Assembly: GCA_022703445.1 (NCBI GenBank)
Contig: JAKLDR010000007.1
Location: forward strand, 45,472 to 109,471
From: Planctomycetota bacterium
Lineage (GTDB): Bacteria > Planctomycetota > SZUA-567 > JAKLDR01
Reading direction: 5' to 3'
Length of the DNA: 64,000 nt
The position numbers and the translations under genes were made by a program. The notes beneath the pieces were generated by a model, which worked only from the letters and a program-made list of their open reading frames with translations, had not been told where the DNA came from and did not search any database. Positions 1 to 64,000 of the stretch are shown piece after piece; within the stretch, counting starts at the first letter, position 1; each line of letters starts with the position of its first letter.

Positions 1-2
1 CC

Positions 3-2708
3 GCGCTGCACACCGGTTTCGAGCAGGTGGCCGGCATGACTGCCCAGGCTCTCACGCGCGAGACGGCCAAGTCCGCAGCGGGGATGGTGGAGAAGCTGGT
101 CCTGGGGGAGGGCGGGGATCCGGCCGCAGTTCTCCAGGTGTTGGGACGGGCGGTCAGTGCCATCCGGGCGCTGGACTGCGACGGGCGCGGCCCTGCCGAG
201 GTGGAGATTCCCCCGGAACTGGGGGTCAAGCCGCCGGCCGAAGCCGTCCCCGGGGCGGATGCGGCCATTCTGGCCGAGTTCCTGTCGCGGCAACCGGCCG
301 TGCTGGAGGAATTCGAGTCCCAGGCGTTGGAGTACGAGAAGACCAGGAGCCCGGAGGCGCTGGCCGTGGTTCGGCGCATCCTGCACAACCTCAAGGGCGA
401 GGCCGCCCTGCTGGGCCTGGGAGAAGTCGAACATCTCTGCCACCGGACCGAGGATATTCTCGCCAACGGTCTTGCGGAGCGGATGACCGACCTGCTGCTG
501 GGGGTGAAGGACTGGCTGGCCCGGGCCTTCGCGCATCGCTCCGGGACTGGTGCGGCGCCTGAACCGGCCGACCGGCTGCTCGACTCATTTACGGGGGGGC
601 CCGCAGCTACGCCGGGGACGGCGAAGCCTGCCGAGTCGGCCGGAACCCCTGCGGCTGCGCCGGCTGCTGCCGATCTGCCGCTGCCGGCGGGTTTCGACGT
701 GTCACTCTGTGGAGACTTCATTGCCGAGAGCCGCGACCACCTCGATGCGGCCGACGTGCACCTGCTGACCCTCGAGACCGAGCCGGAGAACGCCGAGGCC
801 ATGGCCGCGGTGTTCCGCGCCTTCCACACCATCAAGGGAGTGGCCGGTTTCCTGGGTCTGGCCGAGATTGGCGGCCTGGCCCACCAGGCCGAAAACCTGC
901 TCGACCGGGCGCGCAAGGGGGAACTGGCGCTGGCCGGAGCGGCCATGGACGCGGCATTCGAGGCCGGCGACGCCCTGAGGCGCCTGATCGAGTCGCTGGC
1001 CGGCGCGCTGGGCCGGGGGGCCATGCCCGCCCCTGACGCCGCCGTCCCCGGGCTGCTGGACCGGCTGCGGCTGGTGGCGGCGGGCGGGGGTCAGGCCGCG
1101 GCGACGGCGGTGGCGCACGCTCCCGGCCAGAAGTTGGGCGAGATCCTGGTGCAGAGCGGGGCGGCCAGCCGGGAGGCGGTCGAGGCCGCGGCCCGCATTC
1201 AGCAGGAGCCACAGGAGAAGAAGAAGCTCGGCGACATTCTGGTGGAGTCCGCAGTGCTGCCGAGGAAGAGCGTGGAAGCCGCGCTCGAGAAGCAGGCCGG
1301 CGACCCGGCGCGTCCGAAACTGGGCGAGGTGCTGGTGCAGTCCGGGGCGGTCAGCCCGGAGGAGGTCGGCAAGGCCCTCGAGAAGCAGCTCGAGCCGCCC
1401 CAGGCGCCGAAGCTAGGGGAGATCCTGGTGCGCGAGGGCCAGGCCTCCGCGCGGGACGTGGCTGCGGCGCTCAGGGCCCAGAAGGGGCCGGCGGCGGCGC
1501 AGGCGGTGCAGGTCAAGGAGACGGTCAAGGTCGATGCCGACCGCCTCGACCGTCTGCTCGACGCCATCGGAGAGTTGGTCATAGCCGAGTCTATGGTCAG
1601 CCAATCGACGGAGCTCAAATCGGCCGCCTCGCCGCAGCTGGAGCGGCATCTCGGGCAGCTCGACAAGATCACCCGCGAACTGCAGGAGATGGGCACGTCG
1701 CTGCGCATGGTGCCGGTGAAAGCCACCTTCCAGAAGATGGCCCGGCTGGTGCGGGACCTGGCCAAGAAGGCCGGCAAGCAGATCGATTTCATCACCGGCG
1801 GCGAGGAGACGGAGCTCGACAAGTCGGTGGTGGACCTGATCGGCGACCCGCTGGTGCACATGATCCGCAACGCCGTGGATCACGGCGTCGAGCCGGCCGA
1901 CGAGCGGCGCAGGGCCGGCAAGCCCGAGAGCGGGCGGATCGAACTGCGCGCCTTCCACAAGGGCGGGAACATCCACATCGAGATGACCGATGACGGGCGG
2001 GGCCTGCAGCGGGACCTGATCCTGGCCAAGGCCCGGGAGAAGGGCCTGCTCAAGTCCGGCGAAACCCCGCCGGATCACGAGGTCTTCAACCTGATCTTCC
2101 TGCCGGGCTTCTCGACGGCCAAGGTGGTCAGCGACGTCTCGGGCCGCGGCGTGGGCATGGACGTGGTCAGGAAGAACATCGAGGCGCTGCGCGGGGCAGT
2201 GGACATCCAGTCGCAGGCCGGCAAGGGAACGACGTTCACCATCCGGCTGCCGCTGACGCTGGCGATCATCGACGGGATGGTCGTGCGCCTCGGCCGGGAG
2301 CGTTACATCATCCCGACCCTGTCGGTCGTCCGGGCGGTGCGCCCCAAGGCCGAGGACGTCTTCTCGGTGCTCGGACGCGGTGAGATGCTCCGACTCCAGG
2401 GGGACCTCATACCCCTCTTCCGTCTCGACCGGCTCTTCGCCGCCGGCGCGGCCGAACAGGACGCCACCAGGGCGGTGGCCGTGCTGGTCGAGGACGAGGG
2501 CCGGCAAGCCGCCGTGCTGGTCGACGAACTCCTCGGCCAGCAGCAGATCGTCATCAAGAACCTGGGCGAAACCATGAAGGGCACGCAGGGCCTGTCGGGC
2601 GCAGCCATCATGCCAGACGGCACGGTCGGCCTGATCCTGGACGTGGGCGGACTCGTGAAGTTGGCCAACAGTGGCAGTCAGGCTGAGAAAGGGGATGCGG
2701 CAGCATGA
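3..2708 (+). CDS. cheA: Chemotaxis histidine kinase CheA, 5' end outside window
   Basis: This is the cytoplasmic kinase that phosphorylates CheY and CheB in response to receptor arrays. The frame is open to the window edge, and neither the GTG at 27 nor the ATG at 36 has a Shine-Dalgarno sequence, so the gene probably starts upstream. Numbering from GTG 27, two Hpt domains are visible with phospho-acceptor His120 (ILHNLKGEA) and His267 (AFHTIKGVA). Four tandem repeats of about 35 residues follow (369-487; pattern KLGEILVQSG...A), resembling the N-terminal segment of GspE/PilB-type ATPases. The dimerisation helices lie near 500-560, the ATPase domain near 600-745 (N-box HMIRNAVDHG, DDGRG, GRGVGMDVV), and a CheW-like domain ends the protein. 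No receiver domain is present. The stop overlaps the next ATG (ATGA). The identity is secure; the role of the repeats is unknown. Confidence 0.95.
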   Translation, partial: ALHTGFEQVAGMTAQALTRETAKSAAGMVEKLVLGEGGDPAAVLQVLGRAVSAIRALDCDGRGPAEVEIPPELGVKPPAEAVPGADAAILAEFLSRQPAVLEEFESQALEYEKTRSPEALAVVRRILHNLKGEAALLGLGEVEHLCHRTEDILANGLAERMTDLLLGVKDWLARAFAHRSGTGAAPEPADRLLDSFTGGPAATPGTAKPAESAGTPAAAPAAADLPLPAGFDVSLCGDFIAESRDHLDAADVHLLTLETEPENAEAMAAVFRAFHTIKGVAGFLGLAEIGGLAHQAENLLDRARKGELALAGAAMDAAFEAGDALRRLIESLAGALGRGAMPAPDAAVPGLLDRLRLVAAGGGQAAATAVAHAPGQKLGEILVQSGAASREAVEAAARIQQEPQEKKKLGDILVESAVLPRKSVEAALEKQAGDPARPKLGEVLVQSGAVSPEEVGKALEKQLEPPQAPKLGEILVREGQASARDVAAALRAQKGPAAAQAVQVKETVKVDADRLDRLLDAIGELVIAESMVSQSTELKSAASPQLERHLGQLDKITRELQEMGTSLRMVPVKATFQKMARLVRDLAKKAGKQIDFITGGEETELDKSVVDLIGDPLVHMIRNAVDHGVEPADERRRAGKPESGRIELRAFHKGGNIHIEMTDDGRGLQRDLILAKAREKGLLKSGETPPDHEVFNLIFLPGFSTAKVVSDVSGRGVGMDVVRKNIEALRGAVDIQSQAGKGTTFTIRLPLTLAIIDGMVVRLGRERYIIPTLSVVRAVRPKAEDVFSVLGRGEMLRLQGDLIPLFRLDRLFAAGAAEQDATRAVAVLVEDEGRQAAVLVDELLGQQQIVIKNLGETMKGTQGLSGAAIMPDGTVGLILDVGGLVKLANSGSQAEKGDAAA

Positions 2709-2893
2709 TCAGCATCGCCCGAAGCCCGGATTGGCGCATAAGCCGCAGGGCCAAACGGACGGCCACGGTCGCATTGCTCGTCGCCCTGGCCATGCTCGCC
2801 GGGGTGCTGGCTGTGGCCGCCGCAGAAGCTCTTGGCGACAGGTCGCAGCGAATGATCGGGGAACAAGGTGCGAAGGGAGGGCAGGAATGGTGA
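2705..2893 (+). CDS. Small putative membrane protein between cheA and the porin gene
   Basis: This 62-residue frame starts at an ATG overlapping the cheA stop (ATGA) and ends 7 bases inside the next gene, the same translational-coupling geometry as the real genes of the operon. A purine-rich GGGGATG lies 10-15 bases upstream of the start. The product has a basic N-terminus followed by one hydrophobic segment (about residues 22-41, VALLVALAMLAGVLAVAAAE), so it could be a single-pass inner-membrane peptide or a degenerate signal sequence. I recognise no family. It may be only a coupling frame that carries ribosomes to the porin start. Confidence 0.4.
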   Translation: MISIARSPDWRISRRAKRTATVALLVALAMLAGVLAVAAAEALGDRSQRMIGEQGAKGGQEW

Positions 2894-4428
2894 GCGTATT
2901 TGCGTTGCGCAAGGCAGGGCTCCTGGGAATCGTGCTCTTGGTTGTCTGGTCAGCGACGGTGATGGCTGGGGAGCCATCACCGCAGATGCCGGCCCCCGCC
3001 CTGCGCACCAAGCGTGCCGAGGCGGAGCGGTTGTTGAAGGAGATAGACGACCAGACTGCTGCCCGCAAGAAATCCGCGGCTTCGCTCCTCCAGGTGGCAT
3101 CCGAGACCGGGACTGATCTGAATGTGGTGAAGCCACGAATGGACGAGTTGAATGCGGAGATCAAGAAACTGGACGCCAAGCGCACCGAGTTGAAGGCCGA
3201 GATTGACAGGCTCGACAAGGAGTTGGCTCGTCCTGAGAACCTCACTCTGGAGGAAAGACTGGCCAAACTGGAGAAGGAAGTTGAGGCCGCCAGAAAGGCG
3301 GACCAGCAGCGCGTCTCTACGCTGACACTCAAGCCCAATGTAGGGGCCAAGCTGTACGGCTACTTCAAATTCGACGCTTCCTGGGACGATGGCCGGGTGG
3401 ACAACGGCAACTACGCCAGGTGGGCGGAGTCACAGGCCATCGAGAAGAAGGATCCCGAGTCCAACATGACGGCCAACCAATCCCGGCTGGGTCTGACCCT
3501 GTTTGGAACCGACCCTGGCCCCATGAAGCCCAGCGCGACCCTGGAGGTGGATCTATATGGCAGCGGCACGGCAGAGAACAAGCCGGAAATGTTGGTCCGG
3601 CAGGCATACATGCAGCTTGATTTTCCCGACTACCAGTTCTCGGTGATTGCCGGACAAACGTCGGACGTTATCAGCCCGCTCAACCCGAGCACGCTCAACT
3701 ACACGGTTCTGTGGTGGAACGGCAACGTCGGCTACCGCCGTCCGCAGCTGCGCCTGACGAAGGGCTTCACGTTTGGTCCGCTGGGCCTGGAACTGGCTGC
3801 CGCGGCCACCCGCAATATCGGCCATGACAACGGGGCGCTGGACCCCGGCGATACAGGGGAAGACGCCGGGACGCCCGGGGTGCAATGGAGATCGGCGATC
3901 TCCTTCCCGTCGCTTACCGAGAAGCCGGTGGTGCTGGGGGCCTCCGGTCACTGGGCACGCGAGGAATACGACACGGACACGTCCGACGAACACTACAACC
4001 GGACCAGCAACTCGGTCAACCTGGATCTCAGCCTGCCGATCACGCGCTGGCTGGCTCTTAAGGGCGAGTGCTACTCTGGCCGGAACATGGACAGTTACCT
4101 GGGCGGGATTGGCCAGGGCATCAATGCCACCACCTTGAGCGAGATCCGCAGCAAGGGCTGCTGGGGTGCAGCCAACCTGCGTGCGACATCCGGCTGGCTG
4201 TCGAGGTGGGACATCAATGCCGGAGTCGGCCTGGACGACCCCAATAACGACGATTTGGGCGTTGGTGCCCGCTCCAGGAATTTCGCCCTCTTCGGCAACG
4301 CGACCTGCGATCTCGGACGTGGCGTGAGCGCCGGGATCGAGTACATGCACCTGGAGACCGATTACCTCGGACAGGACGATCCGGCCCGAGTCAATCGCGT
4401 GCAGTTCTCTCTGATCTACAAGTTCTAG
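2887..4428 (+). CDS. DcaP-like outer-membrane porin with N-terminal coiled coil
   Basis: The start is ATG 2887, preceded by GGGAGGGCAGGA, although the frame is open further upstream. The 513-residue product has a signal peptide (about 1-27, ending VMAGEP) and a long charged helical coiled coil (about 35-145, with KRTELKAEIDRLDKEL). An amphipathic beta-rich region rich in aromatic residues follows, and the protein ends in IYKF, a terminal aromatic residue typical of outer-membrane beta-barrels. The stretch around SVIAGQTSDVISPLNPSTLN recalls DcaP-type trimeric porins. It would insert in the outer membrane for solute uptake. Its place between cheA and cheW is odd and suggests that uptake and taxis to the same compound are co-regulated. 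The substrate is unknown. Confidence 0.75.
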   Translation: MVSVFALRKAGLLGIVLLVVWSATVMAGEPSPQMPAPALRTKRAEAERLLKEIDDQTAARKKSAASLLQVASETGTDLNVVKPRMDELNAEIKKLDAKRTELKAEIDRLDKELARPENLTLEERLAKLEKEVEAARKADQQRVSTLTLKPNVGAKLYGYFKFDASWDDGRVDNGNYARWAESQAIEKKDPESNMTANQSRLGLTLFGTDPGPMKPSATLEVDLYGSGTAENKPEMLVRQAYMQLDFPDYQFSVIAGQTSDVISPLNPSTLNYTVLWWNGNVGYRRPQLRLTKGFTFGPLGLELAAAATRNIGHDNGALDPGDTGEDAGTPGVQWRSAISFPSLTEKPVVLGASGHWAREEYDTDTSDEHYNRTSNSVNLDLSLPITRWLALKGECYSGRNMDSYLGGIGQGINATTLSEIRSKGCWGAANLRATSGWLSRWDINAGVGLDDPNNDDLGVGARSRNFALFGNATCDLGRGVSAGIEYMHLETDYLGQDDPARVNRVQFSLIYKF

Positions 4429-4449
4429 GCGTGCAGAAAAGGAGCCAAC

Positions 4450-4974
4450 ATGAGCACAACCGAAGGAACTGCCCCGGCGCGGGAGGCCAGGCCGGTATCG
4501 ACGCTCGGCGGAAAGTACCTGACCTTTCAGTTGAGCGCGGAGACCTACGGCCTGGAGATACTCAAGGTTCAGGAAATCATAGGGCTGATGAAGGTCACCC
4601 ATGTCCCCCGGACTCCGTCCTTTGTGCGCGGGGTGATCAACCTGCGCGGGAAGGTCATACCGGTGATTGATCTGCGCCAGAAGTTCGGAATCCCCTCGCG
4701 AGAGGACACAGAGAAGACCTGCATCATCGTGGTGCAGGTGCTCAGGGCCGAAAGGCAGTTGGTGATCATGGGCATTATTGTGGACGAGGTGAGCGAAGTG
4801 TTGGACATCACCTGCAATCAGATAGAACCTGCGCCGGAATTCGGCGCCGCGGTGCATACGGCGTTCATCATGGGCATGGGTAAGGTTGGGCAGAAGGTGG
4901 TGATCATGCTTGACATTGACAAGGTGCTTTCCGGCAACGAGGTGGCCGCGGTCGAACACGCAGCCAAGGCCTAG
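4450..4974 (+). CDS. cheW: Chemotaxis coupling protein CheW
   Basis: CheW bridges chemoreceptors and CheA in the signalling array. The 174-residue protein has the full CheW fold signature: LTFQLSAETYGLEILKVQEI near the start, then VPRTPSFVRGVINLRGKVIPVIDLR and a C-terminal IIVDEVSEVLDI. An extra N-terminal stretch of about 20 residues (Pro/Ala rich) precedes the domain. The gene follows the porin gene by 21 bases with AAAAGGAGC before the ATG, and precedes mcp by 38 bases with AAAGGAGAGG. The identity is secure. Confidence 0.96.
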   Translation: MSTTEGTAPAREARPVSTLGGKYLTFQLSAETYGLEILKVQEIIGLMKVTHVPRTPSFVRGVINLRGKVIPVIDLRQKFGIPSREDTEKTCIIVVQVLRAERQLVIMGIIVDEVSEVLDITCNQIEPAPEFGAAVHTAFIMGMGKVGQKVVIMLDIDKVLSGNEVAAVEHAAKA

Positions 4975-5012
4975 CCTGGGTTGTGAGGCAAAGAGAATAA
5001 AGGAGAGGAATC

Positions 5013-7040
5013 ATGTTCAAGAATCTCTCTCTGGCGGCGAAGATCGGCATGGGGTTCGGAGCGTTGGTGTTGATGGCGGCGGTCCTTGGCTACTTGGGCT
5101 GGAGCGGTTTGTCTTCGGTCACCGGCAACATGGACATACTTAACCGTGGCAATGAAGCTCAGTCCAAGCTGGGGGATTGTGCCAATCTGAGGCGGGATTT
5201 CGGACTTTATGGGTTCGAGAAGAAAGGCAGCGACGCCAAGGACGCGGCCGAGAAATGGAAGGATGCCTACGATGAGTTGGTGGTCAAACTCGGCGAACTG
5301 AGGAATACGACGGGGCTCAGCGCAGGCGATAGGGCGTTGGCCGACAAGGCCATCACGCAGGCAGAGGCCTACAAGTCGGCTTTCGAACAGTATAGCAGGT
5401 CCAGGCGCATGAAGGACGAGGCTTTTGATGCGTGGCGCAAGATTGGCGCAGCGGTTACAGAGGATATTGCGAAGGTAGACGAGGCGGTGATCGCTCCGGC
5501 GCGTGATTCCGCCGAGAAGCTCAAGGATGTTGACAAAGTAATCGAATGGAATCGTGTTTCCGGGAAACTTGATGAACAGGTGATCCAGACGTTCCTGCTG
5601 ATGCGCGTGAGCGCTGTATACCTGCTGGCCACCAATGGCGAGAAGGAATGGGAAGGCTATCAGGCTCAACTCAAGAAGGTCAGAGCCGGACTTGCTTCTT
5701 GGACAAGTCTGGTCAAAGGCCGTTCTGAGCTGGAAAACGTGGCAGCCAAGATCTCCAGCCATATCGATAAGTACGAAGAGGCAGGTAACAAGTATCACCA
5801 GGGCATGCTCTTGGGTGGCACCAGCGCTGGCGAGTTGGCATCTACTGCCAGCACGGTCGTGGGAACAATGGCCGATCTGAAAGCCTCTCTGCAGAAGGCT
5901 AATGTGGCAGTGGTGGCCCGGACGAACAGGCTGGCGGTCATCATGACAGTCGCTGGGGTGCTCCTGGGCATACTACTGGCTTTCTTCATTACCCGCAGCA
6001 TTACTCGTCCAATCAACAAGGTGATCGAGGGGTTGTCGAGCGGGGCCGAACAGGTCTCGTCGGCTTCGGGGCAGGTATCGCAGGCTTCGCAGCAGATGGC
6101 GGAGGGGGCGTCGGAGCAGGCCTCGTCGCTCGAGGAGACGTCGGCGTCACTGGAGGAGATGTCCTCGATGACGAAGCAGAACGCCGACAACGCCCGGCAG
6201 GCCAACGGGATGGCGAATGAGGCGAAGACGGCGGCGGAGAGCGGCCGGGAGGCCATGCAGCGGATGGCCGATGCCATCAACCGGATCAAGAACTCCTCCG
6301 ACCAGACCGCCAAGATCGTCAAGACCATCGACGAGATCGCCTTCCAGACAAACCTGCTGGCGTTGAACGCGGCGGTCGAGGCGGCACGGGCAGGAGAGGC
6401 CGGCAAGGGGTTCGCGGTGGTGGCGGAGGAGGTACGGAACCTGGCGCAGCGTTCGGCGGAGGCCGCGAAGAACACGTCCTCGCTGATCGAGGAGTCGCAG
6501 AAGAACGCCGACGGTGGCGTGAAGGTGTCGACGGAGGTTGCGGAGATACTGAAGCAGATTGCCGAGGCCGCGAACAAGGTGACGCAAGTGTCCGGGGAAG
6601 TGGCGGCGGCCAGTGATGAGCAGTCCAAGGGCATCGAGCAGGTGAATGTGGCAGTCAGTCAGATGGACAAGGTCACGCAGTCGAACGCGGCTAACGCGGA
6701 GGAGTCGGCGTCGGCGAGCGAGGAGCTGTCCGGGCAGGCCCGTGAGCTGCAGGACATGGTGCAGACGCTCACCCAGATCGTCGGCGGGGCCGGGGCTGGG
6801 AGCAACGGCAACGGGAAGGCTCGGGTCCGTCAGCAGCACGGTTCGGCGCAGCATCCCGGCGGCAACGGCGGCGGCGATGCCGGGGCTGGGCTGAAGAACC
6901 GGGTGCACGACATGCTGCAGCGCAAGGCGCCGGCGGCGGCCAAGAAGGAGAAGGCCCCGGCCCTGGTGCACGCCGGCGCCGAGGCCAGGAAACCCCAGAC
7001 CGTCATACCCCTGGATGACGAAGAACTGAAGGAGTTCTAG
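5013..7040 (+). CDS. mcp: Methyl-accepting chemotaxis protein with short HAMP junction
   Basis: This transmembrane chemoreceptor has 675 residues. TM1 (about 11-32) is followed by a periplasmic helical sensor of about 270 residues, then TM2 (about 307-330). Only [13 protein letters not shown] remains of a HAMP domain, so its second helix appears to be missing. The cytoplasmic signalling hairpin has the canonical tip [20 protein letters not shown] (near 440-460) and flanking Gln/Glu-rich methylation helices. The tail is Gly/Ala/Lys rich and ends [11 protein letters not shown], a tail type I associate with deltaproteobacterial-style receptors; there is no NWETF-like CheR tether. The sensor half (to about 5990) is visibly less GC-rich than the signalling half, hinting at a swapped sensor domain. 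It is flanked by cheW and, after a structured gap, cheR. Confidence 0.95.
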
Positions 7041-7048
7041 GGAACATG

Positions 7049-7131
7049 GGGGCGCGCCGCAGGCGCAGCTGGCCGCTGCCCGCGAAGAGCTGAGCCTGGC
7101 AGGCACCCACCAGCCTGCAAGGCGCGCCCCC
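7049..7131 (+). repeat. Long inverted repeat between mcp and cheR
   Basis: Bases 7049-7065 (11 bp GGGGGCGCGCC plus GCAGGC) pair with 7113-7131 (GCCTGC, a 2-base bulge, then GGCGCGCCCCC). This makes a 17-bp stem over a loop of about 47 bases, which itself contains CAGCT (7067-7071) opposite AGCTG (7088-7092). The structure starts 9 bases after the mcp stop. No T-tract follows, so it may be an attenuator, an mRNA-stability element or a Rho-independent-like hairpin that tunes cheR onward. Confidence 0.5.
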
Positions 7132-7181
7132 TGAAGTTCCGTCCGGGCCGGAGGTTCCGGTCCGGGTTCCCGGAGGCGGAG

Positions 7182-7991
7182 ATGGAAGCCAAGGTTTTTG
7201 AGGCCTTTCGCGACCTGATCTACGAGCGCAGCGGGATAACGCTGCGCGACGGGAAGGAGTCGCTGGTGCAGGCCCGCGTCGGCAAGCGGATGCGGGCGCT
7301 GGGCCTTGACGACCACCGGCAGTATCTTGAGCTGGTGACCGGAGATGAGAGCGGGGAAGAGGTGGTGCAGCTCCTGGATGCCATCTCCACGAACGTGACG
7401 AAGTTCTTCCGGGAGCCGGAGCATTTCGAATTTCTGGCGCGGGTGGTGGGCGAGTGGCTCAGGGCCGGGCAGCGCAGGTTTCGGTTCTGGTCGGCGGCAT
7501 CCTCGACCGGCGAGGAGCCGTACACCATGGCCATGACGCTGCTCGAGACCCCAGGCGCGGCCGGCACGGACATGAAGTTGCTGGCCACGGACATCTCCAC
7601 GCGGGTGCTGGAGAAGGCCCAGGCCGGGGAGTACGGCATCGACAAGCTCGGCGAGGTGCCCGGAAGGATGCTGGATCGCTGGTTCACCCGGATGCGGGAT
7701 GGCGAGGGGAACCGGTATCGGGTGAAGGACGAACTCCGACGGATGATAGTCTTCCGGCGGATGAACCTGTCGACGCCGCCGTTTCCGATGCAGGGGCCCC
7801 TCGACGTGATCTTCTGTCGGAACGTGATGATCTACTTCGACAATGATGTCCGCCGCCGGCTGCTGGCGGACATGTATCGCCTGCTGAAGCCCGGCGGCTA
7901 CCTGATGGTCGGGCACGCCGAGAGCCTGACCGGGATGGTCAGCGAGTTCAGGACGGTAGTGCCATCCATCTACGTGAAGGGGATGGCATGA
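7182..7991 (+). CDS. cheR: Chemotaxis protein methyltransferase CheR
   Basis: CheR methylates receptor glutamates using S-adenosylmethionine. The 269-residue protein has the N-terminal helical receptor-binding domain (FRDLIYERSGITL) and the Rossmann methyltransferase domain. Landmarks are TNVTKFFREPEHF, the SAM-binding RFWSAASSTGEEPYT, DVIFCRNVMIYFD and the late LKPGGYLMVGHAESL. A GGAGG-type Shine-Dalgarno (CCGGAGGCGGAG) precedes the ATG. The stop overlaps the cheD ATG by four bases. The length is normal for the family. Confidence 0.97.
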   Translation: MEAKVFEAFRDLIYERSGITLRDGKESLVQARVGKRMRALGLDDHRQYLELVTGDESGEEVVQLLDAISTNVTKFFREPEHFEFLARVVGEWLRAGQRRFRFWSAASSTGEEPYTMAMTLLETPGAAGTDMKLLATDISTRVLEKAQAGEYGIDKLGEVPGRMLDRWFTRMRDGEGNRYRVKDELRRMIVFRRMNLSTPPFPMQGPLDVIFCRNVMIYFDNDVRRRLLADMYRLLKPGGYLMVGHAESLTGMVSEFRTVVPSIYVKGMA

Positions 7992-8491
7992 GCGGCCTGG
8001 TGGGAGCGCCTCCCGCTCAGCAGACGGTGGGAATTTCGGAGATGCTGGTGCGCTCTGGCGGCGAGGACGTGCTGGTCACCTATTCGCTGGGTTCCTGCGT
8101 TGGGGTGGCCGCCTACGACCCGGTCGCGCGGGCCGGCGGGTTGATCCACTGCATGCTGCCGCTTTCCAAGATCGACGCAGCCAAGGCCGCCGCGGCGCCG
8201 GCCATGTTCGTGGACACGGGGGTGCCTGCGCTGCTCAACGCGCTCTTCGAGTACGGAGCGGAGCGCAAGCGTTTGGTGGTCAAGGTGGCGGGCGCCTCGT
8301 CGCTCCTGGACGAGAAGGGGCTTTTCAAGATCGGGGAGCGCAACTACACGGTGTTGCGCAAGCTTCTCTGGAAGAACAACATCCTGATAGCCGCGGAGGA
8401 CGTGGGGGGGCAGGTGGCCCGGACCATGTACCTGCACATGGCCACGGGGCGCACGGTCATCCGCTCGCAGGGGCAGGAGCGTGACCTGTGA
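7988..8491 (+). CDS. cheD: Chemoreceptor glutamine deamidase CheD
   Basis: CheD deamidates specific receptor glutamines and usually partners CheC/CheX-type phosphatases. The 167-residue protein carries the family core with catalytic Cys37 in YSLGSCVGV and His54 in LIHCMLPLS, followed by the conserved KVAGASSLLD-type segment and NYTVLRKLLWKNNI. It overlaps cheR by ATGA at the 5' end, and its TGA lies inside the GTG of the next gene. A CheX/C-like protein encoded three genes downstream fits the known CheC-CheD partnership. Confidence 0.96.
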   Translation: MSGLVGAPPAQQTVGISEMLVRSGGEDVLVTYSLGSCVGVAAYDPVARAGGLIHCMLPLSKIDAAKAAAAPAMFVDTGVPALLNALFEYGAERKRLVVKVAGASSLLDEKGLFKIGERNYTVLRKLLWKNNILIAAEDVGGQVARTMYLHMATGRTVIRSQGQERDL

Positions 8492-9345
8492 GTCGGCGGG
8501 ACGAGGTTCTGTCGCGCCTCAGGGACGTCCCGGCGATGCCGGCGGCGGCCATGGAGGCCATTCGTGTGCTGCAGGACCCGCGCGCCGATGCGCAGGCCAT
8601 CATGAAAGCGCTGGAGCATGATCCGGGGCTGACCGCCAACGTTCTGCGCCTGGCCAACTCGGCCTACTTTGGAACGCCGCGGAAGGTCAGCACCGTCCGC
8701 GAGGCGGCCGTGCGGCTGGGCACAAAACGCATCCTCAGGGTGGTGGTGGCCTGCGCAGCGGCTCCGGTGGTACGGCGCGGGATCAAGGGGTACGATCTGC
8801 CTCCCGGAGAGCTATGGCAGCACTCCGCCTCGGTGGCGGTGGGGACCGACGCGCTGGCCGAGGTGCTCAAGGCGGCACTCCCGGCGTCGGCCTTCACCGC
8901 CGGGCTGCTCCACGACGTCGGGAAGATCCTGCTGGGGACCTATCTGGAGGTGGACGCCGCGGCCATCATACAGCTGGCCGTCAGCGAGAAGATCGGCTTC
9001 GACGAGGCCGAGCGCCGGGTTCTGGGCATCGACCATGCCGAGGCCGGCGCCGCTCTCCTGGAGAGCTGGGACCTGCCTGAGGACGTGGTCCAGGCGGCCC
9101 GTTGGCACCACCGTCCGGACGATGCGCCGGGCCGTCTGATTACCCTGGATCTGGTCCATGCGGCGGACGCCCTGTCGATGGCCGAGGGACTGGGCATCGG
9201 CCGCGACGGCCTGCAGTACCGGCCGTCGAAGGCCGTGGTGCTGCGGCTCGGGTTGACCACGCGCGTCGAGGAGCTGACTCTGTGTCGGGTGCTGGTCGCG
9301 CTCAAGGAGCTCAAGGACATGTACGCCGCGCCCGGCGGGAGGTAG
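8488..9345 (+). CDS. HDOD-domain signalling protein
   Basis: This 285-residue protein uses a GTG start overlapping the cheD stop (GTGA). It matches the HDOD family: LRDVPAMPAAA, then EHDPGLTANVLRLANSAYFG and VSTVREAAVRLGTKRIL, and an intact LLHDVGK His-Asp motif, which many HDOD proteins lack. HDOD domains occur in chemotaxis and second-messenger signalling, and their chemical activity is mostly unproven. Embedded between cheD and cheY, it is probably a regulatory output or adaptor of this pathway. The family call is strong; the function is inference. Confidence 0.9.
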   Translation: MSRRDEVLSRLRDVPAMPAAAMEAIRVLQDPRADAQAIMKALEHDPGLTANVLRLANSAYFGTPRKVSTVREAAVRLGTKRILRVVVACAAAPVVRRGIKGYDLPPGELWQHSASVAVGTDALAEVLKAALPASAFTAGLLHDVGKILLGTYLEVDAAAIIQLAVSEKIGFDEAERRVLGIDHAEAGAALLESWDLPEDVVQAARWHHRPDDAPGRLITLDLVHAADALSMAEGLGIGRDGLQYRPSKAVVLRLGLTTRVEELTLCRVLVALKELKDMYAAPGGR

Positions 9346-9349
9346 ATCG

Positions 9350-9728
9350 ATGGCCTACAATGTTCTGGTGGTGGACGACTCGGCTACGGTCCGCGCGGTA
9401 ATCCGCAAGACCCTGGACCTGGCCGGCGTGGAGGTTGGAGAATTCCACCAGGCCGGCAACGGGCAGGAGGGTCTGGACGCTATGAAGGGCAGGTGGGTCG
9501 ATGTGGTCTTCGCGGACATCAACATGCCGGTAATGACCGGGATCGAGATGGTGGAACGGATGGCGGCCGATGGTCTTCTCAAGACTGTGCCGGTGATAAT
9601 AGTCTCGACCGAGGGCAGCGCCACGCGCATCGAGCAGCTCAAGGCCAAGGGGGTCTCCGCCTACATTCGCAAGCCCTTCACGCCGGAACTGCTGCGGAGC
9701 GTGGTCGACGAAGTAATGGGGGTGGCCC

Positions 9729-9736
<8 letters not shown>
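9350..9736 (+). CDS. cheY: CheY-type response regulator
   Basis: This is a stand-alone receiver domain of 128 residues. It has the acidic pocket VDDS (Asp9-Asp10), phospho-acceptor Asp56 in VVFADINMPVMTG, a Ser/Thr switch (IIVSTEG) and Lys108 in YIRKPF. It would be phosphorylated by CheA and signal to a motor or to pili. It lies 4 bases after the HDOD gene, and its end overlaps the GTG start of the following phosphatase gene by 8 bases. Because pilT lies in the same window, the output could be pili or flagella; the sequence does not decide. Confidence 0.94.
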
Positions 9737-11227
<1,491 letters not shown>

Positions 11228-11560
11228 AAGCGCCGGGGGCGCAACTGGGCTCCCGGTCTCGTGGACCGCATCCCCGAAGCCCGTCTCCAATTAACGGGAT
11301 CGTCGTTTCTTCCCGGTTATGTCGCCAGACTCAGCGTCCCGACATAGGCGTTCCGCCAAGTGCCCGGATGAAGCTACAAACCGTCGTTCGGGCAGGCGCT
11401 TGGCCCAGGCTTTCGAGAGGGTTCTGCGAGGCTTTTCCCAGGCTGCCGGAGGCCGGCGCCGGGGGGCATTTAGCTTGATTTCAAAGTTGAATCTGGGCAC
11501 AATTAATAGACGTCCGTACGTCTCCGGGGGGCGTTATCGGACATGACGAGGGCCTGATCC
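11228..11560. other. 333-bp gap marking the left side of the island
   Basis: No gene is seen here. After a short hairpin (11230-11242) there is a 7-bp inverted repeat TATGTCG/CGACATA (11318-11324 with 11340-11346). An AT-richer tract (11470-11510) holds a promoter-like TTGATT (11475-11480), 17 bases, CACAAT (11498-11503). An inverted repeat AGACGT-4-ACGTCT (11508-11523) follows directly and could be an operator for the downstream recombinase. I looked for a copy of the tRNA-Ser 3' end here and found only an 8-base match, too little to call an attachment site. Confidence 0.4.
11475..11523 (+). promoter_or_regulatory. Possible promoter and operator of the 11561 recombinase gene
   Basis: TTGATT (11475-11480) and CACAAT (11498-11503) are 17 bases apart. 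A perfect AGACGT/ACGTCT inverted repeat with a 4-base loop (11508-11523) sits where transcription would begin, as expected for an autoregulatory site. Confidence 0.3.
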
Positions 11561-13681
11561 ATGCCTGAGAAAGGCTCCAGGGCACCTTCCGCCCTCCTCG
11601 GAGACATGCTGGCCGACTGGGATGCCTACTTTCACGGCCTCTGCCGATACCTCCAGAACTTCCTTGAGTCGTTTCCTCTCCAGGTCCCCGGTCAGCCCCA
11701 TGTCCCGCGGGATCCCAAGGAGGATCGGCACTTCACCCCGGCCATCCAGCAGTTCCAGGATGCCTTTGCGGAGGCTCCCGCCTGGCTCCGTAGTGAACTT
11801 GCTGGCGACCCGCTTCAGGCACCGGCTTTGCCCTCCTCCAATTACCCCATAGTCTATGACGAGGACGCCGCGCGGTTCTGGGTCGCCAAGGGTGGGCCGG
11901 ATGGCGATGCTCCGGACTTCTGGAGTCTGCTATCCCCCGAGTATCAACGGGTGCGGGAGCGGCTGCGGGCGCTGCAGACTGCCGTGGCAGCAGGGCGCCA
12001 CAAGAACGCCATAGGCCCCAGTGCCGAGGGGGTGAACGCGCCGGTTACGGTTTCCGCGGTCCGGGCGGAGGCCGTGCCTTCCAAGAGCGCTGGGGCTCGT
12101 CCTAAAGCCGTGAGCTCGCCTCCGAACTCCGTGGGTGATATCGGCGGGATTGCCCTGGCGCCGGGCAAACCGAGTGAACACCGCCACGCTGAAGCCCAAC
12201 CGGACAAGACCGGAACCGAGGCTACCGACTGGGCGCGCTACCGGGACAAGTATCGCACGGAGAAACTGCCCCTCGAAGGCTTCCCCGATGGGCGTGTGAA
12301 CAGGGTAACCGTCTCAAGACGCAATGGGGCCGTCATTCTTCGTTGGCGGCAGGGAGGAAAGCAACGGCGCGAGGTGATTGGGAGGCTCGATGACGCGAAG
12401 ACCCTCCCCCGTGCCCTTCTGCGCGCCTCGGAGATCAACCGCGACCTGGAAGGCGACAGCCGGGCTGCGTCATTCGCGGAGGCCACCGTCGCGGAGGCTT
12501 GCGACATCTTCCTGGCCTCGAAGGAGTCCTCCCCTGACGTGTGCGGGAAGACCATTGAGAAGTACCGTTCCGGGCTGCACCGGGTGAAGGAGTTCTGCGA
12601 ACTTCCTGAGCGTGGTGGCGGCCGGAAACTGGTCAGCGAGTGCGACACGGCCTGGTGCGAGAGCTTCTGTGCGTGGCTCGATGGCGTCAAGTCCACGAGA
12701 AACGGTGCCCCGCCCACTCCTGGCAACCCCGAGCGTCCACTGAGCATGGCTCTCAAGCGCGAAATCCGGCAGCGGCTGTGGAGCGTCTTCGAGCACGCCC
12801 GGTTGCGAACGCCGCCCCTGGTGCCGGCAGCCTTCCGTAACCCCATACCCAATGGGATGATCGGGCGCAAACGCCGGGAGATGCGCGGCGTCTCCGAGCC
12901 GCCGGTGTCCCTGGACGACTTGGCGAAGATCGCGACGGTCTGTGATCACTATCAGCTGGGCCTCCTTGCGATGCTCTTCGCCTACGGGCCCAGGCCCAGC
13001 GAACTCGGCCGGATCCTCAGGGCCGACTACGATGAGAGCACCGGGTTCCTGAGAATGATCTGCAGGCCGAAGTGCGGCTACCAGACCAAGGGCCGCCAGG
13101 ACAAGGCCTGGCCAGTCACCCCGGCGCTGGCCGCCAGCCTCCGGCCGTTCCTGCTCCGCGGGCCGGGTGTCCTGTTCGTGAAACGGGCGGTGTTCGAACG
13201 AACGGCCGGCGTGGTCCTGGCAGGCGCCACGGAGGACATGCTGGCCAGGGAGTATGAGGACCGGCTGGCGGCCGAGGCCAAGCGCCTGCGGCGTCAGCCC
13301 GGCAAGGTCGAGGCCGAACGCATCGCCGACGTGACCTGGGCGGCCGCCGGGGCGGTGGATGCCAGGGACGTGGCGCGTGAACTGGCCAACGCGGCCCGCA
13401 AGGCCGGACTCGCCCGCTGCCCCACGCCCAAGGACGTGCGACACCTGGTCGAGTCCGAGTGCGAGGCGGCCAGACTGTCGCCGGGCGTCATCCGCCAGCT
13501 CCTCGGCCATGCCCCCGTACGCGGCGACAGCCTCGTCAACTACAACCACACCGGCCGCGGCACCCTGACCGAACAGGTCAAGCTGCTCGATGAGCGCCGC
13601 GCTGGGTTGTTGGCGATCATGGCGGCAAGGGCTCAGGAACTCGAACAAGAGCAAACGGCAGGCAATGGCAGCGTGAAATAG
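11561..13681 (+). CDS. Large tyrosine recombinase with long N-terminal extension
   Basis: This 706-residue protein is far longer than a typical 300-450 residue integrase. About 220 N-terminal residues match nothing I know. Then come an arm-like region, a core-binding domain (AEACDIFLASKESS...TIEKYRSGLHRVKEF) and a catalytic domain. Arg I is in YGPRPSELGRIL (near 478), Arg II in DVRHLVES (near 626), His in LLGHAP (near 649) and the Tyr nucleophile in VNYNHTG (near 661). The layout recalls site-specific integrase-like proteins of PVC and Planctomycete genomes. A short UvrD-like remnant follows 15 bases later. It probably belongs to mobile DNA on the left side of the island. Confidence 0.8.
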   Translation: MPEKGSRAPSALLGDMLADWDAYFHGLCRYLQNFLESFPLQVPGQPHVPRDPKEDRHFTPAIQQFQDAFAEAPAWLRSELAGDPLQAPALPSSNYPIVYDEDAARFWVAKGGPDGDAPDFWSLLSPEYQRVRERLRALQTAVAAGRHKNAIGPSAEGVNAPVTVSAVRAEAVPSKSAGARPKAVSSPPNSVGDIGGIALAPGKPSEHRHAEAQPDKTGTEATDWARYRDKYRTEKLPLEGFPDGRVNRVTVSRRNGAVILRWRQGGKQRREVIGRLDDAKTLPRALLRASEINRDLEGDSRAASFAEATVAEACDIFLASKESSPDVCGKTIEKYRSGLHRVKEFCELPERGGGRKLVSECDTAWCESFCAWLDGVKSTRNGAPPTPGNPERPLSMALKREIRQRLWSVFEHARLRTPPLVPAAFRNPIPNGMIGRKRREMRGVSEPPVSLDDLAKIATVCDHYQLGLLAMLFAYGPRPSELGRILRADYDESTGFLRMICRPKCGYQTKGRQDKAWPVTPALAASLRPFLLRGPGVLFVKRAVFERTAGVVLAGATEDMLAREYEDRLAAEAKRLRRQPGKVEAERIADVTWAAAGAVDARDVARELANAARKAGLARCPTPKDVRHLVESECEAARLSPGVIRQLLGHAPVRGDSLVNYNHTGRGTLTEQVKLLDERRAGLLAIMAARAQELEQEQTAGNGSVK

Positions 13682-13696
13682 CCGGAGGGGTCGTTC

Positions 13697-13948
13697 ATGC
13701 CAGCCCTGTGTGATGGTTGCACGCAAGCCCAGCGCGAAGCCATCGAGCACGTCAACGGGCCCCTGCTGATCGTCGCCGGGCCGGTGGCGGGCAAGACCGA
13801 GGTCCTGGTCGGCCGCCACGCCGCCCTGATCTGGTTCCTGACAGCGGAGCAGGAGTTGCCGGGGCTGCGTGATGCGCTGAGGAGGAGGCGGTGGGACAGA
13901 TTGGGAGGTATTTGGGGGGTGAAGGTGGATAAGGTGGCGGCCGGGTAA
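13697..13948 (+). pseudogene. Truncated UvrD/PcrA-type helicase N-terminus
   Basis: This 83-codon frame has a good ribosome site (GGAGGGG) and begins like a superfamily I helicase: TQAQREAIEHVNGPLLIVAG, then a Walker A-like GPVAGKTEVLVGRHAALI (usual form AGAGSGKT). After about 48 residues the similarity stops, and the rest (a low-complexity Arg/Gly/Trp tail) looks like unrelated sequence. Only the Q-motif and P-loop segment remain, so no helicase activity is possible. It suggests the recombinase was once followed by a UvrD-family gene, later cut by a deletion or by insertion of the operon now at 14032-18396. Confidence 0.7.
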
Positions 13949-14031
13949 GGCGTAGGTGCATAGGAAACAGGCGGACAGTGCGGGAAATCGCAAACTGCCC
14001 CCCAAGTGCTCCGAGGCAGCCCAGATTCTGA

Positions 14032-14640
14032 TTAGCGGAACTCCCCCGCCCCTTGGAGCATGTTGACAACGGCCTCAATATCACCAGGGCGCTCGAGAAA
14101 ATCGTACTTCTCGGCCTGCAGCGTGATCACTGGGACGTTTTTGAGAGCCGCGAAGTACTCATCGTAGACTCGGCTTAAGTGCTCTAGATACTCAATTGGA
14201 ACTCCCTCCTCCATTGTGCGCCCCCTCCGCTTCATCCTCTCGGACAAGAACCTAGCAGGGGCGCGAAGATACAGAAGCAAGGAGGGCGTGCCCACCCTGG
14301 ATTCGAGGAAGGCGTATAGTTGCCTGAAGCACTCCAACTCAGGTCCAGACATATTGGCGACAGCAAACAACATGTCCTTGTAAAGATGGAAGTCGGCAAT
14401 CACGTGCTGCTCGAAGACGCCCTCCCTCTTGGCGCGGTTCAACTGGTGATAGTGAATGAGAGCACAGCAGAGCTCTGTCTCCAACGTGTAAGCAGCTCGA
14501 TCCGCGTAGAAGGCCTTCATGAACGGGTGGATGTCCATCGTTTCCACCAGATTCTGGATGGATAGCCGATCAGCAACCAGCCTGGCCAGAGTTGTCTTGC
14601 CGCTTCCCATCACTCCCTCAATAGCAACATAACTCGGCAT
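14032..14640 (-). CDS. Deoxynucleoside kinase, deoxyguanosine/deoxyadenosine-kinase type
   Basis: This is a 202-residue P-loop kinase. GVMGSGKTT (9-17) is the ATP site. The segment VIADFHLYKDMLFAVA closely follows the VIADYHIYKN-type motif of Bacillus deoxyguanosine kinase as I remember it. An Arg-rich lid (LSERMKRRGRTMEEG) follows. The expected reaction is dG (or dA) + ATP to dGMP (or dAMP). It is the last gene of a four-gene minus-strand operon, 17 bases after the DUF7002-like gene. Its likely product, dGMP, is the substrate expected for the PurZ-type enzyme two genes upstream. The region is visibly less GC-rich than the chromosome around it. Substrate preference is inferred. Confidence 0.85.
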   Translation of the reverse strand: MPSYVAIEGVMGSGKTTLARLVADRLSIQNLVETMDIHPFMKAFYADRAAYTLETELCCALIHYHQLNRAKREGVFEQHVIADFHLYKDMLFAVANMSGPELECFRQLYAFLESRVGTPSLLLYLRAPARFLSERMKRRGRTMEEGVPIEYLEHLSRVYDEYFAALKNVPVITLQAEKYDFLERPGDIEAVVNMLQGAGEFR

Positions 14641-14657
14641 GTTAACTCCCCACCGTA

Positions 14658-15332
14658 CTAAGGTGCATGTACTACCTCGACGATGCTCCTGCCCTTCCGG
14701 TGCTCCACGCGCAGCACAAGGTCAACAATGTCGGGAACTCCTTCTTCGACCGCCAGTTCAACGACCGGGTCTCTCCCCCTTCTCTTCCTGTCCCACTCCT
14801 CAAAGGGGTAGTCATCTATGGCGAGGAAGGTGTCCTTGCCTCGCGGTTGGGGATTAGGTCTTGCGCACCCTGTGTTGATTGGAGCCAAGACGATCATATC
14901 GCGGTACTTCTCCACCAATCTGGCAGTGTCCACAGTCAATACGCAGTGAGTCTTGTTACGATATGGCTTTGCGGCCAAGAGCCGCTGAAGTCGCTCCTCG
15001 GTCAGCCAGAAGAATACTTTCTTATTCAGGGTCTCATACCAGTCCTGCGGAGACAGGCCATCTTGTAGGCACCTCTCAAGCAGGGCGTCGCTCATCGGCT
15101 TCTGGTCACGGATAACAGCCTCTCCATACACAGAATGCGATATCCGCACTGAGTCCAAGCGGTGCAACGACTCAATCTTCCGCCGCTGTTCGCCGGCTAC
15201 CTGGAACAGGTCAAGAAGGGACGACGTGCTCAACAGACCGTGTTGCTGAATGCTCGCCCAAGTTCCTTCTTCGGCCATGTGAAATAGCCGTGGGTGTCGC
15301 AGTATCAAGTCCCCAAGTTGTTGTGGAGTCAT
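14658..15332 (-). CDS. DUF7002-like protein of the PurZ-macro operon
   Basis: This 224-residue protein shows a distinctive pattern I recall from the Pfam family DUF7002. It has LFHMAEEGTWASIQQHGLLS near the start, then VIRDQKPMSDALLERCL and WYETLNKKVFFWLTEERLQ, and a late PRGKDTFLAIDDYPFEEWD. The opening (a His-containing strand, then a helix ending HGLLST) superficially resembles DarT and related ADP-ribosyltransferase folds, but I cannot establish catalysis. It is 9 bases from the PurZ-fusion gene and 17 from the kinase gene, so it is translated with them. A macro-domain protein in the same operon makes an ADP-ribose role worth testing. It could be the effector of the system. Confidence 0.65.
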   Translation of the reverse strand: MTPQQLGDLILRHPRLFHMAEEGTWASIQQHGLLSTSSLLDLFQVAGEQRRKIESLHRLDSVRISHSVYGEAVIRDQKPMSDALLERCLQDGLSPQDWYETLNKKVFFWLTEERLQRLLAAKPYRNKTHCVLTVDTARLVEKYRDMIVLAPINTGCARPNPQPRGKDTFLAIDDYPFEEWDRKRRGRDPVVELAVEEGVPDIVDLVLRVEHRKGRSIVEVVHAP

Positions 15333-15341
15333 TTCAGCTGA

Positions 15342-16988
15342 CTACTCCCATGCGCGCCGGTCAATGATGCTTCTCTCATGACGACGAGTGCAGACTAGAG
15401 AGACTGGGGCCGCTGCTACCCTCTCGATCTCCTCAACCATCATGATGGTAAACTTGTCCAACTGCTCAAACCTCCTGGCACGGCAATTCCTCCTAGACAG
15501 GTAGTCCGCATGAGTCAGCGCAATATCGGTGGGGCCATTCAAGGAAGCGGCGCTCCTGAGCAAGTCCCAGTCAAACTCTGCGACTCGCCTGTTTCGGTGC
15601 GTGGTAGAAGTCTTCTCGTTCTTCAGAAGTTCGTCCACCGGGATCCCGGACCTTCCTGAAACATCCTGCCACGTGATCGGCTGCGACATCGGCCCTGAAG
15701 TGTGGCCCTTCGTCCCGGGATCCTGCACTCGAATAGGATAGGACCTGCATATCATAAGTACCCGGCGTACTCTGCTGGGCGATATGCCCGCCTCCGCCAA
15801 ACAGCCTGCCACGGTTGTATCGCGCGATGTTACGTGGGGGTAGTAACCGTGGTACAGGCTCAGCCCCGTTCCTTGAGTTCCTTCGAGAAACACCTTCCGG
15901 CCTTCGTAGAAGGCACGGCCTAAGAGGTGCCGAGTGGGCTGTACGTACGGTTTGAGGTCCGGGATGTCACGTGCGAGCTTGAGTGCATCCTTTCCCTTCT
16001 TGTAACGATCTGTGATCCTCCTTGCTGTGGCGAGGCCTACTCCTTGCCCTGTGGAACCGATCGACTGAACCAGTTTCTTCTCGGACGCAATGTCCCGATC
16101 CGAAATCACCATTGCCTGCTCGTCGATTGCCAGGCGGTCACACGATACTCCACAATCAGCGATCTCCTGAATGAGCTTGGGCACACGGATCACAGCCCCA
16201 GGGCCGATAACAAGCTTGGCTTCGAAGTTCGATAACGTTCCTGAAGGCAGATGATGAAACACATACTCACCACCACTCACAAGAACCGTGTGTCCTGCAT
16301 TGGGGCCACCAACCCTCACTAGGACGTCGTATTCCGGCGCTAGATAAGCAGCTACATGGCCCTTACCTTCGCTGCCGAACTGGCCGCCTACCATGACGTC
16401 AACTGTGCGCCCATAGCCGCGCCCAAAGAGGCCGATGTGGCCGGCGGCCCTCGCCAACACGTCTTCCGCCCGACAGCGATAGGTGTCTATCTCGACGTCC
16501 GCCGTTCTTGTAAGCCGGGCTACGGCTCTTTCCGTCCTATTCTTGAGAAGATCAACGTACCTAGCCAGCTCTCGGATCTCTTTCTTTGGACGCGCCAAAT
16601 ACCTCTTCTCAAGCACATCTTGGGGCGCTGTTAGGTGAATGTGTACGACCCGTCGTGGGTAGTGTGACCTGATCGCGTCTATCTGCCGTTCGATCCGCAC
16701 TGCATCGAGAACGACGAGCGCATCTGCCGATATCTTCCCGGAGTCCTCCATGCTTTGCAGGAGCTTCTGGAGAGCGTCACGCACCCAAGCTCCTTTGGTG
16801 CTGCGATCCAGCCTTTCCCCCAACTCCTGAAAATACTCACGGGTTAGTACGCGCCCCTTGTCTGGGCGCTGATATAGAAACTGAGACGTCTTGACATGCA
16901 GGGCTCCAAAAGCCTTGGAGAGATTTTCGGCAAGTGTTGTCTTGCCCGCGCACACTGGCCCAGACAGGACAACTATCTTGCTTGGCAT
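15342..16988 (-). CDS. Nucleotide kinase-PurZ-type adenylosuccinate synthetase fusion
   Basis: Two enzymes are fused in 548 residues. Residues 1-190 are a P-loop kinase (GPVCAGKTT at 10-18, VVLDAVRIERQID, and a lid near ARPKKE) of the nucleoside-monophosphate or deoxynucleoside kinase type. Residues 195-548 are an adenylosuccinate synthetase. Its loop reads GGQFGSEGKG (201-210), with Ser206 where PurA has the catalytic Asp (WGDEGKG). It also has NAGHT (230-234), SIGSTGQG (309-316), YPHVTSRDTT and SYPIRV. From memory, the Ser replacement and SIGSTGQG are features of phage PurZ, which converts dGMP + Asp to the precursor of 2-aminoadenine. The operon context (macro protein 25 bases upstream; DUF7002-like and dG-kinase-like genes downstream) supports deoxyguanylate metabolism. 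The fusion itself is unusual. Confidence 0.85.
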   Translation of the reverse strand: MPSKIVVLSGPVCAGKTTLAENLSKAFGALHVKTSQFLYQRPDKGRVLTREYFQELGERLDRSTKGAWVRDALQKLLQSMEDSGKISADALVVLDAVRIERQIDAIRSHYPRRVVHIHLTAPQDVLEKRYLARPKKEIRELARYVDLLKNRTERAVARLTRTADVEIDTYRCRAEDVLARAAGHIGLFGRGYGRTVDVMVGGQFGSEGKGHVAAYLAPEYDVLVRVGGPNAGHTVLVSGGEYVFHHLPSGTLSNFEAKLVIGPGAVIRVPKLIQEIADCGVSCDRLAIDEQAMVISDRDIASEKKLVQSIGSTGQGVGLATARRITDRYKKGKDALKLARDIPDLKPYVQPTRHLLGRAFYEGRKVFLEGTQGTGLSLYHGYYPHVTSRDTTVAGCLAEAGISPSRVRRVLMICRSYPIRVQDPGTKGHTSGPMSQPITWQDVSGRSGIPVDELLKNEKTSTTHRNRRVAEFDWDLLRSAASLNGPTDIALTHADYLSRRNCRARRFEQLDKFTIMMVEEIERVAAAPVSLVCTRRHERSIIDRRAWE

Positions 16989-17013
16989 GACCGCGTTGCT
17001 CCGATTGCCACCA

Positions 17014-18396
17014 TCAACCGATGGGCGTTACTGCCACAGGGCTTGCCCGGCCTGCCGCCCTTTCTCTGCGCGGAGGCAATTGATAGACAGACACTGCTAT
17101 CCCAGCTTCACACAGAATGTTCTCGATGAGCTCCTTCACGACAGCCCAAGAGCCTCCGGCTTCGCCAGTACCAATCCGTGGCATGTGAACACTGGCGTTC
17201 ATTTTGCCTGCCAGCACAGAAAGCTTCTCCAGACATAGTTCTAGAGCGACATACCGGATTCTGGGAGTAGTGGATGGCCCGAATCCCCGCTGACAAACCA
17301 TCTGGCAGACGTACAGAGCATCTTCTGCCCTCGTCATGCACACGTTACCCATTGAGGCATGGCCTCTGCCGGACATCACCCAAGTTCGATAGGCTCGTTG
17401 CACTGCGGGCCATTTCTTACGCACTTGCAGGCCGAACCCGGCACCCCAGACAAGAGCCCCATCGTTCACAACGTGTGCCACAATACGGCTTCCGTCCCCC
17501 CGTGGCTGACTAGCATCGCCGGTTAGCTCGGTGATAGTCTTCAGTGCGCCCCTCTTGGCGCCGCTTGGCACGGCGATGCCTACAACTCGTGGGTAGGCGT
17601 GGCCTGCGTAGCCGGGAATTCCAACGCACTCGACCCGCATTCGACTCCGCACGTTCGGCCATGTATCGAACCCTTTGGCAGTGAAACCGATGGCCGTGCA
17701 TTCACGAATTACTGTGTCGTCGGGCAGAAGGACTGCATGAAGAGGGCCGACTCCAGCTAAGGCGCGCGATGGGGTCGCGTAGTCAATCTGATACCGGCTG
17801 GCACCCCCCCCCGGCTCTTTGCGAGAGGCACAGAAGACTATACAAGGTTCGCGTGTGAGGCGAACAACGCGCAGCAAGAGCGCTTCCATGGACACATCGT
17901 ATTTGCTCCGGATGGCAAGAAGGTTGTCGATATTGAGCTCCTCTCTTCCCAGGTCTGGAAAACTACCGATGGGCATGAGCATCTCTGATGCGCCCAGGTT
18001 GCAGAGCATCTCCAGTTGCCAATCGTCCGCTACCATCTTGTGCTGTGGCAGGCGATTCCTCACCGCTTCGCGGCAGTCCGGAAAGAGCGTGTGTGCAAGG
18101 TCGTGTGCGATGGAGAAACGCATCCGCCCACGAGGGCGGTTGGGGTTGTACTCAATCCTGAGCTTCTCCCTCCCTATCGGAAGGATCCTGGCGTCCAGGA
18201 TATCATGACGAGGAGACAAGCTAACACCCAAGTATTTCGCCAGTTCACACGGGTCAAACGGTGGTCCTGACCAACCTCGCTGCAAAGCATCCAAGACAAC
18301 AGCACGGGCACGTCCAGTAACGAACGCCGCCGGATCCGCGTGCTCAGCAATAGCAGTTACCGATCGGTGCGTCCAGTTCGCACGCTGTGGGCTCAT
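17014..18396 (-). CDS. ImmA/IrrE-like metallopeptidase fused to a macro domain
   Basis: I start it at ATG 18396, preceded by GAGGAGGGG; the frame is open further upstream without a better site. The product has 460 residues. An ImmA/IrrE-type domain (about 25-150) has IAHDLAH (His98, Asp99, His102) in place of the usual HExxH, and a third ligand candidate Glu129 before LGASEMLMP. An unassigned beta-rich linker follows. A macro domain (about 286-442) has VVNDGALVWGAGFG (Asn311-Asp312) and the loop MPRIGTGEAGGSW (405-417), typical of ADP-ribose-binding or -hydrolysing macro folds. It is the first gene of the operon, so it may sense damage or phage and control or reverse ADP-ribosylation. Asp99 replacing Glu may weaken peptidase activity. 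Confidence 0.85.
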   Translation of the reverse strand: MSPQRANWTHRSVTAIAEHADPAAFVTGRARAVVLDALQRGWSGPPFDPCELAKYLGVSLSPRHDILDARILPIGREKLRIEYNPNRPRGRMRFSIAHDLAHTLFPDCREAVRNRLPQHKMVADDWQLEMLCNLGASEMLMPIGSFPDLGREELNIDNLLAIRSKYDVSMEALLLRVVRLTREPCIVFCASRKEPGGGASRYQIDYATPSRALAGVGPLHAVLLPDDTVIRECTAIGFTAKGFDTWPNVRSRMRVECVGIPGYAGHAYPRVVGIAVPSGAKRGALKTITELTGDASQPRGDGSRIVAHVVNDGALVWGAGFGLQVRKKWPAVQRAYRTWVMSGRGHASMGNVCMTRAEDALYVCQMVCQRGFGPSTTPRIRYVALELCLEKLSVLAGKMNASVHMPRIGTGEAGGSWAVVKELIENILCEAGIAVSVYQLPPRRERAAGRASPVAVTPIG

Positions 18397-18872
18397 CTGC
18401 ACCCCTCCTCGAACCGACGCCCCCTCCATTTCATCATGATATCTCTGCCGAAGACCGAGGTCAAGCTGTAGCAGCGTGCCCATTCTACGCAAGACCGTTC
18501 TGGCGGTTCCGGAGACAGCACAGTGATTGCCAGCCTCCCAGCAGGCGCCGCCCGCACTCAAATGCTACCCCAGATTGCCGAGATGTTCTGACAAGTTGCC
18601 ATGACGTCGCGCCCCATGCGGGCACCCCTCCTCGCACCGCGATGGGCGCGTCCTCTTGGCACATCGGCTGCTTGGGCAGTTCCGGGGGCATGAAAACGTG
18701 CCCATCATGTGACTGTCTAGCCTTCAAAACGCCATAAGCCCTTGAAGAACGTCTTAACTTCTGCGATGGGCGTTGAGTTGGAGAAGGAACGCATAGCCGG
18801 CCCATGAGCACTGTCACCCCGAATCTCCACTTGCTTGGCCTCCAGCTACAATAGCCGGTTGTCTGGCGGACG
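18397..18872. other. 476-bp gap upstream of the ImmA-macro gene
   Basis: No convincing gene is visible. Open frames here have no family resemblance and no ribosome site. The 13-base string GCACCCCTCCTCG occurs twice (near 18399 and 18622), the first overlapping the Shine-Dalgarno of the ImmA-macro gene, so the second may be left from a duplicated or deleted gene start. The promoter of the minus-strand operon must lie here, but I see no clear -35/-10 pair. Confidence 0.4.
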
Positions 18873-19304
18873 TCAACGGATCGCATCAGATATTCCGCCA
18901 GGCGACACGGCCAGGCCCCCACACGTGCGCTGGCAGATTTCCAGCACGGCGCGCGGGTCCGGCGGCTTGGACAGCACGTCGTCGGCGCCCATCTGCTTGT
19001 AGCGCCTGGTGTCCAGGAGTCCTATGTACCTGGAAACCAAGATAATGTGGGCAGCCAGTCTGCGCCTGTGGGCCTCCGCCAGCACCTCGATCCCACTCAG
19101 GCCGGGGAGGACGAGATCGAGGATGAGGACCCCGAACTTCCCATGGACGAGCATGTCGAGGCACTGCTCTCCGGTATGGGCAATAGCCACCCCAAAGCCG
19201 TGCTCGATCAGCATCATCATAGTGTCGGCGGTTGCGGCTTCGTCGCCCAAAGCCATTAGCACCTTAGGGACGGGACATTCCCGGGATCGGATCGCTTCCT
19301 GCAT
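18873..19304 (-). CDS. Single-domain response-regulator-like receiver
   Basis: This 143-residue receiver starts at ATG 19304 after a GGGGGGGCG tract; an ATG at 19343 is possible. The phospho-acceptor Asp is in LILDLVLPGLSG, the switch Ser in IILVSRY and the conserved Lys in VLSKPPD. The acidic pair that binds Mg2+ is replaced by GDEAA near the start (VLMALGDEAAT), so phosphorylation may be impaired. It has no DNA-binding domain. It lies between the island operon and the integrase on the same strand and is more GC-rich than that operon. Its partner is not in view. Confidence 0.75.
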   Translation of the reverse strand: MQEAIRSRECPVPKVLMALGDEAATADTMMMLIEHGFGVAIAHTGEQCLDMLVHGKFGVLILDLVLPGLSGIEVLAEAHRRRLAAHIILVSRYIGLLDTRRYKQMGADDVLSKPPDPRAVLEICQRTCGGLAVSPGGISDAIR

Positions 19305-19475
19305 AGTCGCCCCCCCCGGCCTGGCACGTAAGTGCCGTCTCATTTCGTCATCCAACGTGATCTGCGGACTCTCGCCGGTAGCACCGGGACTGCACCATCC
19401 GCCGGCCATTCTGGGGCGGAACCGCACCATTACTGTGCGATCGACCTCCCCGCCTTCCAGCTGAGGCCTGTCCGT

Positions 19476-19497
19476 GCCTCTTGCATGTGCAAGAGGC
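19476..19497. repeat. 10-bp-arm inverted repeat downstream of the integrase
   Basis: GCCTCTTGCA and TGCAAGAGGC (19476-19485 and 19488-19497) are perfect reverse complements separated by two bases, 54 bases after the integrase stop. It may be a transcription terminator without a U-run, or a recombination core or arm site. Confidence 0.6.
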
Positions 19498-19550
19498 GTG
19501 CCAACGGAACGTGGGCCAGCCCCCGGCCCATCCCATCGACCACTCAGTTG

Positions 19551-20915
19551 CTACCGCGAGGCGAAACGGGCTCGAACCGTATTGATCGTGTCCGCGCGCA
19601 ACTGGACCACCTTCGCTATCTCTCTTCCCAGCGTTGCTTCGCGTGTGTGAGTGTAGAGCGCTGTAGTCTCAAGGCGCGTATGCCCTATGATCTCCTTGCG
19701 GGCGAAGGGGTCTACGCTGGCCTCCTGCATGGCGGTGGCCATCTGGTGGCGCCAGAGCTTCGGACAGGTCAGGTCGCGCCGACCTATCTTCCTGGCCACA
19801 CGAATGAACTCGCGCCGAACTTCCTTGGGCGTGATCGCGCCCATCTCCCGCCAAAACCTCCTGCTGGCGTGCTCCTCGGCAAGCCTGCCCCACGCAAGGC
19901 CACCCTGCTGAGCTCCGGCAGCCACCCGCGTATCGAACTCACGCGCAAGATCCCTGGCATCTTTCCCCGCCAGGCTGGGCAGTTCCACTCCAGCGGCAAA
20001 GTGCCTCGCAAGAAACAGGGGCCCGCAGGTGCGCCCAGCCGCGAGCTCCTGCACCACAGCCAACAACTCATCGAAGAGGTAGACCTTGCGCTCGGCCCTG
20101 GTCTTGGTCTTCCAGCCGAGTTCGGGACGGTTGCGGATGGCTGCGGTCCGAGTAAAGAGGTTCACGTCCTCGACCAGCAGATGACAAAGCTCGCCCGGAC
20201 GCATGCCCGTGAAGGCCAGCGTGAAGAACACCCTGAACTGCCACGGGTCGCATGCTGCCAGGAACGCAGACTCCTCCTCCTGCGACAGCACGCCGGTAGG
20301 CTTGGCATCCTCGATCTTCATCCTCTCGATGCCGAGGTCGGTGAAGGGGTTGCGTGCATAGGGCGGCAGATGCCGCTGCCGGGCGGCGTAGTTGAACAGC
20401 GACCGGCATACCCCCAGAATGTAGATGAGGCCCTTGTCCCTGAGCTTCCTCCTGGGCGTCTTCGTGTGGCCGTTGGGCGAAACCATCAGGCTGCGAAGAT
20501 GCTTCACGAAGGACTCCGCGATTCGAGGAGTGACGCAGTCAGCCATCAGGCCGATGTGATTCGCCTGCGCGAAGCGCAGGAAGTGGTCCGTGGCCGCCCG
20601 ATAGCGGCTGACCGTGGCCACCGAGGAACGCAGCACGAGATCGTGGTTTTCGAGCCAGAGGCGCACGAGGTCTTCCACCGAGATGCGCTCGTAGCTGAAG
20701 GTGGAGGGCAGACCGTGGGCCAGCTGGGCATTGACCTCAGCGGCACGTCGCTCCGCTTCCCGCCGGTCAGGGCCTATGCGGATCTTCCGCGGAGTTCCGT
20801 TTTCTCGATAATAGAGGAGCCAAGAAGCTGCTCGCCGGAATACCGACACCTTCCCGATGTGAATGTTGCGCGGGGACCCGCGGCGGTCCCGAAGAACCAC
20901 ATTTCCCGATGGCAT
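19551..20915 (-). CDS. Tyrosine recombinase (integrase) next to tRNA-Ser
   Basis: Start ATG 20915 is chosen because GGAGGCGCTC precedes it; an in-frame ATG lies 18 bases upstream. In the 454-residue protein an N-terminal arm-binding segment (YYRENGTPRKIRIG) and a core-binding domain (EDLVRLWLENH...YRAATDHFLRFAQ) precede the catalytic domain. Arg239 is in FTGMRPGEL, Arg389 in LWRHQMA, His412 in IIGHTRL and Tyr421 in ALYTHTR. The gene is divergent from nothing and reads away from tRNA-Ser(CGA), whose 3' end is about 95 bases upstream. That is the classic arrangement for a tRNA-targeting genomic island extending leftward. It is unrelated in sequence to the recombinase at 11561. Confidence 0.9.
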   Translation of the reverse strand: MPSGNVVLRDRRGSPRNIHIGKVSVFRRAASWLLYYRENGTPRKIRIGPDRREAERRAAEVNAQLAHGLPSTFSYERISVEDLVRLWLENHDLVLRSSVATVSRYRAATDHFLRFAQANHIGLMADCVTPRIAESFVKHLRSLMVSPNGHTKTPRRKLRDKGLIYILGVCRSLFNYAARQRHLPPYARNPFTDLGIERMKIEDAKPTGVLSQEEESAFLAACDPWQFRVFFTLAFTGMRPGELCHLLVEDVNLFTRTAAIRNRPELGWKTKTRAERKVYLFDELLAVVQELAAGRTCGPLFLARHFAAGVELPSLAGKDARDLAREFDTRVAAGAQQGGLAWGRLAEEHASRRFWREMGAITPKEVRREFIRVARKIGRRDLTCPKLWRHQMATAMQEASVDPFARKEIIGHTRLETTALYTHTREATLGREIAKVVQLRADTINTVRARFASR

Positions 20916-20928
20916 GAGCGCCTCCGTG

Positions 20929-20956
20929 TGCACAATCCGTGCACAAATGTGCGCAG
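20929..20956. repeat. Direct repeats upstream of the integrase
   Basis: TGCACAA occurs at 20929-20935 and 20940-20946, with a related TGCGCAG at 20950-20956. The 10-11 bp spacing places the copies on one helical face just ahead of the integrase start. They are candidates for integrase arm sites or an excisionase/repressor operator. Confidence 0.4.
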
Positions 20957-20971
20957 CTGGAGGCCTCTTTA

Positions 20972-21000
20972 ATAACTAACCCCTGGAGGATCCTGGGGTT
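20972..21000 (-). terminator. Terminator-like hairpin after tRNA-Ser
   Basis: Reading the minus strand past the tRNA 3' end, AACCCC and GGGGTT (arms 20978-20983 and 20995-21000) enclose an 11-base loop and are followed by an AT-rich AGTTATT. This fits an intrinsic terminator of the tRNA transcript. It may also overlap the island attachment region. Confidence 0.5.
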
Positions 21001-21010
21001 GCGCGCTCAA

Positions 21011-21100
<90 letters not shown>

Positions 21101-21116
21101 GCCGGGAAACCGCTCT

Positions 21117-21694
<578 letters not shown>

Positions 21695-21711
21695 GCGCCG
21701 AAGGCACGCGG

Positions 21712-21717
21712 ATTATA
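21712..21717 (-). promoter_or_regulatory. TATAAT box of tRNA-Arg/tadA
   Basis: The minus strand reads TATAAT here, 18 bases before the mature tRNA-Arg 5' end, as expected for a -10 box. I see no clear -35. Confidence 0.5.
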
Positions 21718-21804
21718 TGCCGGGCCCGCGGCGAGGCAACTGGAATTTGGGCGCCGGGCGCCTACGGCGGGGGCGTGACGCATTAGGCGCTTGAAAACGG
21801 CAGC

Positions 21805-21909
21805 CTCACGCCAAGGCGCAAAGCCGCAAAGGACAACAGCAGGTGAGGCTTCCTCTGTCACGAGAGGAAAAGCCAGCCGTTCTTGGCGTTCTTTGCGGCT
21901 TGGCGTGAG
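21805..21909. repeat. Intergenic hairpin of degenerate repeats (CGCAAAG unit)
   Basis: The arms 21805-21834 (CTCACGCCAAG, CGCAAAG, CCGCAAAG) and 21888-21909 (CTTTGCGG, CTTGGCGTGAG) are approximate reverse complements. An inner hairpin TTCCTCT/AGAGGAA (21850-21856 with 21863-21869) sits in the loop. It lies between tRNA-Arg and the end of the radical SAM gene. Confidence 0.7.
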
Positions 21910-21963
21910 AATCGTCGTTGTGGCCTCTCCCTGGGACGTGCCGCCTATCGTGTCACGCACCCC

Positions 21964-22989
21964 CTACGGCCGGACGGCGGCCTTGCCGAAGGCCGTCAGG
22001 AACGGGTCGCAGTCCCAGGCCGAGCCGGTGGCCGCCTCGGCCGCGGCCTTGCAGCCGCCCAGGCACTCCATCTCGAGCTTGCAGCCGCCGCAGAAGGCCG
22101 GGCGGGCCTGGCAGAAGTCGCGCATCCGCTCCGAAGAGGCCATGGCCTCGAAGGTCGTTTCGCGGATGTTCCCGAGGACCGTCGGCGTGTGGTTGCAGGG
22201 CCGGACGTTGCCCAGCGGGTCGAGCGTGTAGTAGGCCCGCGCGGTGCCCGCCGCGCAGAAGCCGAAACCGAGGCGCTTGTAGCGCTTCGTATCGAAAAGA
22301 CAGGGCGGCATGGCGATCGAGCAGCTGATGGGCAGCTCGTAGCGCGCGCTCATCTCCTCGGCGATGTCCAGCGCCGCCTGGAGCTCGGCGGGCGAGGCCT
22401 GGAGCATGGCGAGGTTCCTGATGCCCTCGCCGCCGGGGTTGAAGCGGTTGAACATGATCCCGTCCAGCCCCAGCGCCACGGCCAGCTCGGCGGTCTCGCG
22501 CCAGGTGGCCAGGTTCAACTTCGTCGCCACGAAGACCCCGACCACGCGCTGCCGGCGGAGCTTGAGCTCGGCCATGGCCGACGTCGAGCGGTCGAAGGCC
22601 CCGGCCTTGCCCGACATCCGGTCGTGGATCGCGCGCTCCACCGAGAGCAGCGGCAGCTCGAAGACGCTGATCTTGCCCGGGATGAGCCGCGCGATGGCCG
22701 CGTCGTCGAGGAGCCCGCCGTTGGTGATCAGGTTGACGGTGATGCCGCGCGAGCGGAGGAAGTCCACGATCTCATAGATGTCCGGCCGGAGCATGGGCTC
22801 GCCGCCGGTGAGCGAGACGAGCGACGCGCCGGTCTCGTCGAGGAGCTTGCCGAGCATCGCCAGCGTCTCGGCGGTGCCGAGCTCGCCCATCGGGTAGTCG
22901 ACCGGGTTCTTCCAGGCGTTGTAGCAGTGCGGGCAGTCGTGGTTGCAGCGCTGGGTGACCTCGAAGACGAAGGAGTCCTGGCGAGCCAT
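21964..22989 (-). CDS. Radical SAM/SPASM protein
   Basis: This 341-residue enzyme has the radical-SAM 4Fe-4S motif CNHDCPHC near residue 15, a SAM-binding SLTGGEPMLRPD and NLITNGGLL. A C-terminal SPASM-type cluster region follows, with Cys residues in FGFCAAGTA, NVRPCNHTP, FCGGCKLEMECLGGC and WDCDPF. SPASM enzymes often modify peptides or enzymes, or mature cofactors. No precursor peptide gene is visible beside it. It lies downstream of, and on the same strand as, the Cys-Tyr helical protein family (23146-27997), which could conceivably supply its substrate; that is speculation. The upstream gap is a repeat hairpin. Confidence 0.88.
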   Translation of the reverse strand: MARQDSFVFEVTQRCNHDCPHCYNAWKNPVDYPMGELGTAETLAMLGKLLDETGASLVSLTGGEPMLRPDIYEIVDFLRSRGITVNLITNGGLLDDAAIARLIPGKISVFELPLLSVERAIHDRMSGKAGAFDRSTSAMAELKLRRQRVVGVFVATKLNLATWRETAELAVALGLDGIMFNRFNPGGEGIRNLAMLQASPAELQAALDIAEEMSARYELPISCSIAMPPCLFDTKRYKRLGFGFCAAGTARAYYTLDPLGNVRPCNHTPTVLGNIRETTFEAMASSERMRDFCQARPAFCGGCKLEMECLGGCKAAAEAATGSAWDCDPFLTAFGKAAVRP

Positions 22990-23043
22990 GGGCTAACCAA
23001 CCACAGAGGACACAGAGTACACGGAGGACAAGAACAGCGCACC

Positions 23044-23147
23044 AACCGCCGATGAACGCCGATGAACGCCGATGACAACGGCAGCCACAACTTGCTTTTG
23101 TTTCCCGATCTCAACGGATCGGCGTTTATCGGCGTTCATCGGCGGTT
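23044..23147. repeat. 30-bp-arm hairpin of GCCGATGAAC repeats
   Basis: The arm 23044-23073 consists of about three copies of a GCCGATGAAC-like unit and pairs with 23118-23147 with one mismatch over 30 bases. The loop is 44 bases. The right arm runs into the stop codon (23146-23148) of the minus-strand gene that ends there. Just to the left, 22998-23029 holds a second degenerate repeat (CACAGAGGACACAGAG...). Confidence 0.85.
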
Positions 23148-23874
23148 ACTTCCCGTCGCTCAGCAGCTTCTTGAGCTTCTCCACCTCGGCCTGGACCGCG
23201 TCGCGGGTTTTCTCGGCATCGGGGCGGAGCATGATGGCGTGCAGTCTGGCCAACTCTTTCTCGTCGGCCAGGACCGCCAGATCGGCCTCCACGGCGGCCA
23301 GTACCTTCTCCAGTGCGGTTCTGTGGACCTTGCCGTCGTCGGCCAGCTTCCTGAGCAGCGGCAGCCTGTCGGCCAGTCGCCGGGTGCTCCTCTGAGCCGG
23401 GACAATCACGGCCATGTCGTAGCAAAGGACTGCCGTGACCTGGCCCGGCTCAGGCTCCGGCGGGTTTTGGCGGACGTCGGCCATCACGTTCCCAGCCTCG
23501 GCCGCCAGCAGCTCGGCCTCCGCCGGTGCCAGAAGCCCGGCCTGCGCAAGGCGCGCGATCGCTTCCCGGGCCGCTGAGAGTCTGGCCTCGGCGGCTTTAC
23601 GTTGGGTCCCGGTGCTCTTGCCACTCCGCGCGAAGGGCATGGCGAAGTCGCAGGCGTCGGTGACGACCTTCCAGTCGGGGGACTCCTCCAGGCTCGTGGC
23701 GGGCTTGGCCGGGGCCGGTTGCCGGGCCGGTGGCGCCGGCGGCGTCGTCCGGGCGCCGTAGGCCGGTTGGGGCATGTTGCCCTCGCCGCAACCTGCGCCC
23801 CCGAAGACCATGGCCAGGATTGCCCCGGCGAGCCACGCGAGCCAGCTCTTGGTCCTGCCGATCATCTCAGCCAT
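23146..23874 (-). CDS. Exported helical Cys-Tyr family protein, copy 1
   Basis: The 242-residue product begins MAEMIGRTKSWLAWLAGA, a signal sequence with a possible lipobox (GGAGC), followed by a Pro/Ala-rich linker. Two helical modules follow. Module A has the sequence ESPDWKVVTDACDFAMPFAR...LLAAEAGNVMADVRQ and ends in the Cys-Tyr motif LCYDMAVIVP. Module B has the sequence LADRLPLLRKLADDGKVHRTALEKVL...AEKTRDAVQAEVEKL. The same modules recur in the five genes upstream on this strand, so this is the last member of a tandem family. It lies 2 bases from copy 2. Its 3' end lies inside a repeat hairpin. Function is unknown; an envelope location is likely. Confidence 0.8.
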   Translation of the reverse strand: MAEMIGRTKSWLAWLAGAILAMVFGGAGCGEGNMPQPAYGARTTPPAPPARQPAPAKPATSLEESPDWKVVTDACDFAMPFARSGKSTGTQRKAAEARLSAAREAIARLAQAGLLAPAEAELLAAEAGNVMADVRQNPPEPEPGQVTAVLCYDMAVIVPAQRSTRRLADRLPLLRKLADDGKVHRTALEKVLAAVEADLAVLADEKELARLHAIMLRPDAEKTRDAVQAEVEKLKKLLSDGK

Positions 23875-23876
23875 GG

Positions 23877-24191
23877 CTACTTCCTCTCGAAAGCTCTCCT
23901 GAGTGCCTCTAATGCCGAAGCGGCCGCGGCGCGGTCCTCGGCGGCCAGCGCGGCGATGTCGCGATCCATGGCGGCTAGGATCCGGCCGACGGCCTCCGCC
24001 CCGACCCGACCGCCGGCGGGGAGCTTGCGGAGCAGCGCCATCCGCCGTTCCAGCCGCCAGGCTCCCGCCGCCGCCGCAGTGGGCAGGCTAGCGGTCTCGT
24101 AGCAGCTCCCCTGCCGCTCGCGGGCCTCGAACTCGATCTGGCGGTCGGATTCCAGCAGGGCCGACTCCTCGGGACTCGGCTCGACGCTCAC
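23877..24191 (-). CDS. Short Cys-Tyr family protein, copy 2
   Basis: This 104-residue member has no signal or membrane segment. It begins MSVEPSPEESALL, has the Cys-Tyr motif SCYETASLPTA and then only module B (RRMALLRKLPAGGRVGAEAVGRILAAMDRDIAALAAED). Its start overlaps the stop of copy 3 by four bases, so it is translationally coupled. It may be a degraded copy or a cytoplasmic partner. The pattern match to its neighbours supports it as a real gene despite its size. Confidence 0.65.
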   Translation of the reverse strand: MSVEPSPEESALLESDRQIEFEARERQGSCYETASLPTAAAAGAWRLERRMALLRKLPAGGRVGAEAVGRILAAMDRDIAALAAEDRAAAASALEALRRAFERK

Positions 24192-25189
24192 GGTTTCCTC
24201 TCCTCCAGCGACTTCCTGAGCTTCTCCACCTCGGCCTTGGCCGCGTCGCGGGTCTTCTCGGCATCGGGATGGGCCAGGAGCTTCGGGTCGCTCTGCAGTG
24301 CTGCCAGATCGCTCTCGACGGAGACGAGGACCTTCCGGAGGACCGCTGGTTGGACCTTGCCGGCGGCGGCCATCTTCTCCAGAAGCGGCAGGCGCTCGGC
24401 GAGGTGAACGGCCGGGTGGAGCGTTGCCAGGGACATAGGCCGGTAGCAGGTGGCCAGGCGCATCTCGGTGGGACGCTTAGCCTCCACCCCGGGCTTGAAC
24501 TCGGCGAGGTCCTTCTTGAGCAGGTCACGCTCCGCCGCGCTCAGTAGCCCCGTGGTCGCAAGACGATCGGCGGCTGCGGCGGCCTCGTCGAGCTGCGCCA
24601 GCAACCGCTGCTTGCCGGCCTGGTCGAACGGGTACTGCCCCCGCCGGCCGGAGATGACCTCCTCGGCCTCGCCCCAGGCTGCCGCCAGCTTCAGCCAGTC
24701 AGGAGATCCAGCCAGCCCCGGATCGCCCCCTTCGAGCCTGATCCGGGTCTGCTCCACCGTCGACCAGGTCGTCAGACGGAGGTTCTCCGCCCTGCCGCGT
24801 TCCGCCGGCGACAGTCCGGTAACAACTTCCTCCTTGGACGCATCCACCAGCGCGGCCTCAGTAGCGGCCAGGGCCTTCCTGGCGACTTCGGGGTCGAGCC
24901 TATCGGCGCTGATCAACTGCCACAAGAGAGAGGCCTGGCTCTCCAGCCGCTGAAGGCTGGGGGCGGTGAAGGGCATTGATGGCATGTCATAGCAGGTCGG
25001 TCCTGGCCGGGCGGCATATCCGATGCCCAGAATCCCCAGCACCGCCAGCCCCGCGCCCAGCAACCGCCGCTTCCAGCGCGGGCCGCGCTGCTTCGCGGCG
25101 TAGACGTCGATGCCGATGAGCACGAGGCCGGCCACGGCCACCGCCCCGGCCAGGCCCATCAGCAGCAGCGCGGGGGCGCGGTAGGGCAT
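24188..25189 (-). CDS. Membrane-anchored Cys-Tyr family protein, copy 3
   Basis: The 333-residue protein starts with two predicted membrane helices (about 8-30 and 43-60) separated by a basic loop (AAKQRGPRWKRRLL). A first Cys-Tyr motif (TCYDMPSMPF) and a helical module with DPEVARKALAATEAAL follow. A second module shares SGRRGQYPFD with copy 6 and ends in CYRPMSLAT, followed by module B (HLAERLPLLEKMAAAGKVQPAVLRKVL, DAEKTRDAAKAEVEKLRK). It abuts copy 4 with no gap. The membrane segment is nearly identical to that of copy 4, indicating recent duplication. Function is unknown. Confidence 0.8.
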   Translation of the reverse strand: MPYRAPALLLMGLAGAVAVAGLVLIGIDVYAAKQRGPRWKRRLLGAGLAVLGILGIGYAARPGPTCYDMPSMPFTAPSLQRLESQASLLWQLISADRLDPEVARKALAATEAALVDASKEEVVTGLSPAERGRAENLRLTTWSTVEQTRIRLEGGDPGLAGSPDWLKLAAAWGEAEEVISGRRGQYPFDQAGKQRLLAQLDEAAAAADRLATTGLLSAAERDLLKKDLAEFKPGVEAKRPTEMRLATCYRPMSLATLHPAVHLAERLPLLEKMAAAGKVQPAVLRKVLVSVESDLAALQSDPKLLAHPDAEKTRDAAKAEVEKLRKSLEERKP

Positions 25190-26260
25190 CTACCTGGCCT
25201 CCGGTTTCGGAGCTTGGGACTGAGGCGCCCCCTCGATGAGCCCTTGGAGTCGCTCCACCTGGGCCTTGACGGCCTCGCGAGTCCTTTGGACTTCAGCGCG
25301 CTTGTCGCCAGTCACGTACTTCTTGTCCGCCAGAAGGTCGTCCAGACTGGCCAGATCTCTCTGGATGGTTCCCAGCACCTTGTCCAGGACCGGCTTGTTG
25401 ATCTTCTTGCTGGCCAGAAGCTCCTCGAGCAGGGGAAGACGCTGCTTGAGTCGATCCAGCCCCTGATAGTCCGGCCAGCTCACTGGGGCCATGGTGTAAC
25501 AGGTCACGCCCCCGTCCGACGGCGGTTCCGTGCGGATGTCCCGGGCCATCTTCTCCGCCTCGGACGCCAGGAGGGCGGCCTCCGCGTAGGAAAGAACGCC
25601 TGATGCAACCAGCCGTCCGGCAGCTTCGTTGGCCGCTTTGAACTTGGCTTCGGATGCGGAGCGTTGCTTGGTTGTGCTGGATCCGCTCAGCCGCCTGGCG
25701 AAGTCCCAGGCGTCGGTGATGACCTTCCAGTCGGGAGACTCTTCCAGGCTCGCCGCGGGCTTGGCCGGGGCCGGCGGGTTGGCGTCGAGGCGGGTCTTGA
25801 GTTGATCGATTCGGGTTCGCGCAGCTTGGATAAGAGCCCCAGCGCGACTTCGCTCTGCAGTCGAGAGGCTGTCGAGCACCTCGCGTGTCGACGCTTCGGC
25901 CAGCGCAGTCTCGGCGGCGGCCAGCGCCTTGCGAGCCACATTGGGGTCAATCCTGCCTTCGTCCAGCAGGCGCGCCAAAGTGGAGACTTGCTGTTCCAGG
26001 CTCTGGATGCTGGGCGTAGGACAGGGCATTGGCATAGGCGCATAGCAAATGGGAGTCGATGAGGGCGGAGTCGGGCGAGGCCGGGCGGACCAGGCCCCGA
26101 AGACGCCCAGCACCGCCAGCCCTGCCCCGAGCAGCCGCCGCTTCCAGCGCGGGCCGCGCTGCCGGGCGGCGTAGACGTCGATGCCGATGAGGACGAGCCC
26201 GATGACGGCGATCGCCCCGGCCAGGGCCACCAGCAACAGCGCGGGGGCGCGGTAGGGCAC
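25190..26260 (-). CDS. Membrane-anchored Cys-Tyr family protein, copy 4
   Basis: This 356-residue paralogue of copy 3 begins MPYRAPALLL and shares the two membrane helices and the basic loop. After the first Cys-Tyr motif (ICYAPMPMPCP) and the DPNVARKALAAAETAL module it switches to the A module of copies 1 and 5 (ESPDWKVITDAWDFARRL...LLASEAEKMARDIR), then VTCYTMAPVSWP and module B. Copies 3 and 4 therefore share their N-terminal half but carry different second modules, a domain shuffle. It lies 2 bases from copy 5. Function is unknown. Confidence 0.8.
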   Translation of the reverse strand: MPYRAPALLLVALAGAIAVIGLVLIGIDVYAARQRGPRWKRRLLGAGLAVLGVFGAWSARPRPTPPSSTPICYAPMPMPCPTPSIQSLEQQVSTLARLLDEGRIDPNVARKALAAAETALAEASTREVLDSLSTAERSRAGALIQAARTRIDQLKTRLDANPPAPAKPAASLEESPDWKVITDAWDFARRLSGSSTTKQRSASEAKFKAANEAAGRLVASGVLSYAEAALLASEAEKMARDIRTEPPSDGGVTCYTMAPVSWPDYQGLDRLKQRLPLLEELLASKKINKPVLDKVLGTIQRDLASLDDLLADKKYVTGDKRAEVQRTREAVKAQVERLQGLIEGAPQSQAPKPEAR

Positions 26261-26262
26261 GG

Positions 26263-27180
26263 TCAGTCGGCCTCGGCTTGGTCGGCGAGGATCCTGGAGC
26301 GCGCCTTCTCCGCCGTCGGCGTGGCGAGGCGGCCGGAGCGCTCGGCACGCTCGAGCAGCGCCAGGCGTTCGTCGAGCTCCCGGGCGCTCTGGGGCTTGGG
26401 CTCGGGGAGCATCGGAACGTCATAGCACATGGGCTTGGTCGGCGGACGGGGCCGGAGCAGCAGGCTGGCCTTGAGCCTGGCGACCTGCGCGGTGAGTTCC
26501 GCGCGCAGCTTGTCGGCCTCTTCCTTGCTGGTTCGGTCGCCGAGCTCGGCGCGGCGCTTTTCGTCGGCGAGGGTGACGAGGTCCGCCTCGATGGCCTCCA
26601 GCACCTTGCCGATGGCCGCCGGTTGGACCTTCCCCTCCTTGATCAGCACCTCGGTGGCCGGCAGGCGCTCGGCGATGCTCCTGAAGCTCAGCCGCTGGAC
26701 CGCGGGGATGCTGGCCACCTCGTAGCACAAGACTCCGACAGGGGGATCCCGGCGGATGTCGGCCACGGCCTTGTCGGCCTCGGAAGCCAGCAGCGAGGCC
26801 TCCCTGGCCGAGAGCAGCCCGGCCTTGACCAGCCGCGCGCCGGCCTCGCGGGCGGCGGCGAGCCTGGCGTCGATCTCCTTGCGCTGGGCCGTGGTGCTCT
26901 TGCCGCTCCGGGCGAAGGGCATGGCGAAGTCCCAGGCCTCGGCGATGACTTTCCAGTCGGCGGACTCCTCGAGACCCGCGTCGGACTGGGCCGGGATCGT
27001 CCGCCCGGCCGGCGGCTGCGCCGGAGCTGGCGGCTGGACCGGCCGCGCCGGAGGGCCGCCGTAGACCGGCTGCTGCTGGCCGCCGTCGCGACCGCAGCCT
27101 GAGCCTCCGAAGACCAGGGCCATGACCGCCCCGGCGAACCACGCGAGCCAGCTCTTCGTCCTGCCGATCATTTCAGCCAT
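26263..27180 (-). CDS. Exported Cys-Tyr family protein, copy 5
   Basis: This 305-residue paralogue of copy 1 begins MAEMIGRTKSWLAWFAGA with a possible lipobox GGSGC and a Pro-rich linker. Module A (ESADWKVIAEAWDFAMPFARSG...LLASEADKAVADIR) leads to LCYEVASIPAV and module B. A second Cys-Tyr motif (MCYDVPMLPEP) near the C-terminus is followed by a truncated module B (LDERLALLERAERSGRL). The tail looks like a cut duplication. It is 109 bases downstream of copy 6; the gap holds a single arm of degenerate GATGACCGCGGATGGCCGCAG-type repeat. Function is unknown. Confidence 0.8.
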   Translation of the reverse strand: MAEMIGRTKSWLAWFAGAVMALVFGGSGCGRDGGQQQPVYGGPPARPVQPPAPAQPPAGRTIPAQSDAGLEESADWKVIAEAWDFAMPFARSGKSTTAQRKEIDARLAAAREAGARLVKAGLLSAREASLLASEADKAVADIRRDPPVGVLCYEVASIPAVQRLSFRSIAERLPATEVLIKEGKVQPAAIGKVLEAIEADLVTLADEKRRAELGDRTSKEEADKLRAELTAQVARLKASLLLRPRPPTKPMCYDVPMLPEPKPQSARELDERLALLERAERSGRLATPTAEKARSRILADQAEAD

Positions 27181-27289
27181 GGGAGACTCCTAACTTGCTG
27201 CAGATGACCGCGGATGGCCGCAGGTGAGCGCAGATTGAGCCCAAGCGGCCCGCCCCGAAACTCATTGCGGGATCGGCGTTCATCGGGGT

Positions 27290-27997
27290 TCACTTCCCGT
27301 CTCGCAGGAGCTTGCCGAGCTTCTCGACCGCGGCCCGGGCCGCGTCGCGGGTCCTCTCGGCCGCGGCTCTCTCCTGGGCGCCGAGCGGAGCCAGTTGCCT
27401 GTCATCGTCCAGCACGGCCAGGTCCGCCTGCACGGAGGCCAGCACCTTCTCCATGGCCGCCCGGTGGACCTTGCCGCCGGCGACAAGCTTCTCGAGGAGC
27501 GCCAGCCGTCGGGCCAGGCGTTCGGAACTGGCCTGTGCCGGGGCCGGCAGCTCCATCGGCTTGTAGCAGGTGGCCCCCTCCAGTTCCTTGGGGCGGAAAC
27601 GCGCCACCCGGGCGACGAGCACCTGCTTCTCGTCCTTGAGCAGTCCGGCCTCGGCTTCGCTCAGGCATCCGTCCGCGGCCAGCTTGTCCAGGTCCCTGGC
27701 GGCCTGGTCGAGATCGGCCAGCAGCTTCTCCTGGCCCTTGCGGTCGAATGGATACTGGCCCCTGCGGCCTGAGGCGACCTCTTCGGCCTCCTTCCAGGCA
27801 GCCAGCAGCGCCTGCCATTCCTTCGAATCCTCGATGCCCGCAGCGGGCTTCTCCGGCTCGGCCAGCGGGGGGCGGGGACGGACGCCGTGCTTCTCCGTGG
27901 CCTCCCCGGCGCTGACGTTGCGCCCGAAAACCAGAGCGCACAGAAAGCCGGCCAGCCACAACATCCAGCTCTTGGTCCTGCCGATCATCACTGCCAT
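27290..27997 (-). CDS. Exported Cys-Tyr family protein, copy 6
   Basis: I start it at ATG 27997 (GGAAGGGACGAAA before it), which matches the MAEMIGRTKSW starts of copies 1 and 5 (here MAVMIGRTKSW). The 235-residue protein has a signal sequence and the SGRRGQYPFD helical module shared with copy 3. It then has the Cys-Tyr motif TCYKPMELPAP and module B (LARRLALLEKLVAGGKVHRAAMEKVL). It is the first gene of the six-gene run. The DNA around its stop (27271-27300) matches that around the stop of copy 1, including the ATCGGCGTTCATCGG repeat. Function is unknown. Confidence 0.8.
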   Translation of the reverse strand: MAVMIGRTKSWMLWLAGFLCALVFGRNVSAGEATEKHGVRPRPPLAEPEKPAAGIEDSKEWQALLAAWKEAEEVASGRRGQYPFDRKGQEKLLADLDQAARDLDKLAADGCLSEAEAGLLKDEKQVLVARVARFRPKELEGATCYKPMELPAPAQASSERLARRLALLEKLVAGGKVHRAAMEKVLASVQADLAVLDDDRQLAPLGAQERAAAERTRDAARAAVEKLGKLLRDGK

Positions 27998-28088
27998 TTT
28001 CGTCCCTTCCCTTGGTCCCGCCCGGCCGGACGGACCAGGCCGCACTGGGGGATTGGACTCCCGCCGGGCCGGTGCGGGGCGGGAAAAA

Positions 28089-29243
28089 TCAGAGCGCGCT
28101 CACCCGGAAACCGAGACCCGTCAGGGCCCCCTTCTGCGCGGCGGTGGCGCCCTTGGCGACCACCGCGGTGTAGCTGAAGGCCCGGCGCGGAGGATAGTTG
28201 ACGCGCAGGTCGTTGAAGAGCTTGCCGCGCTCGGCCTCCGGGCGGGTCATGGTGGCCCGGAAGCGTGCGTCGTCGGCGGTGATGTCGTAGAGGGCGCCGA
28301 CCGCCTCGGAGCAGACGTCCTCGACCGAGCGCCCGGCGGCCTCGACCGTCAGCCGCGGCACCTCCGGCGGGGGGAGCGAATCGGCCGGCTTCCAGGCCTC
28401 CTTCTCGCCGAGCAGCCTGCAGACCGCGGCGTAGAGCATCTGGGTGCCGTTGACCTTGCCGTCGAAGCTGTGGCCGGCGATGTGCGGGGTGGCGATGTCC
28501 GCCCGGGCGGCGAGCTTCGGATCCACGACCGGCTCGCCCTCCCAGGTGTCGAGCACGACGGCCGAGAGCTTCTTCGAGTCGATGGCGGCCGCCAGGGCCT
28601 TCGAGTCGTTCACCGGTCCGCGGGCCAGGTTGAAGAAGATGGCGCCGGGCTTCATCCGCGCGAAGAAGCCCTCGTCGGCCATGTGCCAGGTCGGATCGGA
28701 GCCGGCCTTCTCCAGCGGCACGTGGACGGTGACCAGGTCGGCGCGCTCGAGCAGCTCCCCGAGCGGCCGGTACTCGTCGGACTTGGTCTCGCGCCCGAGC
28801 GGCGGGTCGCACTTGACGACGTCCATGCCCAGGGCCTTGGCCCGGCGGACCACCCGGCGGCCGACGTTGCCCACGCCGACCACGCCGACGGTCCGGCCGG
28901 CGAGCTCCAGGCCCAGCCGCCGCGCCAGGAAGAGCAGCGCCGCGCTCCAGTACTCGCCCACCGACTCGGCGTTGGAGCCCGGGGCGCTAGCGAAGACGAT
29001 GCCGCGCTTGGCGAGGTAAGCCTGGTCCACGTGGTCGGTGCCGATGGTGGCCGTGCCCACGAAGCGGGGGCTGGCGGCACCGAGCAGCTTCTCGTCGACC
29101 TTCACGGTCGAGCGCACGAGCAATATATCGGCTTCCTTGACCGCCTCGGCGGTCAGCGACCGGCCGTTGACCAGGCGCACCTCGCCGAAGCGTCCGAAGG
29201 CCTCGGCGGCGTAGGGGATGTTGTTGTCGGCGATGATCAGCAT
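28089..29243 (-). CDS. pdxB: Erythronate-4-phosphate dehydrogenase PdxB
   Basis: PdxB oxidises 4-phosphoerythronate in the deoxyxylulose-5-phosphate-dependent pathway to pyridoxal phosphate. The 384-residue length matches E. coli PdxB. It has the diagnostic start IADNNIPYAAEAFGRFG, the active-site Arg region (VRSTVKVD), GTATIGTDHVD and GSNAESVGEY. The NAD-binding GVVGVGNVGRRVV, LARGPV and the late PHIAGHSFDGK (His-Ser in place of the 3PGDH pattern) follow, then a C-terminal dimerisation domain. TTGACG-16-TAGAAT lies immediately upstream, with only 6 bases between the -10 box and ATG, so the mRNA is probably leaderless. Confidence 0.93.
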   Translation of the reverse strand: MLIIADNNIPYAAEAFGRFGEVRLVNGRSLTAEAVKEADILLVRSTVKVDEKLLGAASPRFVGTATIGTDHVDQAYLAKRGIVFASAPGSNAESVGEYWSAALLFLARRLGLELAGRTVGVVGVGNVGRRVVRRAKALGMDVVKCDPPLGRETKSDEYRPLGELLERADLVTVHVPLEKAGSDPTWHMADEGFFARMKPGAIFFNLARGPVNDSKALAAAIDSKKLSAVVLDTWEGEPVVDPKLAARADIATPHIAGHSFDGKVNGTQMLYAAVCRLLGEKEAWKPADSLPPPEVPRLTVEAAGRSVEDVCSEAVGALYDITADDARFRATMTRPEAERGKLFNDLRVNYPPRRAFSYTAVVAKGATAAQKGALTGLGFRVSAL

Positions 29244-29249
29244 GGCGGG

Positions 29250-29277
29250 ATTCTAGCCACCTGCGCCGGAGCGTCAA
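29250..29277 (-). promoter_or_regulatory. Promoter of pdxB, likely leaderless
   Basis: On the minus strand TTGACG (29272-29277), 16 bases, TAGAAT (29250-29255), then 6 bases to ATG 29243. Transcription should begin at or beside the start codon. Confidence 0.65.
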
Positions 29278-29303
29278 ACTCGCTGCTGCGCCACGGTTGA
29301 CCT

Positions 29304-29435
29304 CAACGCAGAGGCCGCAGAGGGGCGCAGAGGTCGCGGAGAACGACCACGGCGCTGCAGCTGTCGTAACAACGACAAAAGCCACCGTTGTCCTCTGCGG
29401 CCTCTGCGTCTTCGCCTCTGCGACCTCTGCGTTGG
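29304..29435. repeat. Intergenic hairpin of GCAGAGG repeats
   Basis: The left arm 29304-29345 is built of degenerate CGCAGAGG(C/T)CG units. The right arm 29388-29435 is its approximate reverse complement (CCTCTGCGGCCTCTGCG...). A small GTCGT/ACGAC hairpin lies in the loop. The element separates divergent genes pdxB and the 29533 lipoprotein gene. Confidence 0.8.
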
Positions 29436-29454
29436 GACACTTGACGCGAGACCC

Positions 29455-29482
29455 TTGCAGCGCATGGGGAAGCGATTAGACT
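29455..29482 (+). promoter_or_regulatory. Promoter of the 29533 lipoprotein gene
   Basis: TTGCAG (29455-29460), 16 bases, TAGACT (29477-29482). The predicted start of transcription near 29489 leaves a leader of about 44 bases with GGGAGGAAG before ATG 29533. Confidence 0.55.
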
Positions 29483-29532
29483 GGGCACAGCCCGGGCCGC
29501 CGGAACGGCTCCGGGTTCCGGGAGGAAGCGCC

Positions 29533-30858
29533 ATGCGCCGGATATCTGCGATCGCCACGTTTCTCCTGACAATCACTGCAATCATTGCCGGCTGCGGCGG
29601 GGATGCCGCGCCGACGCCCGAGGGGCTCAGGCAGGGCATAGTCGCGGCGCGCGACGAGGCCAGGGCGGCCCAGGAGAAGAAGGACGCCAAGGCCGCCGGC
29701 GCCGCCGCCGACCGGGCGGCGAAGTCCCTGGCCGCGCTGCGGAAGCTCGCCGGGGAGGGGCCGGCCGCACAGGAGGCCGGGGCGCTCGTGGCCGAGTGCG
29801 AGAAGGCCGCGGCCGAGGCCCGCTACTGGGCGGAGCTGGCCGACGAGGAGCGGCGCCTGGCCGAGAAGGTCGGGAGCCTCAAGGCCAAGGCCTACCGGAC
29901 CGGCCGCGGGGCGGCGCTGGTCGCGCTCTTCAAGGGCCTCTCGCTCGCCGCCGACCAGGCCGGCAAGCAGGGGCTCGGCAAGCTGCCGGAGCCCGCGCAG
30001 GACGCGGCCAACTGCGCGGCGGAGCTCGCCAGCCAGCTCACCGGCCGGGCGAAGCTGGCCGACGGGAGCCCCGACTGGGCGGGCATCGCCGCCGACATGG
30101 ACGGGTTCTCCAGGCAGCTGCCGCCCGAAGCCCGGATGATGATGGCCGCGGGGATGGCGGTCGGCGCCCAGGACAACTTCGCCCTCTACGAGGTCGAGGC
30201 CATCGATGCCGCGGCGCTGGCCTCGCCGGAGCACCGCGCCTACTGCCGGGCGCTCCGCGGCTGGATCTACAGCCTGCAGGGCTACCGGCACCTCTCGGCC
30301 CGCGAGTTCGAGGCCCTTGCCTCCGAGGAGGAGGCCCTGGGCGGCGCCGGCCGCTGCCGGGAGCTCCTCGCCGGCGTCCACCTCTTCATGGCCCTGGAGC
30401 ACTGCTCGGGCAAGGAGTACGCCAAGGCCGACCTGGAGCTCTCGCGGGCCATCAAGGTGATGCCCGACCCGTGGTTTGCCGCCCTCCAGAAGGGCATGGC
30501 GGACATCGTCGAGCGCGAGCGCCAGGCCGCGCTCGACAGCGAGAAGGGCGCGGACGGCCTCTACAAGCTCTCGGCCGTCGTCGACGGCGATTGGCTGGCC
30601 AAGCGCCTGGCGGCTCGCGCCGAGGAGGTCCGCAGCAAGAAGGACAAGGCCGGCCCGCTCTTCGGCGATCCGGCCTTCAAGCGCGAGCTGGTGGTGCACC
30701 TGGTGGCCAAGGCGGCCAAGGACAGCCCGGCGGCCAAGAAACTCCAGGGCTGGCTCGCCGCCGCCGGCGGGCTGGGCAAGCGGTTTCTGGAGGCGATGCC
30801 GGGAGGGGGAGCGCGGGTCGACAGGCCGGCGGACGTGGTCGCGCCGGAGCGAGAGTAG
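29533..30858 (+). CDS. Helical lipoprotein of unknown function
   Basis: ATG 29533 is chosen over upstream in-frame starts because GGGAGGAAG precedes it and the resulting N-terminus is a lipoprotein signal (MRRISAIATFLLTITAIIAGC, lipobox IAGC). The 441-residue mature protein is Ala/Lys/Glu-rich and nearly all helical. It has tetratricopeptide-like pairs around residues 215-320 (HRAYCRALRGWIYSLQGYRH..., GRCRELLAGVHLFMALEHCS). It is probably anchored in the envelope. No family is recognised. The next gene starts 2 bases after its stop and may be coupled. Confidence 0.75.
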   Translation: MRRISAIATFLLTITAIIAGCGGDAAPTPEGLRQGIVAARDEARAAQEKKDAKAAGAAADRAAKSLAALRKLAGEGPAAQEAGALVAECEKAAAEARYWAELADEERRLAEKVGSLKAKAYRTGRGAALVALFKGLSLAADQAGKQGLGKLPEPAQDAANCAAELASQLTGRAKLADGSPDWAGIAADMDGFSRQLPPEARMMMAAGMAVGAQDNFALYEVEAIDAAALASPEHRAYCRALRGWIYSLQGYRHLSAREFEALASEEEALGGAGRCRELLAGVHLFMALEHCSGKEYAKADLELSRAIKVMPDPWFAALQKGMADIVERERQAALDSEKGADGLYKLSAVVDGDWLAKRLAARAEEVRSKKDKAGPLFGDPAFKRELVVHLVAKAAKDSPAAKKLQGWLAAAGGLGKRFLEAMPGGGARVDRPADVVAPERE

Positions 30859-30859
30859 C

Positions 30860-31525
30860 ATGCCAACAACTTACGAGTGCAACAGCTGCGGGCTGATCCT
30901 GGAGTTCGGATGGTATCACTACCACAGCTTCTCCAGTGGCTACGGGGCGTCAACGCTTGTGGGCTGCTTGGCGTGTGGTTGCCAGCATCGGGTGGAGATT
31001 GCCATGCGGGACCGGGGCCCCGAGTTCCTGCATGACTACGATGTTCTTCTGACAGCGGTTAGCGCAGAGCAGCGTCTGCAGGTGATGACGCAACTCAGGA
31101 AGGATCTTGCGATCAGTCTGAGCCAGGCCCAGAGTGCTGTCAATCGACTCCCATTTGTCATAAAGAGAGCGCTCGATTGTTGCGAGGCAAGAACCCTGGA
31201 GAAGACGTACAGGGGCGTCGGGGCTGTGATCGAAATGAAGGTGGTGACCAGCAAGGCGAATCCGGACTTTGGTCCAATTCAGCAGGATCGCTTGCTGCGC
31301 TGCACGAGTCTGCGTTTTCGCAGCGATGGAGCCAAGCCGGAGTTCACCCCAACAGGAGTTCGAAATAGAGACAACAGCCTTGCTGGCGAGTTTCGCCTGG
31401 ATGAGCAGGCTTGCGGTTTGTGCGGCTGCATCGGCGATCTGGTTAGTGGCCTCAGCGAACCGCATTCTCCGTGTCCCAACTGCAAGAGCGGAAGGCTTGC
31501 CGAGACCGGGGGGTGGGTGACGTGA
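30860..31525 (+). CDS. Double zinc-ribbon protein with an L7/L12-C-terminal-like core
   Basis: This 221-residue protein begins ATG 30860, one base after the preceding stop codon. An N-terminal zinc ribbon has CNSCG and CLACGC pairs. Residues about 55-125 (DVLLTAVSAEQRLQVMTQLR, then LSLSQAQSAVNRLPFVIKRAL and YRGVGAVIEMKV) follow the strand-helix-helix-strand pattern of the ribosomal L7/L12 C-terminal domain (VVLTxxGxxKxxVIKxVR...). A second ribbon (CGLCGC...CPNCKSG) ends the protein. The known L7/L12 domain recruits translation GTPases, and bipA (a ribosome GTPase) is the next gene, convergent. The gene looks less GC-rich than its neighbours. Function is unknown. Confidence 0.7.
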   Translation: MPTTYECNSCGLILEFGWYHYHSFSSGYGASTLVGCLACGCQHRVEIAMRDRGPEFLHDYDVLLTAVSAEQRLQVMTQLRKDLAISLSQAQSAVNRLPFVIKRALDCCEARTLEKTYRGVGAVIEMKVVTSKANPDFGPIQQDRLLRCTSLRFRSDGAKPEFTPTGVRNRDNSLAGEFRLDEQACGLCGCIGDLVSGLSEPHSPCPNCKSGRLAETGGWVT

Positions 31526-31617
31526 ATCCGGCCCGAAGCCTCCTCCGTGTGCATCCGTAGCCTGCGATAACAGCCATTATCCGCGTCTCCGCGCCTCCGC
31601 GTGAGACCGTTCCCCGC

Positions 31618-33504
<1,887 letters not shown>

Positions 33505-33574
33505 GGTGGTCGCTGCGGAAGCAATGGGGTCCGAGGCCCGGAGGCCTCAGACCCGGGGCTGTCGCGCTCTTCTC

Positions 33575-34642
33575 CTATTCGTCGTCGTCGGGCATGCCCG
33601 GCAGGCCCATGGGGGCCGGCGGCGGGACGGGCAGTTTGTTCTCGATCTTGGCCTTGGCGCGGAGGTCCTCCACCAGCTTCTGGAAGTTCTCCTGCATGGC
33701 CTCGGGGCCGGACGCGGCGGCGCCGGCGGGCAGGCGCTGGATGACGTGGTATCCGAACTCGGTCTTGACCGGGTCGCTGACGTCGTTGACCTTCATGGCC
33801 TTGACGGCGTCGCTGAAGGGCTTGACCATGCGCTCGGGGGCGAAGTCCCCCAGGTCGCCGCCGTCCTTCTTGGACGGGCAGGCCGAGTGCTTGGCGGCCA
33901 GGGCCGCGAAGTCGGCGCCGCCGGCAAGCTCCTTGCGGACGGACTTGGCCAGGGCCAGCGCCTCGGCGTCGGTCTTGACCGTGCCCTCGCCGACCTTGAT
34001 GAGGATGTGCCGGGCGTGCAGGTTCTCCTTGCCGGGCATGCGCTGGACGTAGGTGCGCAGCTTGGCGTCGAAGAGCGCCTCCTCGTCGATCTCGATCTTC
34101 TGGGCGCTGATGAACTTCTTGAGCAGCGCCTGGTTGATGAGCATGGACAGGATCTGCTGCTCGGCCTGGGCCTTCTGGCTCGCCGGGATCGGCCGGCCGC
34201 CGGTCACCTTGGCGGTGAAGGCGTCCAGGTCGCCCCGGGTGATCTTCTCGCCGTCGACCACCGCCACGACCTCGTCCTTGCCTCCCTTGGCGGCCTTGGG
34301 ATCAGCCTTGGGGTCGGCCTTGGGATCGGTCTTGGAGACGGGCTTGGGGTCTTCCTTCGGCTCGGCCTTCGGTTCGGCCTTGGGCTCAGCCTTGGGCTCC
34401 GGCGTGGTCTCGGCGGCCGGATCCTTCTTGGGCTCGGTCTTGGGGGCCGGAGCCGCCTCGGTCTTCGGAGCGGCCGGATCGGCCTTGGGGGCCGGGGCCG
34501 CCTCGGTCTTGGGCGCGGCTGCCGGGGCCGTCTTGGCGGGCTCCTTGGCCGGGGTCTTGGGAGCGGGTGCGGGCTTGGCCCCCGAGCAGCCTATGACGAC
34601 CAAGGCCAGACCGGTGGCCATGATGGCAGCGAGAGACTTCAT
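33575..34642 (-). CDS. Parvulin-type peptidyl-prolyl isomerase lipoprotein
   Basis: Start ATG 34642 gives a lipoprotein signal (MKSLAAIMATGLALVVIGC, lipobox VIGC) in a 355-residue protein. Residues about 22-125 are a low-complexity Pro-Lys-Ala-Glu linker with tandem PKAEPKAEP and DPKADPKAD units, probably an envelope-spanning spacer. Then comes a SurA/PrsA-like N-domain (VVAVVDGEKITRGDLDAF) and a parvulin domain (LHARHILIKVGEG, DFAALAAKHSACPSKKDGGDLGDF, EFGYHVIQRL). It likely folds exported proteins at the periplasmic face. A Pro/Asp-rich tail (MPDDDE) ends it. Confidence 0.88.
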   Translation of the reverse strand: MKSLAAIMATGLALVVIGCSGAKPAPAPKTPAKEPAKTAPAAAPKTEAAPAPKADPAAPKTEAAPAPKTEPKKDPAAETTPEPKAEPKAEPKAEPKEDPKPVSKTDPKADPKADPKAAKGGKDEVVAVVDGEKITRGDLDAFTAKVTGGRPIPASQKAQAEQQILSMLINQALLKKFISAQKIEIDEEALFDAKLRTYVQRMPGKENLHARHILIKVGEGTVKTDAEALALAKSVRKELAGGADFAALAAKHSACPSKKDGGDLGDFAPERMVKPFSDAVKAMKVNDVSDPVKTEFGYHVIQRLPAGAAASGPEAMQENFQKLVEDLRAKAKIENKLPVPPPAPMGLPGMPDDDE

Positions 34643-34853
34643 CGCGATTCTCCTGAAACGGCGGAATCTGTTCCGGGGGTCTTCGGGCCCGCGGCTTCGA
34701 TTGCGGACGGGAGTGTAAGCCGGGGGAGGCCGGGAATCAAGGAACGGAATCCCCGGACAGAGGCGGTGGCGAACGGCAGTTGCCGAATCCCGGGCGGAGG
34801 CGCTGCCAGTCCGCCCCCTTCCGCGTCGGCCGGGCCTGCGCAACGACGGCTTC

Positions 34854-34881
34854 TTGATTTCGGCCGCCGGCCGCCTAAACT
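34854..34881 (+). promoter_or_regulatory. Promoter of ychF, likely leaderless
   Basis: TTGATT (34854-34859), 16 bases, TAAACT (34876-34881), then 9 bases to ATG 34891, leaving no room for a ribosome-binding site. Confidence 0.55.
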
Positions 34882-34890
34882 CTCTCCCCC

Positions 34891-35961
34891 ATGGACATCG
34901 GCATCATCGGATTGCCCCTCTCGGGCAAGACCGCACTGTGGCGGGCTTTGACCGCCGCCAAGGACGTGGCCGCGAGCTTCGCGCCCGGCGCGCGGGTCGA
35001 GTCGCTCCCGGCGCGGGTGCTAGACGAGCGCCTGGAGGTCCTGGGCAAGATCGAGGCCAGCGCCAAACTCAGCTACGTCCAGGTGAACGTCCACGACGTC
35101 ACCGGGATGATCACCGGCGGCGGCGGGGCCCGCGAGGTCTCGGCCGAGGTGCTCGGCAAGGCCCGGGCCTTCGACCTGCTGGTCATCGTCCTGCGGGCCT
35201 TCGAGAACGACGCCGCCCCGCACCCGCTCGGCTCGGTCGACCCGGCGCGGGACCTGGCCGAGGTGGAGAGCGAACTGATCCTCGCGGACCTGGAGATCGT
35301 CGAGCGGCGCATCGAGCGGCTGACCGCCCCGACCACCCGCCCCAAGAAGGAGAAGGAGGCCGACGACCTGGAGCTGGCCATCCAGCAGCGGGTAAAGGTC
35401 GCGCTGGAGGCCGGCAAGCCAGCGCGCTCGGTCGAGCTCACCGCCGACGACCTCTTCCGGCTGCGCTCCTTCCAGTACCTGACCACCAAGCCGGTGATGG
35501 TCGCGCTGAACATCGCCGAGAACGACATCGGCAAGCCCCTGCCGGAGTTCCTGAAGGGCCGTCCGGCGATCGCGGTGGCCGCCAAGACCGAGGCCGAGCT
35601 CCTCGAGCTCGACGAGGCCGAGCGCGCCGAGATGGCCGCCGGGATGGGCCTCGGCCGGCCGGCCGCCGACCTGGCCATGCGCGCCGCCCTCGACGCCGCC
35701 GGCATGGCGCAATTCTTCACGATAGGGCCGACCGACGCCCACGCCTGGCTGATCAAGAAGAACGAGTCGGCCGTCTCGGCCGCCTGCAAGATCCACAAGG
35801 ACATCGGCCGCGGCTTCATCCGCGCCGAGATCGTCGGCTGCGAGGAATTCGTCAAGGCCGGCGGCTACAAGAAGCTCAAGGGTACCTCGCTCATCCGCGA
35901 GGAGGGCAAGGACTATCCGATGAAGGACGGGGACCTCATGAACGTGAGGTTCAGCGCGTAG
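34891..35961 (+). CDS. ychF: YchF/OLA1-family P-loop ATPase
   Basis: YchF is a conserved translation-associated nucleotidase that prefers ATP. The 356-residue protein has a P-loop GLPLSGKTALWRAL, in which the usual NVGKS becomes LSGKT. It also has a DVTGM switch-like segment, a helical insertion (PTTRPKKEKEADDLELAIQQ) and PVMVALNIAEND. The C-terminal TGS domain is typical, with DIGRGFIRAEIVGCEEFVKAG and EGKDYPMKDGDLMNVRF. The start codon follows the -10 box by 9 bases with no Shine-Dalgarno, suggesting a leaderless transcript. Confidence 0.92.
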   Translation: MDIGIIGLPLSGKTALWRALTAAKDVAASFAPGARVESLPARVLDERLEVLGKIEASAKLSYVQVNVHDVTGMITGGGGAREVSAEVLGKARAFDLLVIVLRAFENDAAPHPLGSVDPARDLAEVESELILADLEIVERRIERLTAPTTRPKKEKEADDLELAIQQRVKVALEAGKPARSVELTADDLFRLRSFQYLTTKPVMVALNIAENDIGKPLPEFLKGRPAIAVAAKTEAELLELDEAERAEMAAGMGLGRPAADLAMRAALDAAGMAQFFTIGPTDAHAWLIKKNESAVSAACKIHKDIGRGFIRAEIVGCEEFVKAGGYKKLKGTSLIREEGKDYPMKDGDLMNVRFSA

Positions 35962-36051
35962 GGCCGCTGCTCAGCCGCAAAGATGCGCAAGAGGCGCAAG
36001 TGTTTCCGAAAGAGCTGCACTCCTGTCGCCATATGTCCTGGCGGAGGGTTC

Positions 36052-36852
36052 ATGATGCGGCCAACCGTCATCTTGGCAGTAACCGTCCTCTTCGGCTGCG
36101 GCCGGGAGCCGCAGGTGCCGGCTCCGGCCGCGCCTCGCCCCGCCGCCGCGCCGGCCCCGGCCCGCCCCGCCCGCGACTACAAGCTCGTCCACGTCTTCGT
36201 GGCGCTCTGCGACAACCGCAACCAGGGGATCGTCAAGGTGCCGGCGCACCTCGGCGACGGGCAGGACCCGGCCGGGAACCTCTACTGGGGCGCGGCCTAC
36301 GGAGTGAAGACGTTCCTGGGGCGCTCGGGCGGCTGGGAGGAAGTGCCGCTCGCCGACCGGCCCCGCCGGCCGGAGATCCTGGCCCGCGCGCTCTTCAGAA
36401 GCCGCAGTGGCCCGGCAGTCCGGATCCTCGCCGAAGCCTACGACGGAGCAAAGATGGAGGCGGCGCTCACTGACTTCCTCCGGGCGGCGGCGGGCACACT
36501 CGGCGCCGAAGCCCCGGCCGACCTGGTGTGCTTCGTGGGCCACAACGGGCTGATGGACCTGCGGCTGGCAGAACTCCCCAAGGCCGACCCCGGAGCCAAG
36601 CCCTCGGCCGCCGTGGTCCTGGCCTGCAAGAGCCAAGCCTATTTCACCGAGCCGCTCCGTGCGACCGGCTGCCGGGCGCTCGTGCTCACCACCGGCTTCA
36701 TGGCGCCGGAGGCCTACACGCTCGAAGCGATAGTGGCCGGCTGGGCGGCCGGCGAGCCCCCGGAGCGCGTCCGCGCTCGCGCCGCCGAGGCCTACGCGCT
36801 CTACCAGAAGTGCGGGCGCTCCGCGGCGGCGAAGCTCTTCGCCGCTGAGTAG
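36052..36852 (+). CDS. Conserved lipoprotein of unknown function
   Basis: ATG 36052 (GGCGGAGGG before it) gives a 266-residue lipoprotein with signal MMRPTVILAVTVLFGC and a Pro/Ala linker to about residue 45. The body has a globular core: YKLVHVFVALCDNRNQGIVK, GNLYWGAAYGVKTFL, then PADLVCFVGHNGLMDLRL and SAAVVLACKSQAYF, ending with TTGFMAPEAYTLEAI. The GHNG and ACKS segments look like conserved active-site loops of a caspase-like or hydrolase-like fold, but I cannot name a family. The upstream gap (35962-36051) holds a single repeat arm (GCCGCAAAGATGCGCAAG). Confidence 0.75.
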   Translation: MMRPTVILAVTVLFGCGREPQVPAPAAPRPAAAPAPARPARDYKLVHVFVALCDNRNQGIVKVPAHLGDGQDPAGNLYWGAAYGVKTFLGRSGGWEEVPLADRPRRPEILARALFRSRSGPAVRILAEAYDGAKMEAALTDFLRAAAGTLGAEAPADLVCFVGHNGLMDLRLAELPKADPGAKPSAAVVLACKSQAYFTEPLRATGCRALVLTTGFMAPEAYTLEAIVAGWAAGEPPERVRARAAEAYALYQKCGRSAAAKLFAAE

Positions 36853-36859
36853 GTCGACT

Positions 36860-36946
36860 TTCGGCCTTCGGCATTCGGCTTTCGGTTTTCGGTTTTCGGA
36901 AAGGCCGTTGTGCCCAAAGCCCAAAGCCGATAGCCGAAAGCCGGTC
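36860..36946. repeat. Intergenic hairpin of TTCGGCTTTCGG repeats
   Basis: The left arm 36860-36897 is a run of degenerate TTCGG(C/T)(A/T/C)TTCGG units. The right arm 36915-36946 (CCCAAAGCCCAAAGCCGATAGCCGAAAGCCG) is the complementary run. It starts a few bases after the stop of the 36052 gene. Confidence 0.75.
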
Positions 36947-36966
36947 GTCGTGCCCCATCCCTGCTG

Positions 36967-36994
36967 TTGATTCCCGCCCCCCGCGGCTTAGACT
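36967..36994 (+). promoter_or_regulatory. Promoter of the DAHP synthase gene
   Basis: TTGATT (36967-36972), 16 bases, TAGACT (36989-36994). Transcription would begin near 37001, with the GGAGG Shine-Dalgarno at the very 5' end of the mRNA. Confidence 0.55.
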
Positions 36995-37017
36995 TTCCCC
37001 CGGAGGCCCATAGAGCC

Positions 37018-38031
37018 ATGATCATCGTAATGAAGCTCGGCGCCCCGCCGGACCAGCTCGCCGCGGTCGAGGAGCGCGTCCGGCAGGCGGGGCTCGCCCC
37101 CCACACCATCCACGGCACCGAGCGCAACGTCGTCGCGGTGGTCGGCGACGAGCGCGAGGTGGACACCGACTTCTTCGAGGTCTGCGCCGGCGTCGAGAAG
37201 GTCATGCGCGTGCTGGCGCCCTACAAGCTGACCAGCCGCGAGAGCCAGGTGGCCGCGGCGACGGTTCGGGTCGGGGACGTGGAGATCGGCGGCAAGGCCG
37301 CCGTGCTCGTCGCCGGACCGTGCACGGTCGAGAGCCGCGACCAGATCGTGGCCACCGCCAGAGCGGTCAAGGCCGCCGGGGCGAAACTGCTGCGCGGCGG
37401 GGCCTTCAAGCCCCGGACCAACCCGTACAGCTTCCAGGGCCTCCAGAAGGAGGGGCTGGAACTGCTGGCCGAGGCCCGCGCCGAGACCGGCCTGCCCATC
37501 GTCACCGAGGTGATGACTCCGGGCGACGTGGAACTCGTGGCCAGCTACGCGGACATGCTCCAGGTCGGCACCCGCAACATGCAGAACTTCCTGCTGCTCA
37601 AGGAGCTCGGTCAGCAGAAGAAGCCGGTGCTCTTGAAGCGCGGCATGGCCGCGACGCTCGAGGAGTGGCTGCTGGCCGCCGAGTACATCCTCTCCCAGGG
37701 CAACCGCGGCGTGGTGCTCTGCGAGCGGGGCATCCGCACCTTCGAGACCCACAACCGCAACACCCTGGCGCTGGCCGCGGTGGCCGCCGCCAAGCTGGAG
37801 ACGCCGCTGCCGGTGATGGTCGACCCCAGCCACGGCACCGGCCGCTCGGACCTGGTGCCGGCCATGAGCCGCGCGGCGCTGGCCGCCGGCGCCGACGGGC
37901 TGGTCCTGGAGGTCTGCCCCGACCCGGCCAAGGCGGTGCTCGACGGCCATCAGTCGCTCTCCTGCGAGCAGTTCGCGGCGCTGGTCCGCGAGGTCGCCCC
38001 GGTGGCCGCGGCCGTGGGGAGGACGATTTGA
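37018..38031 (+). CDS. aroF: 3-deoxy-7-phosphoheptulonate (DAHP) synthase, type I-beta
   Basis: This enzyme condenses phosphoenolpyruvate and erythrose-4-phosphate, the first step of aromatic amino acid synthesis. ATG 37018 gives 337 residues with an N-terminal ferredoxin-like (ACT-like) regulatory domain of about 70 residues (MIIVMKLGAPPDQ...VMRVLAPYKLTSRE), as in Thermotoga DAHP synthase. The TIM barrel follows, with VLVAGPCTVESRDQ, LRGGAFKPRTNPYSFQG, QVGTRNMQNFLLL, VLLKRGMAATLEEWL and VDPSHGTGRSDLV. The stop overlaps the TTG start of the following HEAT gene. Feedback by an aromatic end product through the N-domain is likely from family knowledge. Confidence 0.96.
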   Translation: MIIVMKLGAPPDQLAAVEERVRQAGLAPHTIHGTERNVVAVVGDEREVDTDFFEVCAGVEKVMRVLAPYKLTSRESQVAAATVRVGDVEIGGKAAVLVAGPCTVESRDQIVATARAVKAAGAKLLRGGAFKPRTNPYSFQGLQKEGLELLAEARAETGLPIVTEVMTPGDVELVASYADMLQVGTRNMQNFLLLKELGQQKKPVLLKRGMAATLEEWLLAAEYILSQGNRGVVLCERGIRTFETHNRNTLALAAVAAAKLETPLPVMVDPSHGTGRSDLVPAMSRAALAAGADGLVLEVCPDPAKAVLDGHQSLSCEQFAALVREVAPVAAAVGRTI

Positions 38032-40097
38032 GGTCCGGCTCCGCCCCCCTGCTCTGGCTGGCCGGCCTGGCGCTGGCGGCCGGCGCCTGGGCGCGGGCCG
38101 GCGAGCCGCCCCGGGGGGCGCTCACCGCCGACGAGCGGCAGCGGATCTCCGGCATGATCGACCGTTGCGCCGACGTCGAGCCGGACCGCGCCCTGGTCCG
38201 CAAGAGCGTGGCCGAGCTCGTCCGGGAGGTCTCGGGGCGCGATGACGCCGTCCGGCACCTGATCGAGTACGGCCTGGGCCACCGCCTGCCCCTGTCGCGC
38301 ATGGCGGCCATCGAAGCCGTGGGCGCCATGGGCCGGGAGATGAGCGCGGCCCTCCGCAAGCGCGCCCTGGCCGGACTGGACGAGCTGGCCGAGTTCGACC
38401 TCTCCTATTCGGTGCGCTGCCACGCCGCCCGGACCATAGCCGGCTTCGGCAACGCCGACGTCCTGGCCAGGCTTTACGCCCAGCTGCCCGACTTCGACGG
38501 CAGCCTCAGCCGGGACATCCTGGCCAACGACCAGGGCCAGCTCCAGGAACTGGGCCGGCTCATCTCGCGCTCGCTGCGCCGCTTCGACACCCTGATCGAT
38601 CGGATCGAGTCCGGCGACCAGGAGGTCCGCGACCGGGCCCGCGAGGAGCTGCAGCGCCTCACCGACGAGAAGGGCCGCCGCAGCGCCGAGGACTGGCGCA
38701 AGTGGCAGGAGCAGAACCGGGACAAGCTCAAGGGCAAGCCCGACTCGGCGCTGTTCGGCTGGGACGTCAACGTCACCGCCGACCGCGCCTGGCTGATGGC
38801 CCTGATCGAGCTGGCCGGGCTGGCCAGAACGCACAACGCCGTCGACGGCCTGTGCTTCATCCTCGATCACGGCAACCTGTCAGAGCGGATGTCCGCCGCC
38901 TCGGCGCTCGGCCAGCTCGGCGGAGCCGCCGCCGTAGCCCGGCTGCGCCAGGAGCTGTCCGGCCAGGACGGCTGGATGAGGGCCACCGCCGCCGAGGCCC
39001 TGGCGGCCGTGGATCCGGTGGCGGTCGCCGCGGACCTGTTCGGGCTGCTCGACGACTGGGCGCCGCGCGATTCCTCCCCGGAACACCGCGCCGCGCTGCT
39101 GCGGGTGCGCCGGGCGGCCGTGGCCGGGCTGGCCGCCGCCGGGGAACGCGCCGCCGCCGGCCGCATCGCCAAGCTGCTGGCAGACCGGGCGGTGGGCCGG
39201 GCGTTGGGCTGGGACCTGGTGGACGCGCTGCGCAGGATCGGAGGCGTCGCCGAACTGCCCGCCCTGGCCCGCCACGCCGCGCTCTGCCGGGAGCGGGAGC
39301 GCCGGGCCGCCCTGGACGCGGTGGCCGAGATCTGCCGGCGCGAGGCGCCCCCGGCCGCCCTCGGCGGGCGCCGGCTCGCCGCCGCCGGAGCGGCCGAGCT
39401 CCTGGAACTGGCCGCCGGCCGGGACGAGGCCGCGGGCGTCGCCGCCGTCTGGGAACTGGACCGCCGCTGGACCCCGGCCGACGGGGACGAAAGCCTGGTC
39501 CGGCTGATGACCGCCTCCGGCACCGGTCCGGCCAGGATGATGGCCGTCGCCGCTATCGCCGCCAGGGGCTGGGCGCCGGCCGTGGCGGCGGCCGGCCGGG
39601 CCTCCCTGTCGTTCCGCGAGGACCAGGAGCTCTCCCGGGCGGCCTGTCTGCTGACCGCCGAGCTGGGCAGCCCGGCCGGCGTGGCGGCGTGGCTGGAGAG
39701 GAACCCGGCCCGGACCGGACCCGGAACGCGGGCCGAGCTGGAGGGCCTGCGGCGCAAGGCGGCCGCAGGCGTGGCCGAGGCGGCCATGGCTCCCGGCCTT
39801 GCTCCGGATACAGCCATCGCCTGCGCCGAGGCCCTGAAGGCCCTGGCCTTCGGCGGTTCCAGCGCGGAGGAGGCCAGGCCCGAATTGTCCTTCGGCGGCG
39901 ATGTCGCCCTGCAGCGCCGCGTGCAGGCTTCGATGGTCGCCGTGCTCGCCAACGCCGGCCTCCGCGAGGCCGTTCCAGCCGCCTGCGCCGCACTGAGGTT
40001 GTTCACCATCGAGGAGTTTCCTGACGAGCCGAGGTATTGGCTGCAGTGGTGGCAGAAGCTCCCGAGCAAGCCTGCCGACGGCTCAAGCCGCAAATAA
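38028..40097 (+). CDS. Exported HEAT-repeat protein
   Basis: The start is inferred as TTG 38028, overlapping the aroF stop (TTGA) with GGGGAGGACG just upstream; this yields a clean signal peptide (MRSGSAPLLWLAGLALAAGAWARA). The 689-residue protein is built of HEAT-like alpha-hairpins such as SRMAAIEAVGAMGREMS, LSERMSAASALGQLGGAAAVARL and RATAAEALAAVDPVAV. One charged segment (DRAREELQRLTDEKGRRSAEDWRKWQEQNR) recalls the W-x-x-W linker often found with HEAT domains in Planctomycete exported proteins. It is probably a periplasmic protein-binding scaffold. The partner is unknown, and there is no functional link to aroF beyond coupling. Confidence 0.8.
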   Translation: MRSGSAPLLWLAGLALAAGAWARAGEPPRGALTADERQRISGMIDRCADVEPDRALVRKSVAELVREVSGRDDAVRHLIEYGLGHRLPLSRMAAIEAVGAMGREMSAALRKRALAGLDELAEFDLSYSVRCHAARTIAGFGNADVLARLYAQLPDFDGSLSRDILANDQGQLQELGRLISRSLRRFDTLIDRIESGDQEVRDRAREELQRLTDEKGRRSAEDWRKWQEQNRDKLKGKPDSALFGWDVNVTADRAWLMALIELAGLARTHNAVDGLCFILDHGNLSERMSAASALGQLGGAAAVARLRQELSGQDGWMRATAAEALAAVDPVAVAADLFGLLDDWAPRDSSPEHRAALLRVRRAAVAGLAAAGERAAAGRIAKLLADRAVGRALGWDLVDALRRIGGVAELPALARHAALCRERERRAALDAVAEICRREAPPAALGGRRLAAAGAAELLELAAGRDEAAGVAAVWELDRRWTPADGDESLVRLMTASGTGPARMMAVAAIAARGWAPAVAAAGRASLSFREDQELSRAACLLTAELGSPAGVAAWLERNPARTGPGTRAELEGLRRKAAAGVAEAAMAPGLAPDTAIACAEALKALAFGGSSAEEARPELSFGGDVALQRRVQASMVAVLANAGLREAVPAACAALRLFTIEEFPDEPRYWLQWWQKLPSKPADGSSRK

Positions 40098-40211
40098 TCA
40101 ACCACTTGCGCGCCATGCGCCGCCGGATCCCCTAGATCGATCCGCCCACTGACACACAACTTCCTTTTGGTTTTTCACGGACAGCACAAGACTGGGTGGT
40201 GTATGTAGGCT

Positions 40212-40232
40212 TATACTGTACCACTTGTACCA
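40212..40232 (+). promoter_or_regulatory. -10 box and operator-like direct repeat before the GntR-LacI gene
   Basis: TATACT (40212-40217) is a good -10 box; no clear -35 is seen. It is overlapped by two copies of TGTACCA (40217-40223 and 40226-40232), 9 bases apart, a plausible autoregulatory operator. Confidence 0.4.
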
Positions 40233-40250
40233 GTGGCTGGAGACCGGCTG

Positions 40251-41336
40251 ATGCGCAGAAGGATGAGGGCCAAGCCGCTGACGGACGGGCTTGTGGGCCG
40301 GCTGCGCCAGGCCATCGCCGAGGGCCGTTTCCGGGGTGGCCGGCTTCCCGGCGAGCGTGCCCTGACCGCCGAGTTCGGAGTGAGCCGCGGCACGGTGCGC
40401 GCGGCGCTGGCCGAGCTGGAGCGCGACGGACTGGTCGTGCCGGTGCACGGACGGGGCACGCTGTTGCGCGAAGGCGCGAAGCTGCCGGTGGCGGCGACCG
40501 GCCGGATCGGCGTGATCTCCCGCTGGTTCAACGAGCTCAAGCCGGGCGGGGCGGCAGCCGCGGGCGGGTACTACGGCGAACTGCTCAGGGGCCTGACCGC
40601 GGCGGCGGCGGCTTTCGGCCAGGACCTGCTGGTCTACGGTCCGGGCGGCGCCAACCGGCTCGACGAGATCGCCGGCTCCGGGGTGGGTGGCCTGCTGCTG
40701 GTGGCCGTCACCGATCCGGACGTGCTGCGCCGCGCCGCGCGCACCGGCCTGCCGGCGGTGCTGGTCGACCACGTCACCGACGTCGTGCAGATCGACTCGG
40801 TGGACATCGACTCGGTCGGCGGTGCGGCGGCCGCCGTGGGCCACCTGTACGGCCTCGGCCACCGCGACATCGCCTACATCGACTGGAGCCAGCGGGAGCT
40901 GTCCCGGCCCAGGTTCGACGGCTACCGGCGCGGACTGGAGCTTTCGGGCCTGAGCTACCGCTCCGACCTGGTGGCCACCGGCTTCTCGACCGAGGACGGC
41001 GGCGCGGCCGCAATGCTTCAGCTGCTCCGGCTCCAGCCGCGGCCCACGGCGGTGTTCGTCTTCAGCGACACCATGGCCCGGGGCGCGGTGCGGGCCGCCC
41101 TGGCCGCCGGCGTGCGCATCCCGGAGGACCTCAGCGTGCTGGGCTTCGGCGACCTGCCGGTGGCCACGTCCGAGGCTCCGCACCTGAGCACCATGCGGAT
41201 CGACGTGGCCGCGATGGGCGCCGCCGCGGTCCGGCGCCTGGCCGAGCGCATCCGGCGCCCCGGGAGTGAGCCCGTGCGCGTGCTGATCCCCGCCACGCTG
41301 ACCGAGAGGCAGACGTGCCGGGCCCTGGAGGGTTGA
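40251..41336 (+). CDS. GntR-type HTH/LacI-type sugar-binding regulator
   Basis: ATG 40251 is chosen (GGAG 8-11 bases upstream); an in-frame GTG at 40233 is possible. Residues about 10-72 form a GntR winged helix (LVGRLRQAIAEGRFRGGRLPGERALTAEFGVSRGTVRAALAELERDGLV). Residues about 82-355 form a LacI/PurR periplasmic-binding-protein-like ligand domain (YYGELLRGLTAAAAAFGQDLLVY, GHRDIAYIDWS, PTAVFVFSDTMARGAVRAAL, EDLSVLGFGDLPVA). This AraR-like hybrid architecture is common in sugar regulators. It stands at the head of the five-gene glycan cluster and probably controls it in response to a sugar. Confidence 0.88.
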   Translation: MRRRMRAKPLTDGLVGRLRQAIAEGRFRGGRLPGERALTAEFGVSRGTVRAALAELERDGLVVPVHGRGTLLREGAKLPVAATGRIGVISRWFNELKPGGAAAAGGYYGELLRGLTAAAAAFGQDLLVYGPGGANRLDEIAGSGVGGLLLVAVTDPDVLRRAARTGLPAVLVDHVTDVVQIDSVDIDSVGGAAAAVGHLYGLGHRDIAYIDWSQRELSRPRFDGYRRGLELSGLSYRSDLVATGFSTEDGGAAAMLQLLRLQPRPTAVFVFSDTMARGAVRAALAAGVRIPEDLSVLGFGDLPVATSEAPHLSTMRIDVAAMGAAAVRRLAERIRRPGSEPVRVLIPATLTERQTCRALEG

Positions 41337-41359
41337 GGATGATCGGAAAGGGAACGACG

Positions 41360-44125
41360 ATGATGGCGAACCTGCGTTGCGTGGCTGTCCTGCTCGGAAG
41401 TCTGCTGGGGCTGGCCACGTGTCTGGCGCCGGCCGCGGTGGCGGGCGAGAGCCAGCCCGGGCCCGTTCCGGTCCTCGACCTGGACAGCGGGTCCTTCAAC
41501 CTCTACATGCGCTGGAAGACTCCCGCGCTGGTCGACAAGGACGGCAAGGCCAAGACGCTGCTCGGACCCCTGCTCCAGGGCATGCAGGAGTCCGAGCGCA
41601 AGCCATGGCCGGCCGTGGCTGCGGCGCTCCCGCCGGCCAACTGGACCGGGCCGGACTTCGAGGAGAGCGCCTGGCCGCGGGTGCGCGGCCGGGTCATGGT
41701 CGGGCAGGACTGGGGCGGCGGCGGCCTGGGCGGCGTTCACGGATACAGCGGCATCTACTTTCCTGGCACCGCGGCGGAGTGGAGCCTCATGTGCCTGCGC
41801 GGCAAGTTCACGGTCACCGACCCCGGTCAGGTCAAGGATCTGAAGCTGGTGCTCCGCTATCACGGCGGGGCGGTGGTCTACGTCAACGGCGCGGAACTCG
41901 CGCGCAGCCACCTGCCCGAGGGCAAGATCGACCTCGAGACCCTGGCCGAACGCTACGCGGAGGATGCCTACGTCCGCGCCGACGGCAAGCTCTACAACCC
42001 TCACGAGGCCGACAACCCCGAGGTGACCAGGGTCCGGGTCCGGCAGCTGGCCGCCAAGGGCTCGGCCGACGGCGTGGTCATCCCCGCGGCCATGCTCAAG
42101 AAGGGCGTCAACGTGATCGCGGTCGAGCTGCACGCCGCGCCGATCAACGAGGTGGACCTGACCGGCAAGACCGGCGGTTACAAGGGCCTGAGCGAGCGCG
42201 GCAAGGCCACCTGCTGGCCGCACGTGGCGATCATCGAGTCCCGGGTGACGGCCGCGGCCGGTGCGGGGCTCGTGCCCTGCGTCGGGCCGTCGCCGGCGGT
42301 CGAGCTCTGGAACAGCCAGCAGATCGAGACCACCGAGGCCTGGGACTTCGCCCGGCCGAGCGAGGCGGTCCAGCCCATCCGCATGGTTGGCGCGCGCAAC
42401 GGCGTCTTCTCCGGAAAGGTGGTGCTGGGCTCGGCCGAGACCATCAGGGGCATCAAGGCCGGCATGTCCGACCTGGCCGCCGCCGATGGCAAGGGCAAGA
42501 TCCCGGCCGCCGCCGCGCAGGTGCGCCTGGCCGAGATCGCCAGGCCCGAGACCAGCTGGAACAAGGACAGCCGCCATGACCGGCTGCTGGAGGTCTTCCC
42601 GGCGGAGGTCCAGCCGGCGTCGGTCTCGGTCAAGGTGAGGTACAGCTGGGCCAAGGCCAAGGCCTTCGCGGTGGCTCCGGTCTGGGTCACGGTGCGCGTG
42701 CCGGCCGACGCCGCGCCCGGCCTCTACAAGGGCACCCTGAGCGTCGAGGCGGCCGGCGCCGCCGGGCCGGCCAAGTTCAGCGTCCCGGTGGAACTCAAGG
42801 TCATCGACTGGCGCGTGCCCGATCCCAGGGACTTCGACGTCCAGAACAACATGTACCAGTCGGCGGACACGCTGGCCCAGTACTACAAGGTCCCGCTCTG
42901 GGGCGACAAGCACATGGAGCTGATCGGCCGCTCGCTCGAGGTCTTCGCCCAGGCCGGCAGCCGGATCTGCGTGCTCAACCTGACCTGCAAGTCGCCGAGC
43001 CTCAACAACGTCGACTCCATGGTGGTCTGGGTGAAGAAGGAGGGCGGCGGCTACACCTACGACTTCACCGCGGTAGACAAGTACATGGAGGTGTTCGCCA
43101 AGAAGGTCGGCAAGCCCTCCATCCTGCTGCTCAACATCTGGAGCCACCCGGGGATGGACCCCAAGAAGCCCTACCCGCCGCTGGCCGTGACCGTGCGCGA
43201 CCCGGCCACCGGCAGGACCGAGGCCATGCCCCAGCCGGCCTACGGCACTCCGGAGAACGAGGCCTTCTGGAAGCCGGTGCTGACCGAGCTGCGCGGGAAG
43301 ATCGAGAAGCGCGGCTGGCTCGACGCCACCGCGGTCTGCAACATCAGCTACTGCCGCGGGCCGGCCAAGGACGTGGTCGACGTCTTCCAGCACATCTGGC
43401 CCGACGGCAGGTGGATGAACTCCAGTCACTCCAACCCCGAGAGCTACCCGGCCAGCCAGGGCAGCATGCCCGTGCCCTACAGCGAGTGGGTCTGGGGCGC
43501 CGGCCGGCCCTACAACCCCGAGACCGACAAGGGCGGCAAGTTCCAGTACGCCTTCTACCCGCGGCCCTGGAAGCTGGGCGCCGGGCGCATCGAGGTGGCC
43601 AACCCGCGCTACGGCAACGCCATCGTCGAGCGCATGGCCGACTGGTCGCCGCTGGTGCTCTACCGGACGGTGGACGAGGCCGCCGTCCAGAGCAACGTGC
43701 GCGGCACCGGCCGGATCGGCGGCGACTTCTGGCCGCTGCCCGGGGGCAAGGACGGGCGCTACGTGCACCTCTGCGATTCCTACGAGGCCGTCGGTCCGGA
43801 GAACAACACCTGCTCCATGACCGCCCCGGGGCCGGACGGCGCGCTCTGGACCGAACGGCTGGAGATGTTCCGGGAGGGCGCGCAGATCGCCGAGGCCATC
43901 ACCTTCCTGACCAAGGCCCTGGATGCCAGAAAGGTCTCCGGCGACCTGGAGAAGCGCATCGTGGAGGCGCTCGACGAGCGCGCCCGCTACTACCTGCGGG
44001 CCCGCTGGCCGTTCGGGCCGCGCTACGAGTTCGGCGGCGACGCCTACCTGTCGTTCATCAGCTCGAACTGGCAGGCCCGCGACGAGCTGCTCTTCTCCCT
44101 GGCGGCGGAGGTGGCCAGGAAATGA
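41360..44125 (+). CDS. Exported DUF4091-like putative glycoside hydrolase 1
   Basis: ATG 41360 gives 921 residues with a signal peptide (MMANLRCVAVLLGSLLGLATCLAPAAVA). An N-terminal galactose-binding-like jelly roll follows (LMCLRGKFTVTDPGQVKDLKLVLRYHGGAVVYVNG). A beta-sandwich typical of DUF4091/DUF6067 proteins is next (WVTVRVPADAAPGLYKGTLSV...KVIDWRVPDPRDF), then a TIM-barrel-like region (KHMELIGRSLEVFAQAG...PILLLNIWSHPG-type) and the C-terminal MFREGAQIAEAITFLTKAL. It is related throughout to the gene at 52357. An extracytoplasmic enzyme acting on a glycan is likely. The substrate and catalytic acids are not assigned. Confidence 0.75.
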   Translation: MMANLRCVAVLLGSLLGLATCLAPAAVAGESQPGPVPVLDLDSGSFNLYMRWKTPALVDKDGKAKTLLGPLLQGMQESERKPWPAVAAALPPANWTGPDFEESAWPRVRGRVMVGQDWGGGGLGGVHGYSGIYFPGTAAEWSLMCLRGKFTVTDPGQVKDLKLVLRYHGGAVVYVNGAELARSHLPEGKIDLETLAERYAEDAYVRADGKLYNPHEADNPEVTRVRVRQLAAKGSADGVVIPAAMLKKGVNVIAVELHAAPINEVDLTGKTGGYKGLSERGKATCWPHVAIIESRVTAAAGAGLVPCVGPSPAVELWNSQQIETTEAWDFARPSEAVQPIRMVGARNGVFSGKVVLGSAETIRGIKAGMSDLAAADGKGKIPAAAAQVRLAEIARPETSWNKDSRHDRLLEVFPAEVQPASVSVKVRYSWAKAKAFAVAPVWVTVRVPADAAPGLYKGTLSVEAAGAAGPAKFSVPVELKVIDWRVPDPRDFDVQNNMYQSADTLAQYYKVPLWGDKHMELIGRSLEVFAQAGSRICVLNLTCKSPSLNNVDSMVVWVKKEGGGYTYDFTAVDKYMEVFAKKVGKPSILLLNIWSHPGMDPKKPYPPLAVTVRDPATGRTEAMPQPAYGTPENEAFWKPVLTELRGKIEKRGWLDATAVCNISYCRGPAKDVVDVFQHIWPDGRWMNSSHSNPESYPASQGSMPVPYSEWVWGAGRPYNPETDKGGKFQYAFYPRPWKLGAGRIEVANPRYGNAIVERMADWSPLVLYRTVDEAAVQSNVRGTGRIGGDFWPLPGGKDGRYVHLCDSYEAVGPENNTCSMTAPGPDGALWTERLEMFREGAQIAEAITFLTKALDARKVSGDLEKRIVEALDERARYYLRARWPFGPRYEFGGDAYLSFISSNWQARDELLFSLAAEVARK

Positions 44126-44140
44126 GCAGTCCTTGCAGAT

Positions 44141-44274
44141 TCCCTCTCCCCTTGAGGGAGAGGGAAAGGGTGAGGGGTACTCCCTCGTTTCCTTCCCCGT
44201 CGGCAGAGGCCTTGAGCACGGGCGACGAGAGGGACACCCCTCACCCCCGCCCTCTCCCTCAAGGGGAGAGGGGG
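44141..44274. repeat. Intergenic hairpin of CCCTCTCCC-type repeats
   Basis: The left arm 44141-44178 (CCTCTCCCCTTGAGGGAGAGG and GGTGAGGGG) pairs with 44236-44274 (CCCCTCACCC, CCTCTCCCTCAAGGGGAGAGG). Each arm is also internally palindromic. It fills the gap between the 41360 and 44299 genes. Confidence 0.8.
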
Positions 44275-44298
44275 CCTGAGAGGAAGAAGGAGTTCATC

Positions 44299-46872
44299 AT
44301 GCGTCTGTTCCTGACCTGCGCGGCGGCGATGAGCCTGGCGGCGGCCGCCGCCGCGGCCGAGCCGTCTTTCGCTGCCAAGCCGGTGGTCAAGAAGGCCGGC
44401 GAGGGCGCGAAGATCGCCTTCGCCGCCGCCGCGCCGACCGACGTGGAGGTGGAGGTGCTCTCGGCCGACGGCAAGACGGTCCGGCACCTGGCCGCCGGGA
44501 TGCTCGGCGACAGGCCGCCGAAGCCGCTCAAGCCGGGCCTGGCCCAGGAGTTGGAGTGGGACGGCAAGGACGACCTCGGCAAGCCGGCGGCCGGCGGGCC
44601 CTTCAGGGTGCGCGTCGCGCTGGGGCTCCGGCCGGAGTTCGACCGGATCATCGGCTGGTCGCCCTACGCGCTGGCCGGAGTCAACGGGGTGGCCGCCGGC
44701 CCCGACGGCGCGGTCTACTTCATCCATTCCGGCGGGCTCTACGCCCACCGGACCACCTGGCTGATCTCGGCCTTCGACCGCGACGGCAAGTACCTCCGCC
44801 AGGTCTACCCCGGCCCGGCGGGGCTCCCGGCCGAGAAGCGCAGGGGCTGGCCGCGGATCAGCCCCGACGGCGGTCCGGAGGTGCCGGTGGTCGGCCACCT
44901 GCTGCCCCGGACCACCTACCCCGGGGCGGTCTTCGGCGACCGGATGTTCCCGCTGGTCACCGGCGACGGCCGGCTGGTGGTGCTCTCCGCCCCGGGCGGC
45001 GGCGGCATCAAGTACCCCGACCTGCGCGGCGGCCGGCGCCTGCTCATCCTCGGGACCGACGGCAGCGTGCCCGAGAACTTCCTGGGCCCGGAGATCTGCC
45101 CGCAGATCGGGGGCTTCGGGCACCTGGCCCTCTCGCCCGACGGCCGGACGGTCTACGTCAGCGGCCTGGTCGACGCCGGACGCAAGGGCAAGGCCAGGGG
45201 GCCGATCAACGTGGTCTACCGCGTGCCCCTGGACGGCTCCAAGCCCGCCGAGGCCTTCATCGGCAAGCCCTACGAGAAGCCCGACGGCCCGGCGGGCCTG
45301 AGCGACCCCCAGGGCATCGACGTGGACAAGGACGGCAACCTCTACGTCGCCGACTACGACCACGGCCGGGTGGCGGTCTTCAAGCCGGACGGCGGCTACC
45401 TGGACGAGATCAAGGTCGAGTGCCCGGACACGGTGCGGGTCAGCCGGAAGACCGGCGCGGTCTACGTCCTCCAGCTCAAGAAGCGCGAGAAGGACTTCAC
45501 CGACGAGCACTGGGCCAATCCGGGGCACAACTGGGCGGCCCGGCGCATCGCCAAGTTCGGCGGGCTCAGGGACAAGGCCGAGAAGGCCGCCTGGGAGAAC
45601 AGCTTCAAGTCGCGCTACGGGGGCGGCGCCTACCTGGCGCTCGACGACTCGGAGGCCGAGCCGGTGCTGTGGGCCGCCGGGCTGGTCTACGGCGGCAGCA
45701 CCGTCCTGAAGCTGGCCGACCGCGGCGGCAAGCTCGAGGTCCTGGGCGAGCCGCTGGCCGAGGCCCTCAAGGCCGAGAAGGGCGAACCCCTGGGGTTCGT
45801 CGGGGACGTGGCCGTGGTCGGCGACAAGCTGCTGACCCAGCACCCGCTCTACGGGCAGCACGGGACCTTCAGCCTGGCCTACAGCGCGACCACCGGCGAA
45901 TACCTCGGGCGCTACACCCCCAAGGACGACAAGGGCAAGGCCGAGGACATGTGGACCATGACCTGGGGCGACGCCGCCGGCGGCGGCGACGGGCTGATGT
46001 ACTACCTGGTCCGCAACAACCTGGTGCGCCGCTACGACGCCGAGGGCAAGCCGGTGCCCTTCGCCTCGGCCGGCAAGCACTCCCTGGAGGGTTTCTGGTA
46101 CGGGCACACCCGCGGCGCGGGGATCTTCGCCGGCCGCGACGGCACCATCTGGGTGCCGGCCGGCACCGGCGACCGCCAGATCGAGGAGGTCAAGATCAAG
46201 GTGATCGGGGCCGACGGCAAGGTGCTCAAGGACTGCGCCGTCCAGGTCCAGGGCGCGCGCCTGGGCGGCATCGCCGCCGACCGCGCCGGGAACATCTATC
46301 TGGGGGCCCACGCCGCGCCCAAGGACGAACGGATACCCAAGGCCTTCGCCGGCAAGCTCCCCCCGGACGGTCCGGCCCACCACCCCAGCTACGACTACCT
46401 GCACGTCGGCCTGCTGGCCAAGTTCCCGCCGGAGGGCGGGGGCATCGTCAAGGACGACAAGGGCGACTTCACGGCCACCGCCCAGTACAATCGGACCACC
46501 GTGGCCCTCCGGAACTCGCTCTGGACCAGGCGGCTGGGCTACGTCGGCAACCATGGCCACGAACTCGGCTGCCACTGCGAGACCACCCGCTTTGACCTCG
46601 ACGGCCACGACCGTATCTTCATGCCCGACCCCTTCCGCTTCCGGGTCTGCGTGCTGGACACCGAGGGCAACGAGATCGCCAGCTTCGGCGCCTACGCCAA
46701 CGCCGACAGCCGGGGGCCGGGCAGCCCGGTGCCCGAGCCGGCCATCCCCTTCGGCTGGCCGCTCTCGGTGGACGCCGCCGGCGGCAAGGCCTTCGTGGCC
46801 GACGTGGTCAACCGCCGCATCGTGGCCGTGAAGTTCGGCCATGCGGCGGAGGAGACCTGTGAGATGAAGTGA
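44299..46872 (+). CDS. Exported FlgD-Ig/NHL beta-propeller protein 1
   Basis: ATG 44299 (AAGGAG upstream) gives 857 residues with signal MRLFLTCAAAMSLAAAAAAAEP. Residues about 25-115 form a FlgD-like Ig fold (TDVEVEVLSADGKTVRHLAAG...LAQELEWDGKDDLGKPAAGGPFRVRV). The rest is an NHL-type propeller with motifs such as DPQGIDVDKDGNLYVADYDHGRVAVF and FDLDGHDRIFMPDPFRFRVCVLDTEGNEI. It is paralogous to the next two genes. NHL propellers bind ligands or polymers, and some are lyases. Placement between two DUF4091-like genes suggests it handles the same glycan. The enzymatic role is unproven. Confidence 0.78.
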   Translation: MRLFLTCAAAMSLAAAAAAAEPSFAAKPVVKKAGEGAKIAFAAAAPTDVEVEVLSADGKTVRHLAAGMLGDRPPKPLKPGLAQELEWDGKDDLGKPAAGGPFRVRVALGLRPEFDRIIGWSPYALAGVNGVAAGPDGAVYFIHSGGLYAHRTTWLISAFDRDGKYLRQVYPGPAGLPAEKRRGWPRISPDGGPEVPVVGHLLPRTTYPGAVFGDRMFPLVTGDGRLVVLSAPGGGGIKYPDLRGGRRLLILGTDGSVPENFLGPEICPQIGGFGHLALSPDGRTVYVSGLVDAGRKGKARGPINVVYRVPLDGSKPAEAFIGKPYEKPDGPAGLSDPQGIDVDKDGNLYVADYDHGRVAVFKPDGGYLDEIKVECPDTVRVSRKTGAVYVLQLKKREKDFTDEHWANPGHNWAARRIAKFGGLRDKAEKAAWENSFKSRYGGGAYLALDDSEAEPVLWAAGLVYGGSTVLKLADRGGKLEVLGEPLAEALKAEKGEPLGFVGDVAVVGDKLLTQHPLYGQHGTFSLAYSATTGEYLGRYTPKDDKGKAEDMWTMTWGDAAGGGDGLMYYLVRNNLVRRYDAEGKPVPFASAGKHSLEGFWYGHTRGAGIFAGRDGTIWVPAGTGDRQIEEVKIKVIGADGKVLKDCAVQVQGARLGGIAADRAGNIYLGAHAAPKDERIPKAFAGKLPPDGPAHHPSYDYLHVGLLAKFPPEGGGIVKDDKGDFTATAQYNRTTVALRNSLWTRRLGYVGNHGHELGCHCETTRFDLDGHDRIFMPDPFRFRVCVLDTEGNEIASFGAYANADSRGPGSPVPEPAIPFGWPLSVDAAGGKAFVADVVNRRIVAVKFGHAAEETCEMK

Positions 46873-46876
46873 ATCG

Positions 46877-46919
46877 GTCCGACTAGTCTGACCGGTCCGA
46901 CCGGTCGGACTCGTCGGAC
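46877..46919. repeat. Nested palindrome of GTCCGAC/GTCGGAC units
   Basis: A perfect 16-bp palindrome (GTCCGACC/GGTCGGAC, 46895-46910) is flanked by outer GTCCGAC (46877-46883) and GTCGGAC (46913-46919), with TCTGACC between. It lies right after the stop of the 44299 gene and 24 bases before the next start. Confidence 0.85.
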
Positions 46920-46943
46920 ATGCCCGAGGCAGGAGTTGAGACC

Positions 46944-49586
46944 ATGAAAGCGAGACTGGCGATTGCCCTGCTGGTGCTCTGCCCGGGGCTTCTGGCCGCC
47001 GAGCCGGCCGCTCCCGCGTTCGCGGCCAAGCCCACCGTCGCCAAGGCGGGCGACGGCGCGAAGATCGCCTTCGCCGTCGCCACGCCGACCGACGTGGAGG
47101 TGGCGGTGCTCGACGCCAAGGGCGCGGTGGTCCGCCACCTCGTGGCCGGGGCCATCGGCGGGAAGGACCCTTCGGCGGGCTCAGGGCCTGCCGGCGCGCC
47201 GCCGGCGCCGCTCAAGGCCGGGCTGGCCCAGGAGCTCGAGTGGGACGGCCGCGACGACGCCGGCAAGCCCGCGGCCGGCGGCCCGTTCAAGGTCCGGGTC
47301 CGCGCCGGGATGCGGCCGGAGCCGGACGGCTTCGTCCTCGAGAACCCGGCGTCCACCGGGCCGGTCAAGTTCCTGGCGGTCGGGCCGAAGGGCTCGATCT
47401 ATGCCTTCCACTACGACCCGACCACCGTGGGCCACTGGGGCAGCATCAAGCTCAAGGTCCTGAACCGCGACGGGAAGCACGAGCGGACGATCATGCCCTT
47501 CTCCGGAGAGCTGCCCGCCGAGAGGCTCAAGGCCATGGGCGTCTTTCAGGACGCGGCCGGCAACATCGTCCCGCACGTCTACCACACTCTGCGCCTGAGC
47601 GTCTACCCGGAGCTGGTCTGGCGCGCCGCCGGACAGAGCCCGGCGGTGGACAGCAAGGGACGGGTCCACTGGGTGGTCATGGGCCCGGCCATCGCCAGCC
47701 TGGACGCCGACGGCGGCGCGCCCTACGACAGCGTCGTCGGGCCGAAGCTGCTGGCCGAGATTCCCGGGCTCAACCTGGCCAACGGCTACCAGCTGAGCGT
47801 CAGCCGCCCGGCGCTGGCGCTGAGCACCGACGAGCAGCACCTCTATCTCTCCGGGCTGACCGCCGGCGACCCCAAGAACAAGTCCGTGGCCGGCGTGCCC
47901 TGCGTCTTCCGGATCGACTTGAAGACCCGCGCCAAGGCCGAGCCGTTCCTGGGCAAGGTTGGGTCTCCCGGCAAGGAGAAGGACCTGGTGACCTCTCCGC
48001 GCGGGGTGGCCGTGGCCGGAGGACTGATCTACGTGGCCGACCACGGCGCCGACCGCGTGGCCATCTTCAACGAGAAGGACGGCTCGCCGGCCGGCGAGAT
48101 CAAGGTCAAGGCCCCGGACTCGCTGGGCGTCGACCCGGCCGACGGCTCGGTCTACGTCTGCTCGATGGCCGACGTCAAGACCCCCGACCTGATCAAATTC
48201 GACAAGTCCGGCAAGGAGCTCTGCAAGATCGCCCTGCCCAACTGCCGGCACGCCGAGGACTGCGCCCTGCCCCACCGCATCGCCGTGGACGCCTCGGCCA
48301 AGCCGGTGCGCATCGTCATGCCCACCATCCCCTACAGCAGCGCGCCGACGCTGCTGGTCATCGAGGACGCCGGCGGCAAGTTCGAGATGAAGGGCGACCC
48401 CCGCGACGTGAAGACCCCCTGGGCGGAGGGGCCCCGGGACATCTCCGTGGACCGCGTCCGCGGCGAGCTCTACGTCAAGAGCCACGTCGAGAAGTGGTGG
48501 CGCCTCGACGAGAAGTCCGGGAAGGTCCTGGACGACCTCCGGCTGCAGGGCATGTCCAACAATCCCAACCTGGGCACCCAGCTGGTCGCCGACCCCGAGG
48601 GCAACCTGGTCTCCTACAGCTGGAGCTACCACGGGCTGCACCGCTTCGACCACGCGGGCAAGGCGCTCAACTGGCCGGGCCAGGCCTCGAACTACCTGCC
48701 GGTGCCCGGGCTGATGTGCTTCCAGCTCCGCAACCTGGCGCTGCTGCGGCCTGACGAGCTCTACATCATCCCGCCGCGCGTCTGGAAGCAGGGCAAGGAC
48801 GCCAGCAACCCGCCCACCAACGACAACACCACCAGCGTCAACGTGATGGGCCCGGACGGCAAGGTCAAGCGCACCGTCGTCTGGCAGTGCTACAAGGGGG
48901 ACATCATCCGGCTGGACGCCAAGGGCAACATCTATCTGGCGAGCATGGTCAAGCCCGAGGGGCGCCACTGGCCGGAGTTCTTCGACGGCAAGATCAAGCC
49001 GCCGCCGGCGGCCACCGGCGAGCACAGCGACAGCTTCTACTACAGCTACATGTACGGGAGCATCGTCAAGTTCCCGCCGGAGGGCGGGGCCATCTGGTAC
49101 CGCAAGGACGTCTCCGAGGGCGTCGAGGGCACGCCGCCGGCCGAGCTGCTGGCCAAGCCGAAGGTCAAGGCCTCGGCCCACGACGGCTACAAGACCATGG
49201 TCCCGGCCGAGCTCCAGGGCGCGCTCTGGAGCCGCTTCGGCTTCGCGCCCTACAGCGCCACCAGCGCCAGCTGCATGCTAACCTGCATGTGCGAGGGCGG
49301 CGGCTTCGACGTCGACGCGTACGGCCGGGTCTTCTTCCCGAACCTGGGCCTCTTCCGGGCGGAGGTGCTGGACACCGCCGGCAACCCCATTGCCACGTTC
49401 GGGAAGTACGGCAACCAGGATGACGGAGCCAAAGGCTCCGGCGCGAAGAAGCCGGAGGTTCCGCTGGCCTGGCCGCTGACCGTGGCCGTCTCCGAGACCC
49501 ACGCCTACGTGGCCGACACAGTCAGCCGCCGCGTGGCCAGGGTGAAGCTGGCCTTCGCGGCGGAAGAACTCGCCGAGATCAAGTGA
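46944..49586 (+). CDS. Exported FlgD-Ig/NHL beta-propeller protein 2
   Basis: ATG 46944 (AGGAG upstream) gives 880 residues with signal MKARLAIALLVLCPGLLAAEP. The Ig-like start (TDVEVAVLDAKGAVVRHLVAG...PGLAQ-type then ELEWDGRDDAGKPAAGGPFKVRV) is nearly identical in layout to the 44299 product. Propeller blades include SPRGVAVAGGLIYVADHGADRVAIF, DSLGVDPADGSVYVC and RVFFPNLGLFRAEVLDTAGNPIATFG. A Cys-rich loop near the C-terminus (SASCMLTCMCEGGGFDVD) parallels the HCETTRFDLD and CNCESTRFDVD segments of its paralogues, so it may bind metal. The substrate is unknown. Confidence 0.78.
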   Translation: MKARLAIALLVLCPGLLAAEPAAPAFAAKPTVAKAGDGAKIAFAVATPTDVEVAVLDAKGAVVRHLVAGAIGGKDPSAGSGPAGAPPAPLKAGLAQELEWDGRDDAGKPAAGGPFKVRVRAGMRPEPDGFVLENPASTGPVKFLAVGPKGSIYAFHYDPTTVGHWGSIKLKVLNRDGKHERTIMPFSGELPAERLKAMGVFQDAAGNIVPHVYHTLRLSVYPELVWRAAGQSPAVDSKGRVHWVVMGPAIASLDADGGAPYDSVVGPKLLAEIPGLNLANGYQLSVSRPALALSTDEQHLYLSGLTAGDPKNKSVAGVPCVFRIDLKTRAKAEPFLGKVGSPGKEKDLVTSPRGVAVAGGLIYVADHGADRVAIFNEKDGSPAGEIKVKAPDSLGVDPADGSVYVCSMADVKTPDLIKFDKSGKELCKIALPNCRHAEDCALPHRIAVDASAKPVRIVMPTIPYSSAPTLLVIEDAGGKFEMKGDPRDVKTPWAEGPRDISVDRVRGELYVKSHVEKWWRLDEKSGKVLDDLRLQGMSNNPNLGTQLVADPEGNLVSYSWSYHGLHRFDHAGKALNWPGQASNYLPVPGLMCFQLRNLALLRPDELYIIPPRVWKQGKDASNPPTNDNTTSVNVMGPDGKVKRTVVWQCYKGDIIRLDAKGNIYLASMVKPEGRHWPEFFDGKIKPPPAATGEHSDSFYYSYMYGSIVKFPPEGGAIWYRKDVSEGVEGTPPAELLAKPKVKASAHDGYKTMVPAELQGALWSRFGFAPYSATSASCMLTCMCEGGGFDVDAYGRVFFPNLGLFRAEVLDTAGNPIATFGKYGNQDDGAKGSGAKKPEVPLAWPLTVAVSETHAYVADTVSRRVARVKLAFAAEELAEIK

Positions 49587-49597
49587 GGGACACGGCC

Positions 49598-52216
49598 ATG
49601 AAGAAGCTGCCTCTCTGCATCTGCGCCATCCTGGTCAACGCCGCCCTCGCCGCCGAGCCCCCGGCGCCGCCAACCTTCGCCAAGAAGCCGACGGCCACCA
49701 AGTCCGCCGACGGCAAGGTCCGGATCGAGTTCGCCGTCGACCGCGAAACCGACGTCTCGGTCTTCATCGTGGACTCCGGCGGCAGGGTCGTGCGGCACCT
49801 AGTCTCGGGCGTCCTCGGCAAGAACCCGCCGGCGCCGCTTGCGCCGGGGCTCGCCCAGAGCGTCGAGTGGGATGGCAAGGCCGACTGGGGCAAGCCCGCG
49901 ACCGGCGGGCCCTTCAAGGTCCGTGTGGCCCTGGGCCTGGGCGCCAAGTATGACAAGGCCGCCATGGCCGATCCGCAATCCATTGAGGGGGTCCACGCCA
50001 TGGCCGTCTGGTCCGACGGCGGACTCTGCGTGCTGACCGAGGCAGGCGGCAAGACCGCCAACCGATCCGGCAAGCGGCTGGTGGTGCTCAACCGCGACGG
50101 TTCCTACCGGAAGACGCTGAGCCCCCCTCCGGCCGGCCTGAGCCGGGAGCACTGGGCGGCGCTGGGCGGGGCGGCCGTGGAGCTCGACGGCCGGACCGTC
50201 CCGGTGGTCATGGACATCGTGGAGCGGCGGCTGTCCGGCATCCGGCCATGCGGCGGGGCCCTGGCCGCCGCCCCAGAAGGCCAGCTGCTCTTCCTCGAGG
50301 ACGGCGGCGTCATGGGCCTGCTGGACGGCTCCGGGAAGCAGGGGCTGCCACCCGCCGTGCTCGGCCCCAAGCTGCTGCCCAAGGAACCGGACGCCAGCTT
50401 CCTGAACCTGCAGCGCTCGGTCGTGGCCGCGTCGGGCGACGGCAAGGCGGCCTACTTCAGCGGAATCGCCAAGCGGCGGAGCTGGTCCAGCGACAAGGTC
50501 CCGCCCTACCCGGCGGTCTTCCGGGTCAGGCTCCCGGAACGCTCCCCGGCCGAACCCTTCTTCGGCGACCCGGCCAAGGCCGGTGCCGACGAGGCCCATC
50601 TCGGAGGGGCGGCCTCGGCCATGGCCGCCGACGGCAAGGGCACCCTGTTCGTCGCCGACCCGGCCAACAAGCGGATCGTGGCCGTCTCGGAGGCCGACGG
50701 CAAGTCGGCCGCCTCGTTCCCGGCCGGGGAGGTCGTGGACTTGGCCGCCGACGGCGGCACCGGGGCCGTCTATCTGCTGCGGCGGGTCGGCGACGGGGTC
50801 GCGTCCCTGGTCAAGATGGGGCCATCGGCCGGCTCGGGGCCCGGCGGATGGAAGGATCCCAAGGAACTCGCGACCGCCCAGCTGACCGCCTCCAGCAAGT
50901 GGGCCGGCTGGCGGATGGCCCTGGACGCGGGGGCCAAGCCCCCGGTGGTCTGGGCCAGCGACGGCGCCAGGCTCCTGCGCATCGAGGATTTGGGCACGAA
51001 GTTCAGCGACGCCAGGCAGGTGGGCGCCAGCACCATCGGCGACGGCGGCTTCATGGGGCTGGTGGTGGACCGCTGGCGCGCTGACCCGGAGGTGTACGCC
51101 CGCACCGGCTGGCACACCGCCTCGGCCAACTACGCCTTCATGCGCTACAGCGAAAAGGACGACCGCTGCGAGCAGGTCAGCCTCCCGATCCACGTCAATG
51201 CCGGCTCGTGTCTGGAGCCCGGTCCGGACGGCAACCTCTACACCCTGGGCTGGCCGCAGTACCTCTACAAGTGGGACCGCTCCGGCAAGCCGGTCAAGTG
51301 GGACGCGCCCTTCGCCTCGCCGCCCGGCATGAAACCCGACGGCCGCCAGGGCAGCAACGGCATCGGCGTGCACGTCTGCATGGTCTACATGACCCACACC
51401 CACGGCATCCGTCACGACGGCCACCACTTCGTCTTCGAGTCGCCGTCGGTGGAGCGTGGCCCCAAGAAGCTGGTCGAGTTCCTGCCCTCCGGCGAGCGGG
51501 TGGCCGGATCGCCGCTCATCTGGAAGGTCTCCGACGTGGCGGTCGGACCGAAGTTCGACCAGGCGGGCAACATCTACGTCGCCGAGCAGATCCGCCCCAA
51601 GGACGAGCCGGTCCCGGCGGAGTTCGCCGCCTACATCGGCACGGGCAAGAGCTTCGGCCGGAACGACCCGCGGGGCAACCCGCAGCAGATGTGGGGCAGC
51701 ATCGTGAAGTTCTCGCCCAAGGGCGGGACGTTCGACTGGCCGCCGATAGGGGCGGGCTCGACCCAGAACTCCCTGGTGCCCAAGCCCTACGAGGGCGAGC
51801 CCAAGCTCGACCCGGAGCTCAAAACCGTTGATGCCGCCTGCTTCGTCGGCAACGACGAGCGCATCCACGGTCCGGCCAAGGTCACCGGGGCGCTGTGGAT
51901 GCACTACGGCATCAGCCACATCGAGAACTTCTACTGCAACTGCGAAAGCACGCGCTTCGATGTGGACGAGTTCGGCCGCGTCTGGTACCCGGACCTGGTC
52001 CGCTGCCGGGTCGGAGTGCTGGACACCAACGGCAACCCCGTGACCCGCTTCGGGACCTACGGCAACGCCGACAGCACCGGCCCGGAGATCGCCTTTGCCT
52101 GGCTCTCCGGGGTGGGCGTCACCGACCGGTACGCCTACGCCGCCGACGGGCTGAACCGGCGGGTGCTGCGGATCAGGATCGTCTACGCGGCGGAGGATAC
52201 GGCGGTGGTGCCGTGA
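49598..52216 (+). CDS. Exported FlgD-Ig/NHL beta-propeller protein 3
   Basis: ATG 49598, 11 bases after the previous stop and preceded by GAGGGA, gives 872 residues with signal MKKLPLCICAILVNAALAAEP. The Ig-like domain (TDVSVFIVDSGGRVVRHLVSG...AQSVEWDGKADWGKPATGGPFKVRV) is followed by a propeller with GTLFVADPANKRIVAVSEADG and GNIYVAEQIRPKDEP. The conserved C-terminal block NFYCNCESTRFDVDEFGRVW follows, then RVGVLDTNGNPVTRFGTYGN. It is more divergent from the other two than they are from each other. It is co-directional with, and probably co-transcribed with, its neighbours. Confidence 0.78.
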   Translation: MKKLPLCICAILVNAALAAEPPAPPTFAKKPTATKSADGKVRIEFAVDRETDVSVFIVDSGGRVVRHLVSGVLGKNPPAPLAPGLAQSVEWDGKADWGKPATGGPFKVRVALGLGAKYDKAAMADPQSIEGVHAMAVWSDGGLCVLTEAGGKTANRSGKRLVVLNRDGSYRKTLSPPPAGLSREHWAALGGAAVELDGRTVPVVMDIVERRLSGIRPCGGALAAAPEGQLLFLEDGGVMGLLDGSGKQGLPPAVLGPKLLPKEPDASFLNLQRSVVAASGDGKAAYFSGIAKRRSWSSDKVPPYPAVFRVRLPERSPAEPFFGDPAKAGADEAHLGGAASAMAADGKGTLFVADPANKRIVAVSEADGKSAASFPAGEVVDLAADGGTGAVYLLRRVGDGVASLVKMGPSAGSGPGGWKDPKELATAQLTASSKWAGWRMALDAGAKPPVVWASDGARLLRIEDLGTKFSDARQVGASTIGDGGFMGLVVDRWRADPEVYARTGWHTASANYAFMRYSEKDDRCEQVSLPIHVNAGSCLEPGPDGNLYTLGWPQYLYKWDRSGKPVKWDAPFASPPGMKPDGRQGSNGIGVHVCMVYMTHTHGIRHDGHHFVFESPSVERGPKKLVEFLPSGERVAGSPLIWKVSDVAVGPKFDQAGNIYVAEQIRPKDEPVPAEFAAYIGTGKSFGRNDPRGNPQQMWGSIVKFSPKGGTFDWPPIGAGSTQNSLVPKPYEGEPKLDPELKTVDAACFVGNDERIHGPAKVTGALWMHYGISHIENFYCNCESTRFDVDEFGRVWYPDLVRCRVGVLDTNGNPVTRFGTYGNADSTGPEIAFAWLSGVGVTDRYAYAADGLNRRVLRIRIVYAAEDTAVVP

Positions 52217-52221
52217 GCAGG

Positions 52222-52328
52222 AGTGTGTGAGTGTGTGATTGTGTGGGTGCGTGCGTGTGTGGGGGTGGGAGACTGGGCGCTGATGCCCCCATACTCACAC
52301 ACTCACATACCCACAGACCCACACACCC
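52222..52328. repeat. Alternating GT/CA hairpin between cluster genes
   Basis: The left arm 52222-52271 is a degenerate GTGTGTGAGTGTGTGATT run. The right arm 52285-52328 is the complementary CACACACTCACATACCCACA run. It occupies most of the gap between the 49598 and 52357 genes. Confidence 0.85.
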
Positions 52329-52356
52329 CTACAGCCCATCGGAAAGGAGCCCCACC

Positions 52357-55029
52357 ATGCGTCTGGCACTGATCTGCGCGGCAGCGATAACCCTGGCGGC
52401 GGCCGTCTCCGCCGGCGAACCATCGGGGACCGCCGGAAGCGGGACCATCACCGTGCTCAGCAGCGACACGCTGCTGCGCTCCCACCTGGTCTTCAAGACC
52501 CCGGTGGTGATCGGCAAGGACGGGCAGCTCAAGCCGGCCCCGGACCCGAGCCCCAAGGCGGCCGGCCCCATGGCCGATTTCCAGTCGCCGCTGCCGTCCG
52601 CGGACTGGATCAAGCCGGACTTCAACGATTCCTCCTGGGAGAAGGACCGCGCGCCCATCGAGGCCGGGCCGGAGGTCGACGCGGTCCGCTACACCGGCCC
52701 GTCCAACTCCCTGATCTGCGTGCGCGCCAAGTTCACCGTGGCCGACCCCGGCAAGGTGCAGGACCTCAAGCTGTCGCTCGAGTACGTCGGCGGCGCCGTG
52801 GTCCACGTCAACGGCCAGGAGCTCTCCCGCGGGCACATGCCCTCCGGCGAGATCAAGCCGGACACCCTCGCGGAGAAGTACCCGGACGACCTCTACGTCC
52901 AGCCGGACGGCAACTTCGCCCAGATCCGCGCCTACAAGTGGTCCCCCGAGGCCCAGGCCGCCTTCGCGCCGCGCTTCCGCAAGATGGCCGGCGTGGCCGT
53001 GCCGCAGAAGCTGCTCCGCGCCGGCGTCAACGTGCTGGCCATCGAGGTGCACCGTGCGCCGGTGAATGAGGCGGCCACGACCGCCAGGCGGGTGAAGCAG
53101 GACACCGGCTCGGGCGGCATCCCGGGCATCTGGGCCTACGCGGGTCTCAAGGACCTCAGCCTGACCGCCGCGGCCGGCTCGGCGCTCTCGCCCAACGTCG
53201 AGCGGCCCAAGGGCATCCAGGTCTGGAACTGCGCCCCCTACGAAACGGTGAGCGCCTTCTCCTACGGCGACGGCGGCGAGCTCCAGCCGATCGTGGTGTC
53301 CTCGCCGCGCAACGGGGTCTTCTCCGGGCGGCTGGCGGTAAGCTCCGATCAGCCCATCCGGGGGCTCAAGGCGGCCGTCTCGGAGTTGGCCGGGCCCGGC
53401 GGTGCGAAGCTCCCCGCGGCCTCGGTCCGGGTGCGCTGGGCCGAGGCGGGCATCGCCTCGGGGCAGACCACCTCGAGCGTCCGCCACAATGCGCTGCTGG
53501 AGGCCGCCCCGGCCGAGGTCCCGGTCGTCCGGGCGGCGCATTCCGGAGACCAGTACCCGACCAACTACCTGCGCCTCAAGTACAACCCCGGGCCGTGCTT
53601 CCCGGTGAAGCGCACCGGTCTCGCCGGCGGAGCGGTCGCGCCGCTGTGGATCACGGTGCGCGTTCCCAGGGAGACGGCCGCCGGCAGCTACCAAGGCACG
53701 GTGACCGTGTCCGCCGACGGTCTGCCCCCCGTGGTTGTCCCCTTCAGGGTCGAGGTGTCCGCGTGGACCATGCCGGACCCGAAGGACTTCCGCGTCACCA
53801 GCTTCGGCCAGCATTCCCCGGACAGCCTGGCGCTCTACTACAACGTGCCGATGTGGAGCGACCGACACTTCGACCTGATGGGCAAATCGCTGGCGCTGAT
53901 GGCTGAGGTCAACTCCCGTCAGGCGCTGGCCGAGCTGGCCATCGACTTCTACGGGATCGGCGGCAACCGCGAGTCGATGGTCCGCTGGATCAAGGACGGG
54001 GACGGCTACAAGCACGACTTCGCGGTCCTGGACAAGTACCTGGACATGGTCGCCAAGAGCATGGGCAAACCGGCGCTGCTGCGCCTGAACTGCTGGGGCG
54101 AGCAGCGCCCGGGCTGGGGCGGCATGCCCGCCGACCCCGCCGAGTGCTGGGCCAAGGTCAAGGAGGGCAAGCAGGTCTCGCTGCTCGACCCGGCCACCGG
54201 CAAGATCGAGCCGATGGACCAGCCCCCGCCCGGCACGGAAGAGAGCCTCAAGTTCTGGAAGCCGGTGCTCGACGAAGTCCGCAAGAGGGTCGAGGCCCGC
54301 GGCTGGTTCGACGTCACCGCCATGGGGCACAACAGCTACAACTGCCCGGCCTACCCGGCCGCGGTGAGCATCTTCCGGAAGATCTGGCCCGACGGGGTCT
54401 GGGCCTACACCGCCCACAATGGCGAGCTGGGCGCCAAGTGGGCCACGACCGAGAAGGGCGTCACCGTGTTGGCGCGCTACGCCGACTGCGTCTGGACCCG
54501 CGGCCATCCGACGGCGCGCGGCTACCGCGCGCTGCTCGGGCCGCGCCCGGGTTTCTGGTGCTACACCTTCCGCACGGACTTCAACGACACTTCGCCGCTG
54601 GTCCTCTACCGCGACATCCTCGAGGAGGAGATCATGTGCGGCCACGACGGGGTCAGCGACTTCGGCGTGGACTTCTTCGCCTTCAAGTCGAAGAGCGGCA
54701 AGCTGACCCACGTTGGCTGCGGCCGCGGCACCGGCGGGCCGACCTGCACCTGCATGGCCATCCTGGCCGCCGGCCCGGACGGTCCGGTGGCCTCGGAGCG
54801 CTACGAGCAGTTCCGCGAGGGCCTGGAAGTGGCCGAGGCCATCCTGTACCTGGAGCGCGCGCTCCAGGAGAAGAAGGTCGGCGGGGAGCTGGCCGGAAAG
54901 GTCAACCGGCTGCTGGACGCGCGCGGCGAGGCCTTCATGAAGCACTGGCCGAACGGGAGATTCGAGCGCGACCTGGAGCTGCTGGCCCTGGCCGGCGAGG
55001 TGGCCGCCGCGGCGGGCGGGGGGAAGTGA
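52357..55029 (+). CDS. Exported DUF4091-like putative glycoside hydrolase 2
   Basis: ATG 52357 (GGAAAGGAG upstream) gives 890 residues with signal MRLALICAAAITLAAAVSAGEP. It is a full-length paralogue of the 41360 product. The shared parts are the jelly roll (SLICVRAKFTVADPGKVQDLKLSLEYVGGAVVHVNG), the beta-sandwich (WITVRVPRETAAGSYQGTVTVSA), the MPDPKDF linker, the barrel region (HFDLMGKSLALMAEVNSRQ) and the C-terminal QFREGLEVAEAILYLERAL. The two copies bracket the three propeller genes, giving the cluster a symmetrical look. It is probably an exported glycan-active enzyme. Catalysis is not demonstrated by motif. Confidence 0.75.
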   Translation: MRLALICAAAITLAAAVSAGEPSGTAGSGTITVLSSDTLLRSHLVFKTPVVIGKDGQLKPAPDPSPKAAGPMADFQSPLPSADWIKPDFNDSSWEKDRAPIEAGPEVDAVRYTGPSNSLICVRAKFTVADPGKVQDLKLSLEYVGGAVVHVNGQELSRGHMPSGEIKPDTLAEKYPDDLYVQPDGNFAQIRAYKWSPEAQAAFAPRFRKMAGVAVPQKLLRAGVNVLAIEVHRAPVNEAATTARRVKQDTGSGGIPGIWAYAGLKDLSLTAAAGSALSPNVERPKGIQVWNCAPYETVSAFSYGDGGELQPIVVSSPRNGVFSGRLAVSSDQPIRGLKAAVSELAGPGGAKLPAASVRVRWAEAGIASGQTTSSVRHNALLEAAPAEVPVVRAAHSGDQYPTNYLRLKYNPGPCFPVKRTGLAGGAVAPLWITVRVPRETAAGSYQGTVTVSADGLPPVVVPFRVEVSAWTMPDPKDFRVTSFGQHSPDSLALYYNVPMWSDRHFDLMGKSLALMAEVNSRQALAELAIDFYGIGGNRESMVRWIKDGDGYKHDFAVLDKYLDMVAKSMGKPALLRLNCWGEQRPGWGGMPADPAECWAKVKEGKQVSLLDPATGKIEPMDQPPPGTEESLKFWKPVLDEVRKRVEARGWFDVTAMGHNSYNCPAYPAAVSIFRKIWPDGVWAYTAHNGELGAKWATTEKGVTVLARYADCVWTRGHPTARGYRALLGPRPGFWCYTFRTDFNDTSPLVLYRDILEEEIMCGHDGVSDFGVDFFAFKSKSGKLTHVGCGRGTGGPTCTCMAILAAGPDGPVASERYEQFREGLEVAEAILYLERALQEKKVGGELAGKVNRLLDARGEAFMKHWPNGRFERDLELLALAGEVAAAAGGGK

Positions 55030-55036
55030 CGGGAGG

Positions 55037-55228
55037 CTACAGGTCGTAGCCGCGGACGGTCTTGCGTTTGTTGAGCTTGGCCCGTCCCACCGCGCTCCTG
55101 AGCAGCGCGGCGACCTGGCGGTCGAGGGCCTCGGCCAGGTCGCTGCCGGCCATGCAGCGGTTGGCCCGGACGAATTCCCGGACCTTGACGCCGATCACGA
55201 AAGAGTCCTTCCTGCGCTTCCTGGCCAT
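55037..55228 (-). CDS. Bacterial histone-fold protein
   Basis: Start ATG 55228 is preceded by GGGGGAGGG; the frame is open upstream without support. The 63-residue basic protein opens with MARKRRKDSF. One histone-fold core follows: a helix VGVKVREFVRANR-like segment, then SDLAEALDRQVAALLRSAVGRAKLN and the hallmark RKTVRGYDL. That last segment matches the N-RKTV-x-x-x-D(F/L) end of archaeal HMf-type and bacterial (Bdellovibrio-type) histones as I recall them. It should bind DNA as a dimer and compact or bend it. It is convergent with the 52357 gene, 7 bases apart. The family call is by eye from a short protein. Confidence 0.72.
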   Translation of the reverse strand: MARKRRKDSFVIGVKVREFVRANRCMAGSDLAEALDRQVAALLRSAVGRAKLNKRKTVRGYDL

Positions 55229-55341
55229 CGATTCCCTCCCCCGCTGGGCCCCGCGCGGACCGGATGCCGGCGTGCCGGGCTCCTCATCCCGCCCGATATG
55301 ATAGGCGCGGCGCCCCGGTCCTGTCAAGGCCGCGGGTGCCA

Positions 55342-55371
55342 TTGACCGCGCCGGGGCGGAAGGCTTATAAT
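55342..55371 (+). promoter_or_regulatory. Promoter of the HEAT/TPR gene, likely leaderless
   Basis: TTGACC (55342-55347), 18 bases, a perfect TATAAT (55366-55371), then 7 bases to GTG 55379, which is followed at once by ATG 55382. No ribosome site is possible. Confidence 0.7.
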
Positions 55372-55378
55372 CGGCGCC

Positions 55379-57667
55379 GTGATGAGCCCCTCCGCCCCGC
55401 TCCGCCGGCTGCTGCCGGCCGTCCTGGCCGCGCTCTGCGCCCTGGCTCCGATCCCGGCGCCGGCCGGGGAGCCGGCGGCCGACGATCCCGCCGCCCGCAT
55501 CAGGAAGCTGGTGGCCGAGCTGGGCGCCAACGACTTCGACGCCCGCGAGCGGGCCACCGCCGAACTGATGCGGATCGGCCCGGCGGCCCGCCCGGCGCTG
55601 CAGGCGGCCCTGCCCGGGGCCGACGCCGAGGTGCGCGAGCGGATCAGCCTGGTCCTGCGCCGCGTGGCCTGGCAGCTGCCGCCGGAGCTGGCCGCGCGCC
55701 TGGGCCGCTTCGGGATGACCTTCACCGACCGGTTCATGGCCGGCGACGGTCCGCGCCGGGTGCGGCTGCTCGAGGAGCTTTCCCAGCGCGCCCCGCGCGA
55801 GGTCGAGCCTTACGTGCTGCTGGCCCTGGCCGGGGACTCCGGTCCGGAGGCCGCCGCGTGGGCGCTCGGGCCGCTGCGGTCCTGCCGCAGCCGCGCGGCG
55901 CTCGATGCGGCGCTCGGCGTTTCGCGCAGCCAGGAAGTGGAGGTGCGCGCCGCGGCCACCGTCGCGCTCGGCGGCTTTCCCGAGGAGGAGGCCGTGAAGC
56001 GCCTGGCCGAGATGGCCGGTGACCGCGAGGCCGAGGTGCGCTCCTGCGCCGTCGGGGCGCTGGGCTCCCGCGGCCGGACCCTGTCCGCCGCGGGTGGGGC
56101 GGCCATTCTCCGGGTGCTGGGCGACGGCCGGGCCGAGGTGCGGAGCGCGGCGGTGGCCGCCGCCGGAGCCGCCGGGCTCCGCGGGGCCCTCGACAGGCTC
56201 TGGGCCGCGGCCGAGGCCAAGGGCGATGCCGAGGCGCGCGCTGCGGCCATCGCGGCCATCGCCCGGATCGCCGAGCCCGGCGAGGAGGCCGCCGCCGGCA
56301 GGCTGGCCGGCCTCCTGGGCGACGACGAGGTGCGCGGTGCGGCCCTCTCCGGGCTGACCTCCATGGTCGGCAGGAGCGCCGCGCCGAAGGTCGCCGGGTT
56401 GCTCGGCGGGCCGGCCGCCGCCGAGGCCGCCGGCGCACTGGCCGTCATCGGCGGTCCGGAGCAGTTTCCGGACCTGCGCAAGCGACTCAAGGCCGGCGGG
56501 GAGGGCCCCGCCGCCTTCCAGGCCGGGCGCGCCCTGGTGCTTCTGGGGGCGCCGGGCGCCGCCGAGGCCCTGGCCGAGCTGCTCTACGGCCGGGACGCCG
56601 AGGCCGCCGGGGAGGCCGCGCGCTTCCTGCTAGACCTCGATGCCGAGCGTTGGGAGCCGACCGTCCGGAGGGCGCTGAAGGACGTTCCGCTGCCCGGGGA
56701 CGTGGGCGACGAAGGCGGAGCGCGCCCGGAGCGGGCCGCCAGCCTGAAGGAATTCACGGACATGGCCGCCGAGCACGCCGGTGACCCGGGCTCCTGGCCA
56801 TTCTTCCTGCGCATGCACGGGCTGCACGCCCTGGCGGCCGAGGCCGCCGAGCTCCCCGGCGCGGCGCGCGGGACGCCCGTGCGGGGCGGCGATTGGCTGG
56901 TCCTGGCCGGGCGCGGCCGCGAGGGGCTGGACCGGATGCGCGAGGCCGCCGCGCGCGAGCCCTTCGACGCGGCCGTGCACAACGAGCTGGCCTGGTTCCT
57001 GCTGGTCGGCCCCCGCGCCGAGTTCCGCGACCCGGCCGAGGCCCTCAAGACTGCCGAGAGGGCGGTGGCCCTCGACCCGCGCAATCCGGCCCTGGAGGAC
57101 TCCTTCGCCCTGGCGCTGTTCCAGAACGGGCGCAGGGAGGAGGCCCTCCGGCGTCAGGACCTGGCCCTGGCCTGGGCGACCGCGCAGGGCGTGGACGCCC
57201 GGGCCCGCGGGGAGCTCGAGCTGCACCGCGCACGGATGGTCGCGGCCCTGGGACGCCGCGAGGAGGCCGCCAAGGTCATCCCCGCGGTCCAGAAGCGCCG
57301 GCCCAAGGACCCGCTGCTGGCCGCCGAGGCCGCCAGGGCCTGGTGCGCCGCCGGCGAGCCGCAGAAGGCGCTGGAGGCCCTGAGCCAGATGATCGATCTG
57401 ATGTATCCGGACATCGAGGTGCTGCGCAACGACCCCGACCTGGCCGGAGCCCGCAAGGAGAAGGGCTTCGAGCGCATCCTGGCCCGCGCCGAGGAGCTCA
57501 ACGAGAAGATGACCCGCGCCGCCGCCGAGGCCGCCAAGGACGCCGCCGTGCCGGATGACGGTGATGGCGACGGCGACGATGGCGACGGTGACGGGGATGG
57601 CGGCGACGACGGCGACGGCATCGAGATCCCGCAGATACAGGTGGAGGACGCCGGCGCCGCAGAGTAG
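55379..57667 (+). CDS. Exported HEAT- and TPR-repeat protein
   Basis: The start is GTG 55379 or ATG 55382, directly at the predicted transcription start. The 762-residue protein has a signal peptide (PLRRLLPAVLAALCALAPIPAPAG). HEAT repeats run from about 60 to 410 (VEVRAAATVALGGFPEEEAVKRLAEM; AEVRSCAVGALGSRG; AEVRSAAVAAAGAAG). A tetratricopeptide region lies near 500-690 (DPAEALKTAERAVALDPRNPALEDSFALALF...). The end is an acidic Asp-Gly run (DDGDGDGDDGDGDGDGGDDG) that could bind calcium or act as a charged tail. It is likely a periplasmic scaffold and differs in design from the HEAT protein at 38028. Confidence 0.8.
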   Translation: MMSPSAPLRRLLPAVLAALCALAPIPAPAGEPAADDPAARIRKLVAELGANDFDARERATAELMRIGPAARPALQAALPGADAEVRERISLVLRRVAWQLPPELAARLGRFGMTFTDRFMAGDGPRRVRLLEELSQRAPREVEPYVLLALAGDSGPEAAAWALGPLRSCRSRAALDAALGVSRSQEVEVRAAATVALGGFPEEEAVKRLAEMAGDREAEVRSCAVGALGSRGRTLSAAGGAAILRVLGDGRAEVRSAAVAAAGAAGLRGALDRLWAAAEAKGDAEARAAAIAAIARIAEPGEEAAAGRLAGLLGDDEVRGAALSGLTSMVGRSAAPKVAGLLGGPAAAEAAGALAVIGGPEQFPDLRKRLKAGGEGPAAFQAGRALVLLGAPGAAEALAELLYGRDAEAAGEAARFLLDLDAERWEPTVRRALKDVPLPGDVGDEGGARPERAASLKEFTDMAAEHAGDPGSWPFFLRMHGLHALAAEAAELPGAARGTPVRGGDWLVLAGRGREGLDRMREAAAREPFDAAVHNELAWFLLVGPRAEFRDPAEALKTAERAVALDPRNPALEDSFALALFQNGRREEALRRQDLALAWATAQGVDARARGELELHRARMVAALGRREEAAKVIPAVQKRRPKDPLLAAEAARAWCAAGEPQKALEALSQMIDLMYPDIEVLRNDPDLAGARKEKGFERILARAEELNEKMTRAAAEAAKDAAVPDDGDGDGDDGDGDGDGGDDGDGIEIPQIQVEDAGAAE

Positions 57668-57722
57668 CGGCCGGCCGCCCGGAGCCCTGCGCCGCTCCGA
57701 TCCTTCCGCGCCGTTCCCCGGA

Positions 57723-58154
57723 TCAGCCCCAGAGCGCCAGCCCGGTGACCTCGTCGGGCCGCCGAGTGAGTTCGACGCCGGTCAGTTCCACCATGCAGAA
57801 CTCCCCGGCGAAGACGGTCGTGCCCTCGGCCAGGTGGCCGCCGAAGGCCCGGCCCTCCTCGTCGGAGAGAGTCACGTGGGCGTGGACGAAGGGCTTCCCG
57901 GGTGCCTCGGCCTTGACCGAGACGTTGCCGACGAGCGCCAGGATCTCCATGGGCTTGCCGAACTCGTGGTAGCCGTACTTCCTGGCTGCCTGGTCGTAGA
58001 AGCCGGTGCGCGCGCACTTCACCGCGCCGATGGCCTCGACCCGCGCCGCGCGGATGCCCTTCTCCGCGGCGAAGGCGGTGAGTTCCGCGAGCAGGTCGGC
58101 CCCGTGCGTCAGCCGGCCCATGAAGACCCGTCCCGGTTTGCCCTGTGCGATCAC
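57723..58154 (-). CDS. DUF296 (PPC domain) protein
   Basis: I start it at GTG 58154, preceded by GGAAAGGAG and sitting 24 bases after the expected transcription start; the frame is open further upstream. The 143-residue product is a single PPC/DUF296 domain: VFMGRLTHGADLLAELTAFAAEKGIRAARVEAIGAV, then PFVHAHVTLSDEEGRAFGGHL and VFAGEFCMVELTGVEL. In plants this fold accompanies AT-hooks; stand-alone bacterial versions are trimers of unknown role. The conserved His residues (HAH) suggest a metal or ligand site. Confidence 0.88.
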   Translation of the reverse strand: MIAQGKPGRVFMGRLTHGADLLAELTAFAAEKGIRAARVEAIGAVKCARTGFYDQAARKYGYHEFGKPMEILALVGNVSVKAEAPGKPFVHAHVTLSDEEGRAFGGHLAEGTTVFAGEFCMVELTGVELTRRPDEVTGLALWG

Positions 58155-58184
58155 GGATGACTCCTTTCCCCAAGACCGTCCGTG

Positions 58185-58190
58185 ATTATA
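58185..58190 (-). promoter_or_regulatory. TATAAT box of the DUF296 gene
   Basis: The minus strand reads TATAAT here, placing transcription start near 58178 and leaving a 24-base leader that contains GGAAAGGAG before GTG 58154. The -35 is not obvious. Confidence 0.5.
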
Positions 58191-58268
58191 GGCGCCCCGG
58201 TCTGCGCCGCGAGCGGCGGCAGTGGACGTCGGACCCGGGGTGGGGTGCAATATCTGCGCCGATACCGC

Positions 58269-58296
58269 TTGCGGCGGTCGCAAGAGCGGGGATAAT
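58269..58296 (+). promoter_or_regulatory. Promoter of the 58325 lipoprotein gene
   Basis: TTGCGG (58269-58274), 16 bases, GATAAT (58291-58296). It argues for the GTG at 58325 as the true start, because the upstream ATG at 58295 overlaps the -10 box. Confidence 0.5.
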
Positions 58297-58324
58297 GAGT
58301 CGAACGGACCGTGGGGGGCTATAC

Positions 58325-59371
58325 GTGCGCGCAACGCTTTACGCAATCTTTGCCGCGGGCATGTTGCTGTCCGCCGGCTGCGGCTCCAGGGAGCAAGCTT
58401 CGTTCGGCAGACGATATACGGAGCACCGCAGCGAAGCCCGCAGGATCGCCGACCAGTACCCGCTTCTGACCGGCGTTCTGGCCGGCATGATGGCCTCCGG
58501 CGAGGCTGCCGAGATTGTGGCCGCCGGCAAGGCCGAGGCGCGCACCTACCTCCTGGCTGCGGATGGCCTCGAGCAGGAGGTCACCGAACACCGCCTGCTG
58601 GAGTCCGTGGTGCGGGTCTCGGTGCGGAAACTGACCAGCTGCGACCCGGTCGTCGGGCTGGACTCGGCCAAGGTCGAGAGCATCGCTTATGGCGATGGGG
58701 AGGGGAACGGTCTGGTTCTGACCGGCGCCGCGGACATCGCCGCTGTGCTCGAGGCGCTTCGCGAACACAGCCGGGAGATCCGGCTGGATATCGCCTGGCA
58801 GGGCTATCGTTCCGAGGGAGACACCGGCCCGATCCGGCTGGGCCGGCACGCCGAACTTCCCTCGATGCCCGTGGCTGTGACCGTGCATTGCGACGACGGT
58901 GTCGACGAGAAGTGGGAGCCGGCCGGCCCGCGCGGGCTCTACATCCGCGTGAAGCCCGGTTGGACCCTCTGTTTCCGCGGCGAGGCGTTCGGCGGCCGCT
59001 TCACGACCCTCGGAGCCGAGCCGGTCTCGTTTGTCAATCAGCAGGTGGTCGAGGTGCTCAAGCGCCTGGCGGAGAAGGCGGGCAAGGTTCTGTCTCCCCT
59101 GCATCCCTCCGGCAGGGCCATCGGTTCCGAGGCCGAGGCCGAGGCCGTGGCCAGGAAGGCCTCGCAGTGCCGCGAGGTGCCGGCCAACTGCCCGGCCGAG
59201 GTGGTCCGCGCGGAGGGCCGCTATTTCGTCAAGTTTGTGCGGAGCATCACGGAGCCGTTCCCGGCCCGCGTAGTTGAGGCCACAGTGACGGTTGATGAGC
59301 GGACCGGCGTCTGCTTTATTGAGAGGCGGGGAGGGAAAGCCCCCGCGCCTTTCAAGGAAGTGCTGCGGTAA
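58325..59371 (+). CDS. Lipoprotein of unknown function
   Basis: GTG 58325 follows a GGGGGGC ribosome site and a promoter whose -10 box overlaps the alternative ATG at 58295. The 348-residue protein has a lipoprotein signal (VRATLYAIFAAGMLLSAGC, lipobox SAGC). After a helical stretch (RRYTEHRSEARRIADQYPLL) the body is mixed alpha/beta with several short strands (GLYIRVKPGWTLCFRG). Near the end, VVEATVTVDERTGVCFIERRGG resembles a YcdB/PepSY-like strand pair. I recognise no family with confidence. Confidence 0.7.
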   Translation: MRATLYAIFAAGMLLSAGCGSREQASFGRRYTEHRSEARRIADQYPLLTGVLAGMMASGEAAEIVAAGKAEARTYLLAADGLEQEVTEHRLLESVVRVSVRKLTSCDPVVGLDSAKVESIAYGDGEGNGLVLTGAADIAAVLEALREHSREIRLDIAWQGYRSEGDTGPIRLGRHAELPSMPVAVTVHCDDGVDEKWEPAGPRGLYIRVKPGWTLCFRGEAFGGRFTTLGAEPVSFVNQQVVEVLKRLAEKAGKVLSPLHPSGRAIGSEAEAEAVARKASQCREVPANCPAEVVRAEGRYFVKFVRSITEPFPARVVEATVTVDERTGVCFIERRGGKAPAPFKEVLR

Positions 59372-59398
59372 CTGCGCGCGCCCATCGGCCATGCAGCC

Positions 59399-59427
59399 TT
59401 GCGCCCGCCACCGCCGGCGGCTAGAAT
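59399..59427 (+). promoter_or_regulatory. Promoter of the PurF-like gene
   Basis: TTGCGC (59399-59404), 17 bases, TAGAAT (59422-59427). The leader of about 64 bases contains GGCCCG...CGGGCC (59430-59448), a short hairpin, and GGAGGGG before the GTG start. Confidence 0.5.
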
Positions 59428-59497
59428 CCGGCCCGTCGAACCGGGCCGGCCGGGGCGTTCTCTGTGGGCTTAAACCGAGACAACAGGAGGGGCGCAC

Positions 59498-60901
59498 GTG
59501 GGCGGAATGTTCGGAGTCTCTTCCTCGTCGGACTGCGTAACTGACCTCTTCTACGGCACCGACTACCACTCGCACCTCGGGACCATGCGCGGCGGGCTGG
59601 CCGTCCGCACCGCCGAGGGCGGGTTCAGCCGCTACATCCACGACATCACCAACTCCCAGTTCCGTTCCAAGTTCGAGCACGACATCGCCAGGATGCGCGG
59701 CGCCGCCGGCGTGGGCGTGATCAGCGACTTCGAGGACCAGCCGTTGCTGATCAGCTCGCACCTGGGGGTCTACGCCATCGTCACCGTCGGCGTGGTCAAG
59801 AACGCCGAGGCCCTGGCCCGGAAGGCCCTGGCCAAGGGCGCCCACTTCTCGGAAATGAAGGGCGGCGAGATCAACCCGACCGAGATCGTGGCCACGCTCA
59901 TCAACCAGGAGCGCACCCTGGTCGACGGCCTGAAGAGCGCCCAGGCGGCGATCGAGGGCTCCTGCTCCATCCTGCTGCTCACCGAGGGCGGCGAGGTCTA
60001 CGCCGCGCGCGACCGGGTCGGCCGCACCCCGCTGATCATCGGCCGCAAGCCCGGCGCCACCGCGGTGGCCTCGGAGAGCTGCGCCTTTCCGAACCTCGGC
60101 TACGAGGTCGAGCGCGACCTGGGCCCCGGCGAGATCGTGCGGCTTTCGCCCGACGGCGCCGAGCGCCTGGCCGGCCCCGGCGACCGGATGAGGATGTGCT
60201 CCTTCCTCTGGGTCTACTACGGCTACCCGGCATCGAGCTACGAGGGGCAGAACGTCGAGGTGGTCCGCAACCGCTGCGGCGCGGCCCTGGCCCGCCGCGA
60301 CAACGTCAAGGTCGACATGGTCGCGGGCATCCCCGACTCCGGCACCGGCCACGCCATCGGCTACGCCACCGAGGCGGGCGTGCCCTACCGCCGGCCCTTC
60401 GTGAAGTACACCCCGACCTGGCCGCGCTCCTTCATGCCCCAGGACCAGTCGGTCCGCGACCTGGTCGCCCGGATGAAGCTGATCCCCATCCGCGAGATGC
60501 TCGATGGCGCGCGAGTCCTCTTCTGCGAGGACTCCATCGTCCGCGGCACCCAGCTGCGCGACACCGTCCGGCGGCTCTACGCGGTGGGCGCCCGCGAGGT
60601 GCACATGCGCCCGGCCTGCCCGCCGCTGGTCTACGGCTGCAAGTTCCTGAACTTCTCGCGCTCGCGCTCGGAGCTGGACCTGGCCGGCCGCTGGGCCATC
60701 AAGGCGCTCGAGGGCCGTGACGACGCCTGCCTCGCCGAGTACGCCGCCGACGGCTCCGCCAAGAAGGAAGCCATGATCGAGCACATCGGCAAGACGCTGG
60801 AGCTGACCAGCCTGCGCTACCAGCGGCTCGACGACCTGGTCGCGGCCATCGGCCTGCCCAAGGAGAAGCTCTGCACCTACTGCTGGGACGCGCAGGGATA
60901 G
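59498..60901 (+). CDS. PurF-like amidophosphoribosyltransferase lacking the N-terminal Cys
   Basis: PurF makes phosphoribosylamine from PRPP and glutamine. This 467-residue protein has the overall PurF layout: an N-terminal Ntn-hydrolase-like domain with TDYHSHLGTMRGGLAV and INPTEIVATLINQE, then RDRVGRTPLIIG, and a PRT domain with VAGIPDSGTGHAIGYA and the PRPP loop VLFCEDSIVRGTQLRDTV. However, it begins MGGMFGV where true PurF has Met-Cys-Gly, so the glutaminase nucleophile is missing. Either it uses ammonia or another amine, or it has a different role. Start GTG 59498 has GGAGGGG. purC begins at 63919 nearby but not adjacent. Confidence 0.82.
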   Translation: MGGMFGVSSSSDCVTDLFYGTDYHSHLGTMRGGLAVRTAEGGFSRYIHDITNSQFRSKFEHDIARMRGAAGVGVISDFEDQPLLISSHLGVYAIVTVGVVKNAEALARKALAKGAHFSEMKGGEINPTEIVATLINQERTLVDGLKSAQAAIEGSCSILLLTEGGEVYAARDRVGRTPLIIGRKPGATAVASESCAFPNLGYEVERDLGPGEIVRLSPDGAERLAGPGDRMRMCSFLWVYYGYPASSYEGQNVEVVRNRCGAALARRDNVKVDMVAGIPDSGTGHAIGYATEAGVPYRRPFVKYTPTWPRSFMPQDQSVRDLVARMKLIPIREMLDGARVLFCEDSIVRGTQLRDTVRRLYAVGAREVHMRPACPPLVYGCKFLNFSRSRSELDLAGRWAIKALEGRDDACLAEYAADGSAKKEAMIEHIGKTLELTSLRYQRLDDLVAAIGLPKEKLCTYCWDAQG

Positions 60902-60916
60902 CCGGCCCCCGGGCCG

Positions 60917-61966
60917 TCAGCCCCGGTCCAGCGCCTGGGGGTGCTCCATACGCCGGATGGCGTCCTCGCGGGTGATCAGCCCGCGGCGGTAGAGGTCGGT
61001 CATCGAACTGTCCATGGTGTGCATGCCCATCCGGCCCTGGGTCTCCAGGACGCCGGCCAGCATCTGGGTCTTGCCCTCGCGGATCAGGTTGGCTATGGCC
61101 GAGTTGTTGCGGAGCAGCTCGGTGGCCAGGGCCAGGCCGGTGCCGTCGGCCCGCGGCACCAGCTTCTGGGCCAGCACCGCCAGGAGCGTGAAGGACAGCT
61201 GCAGCCGGATCTGGCCCTGCTGGTGCGGGGGGAAGACGTCCACGATGCGGTCTATGGACTGCACCGTCGAACCGGTGTGCAGCGTGGCCAGCACCAGGTG
61301 CCCGGTCTCGGCGGCGGTCAGCGCGGCCGAAATGGTCTCCGTGTCGCGCATCTCGCCGACCATGATGACGTCGGGCGTCTCGCGCAGGGCGTGGCGCAGG
61401 GCGCTGGCGAAGCTCTGGGTGTCGCGGCCCACCTCGCGCTGGTCCACGATGCTCTTCTTGGAGGTGAAGACGAACTCGATGGGGTCCTCGATGGTGATCA
61501 CGTGCGCCCGGCGCCGCCGGTTGAGGTGCTCGATGATCGAGGCCATGGTGGTGGACTTGCCCGATCCGGTCGGCCCGGTGATCAGCAGGAACCCCTGCGG
61601 CACCAGGGCCAGCTCCTCCAGCGCGGCGGGCAGCCCCAGCGCCTGGATCTCCGGGATGCTGGTGGGCACCAGCCGGAAGGCGGCGGCCAGGGCGTCGCGC
61701 TGCCGGTAGATGTTGCCGCGGAAGCGCCGGCCGGCGACGTTGGCGGCCATGTCCACCTCGCCGTCGCGCTCGAAGGTGGCGATCTCCGCGTCGGTCATCA
61801 CCGCGTAGGCCATCTTGCGGACGGCATCGGGGTCGAGCGGCGGGGCCTCCAGGAAGCGCAGCTCGCCGTGCAGCCGCAGCACCGGCGGGGTGTTGGCGGT
61901 CAGCAGCAGGTCCGAGGCACTCGCGGCCACCGCGGCCTCGAACAGGGAAATGATGTCCTGGTGCAT
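60917..61966 (-). CDS. pilT: Twitching-motility ATPase PilT
   Basis: PilT powers retraction of type IV pili. ATG 61966 with GAGGGGCGC before it gives 349 residues, the normal length. Motifs are in order: an N-terminal PAS-like domain (ASDLLLTANTPPVLRLHG), Walker A GPTGSGKSTTMASII, the Asp box ITIEDPIEF, SIVDQREVGRDTQSF, Walker B ALRHALRETPDVIMVGEMRD, the His box TGHLVLATLHT, and the PilT-type AIANLIREGKTQML near the C-terminus. It starts 8 bases after the stop of the lpxH-like gene. No other pilus genes are in view. The chemotaxis operon at the left end could steer such pili. Confidence 0.94.
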   Translation of the reverse strand: MHQDIISLFEAAVAASASDLLLTANTPPVLRLHGELRFLEAPPLDPDAVRKMAYAVMTDAEIATFERDGEVDMAANVAGRRFRGNIYRQRDALAAAFRLVPTSIPEIQALGLPAALEELALVPQGFLLITGPTGSGKSTTMASIIEHLNRRRRAHVITIEDPIEFVFTSKKSIVDQREVGRDTQSFASALRHALRETPDVIMVGEMRDTETISAALTAAETGHLVLATLHTGSTVQSIDRIVDVFPPHQQGQIRLQLSFTLLAVLAQKLVPRADGTGLALATELLRNNSAIANLIREGKTQMLAGVLETQGRMGMHTMDSSMTDLYRRGLITREDAIRRMEHPQALDRG

Positions 61967-61974
61967 TGCGCCCC

Positions 61975-62748
61975 TCAGCCTCCCGTTGCGTCCGGCGCCC
62001 CGGGCGGCCACCGGGCGAGGCGCGGCTGGCCGCCCTCCGGCCAGTCGAGGATGGTTCCGCCGTCCTCCGTCCAGCCGCCCAGCACGAACATCCGGAGCAC
62101 CCCGCCGGCCACGGGAATATCGTTTTCCCCGGGGCGGTGGGTGTGGCCGCAGACCAGTACCCCCGCCCCGGCGGCGGAGGCCAGGCGGGCGGCCTCGGCC
62201 AGGTCCGGCTCCATGGCCCCGGGCGGCTTGACGGCCTTCTCGTGCCGGCTGACGCCCTCCAGCCGGCGGATCATCCAGAGCAGGACCGGCTCGGGCAGCC
62301 GGCGCGCCGCGAACCTGGCCGGCCAGCTCCGGACCAGGCGCTTGAAGAACTGGTAGCGCCGGTCGGCGGTGAGCAGTTCGTCGCCGTGCATGAGCAGGAC
62401 CCGCCGGCCGCCGGCCTCGACCACGGCGCGCTCGCCCAGCGGCTGGGCCCCCGCGGCCGCTGCGAAGACCGGCCCGTAGCCGAAGTCGCGGTTGCCGTCG
62501 AGGGCCGCCACCGGGCAGCCGGCGCGGGCCAGCGCGGCCAGGGCCTCCAGGGGACGGGCGTGCAGCCTGCGGGCCAGCGCCGGCCGCTCCACCCAGAAGG
62601 CGAAGAGGTCGCCCAGGATGTAGAGGCGCTGCGCCCGGCCGGCGCGGGATCGCCCGGCCAGTTCCTCGAGCAGCGCCAGGAAGCGCGCCTCCACTCCGGG
62701 CGCCCCGGGCCCGAGGTGCAGGTCGGATATGAAGGTCAGATCCGCCAA
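61975..62748 (-). CDS. lpxH: LpxH-like UDP-2,3-diacylglucosamine hydrolase
   Basis: LpxH cleaves UDP-2,3-diacylglucosamine to lipid X in lipid A synthesis at the inner membrane. The start is inferred as TTG 62748, with GGAGGGCGAGC before it, giving MADLTFISDLHLGPG. The frame is open far upstream but without motif. The 257 residues carry the metallophosphoesterase set: FISDLHLG, GDLFAFWV, DGNRDFGYG, LLMHGDE and VLVCGHTHRP. An Arg-rich helical middle (RYQFFKRLVRSWPARFAARRLPEPVL) matches the LpxH lid region. A general phosphoesterase cannot be excluded. It shares a short promoter region with divergent corA. Confidence 0.82.
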   Translation of the reverse strand: MADLTFISDLHLGPGAPGVEARFLALLEELAGRSRAGRAQRLYILGDLFAFWVERPALARRLHARPLEALAALARAGCPVAALDGNRDFGYGPVFAAAAGAQPLGERAVVEAGGRRVLLMHGDELLTADRRYQFFKRLVRSWPARFAARRLPEPVLLWMIRRLEGVSRHEKAVKPPGAMEPDLAEAARLASAAGAGVLVCGHTHRPGENDIPVAGGVLRMFVLGGWTEDGGTILDWPEGGQPRLARWPPGAPDATGG

Positions 62749-62773
62749 GCTCGCCCTCCGCAGACGACCGGTG

Positions 62774-62779
62774 ATTATA
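62774..62779 (-). promoter_or_regulatory. TATAAT box of the lpxH-pilT unit
   Basis: The minus strand reads TATAAT, placing the transcription start near 62767 and a leader of about 19 bases containing GGAGGG before TTG 62748. There is no clear -35. Confidence 0.5.
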
Positions 62780-62806
62780 CGCCGCGACCGGCTGGGTTCT
62801 AGGCAG

Positions 62807-62834
62807 TTGCCGGGCGCGGGGGGCGGGGTATAAT
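62807..62834 (+). promoter_or_regulatory. Promoter of corA
   Basis: TTGCCG (62807-62812), 16 bases, TATAAT (62829-62834), divergent from the lpxH-like gene. Confidence 0.6.
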
Positions 62835-62901
62835 CCGCCCGCGGCCGGCGGGCCTGGGATGCGGGTGCGCCCCGGGGCCGGCCGCCGGGGAGTCTCTGGC
62901 G

Positions 62902-63891
62902 ATGACCGTCCACAGCTACTACCTGGACAACGAGCGCCGGCTGGCGACGGGGCTGGACCCCGAGCGCATGGCCGAGGTCATCACCAAGGGCCCCTCGGCC
63001 GGCACCCTGTGGGTCGACCTCGACAACCCCACCGCCGAGGAGATCGACCTGCTCGACGAGGTCTTCGCACTGCACCCCCTGACCATCGAGGACTGCACCA
63101 ACGTAAGCAAGTTCCCCAAGGTGGAGGACTTCGGCCGGTACCTGTTCATGGTGCTCCTGGCCCCCAACCCGGCCACGCTGCTCAACGACGAACTGGCCGC
63201 CGTGGAGCTGGACATCTGCATGGGCGCCAACTGGGTGATGACCTACCACACCGGCGGCGAGCTCGGCTGCATAACCCGGGCGGTGGGGGCGCTGCGGCGC
63301 AACTCCGCCAACGTGCTCGGCAAGGGCCCGGCCTTCCTCTTCCACCGGCTGGTCGACGGGCTGGTCGACGACTACTTCCCGCTGCTCGACGTGCTCGACC
63401 GCGAGACCGAGGAGGTCGAGACCCACTTCATCAACAGCCGGCCGTCGCGCGAATCCTTCACCAAGATGCTGGCCCTGAAGCGCAACGTCCTGCACCTGCG
63501 CCGGATCGTCCTGCCCCACCGGGAGATGATCGGCCGGGTGCTCCACGAGGACTACCCGCTGCTCGGCGAGAGCGTGCTGATCTACTTCCGCGACGTCGCC
63601 GACCACCTGGCGCGCATCGCCGACCAGATCGAGCTCTTCCGCGAGACCATCTACGAAGCCGCGCAGATGTACAACTCGGCCCTCATGCAGCGCACCAACG
63701 AGACCATGCGCATCTTCACGGTGCTCACCGTCCTGGTCATGTTCCCGACGGCGGTCTCCAGCGTCTACAGCATGAATGTCAAAGGCATCCCCTTTGCCGA
63801 GCACCCCCAGGCCTTCGCCCTGGTGACCGGCTTCATGGTGCTGATGATGATCGGCATGATCTGGTACTTCCGCCGGAAGAAGTGGTTCTGA
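62902..63891 (+). CDS. corA: CorA-family Mg2+/Co2+ transporter
   Basis: CorA forms a pentameric inner-membrane channel. The 329-residue protein has the cytoplasmic alpha/beta funnel (LWVDLDNPTAEEIDLLDEVFALHPLTIEDC), the long stalk helix and two C-terminal membrane helices (about 268-288 and 300-320). The last ends in a basic RRKKWF anchor. The selectivity motif that is normally YGMN reads YSMN here (SVYSMNVKGIPF), a Gly-to-Ser change at the pore entrance. ATG 62902 has GGGGAG upstream, and a clear TTGCCG-16-TATAAT promoter precedes it. purC follows after 27 bases. Confidence 0.9.
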   Translation: MTVHSYYLDNERRLATGLDPERMAEVITKGPSAGTLWVDLDNPTAEEIDLLDEVFALHPLTIEDCTNVSKFPKVEDFGRYLFMVLLAPNPATLLNDELAAVELDICMGANWVMTYHTGGELGCITRAVGALRRNSANVLGKGPAFLFHRLVDGLVDDYFPLLDVLDRETEEVETHFINSRPSRESFTKMLALKRNVLHLRRIVLPHREMIGRVLHEDYPLLGESVLIYFRDVADHLARIADQIELFRETIYEAAQMYNSALMQRTNETMRIFTVLTVLVMFPTAVSSVYSMNVKGIPFAEHPQAFALVTGFMVLMMIGMIWYFRRKKWF

Positions 63892-63918
63892 CAGCCTGAG
63901 AACAAGGAGCGTTCCGAG

Positions 63919-64000
63919 ATGAGCAACCCCGTCCTGCGCACCAACCTGCCCGAGCTCAAACTGGTGAACCGCGGCAAGATCCGCGACGTCTACGACCTGG
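63919..64000 (+). CDS. purC: Start of SAICAR synthase PurC, cut by window end
   Basis: Only 27 codons are present. The sequence LKLVNRGKIRDVYDL matches the ATP-binding N-terminus of phosphoribosylaminoimidazole-succinocarboxamide synthase (GKVRDVYDL). AAGGAGCG lies 9-15 bases before the ATG. It belongs to purine synthesis, like the PurF-like protein about 3 kb upstream, and may be co-transcribed with corA. Confidence 0.85.
   Translation, partial: MSNPVLRTNLPELKLVNRGKIRDVYDL

Follow-up and report, generated by a model that had tools for sequence, protein, structure and literature searches.

Synthesis of Z-DNA is known from phages, in some of which 2-aminoadenine (Z) is a rare DNA letter. In the window, i.e., the whole stretch of 64,000 nucleotides that was analyzed, four genes (14032-14640, 14658-15332, 15342-16988, and 17014-18396) lie on the minus strand with gaps of 17, 9, and 25 bp in ascending coordinates, as the initial annotation had stated. 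It had also called the operon less GC rich than its surroundings, which holds: the GC contents of the four genes are 0.545, 0.553, 0.565, and 0.581, compared with 0.694 for the window outside 13600-21000. Of the two tyrosine recombinases said to enclose the operon, the right one is clear, but the left one is only a weak match. A tRNA-Ser gene is a possible insertion site of the island; an exact-repeat search found no second copy in the window of any stretch of it of at least 12 bases. The features are as follows.

11561 to 13681, plus strand: 706-aa protein with a weak match to tyrosine recombinases, the second of the two (PF00589, 21.8 bits, below the cut-off of 27.1)
14032 to 14640, minus strand: member of the deoxynucleoside kinase family, 202 aa, an accessory protein predicted to supply dNMP (PF01712, 115 bits)
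14658 to 15332, minus strand: DUF7002 protein of 224 aa, likely the effector and predicted to be an ADP-ribosyltransferase like DarT1 (PF22531, 245 bits)
15342 to 16406, minus strand: PurZ-like synthetase part (residues 195-548) of the kinase-PurZ fusion (PF00709, 184 bits)
16419 to 16988, minus strand: P-loop kinase domain, N-terminal part of the fusion, residues 1-190 (AAA_18, 37 bits, residues 6-139)
17014 to 18396, minus strand: 460-aa fusion of an ImmA/IrrE-type zinc peptidase with a macrodomain of the ADP-ribose-binding type (matches to PF06114 and PDB 2afc)
19551 to 20933, minus strand: the island's tyrosine recombinase, adjacent to tRNA-Ser (PF00589, 57.9 bits, clear)
21011 to 21100, minus strand: tRNA-Ser (cga) (ARAGORN)

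Our analysis identified 79 loci with a kinase-PurZ fusion in many bacterial phyla and in archaea. In 77 of them, the fusion has a DUF7002 gene no more than 3.5 kb away (directly downstream in 66), and one of the other two, L077, is a contig end. The ImmA-macro gene is found within 3.5 kb in 61 loci (directly upstream in 59) and was not found near the fusion in 18, among which L070 starts shortly upstream; in L037, a trypsin-EAD1 protein takes the regulator slot otherwise held by ImmA-macro. Because the three genes are adjacent on the same strand in the order ImmA-macro, kinase-PurZ, DUF7002 in 55 of the 79 loci, the arrangement reflects more than chance. Whole genomes were searched for 50 of the 79 loci: of these 50 fusion-bearing genomes, 49 encode DUF7002, with a total of 50 copies, whereas none of 14 control genomes does. 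The conserved core thus consists of ImmA-macro, kinase-PurZ, and DUF7002. The separate deoxynucleoside kinase (65 bits to PDB 8puu; 43 bits to 2jas, whose chain is named deoxyguanosine kinase) occurs only in the window and, in the same slot, in two of the 79 loci (L015 and L043), which rules out a fixed four-gene system. A search for the four-gene neighborhood therefore returned the core in many phyla but the full set in three loci only, with this kinase among several exchangeable genes outside the core.

The initial annotation recognized the PurZ domain of the fusion but did not name the P-loop kinase domain that precedes it, which has 18 invariant columns in an alignment of 35 rows that also covers viral and separate kinases. 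The PurZ domain matches Adenylsucc_synt (PF00709) at 184 bits, PHROG 1211 at 247 bits, and the curated NCBIfam PurZ model NF038379 at 212.1 bits, short of its cut-off of 300 bits; the best NCBIfam score of the fusion is to an adenylosuccinate synthetase model (NF003295, 277 bits, cut-off 368). Residues were compared with those given for PurZ in PMC8342488. All 87 family rows have Ser, as PurZ does, at the position of the catalytic Asp13 of PurA (S206 in the window copy), and, like phage PurZ, the family has an insertion after Arg-Val. The same genome encodes a separate PurA elsewhere, with Asp at this position. The active site therefore bears out the assignment as a PurZ-type enzyme, and an ordinary PurA is ruled out because of the Ser and the separate PurA. 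A tree was built from 65 rows, roughly half of the family. In it, the fusions stand as a starred clade of their own (99/99), next to phage PurZ and PurZ0 and separated from two PurA rows (100/96); the order among the Ser clades is weakly supported, with long branches and bootstrap values that had not settled, and L082, labeled unfused, is a cellular row whose start is cut. From its residues, the PurZ domain is predicted to use dGMP, and the fusion probably yields a Z nucleotide. The window copy has F493 where the family has His.

DUF7002, a family of unknown function, gains a predicted activity from its structure model (pLDDT 97.5), which the initial annotation had proposed to obtain. The protein very probably has an ADP-ribosyltransferase fold, the nearest structure being DarT1 as the best aligned chain, at low Foldseek TM-scores (0.43/0.45 for DarT1). 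DarT1 is also its best PDB profile match, though a weak one (15.2 bits, E 0.1). Profile comparison with three DarT-family proteins was not significant (probability 1 to 2%) and thus failed as sequence proof of a DarT; the Pfam DarT model PF14487 gave no match, the protein matching only DUF7002 and, weakly, IQUB (E up to 0.1). In 62 aligned rows of plausible length, H18 and E192 are invariant. H18 aligns with the His in the HFT run of DarT1 (H17-F18-T19 in PMC11543638), while E192 and N153 are equated with DarT1 E152 and N104 by their order along the chain. DarT1 attaches ADP-ribose to guanine N2 and uses an Asn for N2/N3 (PMC11543638). Since Z has N2 and N3 as guanine does, this chemistry is consistent with Z as a substrate. 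As the initial annotation had supposed, DUF7002 is the likely effector of the set, judging from fold and sequence.

A strict tie of DUF7002 to Z is not supported, as PurZ-free copies occur with largely the same active site. Eleven of 396 actinobacterial genomes score above the DUF7002 cut-off, and 10 of the 11 are without a kinase-PurZ match at E 1e-20; the fusion is likewise missing beside 2 of 5 DUF7002 genes in a Pseudomonadota sample (within the flank of about 1.5 kb examined) and from 2 of 10 plasmid records with DUF7002. The 14 PurZ-free rows keep N153 and E192 throughout, H18 in 13, R58 in 12, and R75 with D76 in 10, so that guanine alone may be the target.

The ImmA-macro protein matches Peptidase_M78 (PF06114) at 34.6 bits. 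Its macro part reaches 16 bits in Pfam, below the cut-off of 22 bits, and 105 bits against the solved macrodomain PDB 2afc; PADLOC gives CapP at 68 bits and DarG at 28 bits, and the DarG model NF048014 gives 26.5 bits, short of its cut-off of 250 bits. The start of the gene may be 18396 or a codon further upstream. Its HExxH motif reads HDLAH in the window, while Glu is present in at least 90% of 59 family rows; with this deviation and F493, the window copy may be impaired. From its domains, ImmA-macro is a likely sensor or restraint of the effector, in keeping with the sensor or antidote first suggested.

Other recurring genes in the 79 loci encode a MazG-type hydrolase (12 loci), a separate second kinase (10 loci), and a YfbR-like HD protein (3 loci, and also rhizobial plasmids). 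The one MazG-type protein tested matches PF01503 at 72 bits, and one of the three YfbR-like proteins tested passes its Pfam cut-off. An extra PurB is encoded beside the fusion in four genomes, each with a second, more distant PurB elsewhere. By sequence, these accessory proteins are predicted to carry out other steps of a Z pathway.

The surroundings of the fusion support a defense-island setting in several genomes. In 6 of 49 genomes, an N6 DNA methylase (PF02384) is encoded no more than 20 kb away, against 0.49 expected (Poisson P 1.3e-5; G429, which has no DUF7002, was left out, and one of two G435 copies was used). Genes of RADAR, Gabija, Wadjet, and DISARM lie near single loci, and ten hand-picked PADLOC neighbors (RdrB, GajB, SIR2, AbiEii, JetA, JetC, DrmD, type I restriction) serve as illustration and are no measure of enrichment. 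Among the PADLOC-2023 models, none matches DUF7002 at E 0.1, and the other three proteins match single-protein models only. These neighbors suggest that the gene set probably serves in defense.

Our preferred reading, held tentatively, is a defense-type set in which kinase-PurZ makes Z deoxynucleotides and thereby arms the DarT1-like DUF7002 against phage DNA, with ImmA-macro as the restraint. From the observed gene content, order, conservation, active-site residues, and island setting and from the predicted fold, we infer each of its reactions and the whole of steps (v) to (vii). (i) dGMP would come from the deoxynucleoside kinase here, in other loci from a MazG-type dGTP hydrolase, or else from DNA breakdown in infection. 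(ii) The PurZ domain would join dGMP and aspartate to give succino-dZMP, (iii) from which host or dedicated PurB would free dZMP. (iv) The fused or a separate kinase would raise dZMP towards dZTP, and (v) phage replication would incorporate Z instead of A. (vi) DUF7002 would take ADP-ribose from NAD+ and attach it, in single-stranded DNA, to the 2-amino group of Z and probably also to that of G, blocking replication. (vii) The macrodomain would remove or read ADP-ribose, and the ImmA peptidase would govern release of the effector. The scheme first proposed, in which the separate kinase feeds PurZ and an unusual deoxypurine meets an effector and a sensor, keeps its PurZ, effector, and sensor roles but loses that kinase as a core part. 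That DUF7002 targets Z in DNA is possible but somewhat doubtful, and it is rather unlikely that cells own a chromosomal Z pathway as a weapon that seeds invading DNA with 2-aminoadenine and then ADP-ribosylates its 2-amino group, to mark and then destroy it.

There are three other explanations. (i) The Z nucleotide may be a signal and not a DNA letter: infection would raise dGMP, which kinase-PurZ would convert into dZ or succino-dZ phosphates, and the binding of these would activate the ADP-ribosyltransferase or release it from ImmA-macro, causing abortive infection. Nucleotide-triggered defense is an established logic (Kongming), no Z polymerase gene common to the cellular loci was seen, and the regulator slot is held by ImmA-macro or, in L037, by the trypsin-EAD1 protein, all of which argue for a signal; however, the MazG, PurB, kinase, and YfbR-like enzymes resemble editing of a bulk dZTP pool, and we regard this explanation as unlikely. 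(ii) A DarT1-type toxin with a macro antitoxin may act on guanine alone, the dGMP-consuming kinase-PurZ being a side arm that drains the dNTP pool or poisons it with dZTP. The largely conserved active site of PurZ-free DUF7002 is consistent with this, as is the toxicity of the S-2L Z-cluster when expressed in Escherichia coli (PMC8342488). However, 77 of 79 loci have both genes no more than 3.5 kb apart, which argues for a tighter link than that between two separate weapons, and such a toxin is improbable. (iii) That the fusion is an ordinary adenylosuccinate synthetase in a metabolic island with incidental neighbors accords with the top NCBIfam score but is very improbable, given the Ser in 87 of 87 rows, the PurA with Asp elsewhere in the genome, the patchy spread (2 of 392 genomes of the window's own phylum), and the defense genes near several copies.

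Each domain belongs to a known family, and the new part is the wiring. With the Z-cluster of the cyanophage S-2L and related phages (purZ, mazZ, datZ), the set shares a PurZ-type synthetase with Ser for Asp13 of PurA and, in some cellular loci, MazG-type and YfbR-like HD enzymes beside the fusion. It differs in being cellular, in the fusion of a kinase to PurZ, in its own tree clade, in the predicted ADP-ribosyltransferase of 77 of 79 loci, in having no shared Z polymerase, and in MazG and HD proteins only distantly like MazZ and DatZ (16.8 and 16.4 bits at best). The predicted fold of DUF7002 is closest to DarT1 of DarTG1 (DarT1-NADAR), and a macrodomain protein in the operon is shared with DarTG2 (DarT2-macro DarG); unlike DarTG, the set has neither a PF14487 nor a NADAR match, its macrodomain is fused to an ImmA peptidase, it is coupled to nucleotide-synthesis genes, and profile comparison links it to DarT at no significant level. 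Kongming reportedly is a dITP-signaling defense with deaminase, HAM1-type, and SIR2-type proteins, and it would share the remodeling of a purine deoxynucleotide, possibly as an infection signal; by Pfam, however, the four proteins contain no deaminase, HAM1, or SIR2 domain, and the chemistry here would be amination of dGMP. The ImmA part resembles CapP of CapP/CapH and IrrE-type regulators, whereas here it is fused to a macrodomain, and the four-gene operon encodes no separate repressor. As the initial annotation had supposed of this gene set, no published description was found in the literature searched, most subscription papers and preprints lying outside its reach; the available part of PMC9503650 does not contain PurA, adenylosuccinate, or IrrE. 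If the preferred reading is true, archaea and bacteria of many phyla would produce the Z letter of phages and turn it to their own use, and many genes now named adenylosuccinate synthase would be re-annotated.

A phage origin of the whole set is rejected. A scan of 50,697 phage records gave 218 with a match to the PurZ part of the fusion; none covers 80% of the whole fusion, and none matches DUF7002. In IMG/VR, 17 loci encode a relative, and eight of them include the kinase part; six of these eight lack DUF7002 and ImmA-macro, and DUF7002 is present in L085 and L087. Among the fusion loci lacking both, a DNA polymerase A gene lies within 3 kb in L084, L086, and L088. Within the same distance of the fusion, L083 and L090 encode DUF1937/DUF4406 proteins, which we take to be NDT-like, and L084 encodes a dNMP kinase.

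The operon consists of four minus-strand genes separated by gaps of 17, 9, and 25 bp, with a GC content of 0.545 to 0.581 versus 0.694 in the window outside 13600-21000; the positions, spacing, and lower GC reported in the initial annotation are thus borne out. Of the two flanking tyrosine recombinases that it described, one is clear and adjoins a tRNA-Ser gene, while the other, a 706-aa tyrosine recombinase-like protein, falls under the Pfam cut-off.

13697-13948, plus strand: start of a UvrD/Rep helicase, 83 aa (PF00580, 31.5 bits)
14032-14640, minus strand: deoxynucleoside kinase
14658-15332, minus strand: DUF7002 protein, a predicted DarT1-like ADP-ribosyltransferase
15342-16988, minus strand: kinase-PurZ fusion
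17014-18396, minus strand: ImmA-macro protein
18873-19430, minus strand: response-regulator receiver protein upstream of the operon (PF00072, 56 bits)

The fusion matches P-loop kinase families at residues 6-139 and adenylosuccinate synthetase models at residues 195-546. The peptidase portion of the ImmA-macro protein resembles CapP (68 bits), whereas the macro portion scores 105 bits with 2afc and BT1257 and 35 bits with an ALC1 macrodomain. The Glu of the HExxH motif is kept in at least 90% of 59 rows. At two otherwise constant sites the window copy (15342-18396) deviates: its HExxH motif reads HDLAH, and PurZ F493, which is Phe in 87 of 87 relatives, is His. Judging from these residues, this copy of the system may be weakened.

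Of 7,997 entries scored in a protein search, 5,438 reached E 0.001 or better. The best 120 of these, the window's own entry aside, are full-length or nearly full-length relatives (56-64% identity); the remaining matches may include ordinary PurA. With one genome per species (84,980 species), 521 stretches encode a relative, and the best 79 of them were used for locus analysis (loci are designated by L numbers). Going by record titles, they come from Planctomycetes, Verrucomicrobia, Acidobacteria, Actinobacteria, Chloroflexi, Synergistaceae, Myxococcaceae, Gemmatimonadetes, Proteobacteria, and Bacteroidetes genera, as well as archaea. The fusion is rare in the window's own phylum (2 of 392 genomes, including the window's). 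We infer that this wide but patchy spread follows a pattern common among defense genes.

The initial annotation had proposed looking for the four-gene neighborhood in other genomes. What recurs is a core of three genes: ImmA-macro, fusion, and DUF7002 are all adjacent in 55 of 79 loci, but a deoxynucleoside kinase occupies the window's slot only in L015 and L043. Profiles of each family place DUF7002 no more than 3.5 kb from the fusion in 77 of the 79 loci (the exceptions are L063 and, at a contig end, L077); in 66 it follows the fusion directly on the same strand. ImmA-macro lies within this distance in 61 loci and directly upstream in 59; it was not found in L037, where a trypsin-EAD1 protein precedes the fusion. 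Whole-genome searches detected DUF7002 in 49 of 50 fusion-bearing genomes (50 copies altogether) and in none of 14 control genomes, and the fusion adjoins DUF7002 in 8 of 10 plasmid records. An archaeal locus, L029, has two kinase-PurZ genes facing one another, with one ImmA-macro and one DUF7002 gene.

Phage PurZ has Ser at the position of the PurA catalytic Asp13. Ser occupies this position in 87 of 87 cellular and viral rows, and the PurA of the window's genome keeps Asp. The S-2L PurZ dGMP-pocket positions that were looked up (G22, S23, N49, A50, T132, Q190, R240, and V241) are identical in all 87 rows, although all except S23 also occur in the single PurA compared. There is also a PurZ-type insertion following Arg-Val. 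Position T273, typical of PurZ, holds Thr in 63 rows, Gly (the PurA state) in 22, and Ser in 2. All 87 rows have Asp at the NTP-base residue, a state shared with PurA and Wayne PurZ0 but not with S-2L PurZ. Phylogenetically, the fusions group in a clade of their own (99/99, starred) next to phage PurZ, PurZ0, and unfused viral sequences, with two PurA rows lying apart; the order among these clades is unsure, given the long branches and unsettled bootstrap values. On these grounds we call the synthetase domain PurZ-like; it stays outside the curated PurZ family, scoring 212 bits against a cut-off of 300. A recent study of Z-phage enzymes covers viral PurZ and four archaeal sequences, and the word “kinase” never occurs in its main text (PMC12884076).

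Fused forms also occur in eight IMG/VR loci, which nest within the cellular clade. DUF7002 is present in L085 and L087; the other six (L083, L084, L086, L088, L089, and L090, with L086 and L089 being near copies) lack both DUF7002 and ImmA-macro. Within 3 kb of the fusion, L083 and L090 encode a DUF1937 or DUF4406 protein, presumably of NDT-like families. DNA polymerase A lies within this distance in L084, L086, and L088, and a dNMP kinase in L084. Thus, once stripped of its partners, the enzyme stands amid replication genes. Known Z-phages use DNA polymerase I, and part of them have an NDT-like enzyme (PMC12884076). L086 also encodes a 996-aa UDG-DNA polymerase A fusion (10664-13654) near primase, helicase, and kinase-PurZ genes.

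Accessory genes are exchangeable. Among the 79 loci, 12 have a MazG/PRA-PH-type pyrophosphohydrolase, 10 a separate kinase akin to the kinase domain of the fusion (one further match, L047, is a fragment of a split fusion gene and is not counted), and 3 a YfbR-like HD protein. Pfam searches covered one MazG-type protein (PF01503, 72 bits), one separate kinase, and three YfbR-like proteins, of which one clears the cut-off and the other two narrowly miss it. On the rhizobial plasmids L118, L119, and L120, too, the fusion has YfbR-like genes nearby. An adenylosuccinate lyase-type protein (PF00206) adjoins the system in four Actinobacterial genomes, all of which encode another, more distant one at a separate site; a further two Actinobacterial genomes that have the system and no lyase neighbor gave no match at E 1e-20. 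The S-2L Z-cluster has three members: MazG-type, PurZ, and HD phosphohydrolase (PMC8342488). The resemblance of the cellular MazG and HD proteins to S-2L MazZ and DatZ is too weak (at best 16.8 bits, in two members, and 16.4 bits, in one) to support orthology.

Our tentative reading, to which as a whole we give slightly less than an even chance, is that a Z nucleotide would be produced from dGMP and taken up by replicating phage DNA, whereupon DUF7002 would place ADP-ribose on the 2-amino purine, with ImmA-macro as a restraint. Its first half, Z nucleotide synthesis, draws on the residues and the recurring pathway genes, and the later steps on fold and chemistry. Nearly as likely, the Z nucleotide acts as a signal.

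DUF7002 also occurs without PurZ. Among 396 Actinobacterial genomes, 13 have DUF7002 matches, 11 of them over the cut-off, and all but one of these 11 lack a kinase-PurZ match at E 1e-20. In 7 of 10 Actinobacterial loci examined (L134-L136, L138, L139, L141, and L142), the neighbors include a putative DnaE-like protein of about 1,160-1,240 aa. Five of 398 Pseudomonadota genomes pass the cut-off; the fusion adjoins in three (one being the search centre and another already known), and the two others, which are more divergent, showed no fusion within the flank examined. Fourteen PurZ-free rows all keep N153 and E192; 13 retain H18, the other having a gap there, 12 retain R58, and 10 retain R75 together with D76. 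The transferase can thus exist without Z, which speaks against a strict Z link; guanine is likely the older target.

The initial annotation had proposed measuring enrichment in defense islands. In the window, an 83-aa UvrD-type stump, apparently of another island gene, is the sole defense-type hint. PF02384, the N6 DNA methylase family of type I restriction, occurs within 20 kb in 6 of 49 genomes with a placed DUF7002, where genome sizes and copy numbers would predict 0.49 (Poisson P 1.3e-5). Nine of ten hand-picked neighbors match in PADLOC: RADAR RdrB (L119), Gabija GajB (L118), SIR2 and AbiEii (L120), Wadjet JetA and JetC (L004, with JetA 33 bp past DUF7002), DISARM DrmD (L020), type I restriction (L019), and candidate PDC-S19 (L059); the L037 protein has no PADLOC match.

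Three further families accompany the system. Proteins of about 240-350 aa with an MKNQYFGDxNDYKKY-like start lie nearby in nine loci of Chloroflexota and archaea (L023, L030, L031, L034, L036, L045, L054, L055, and L059); the one member run, from L030, matched no Pfam model. A 450-520-aa family, with no Pfam match for three members run, accompanies the rhizobial version together with the YfbR-like protein (L118 7675-9045, L119 11049-12410, L120 7678-9054, L071, L072, and L081). In Alphaproteobacteria, a peptidase family lies directly downstream of the system (L051, L063, L064, and L066), with an M48 match of 28 bits in L064.
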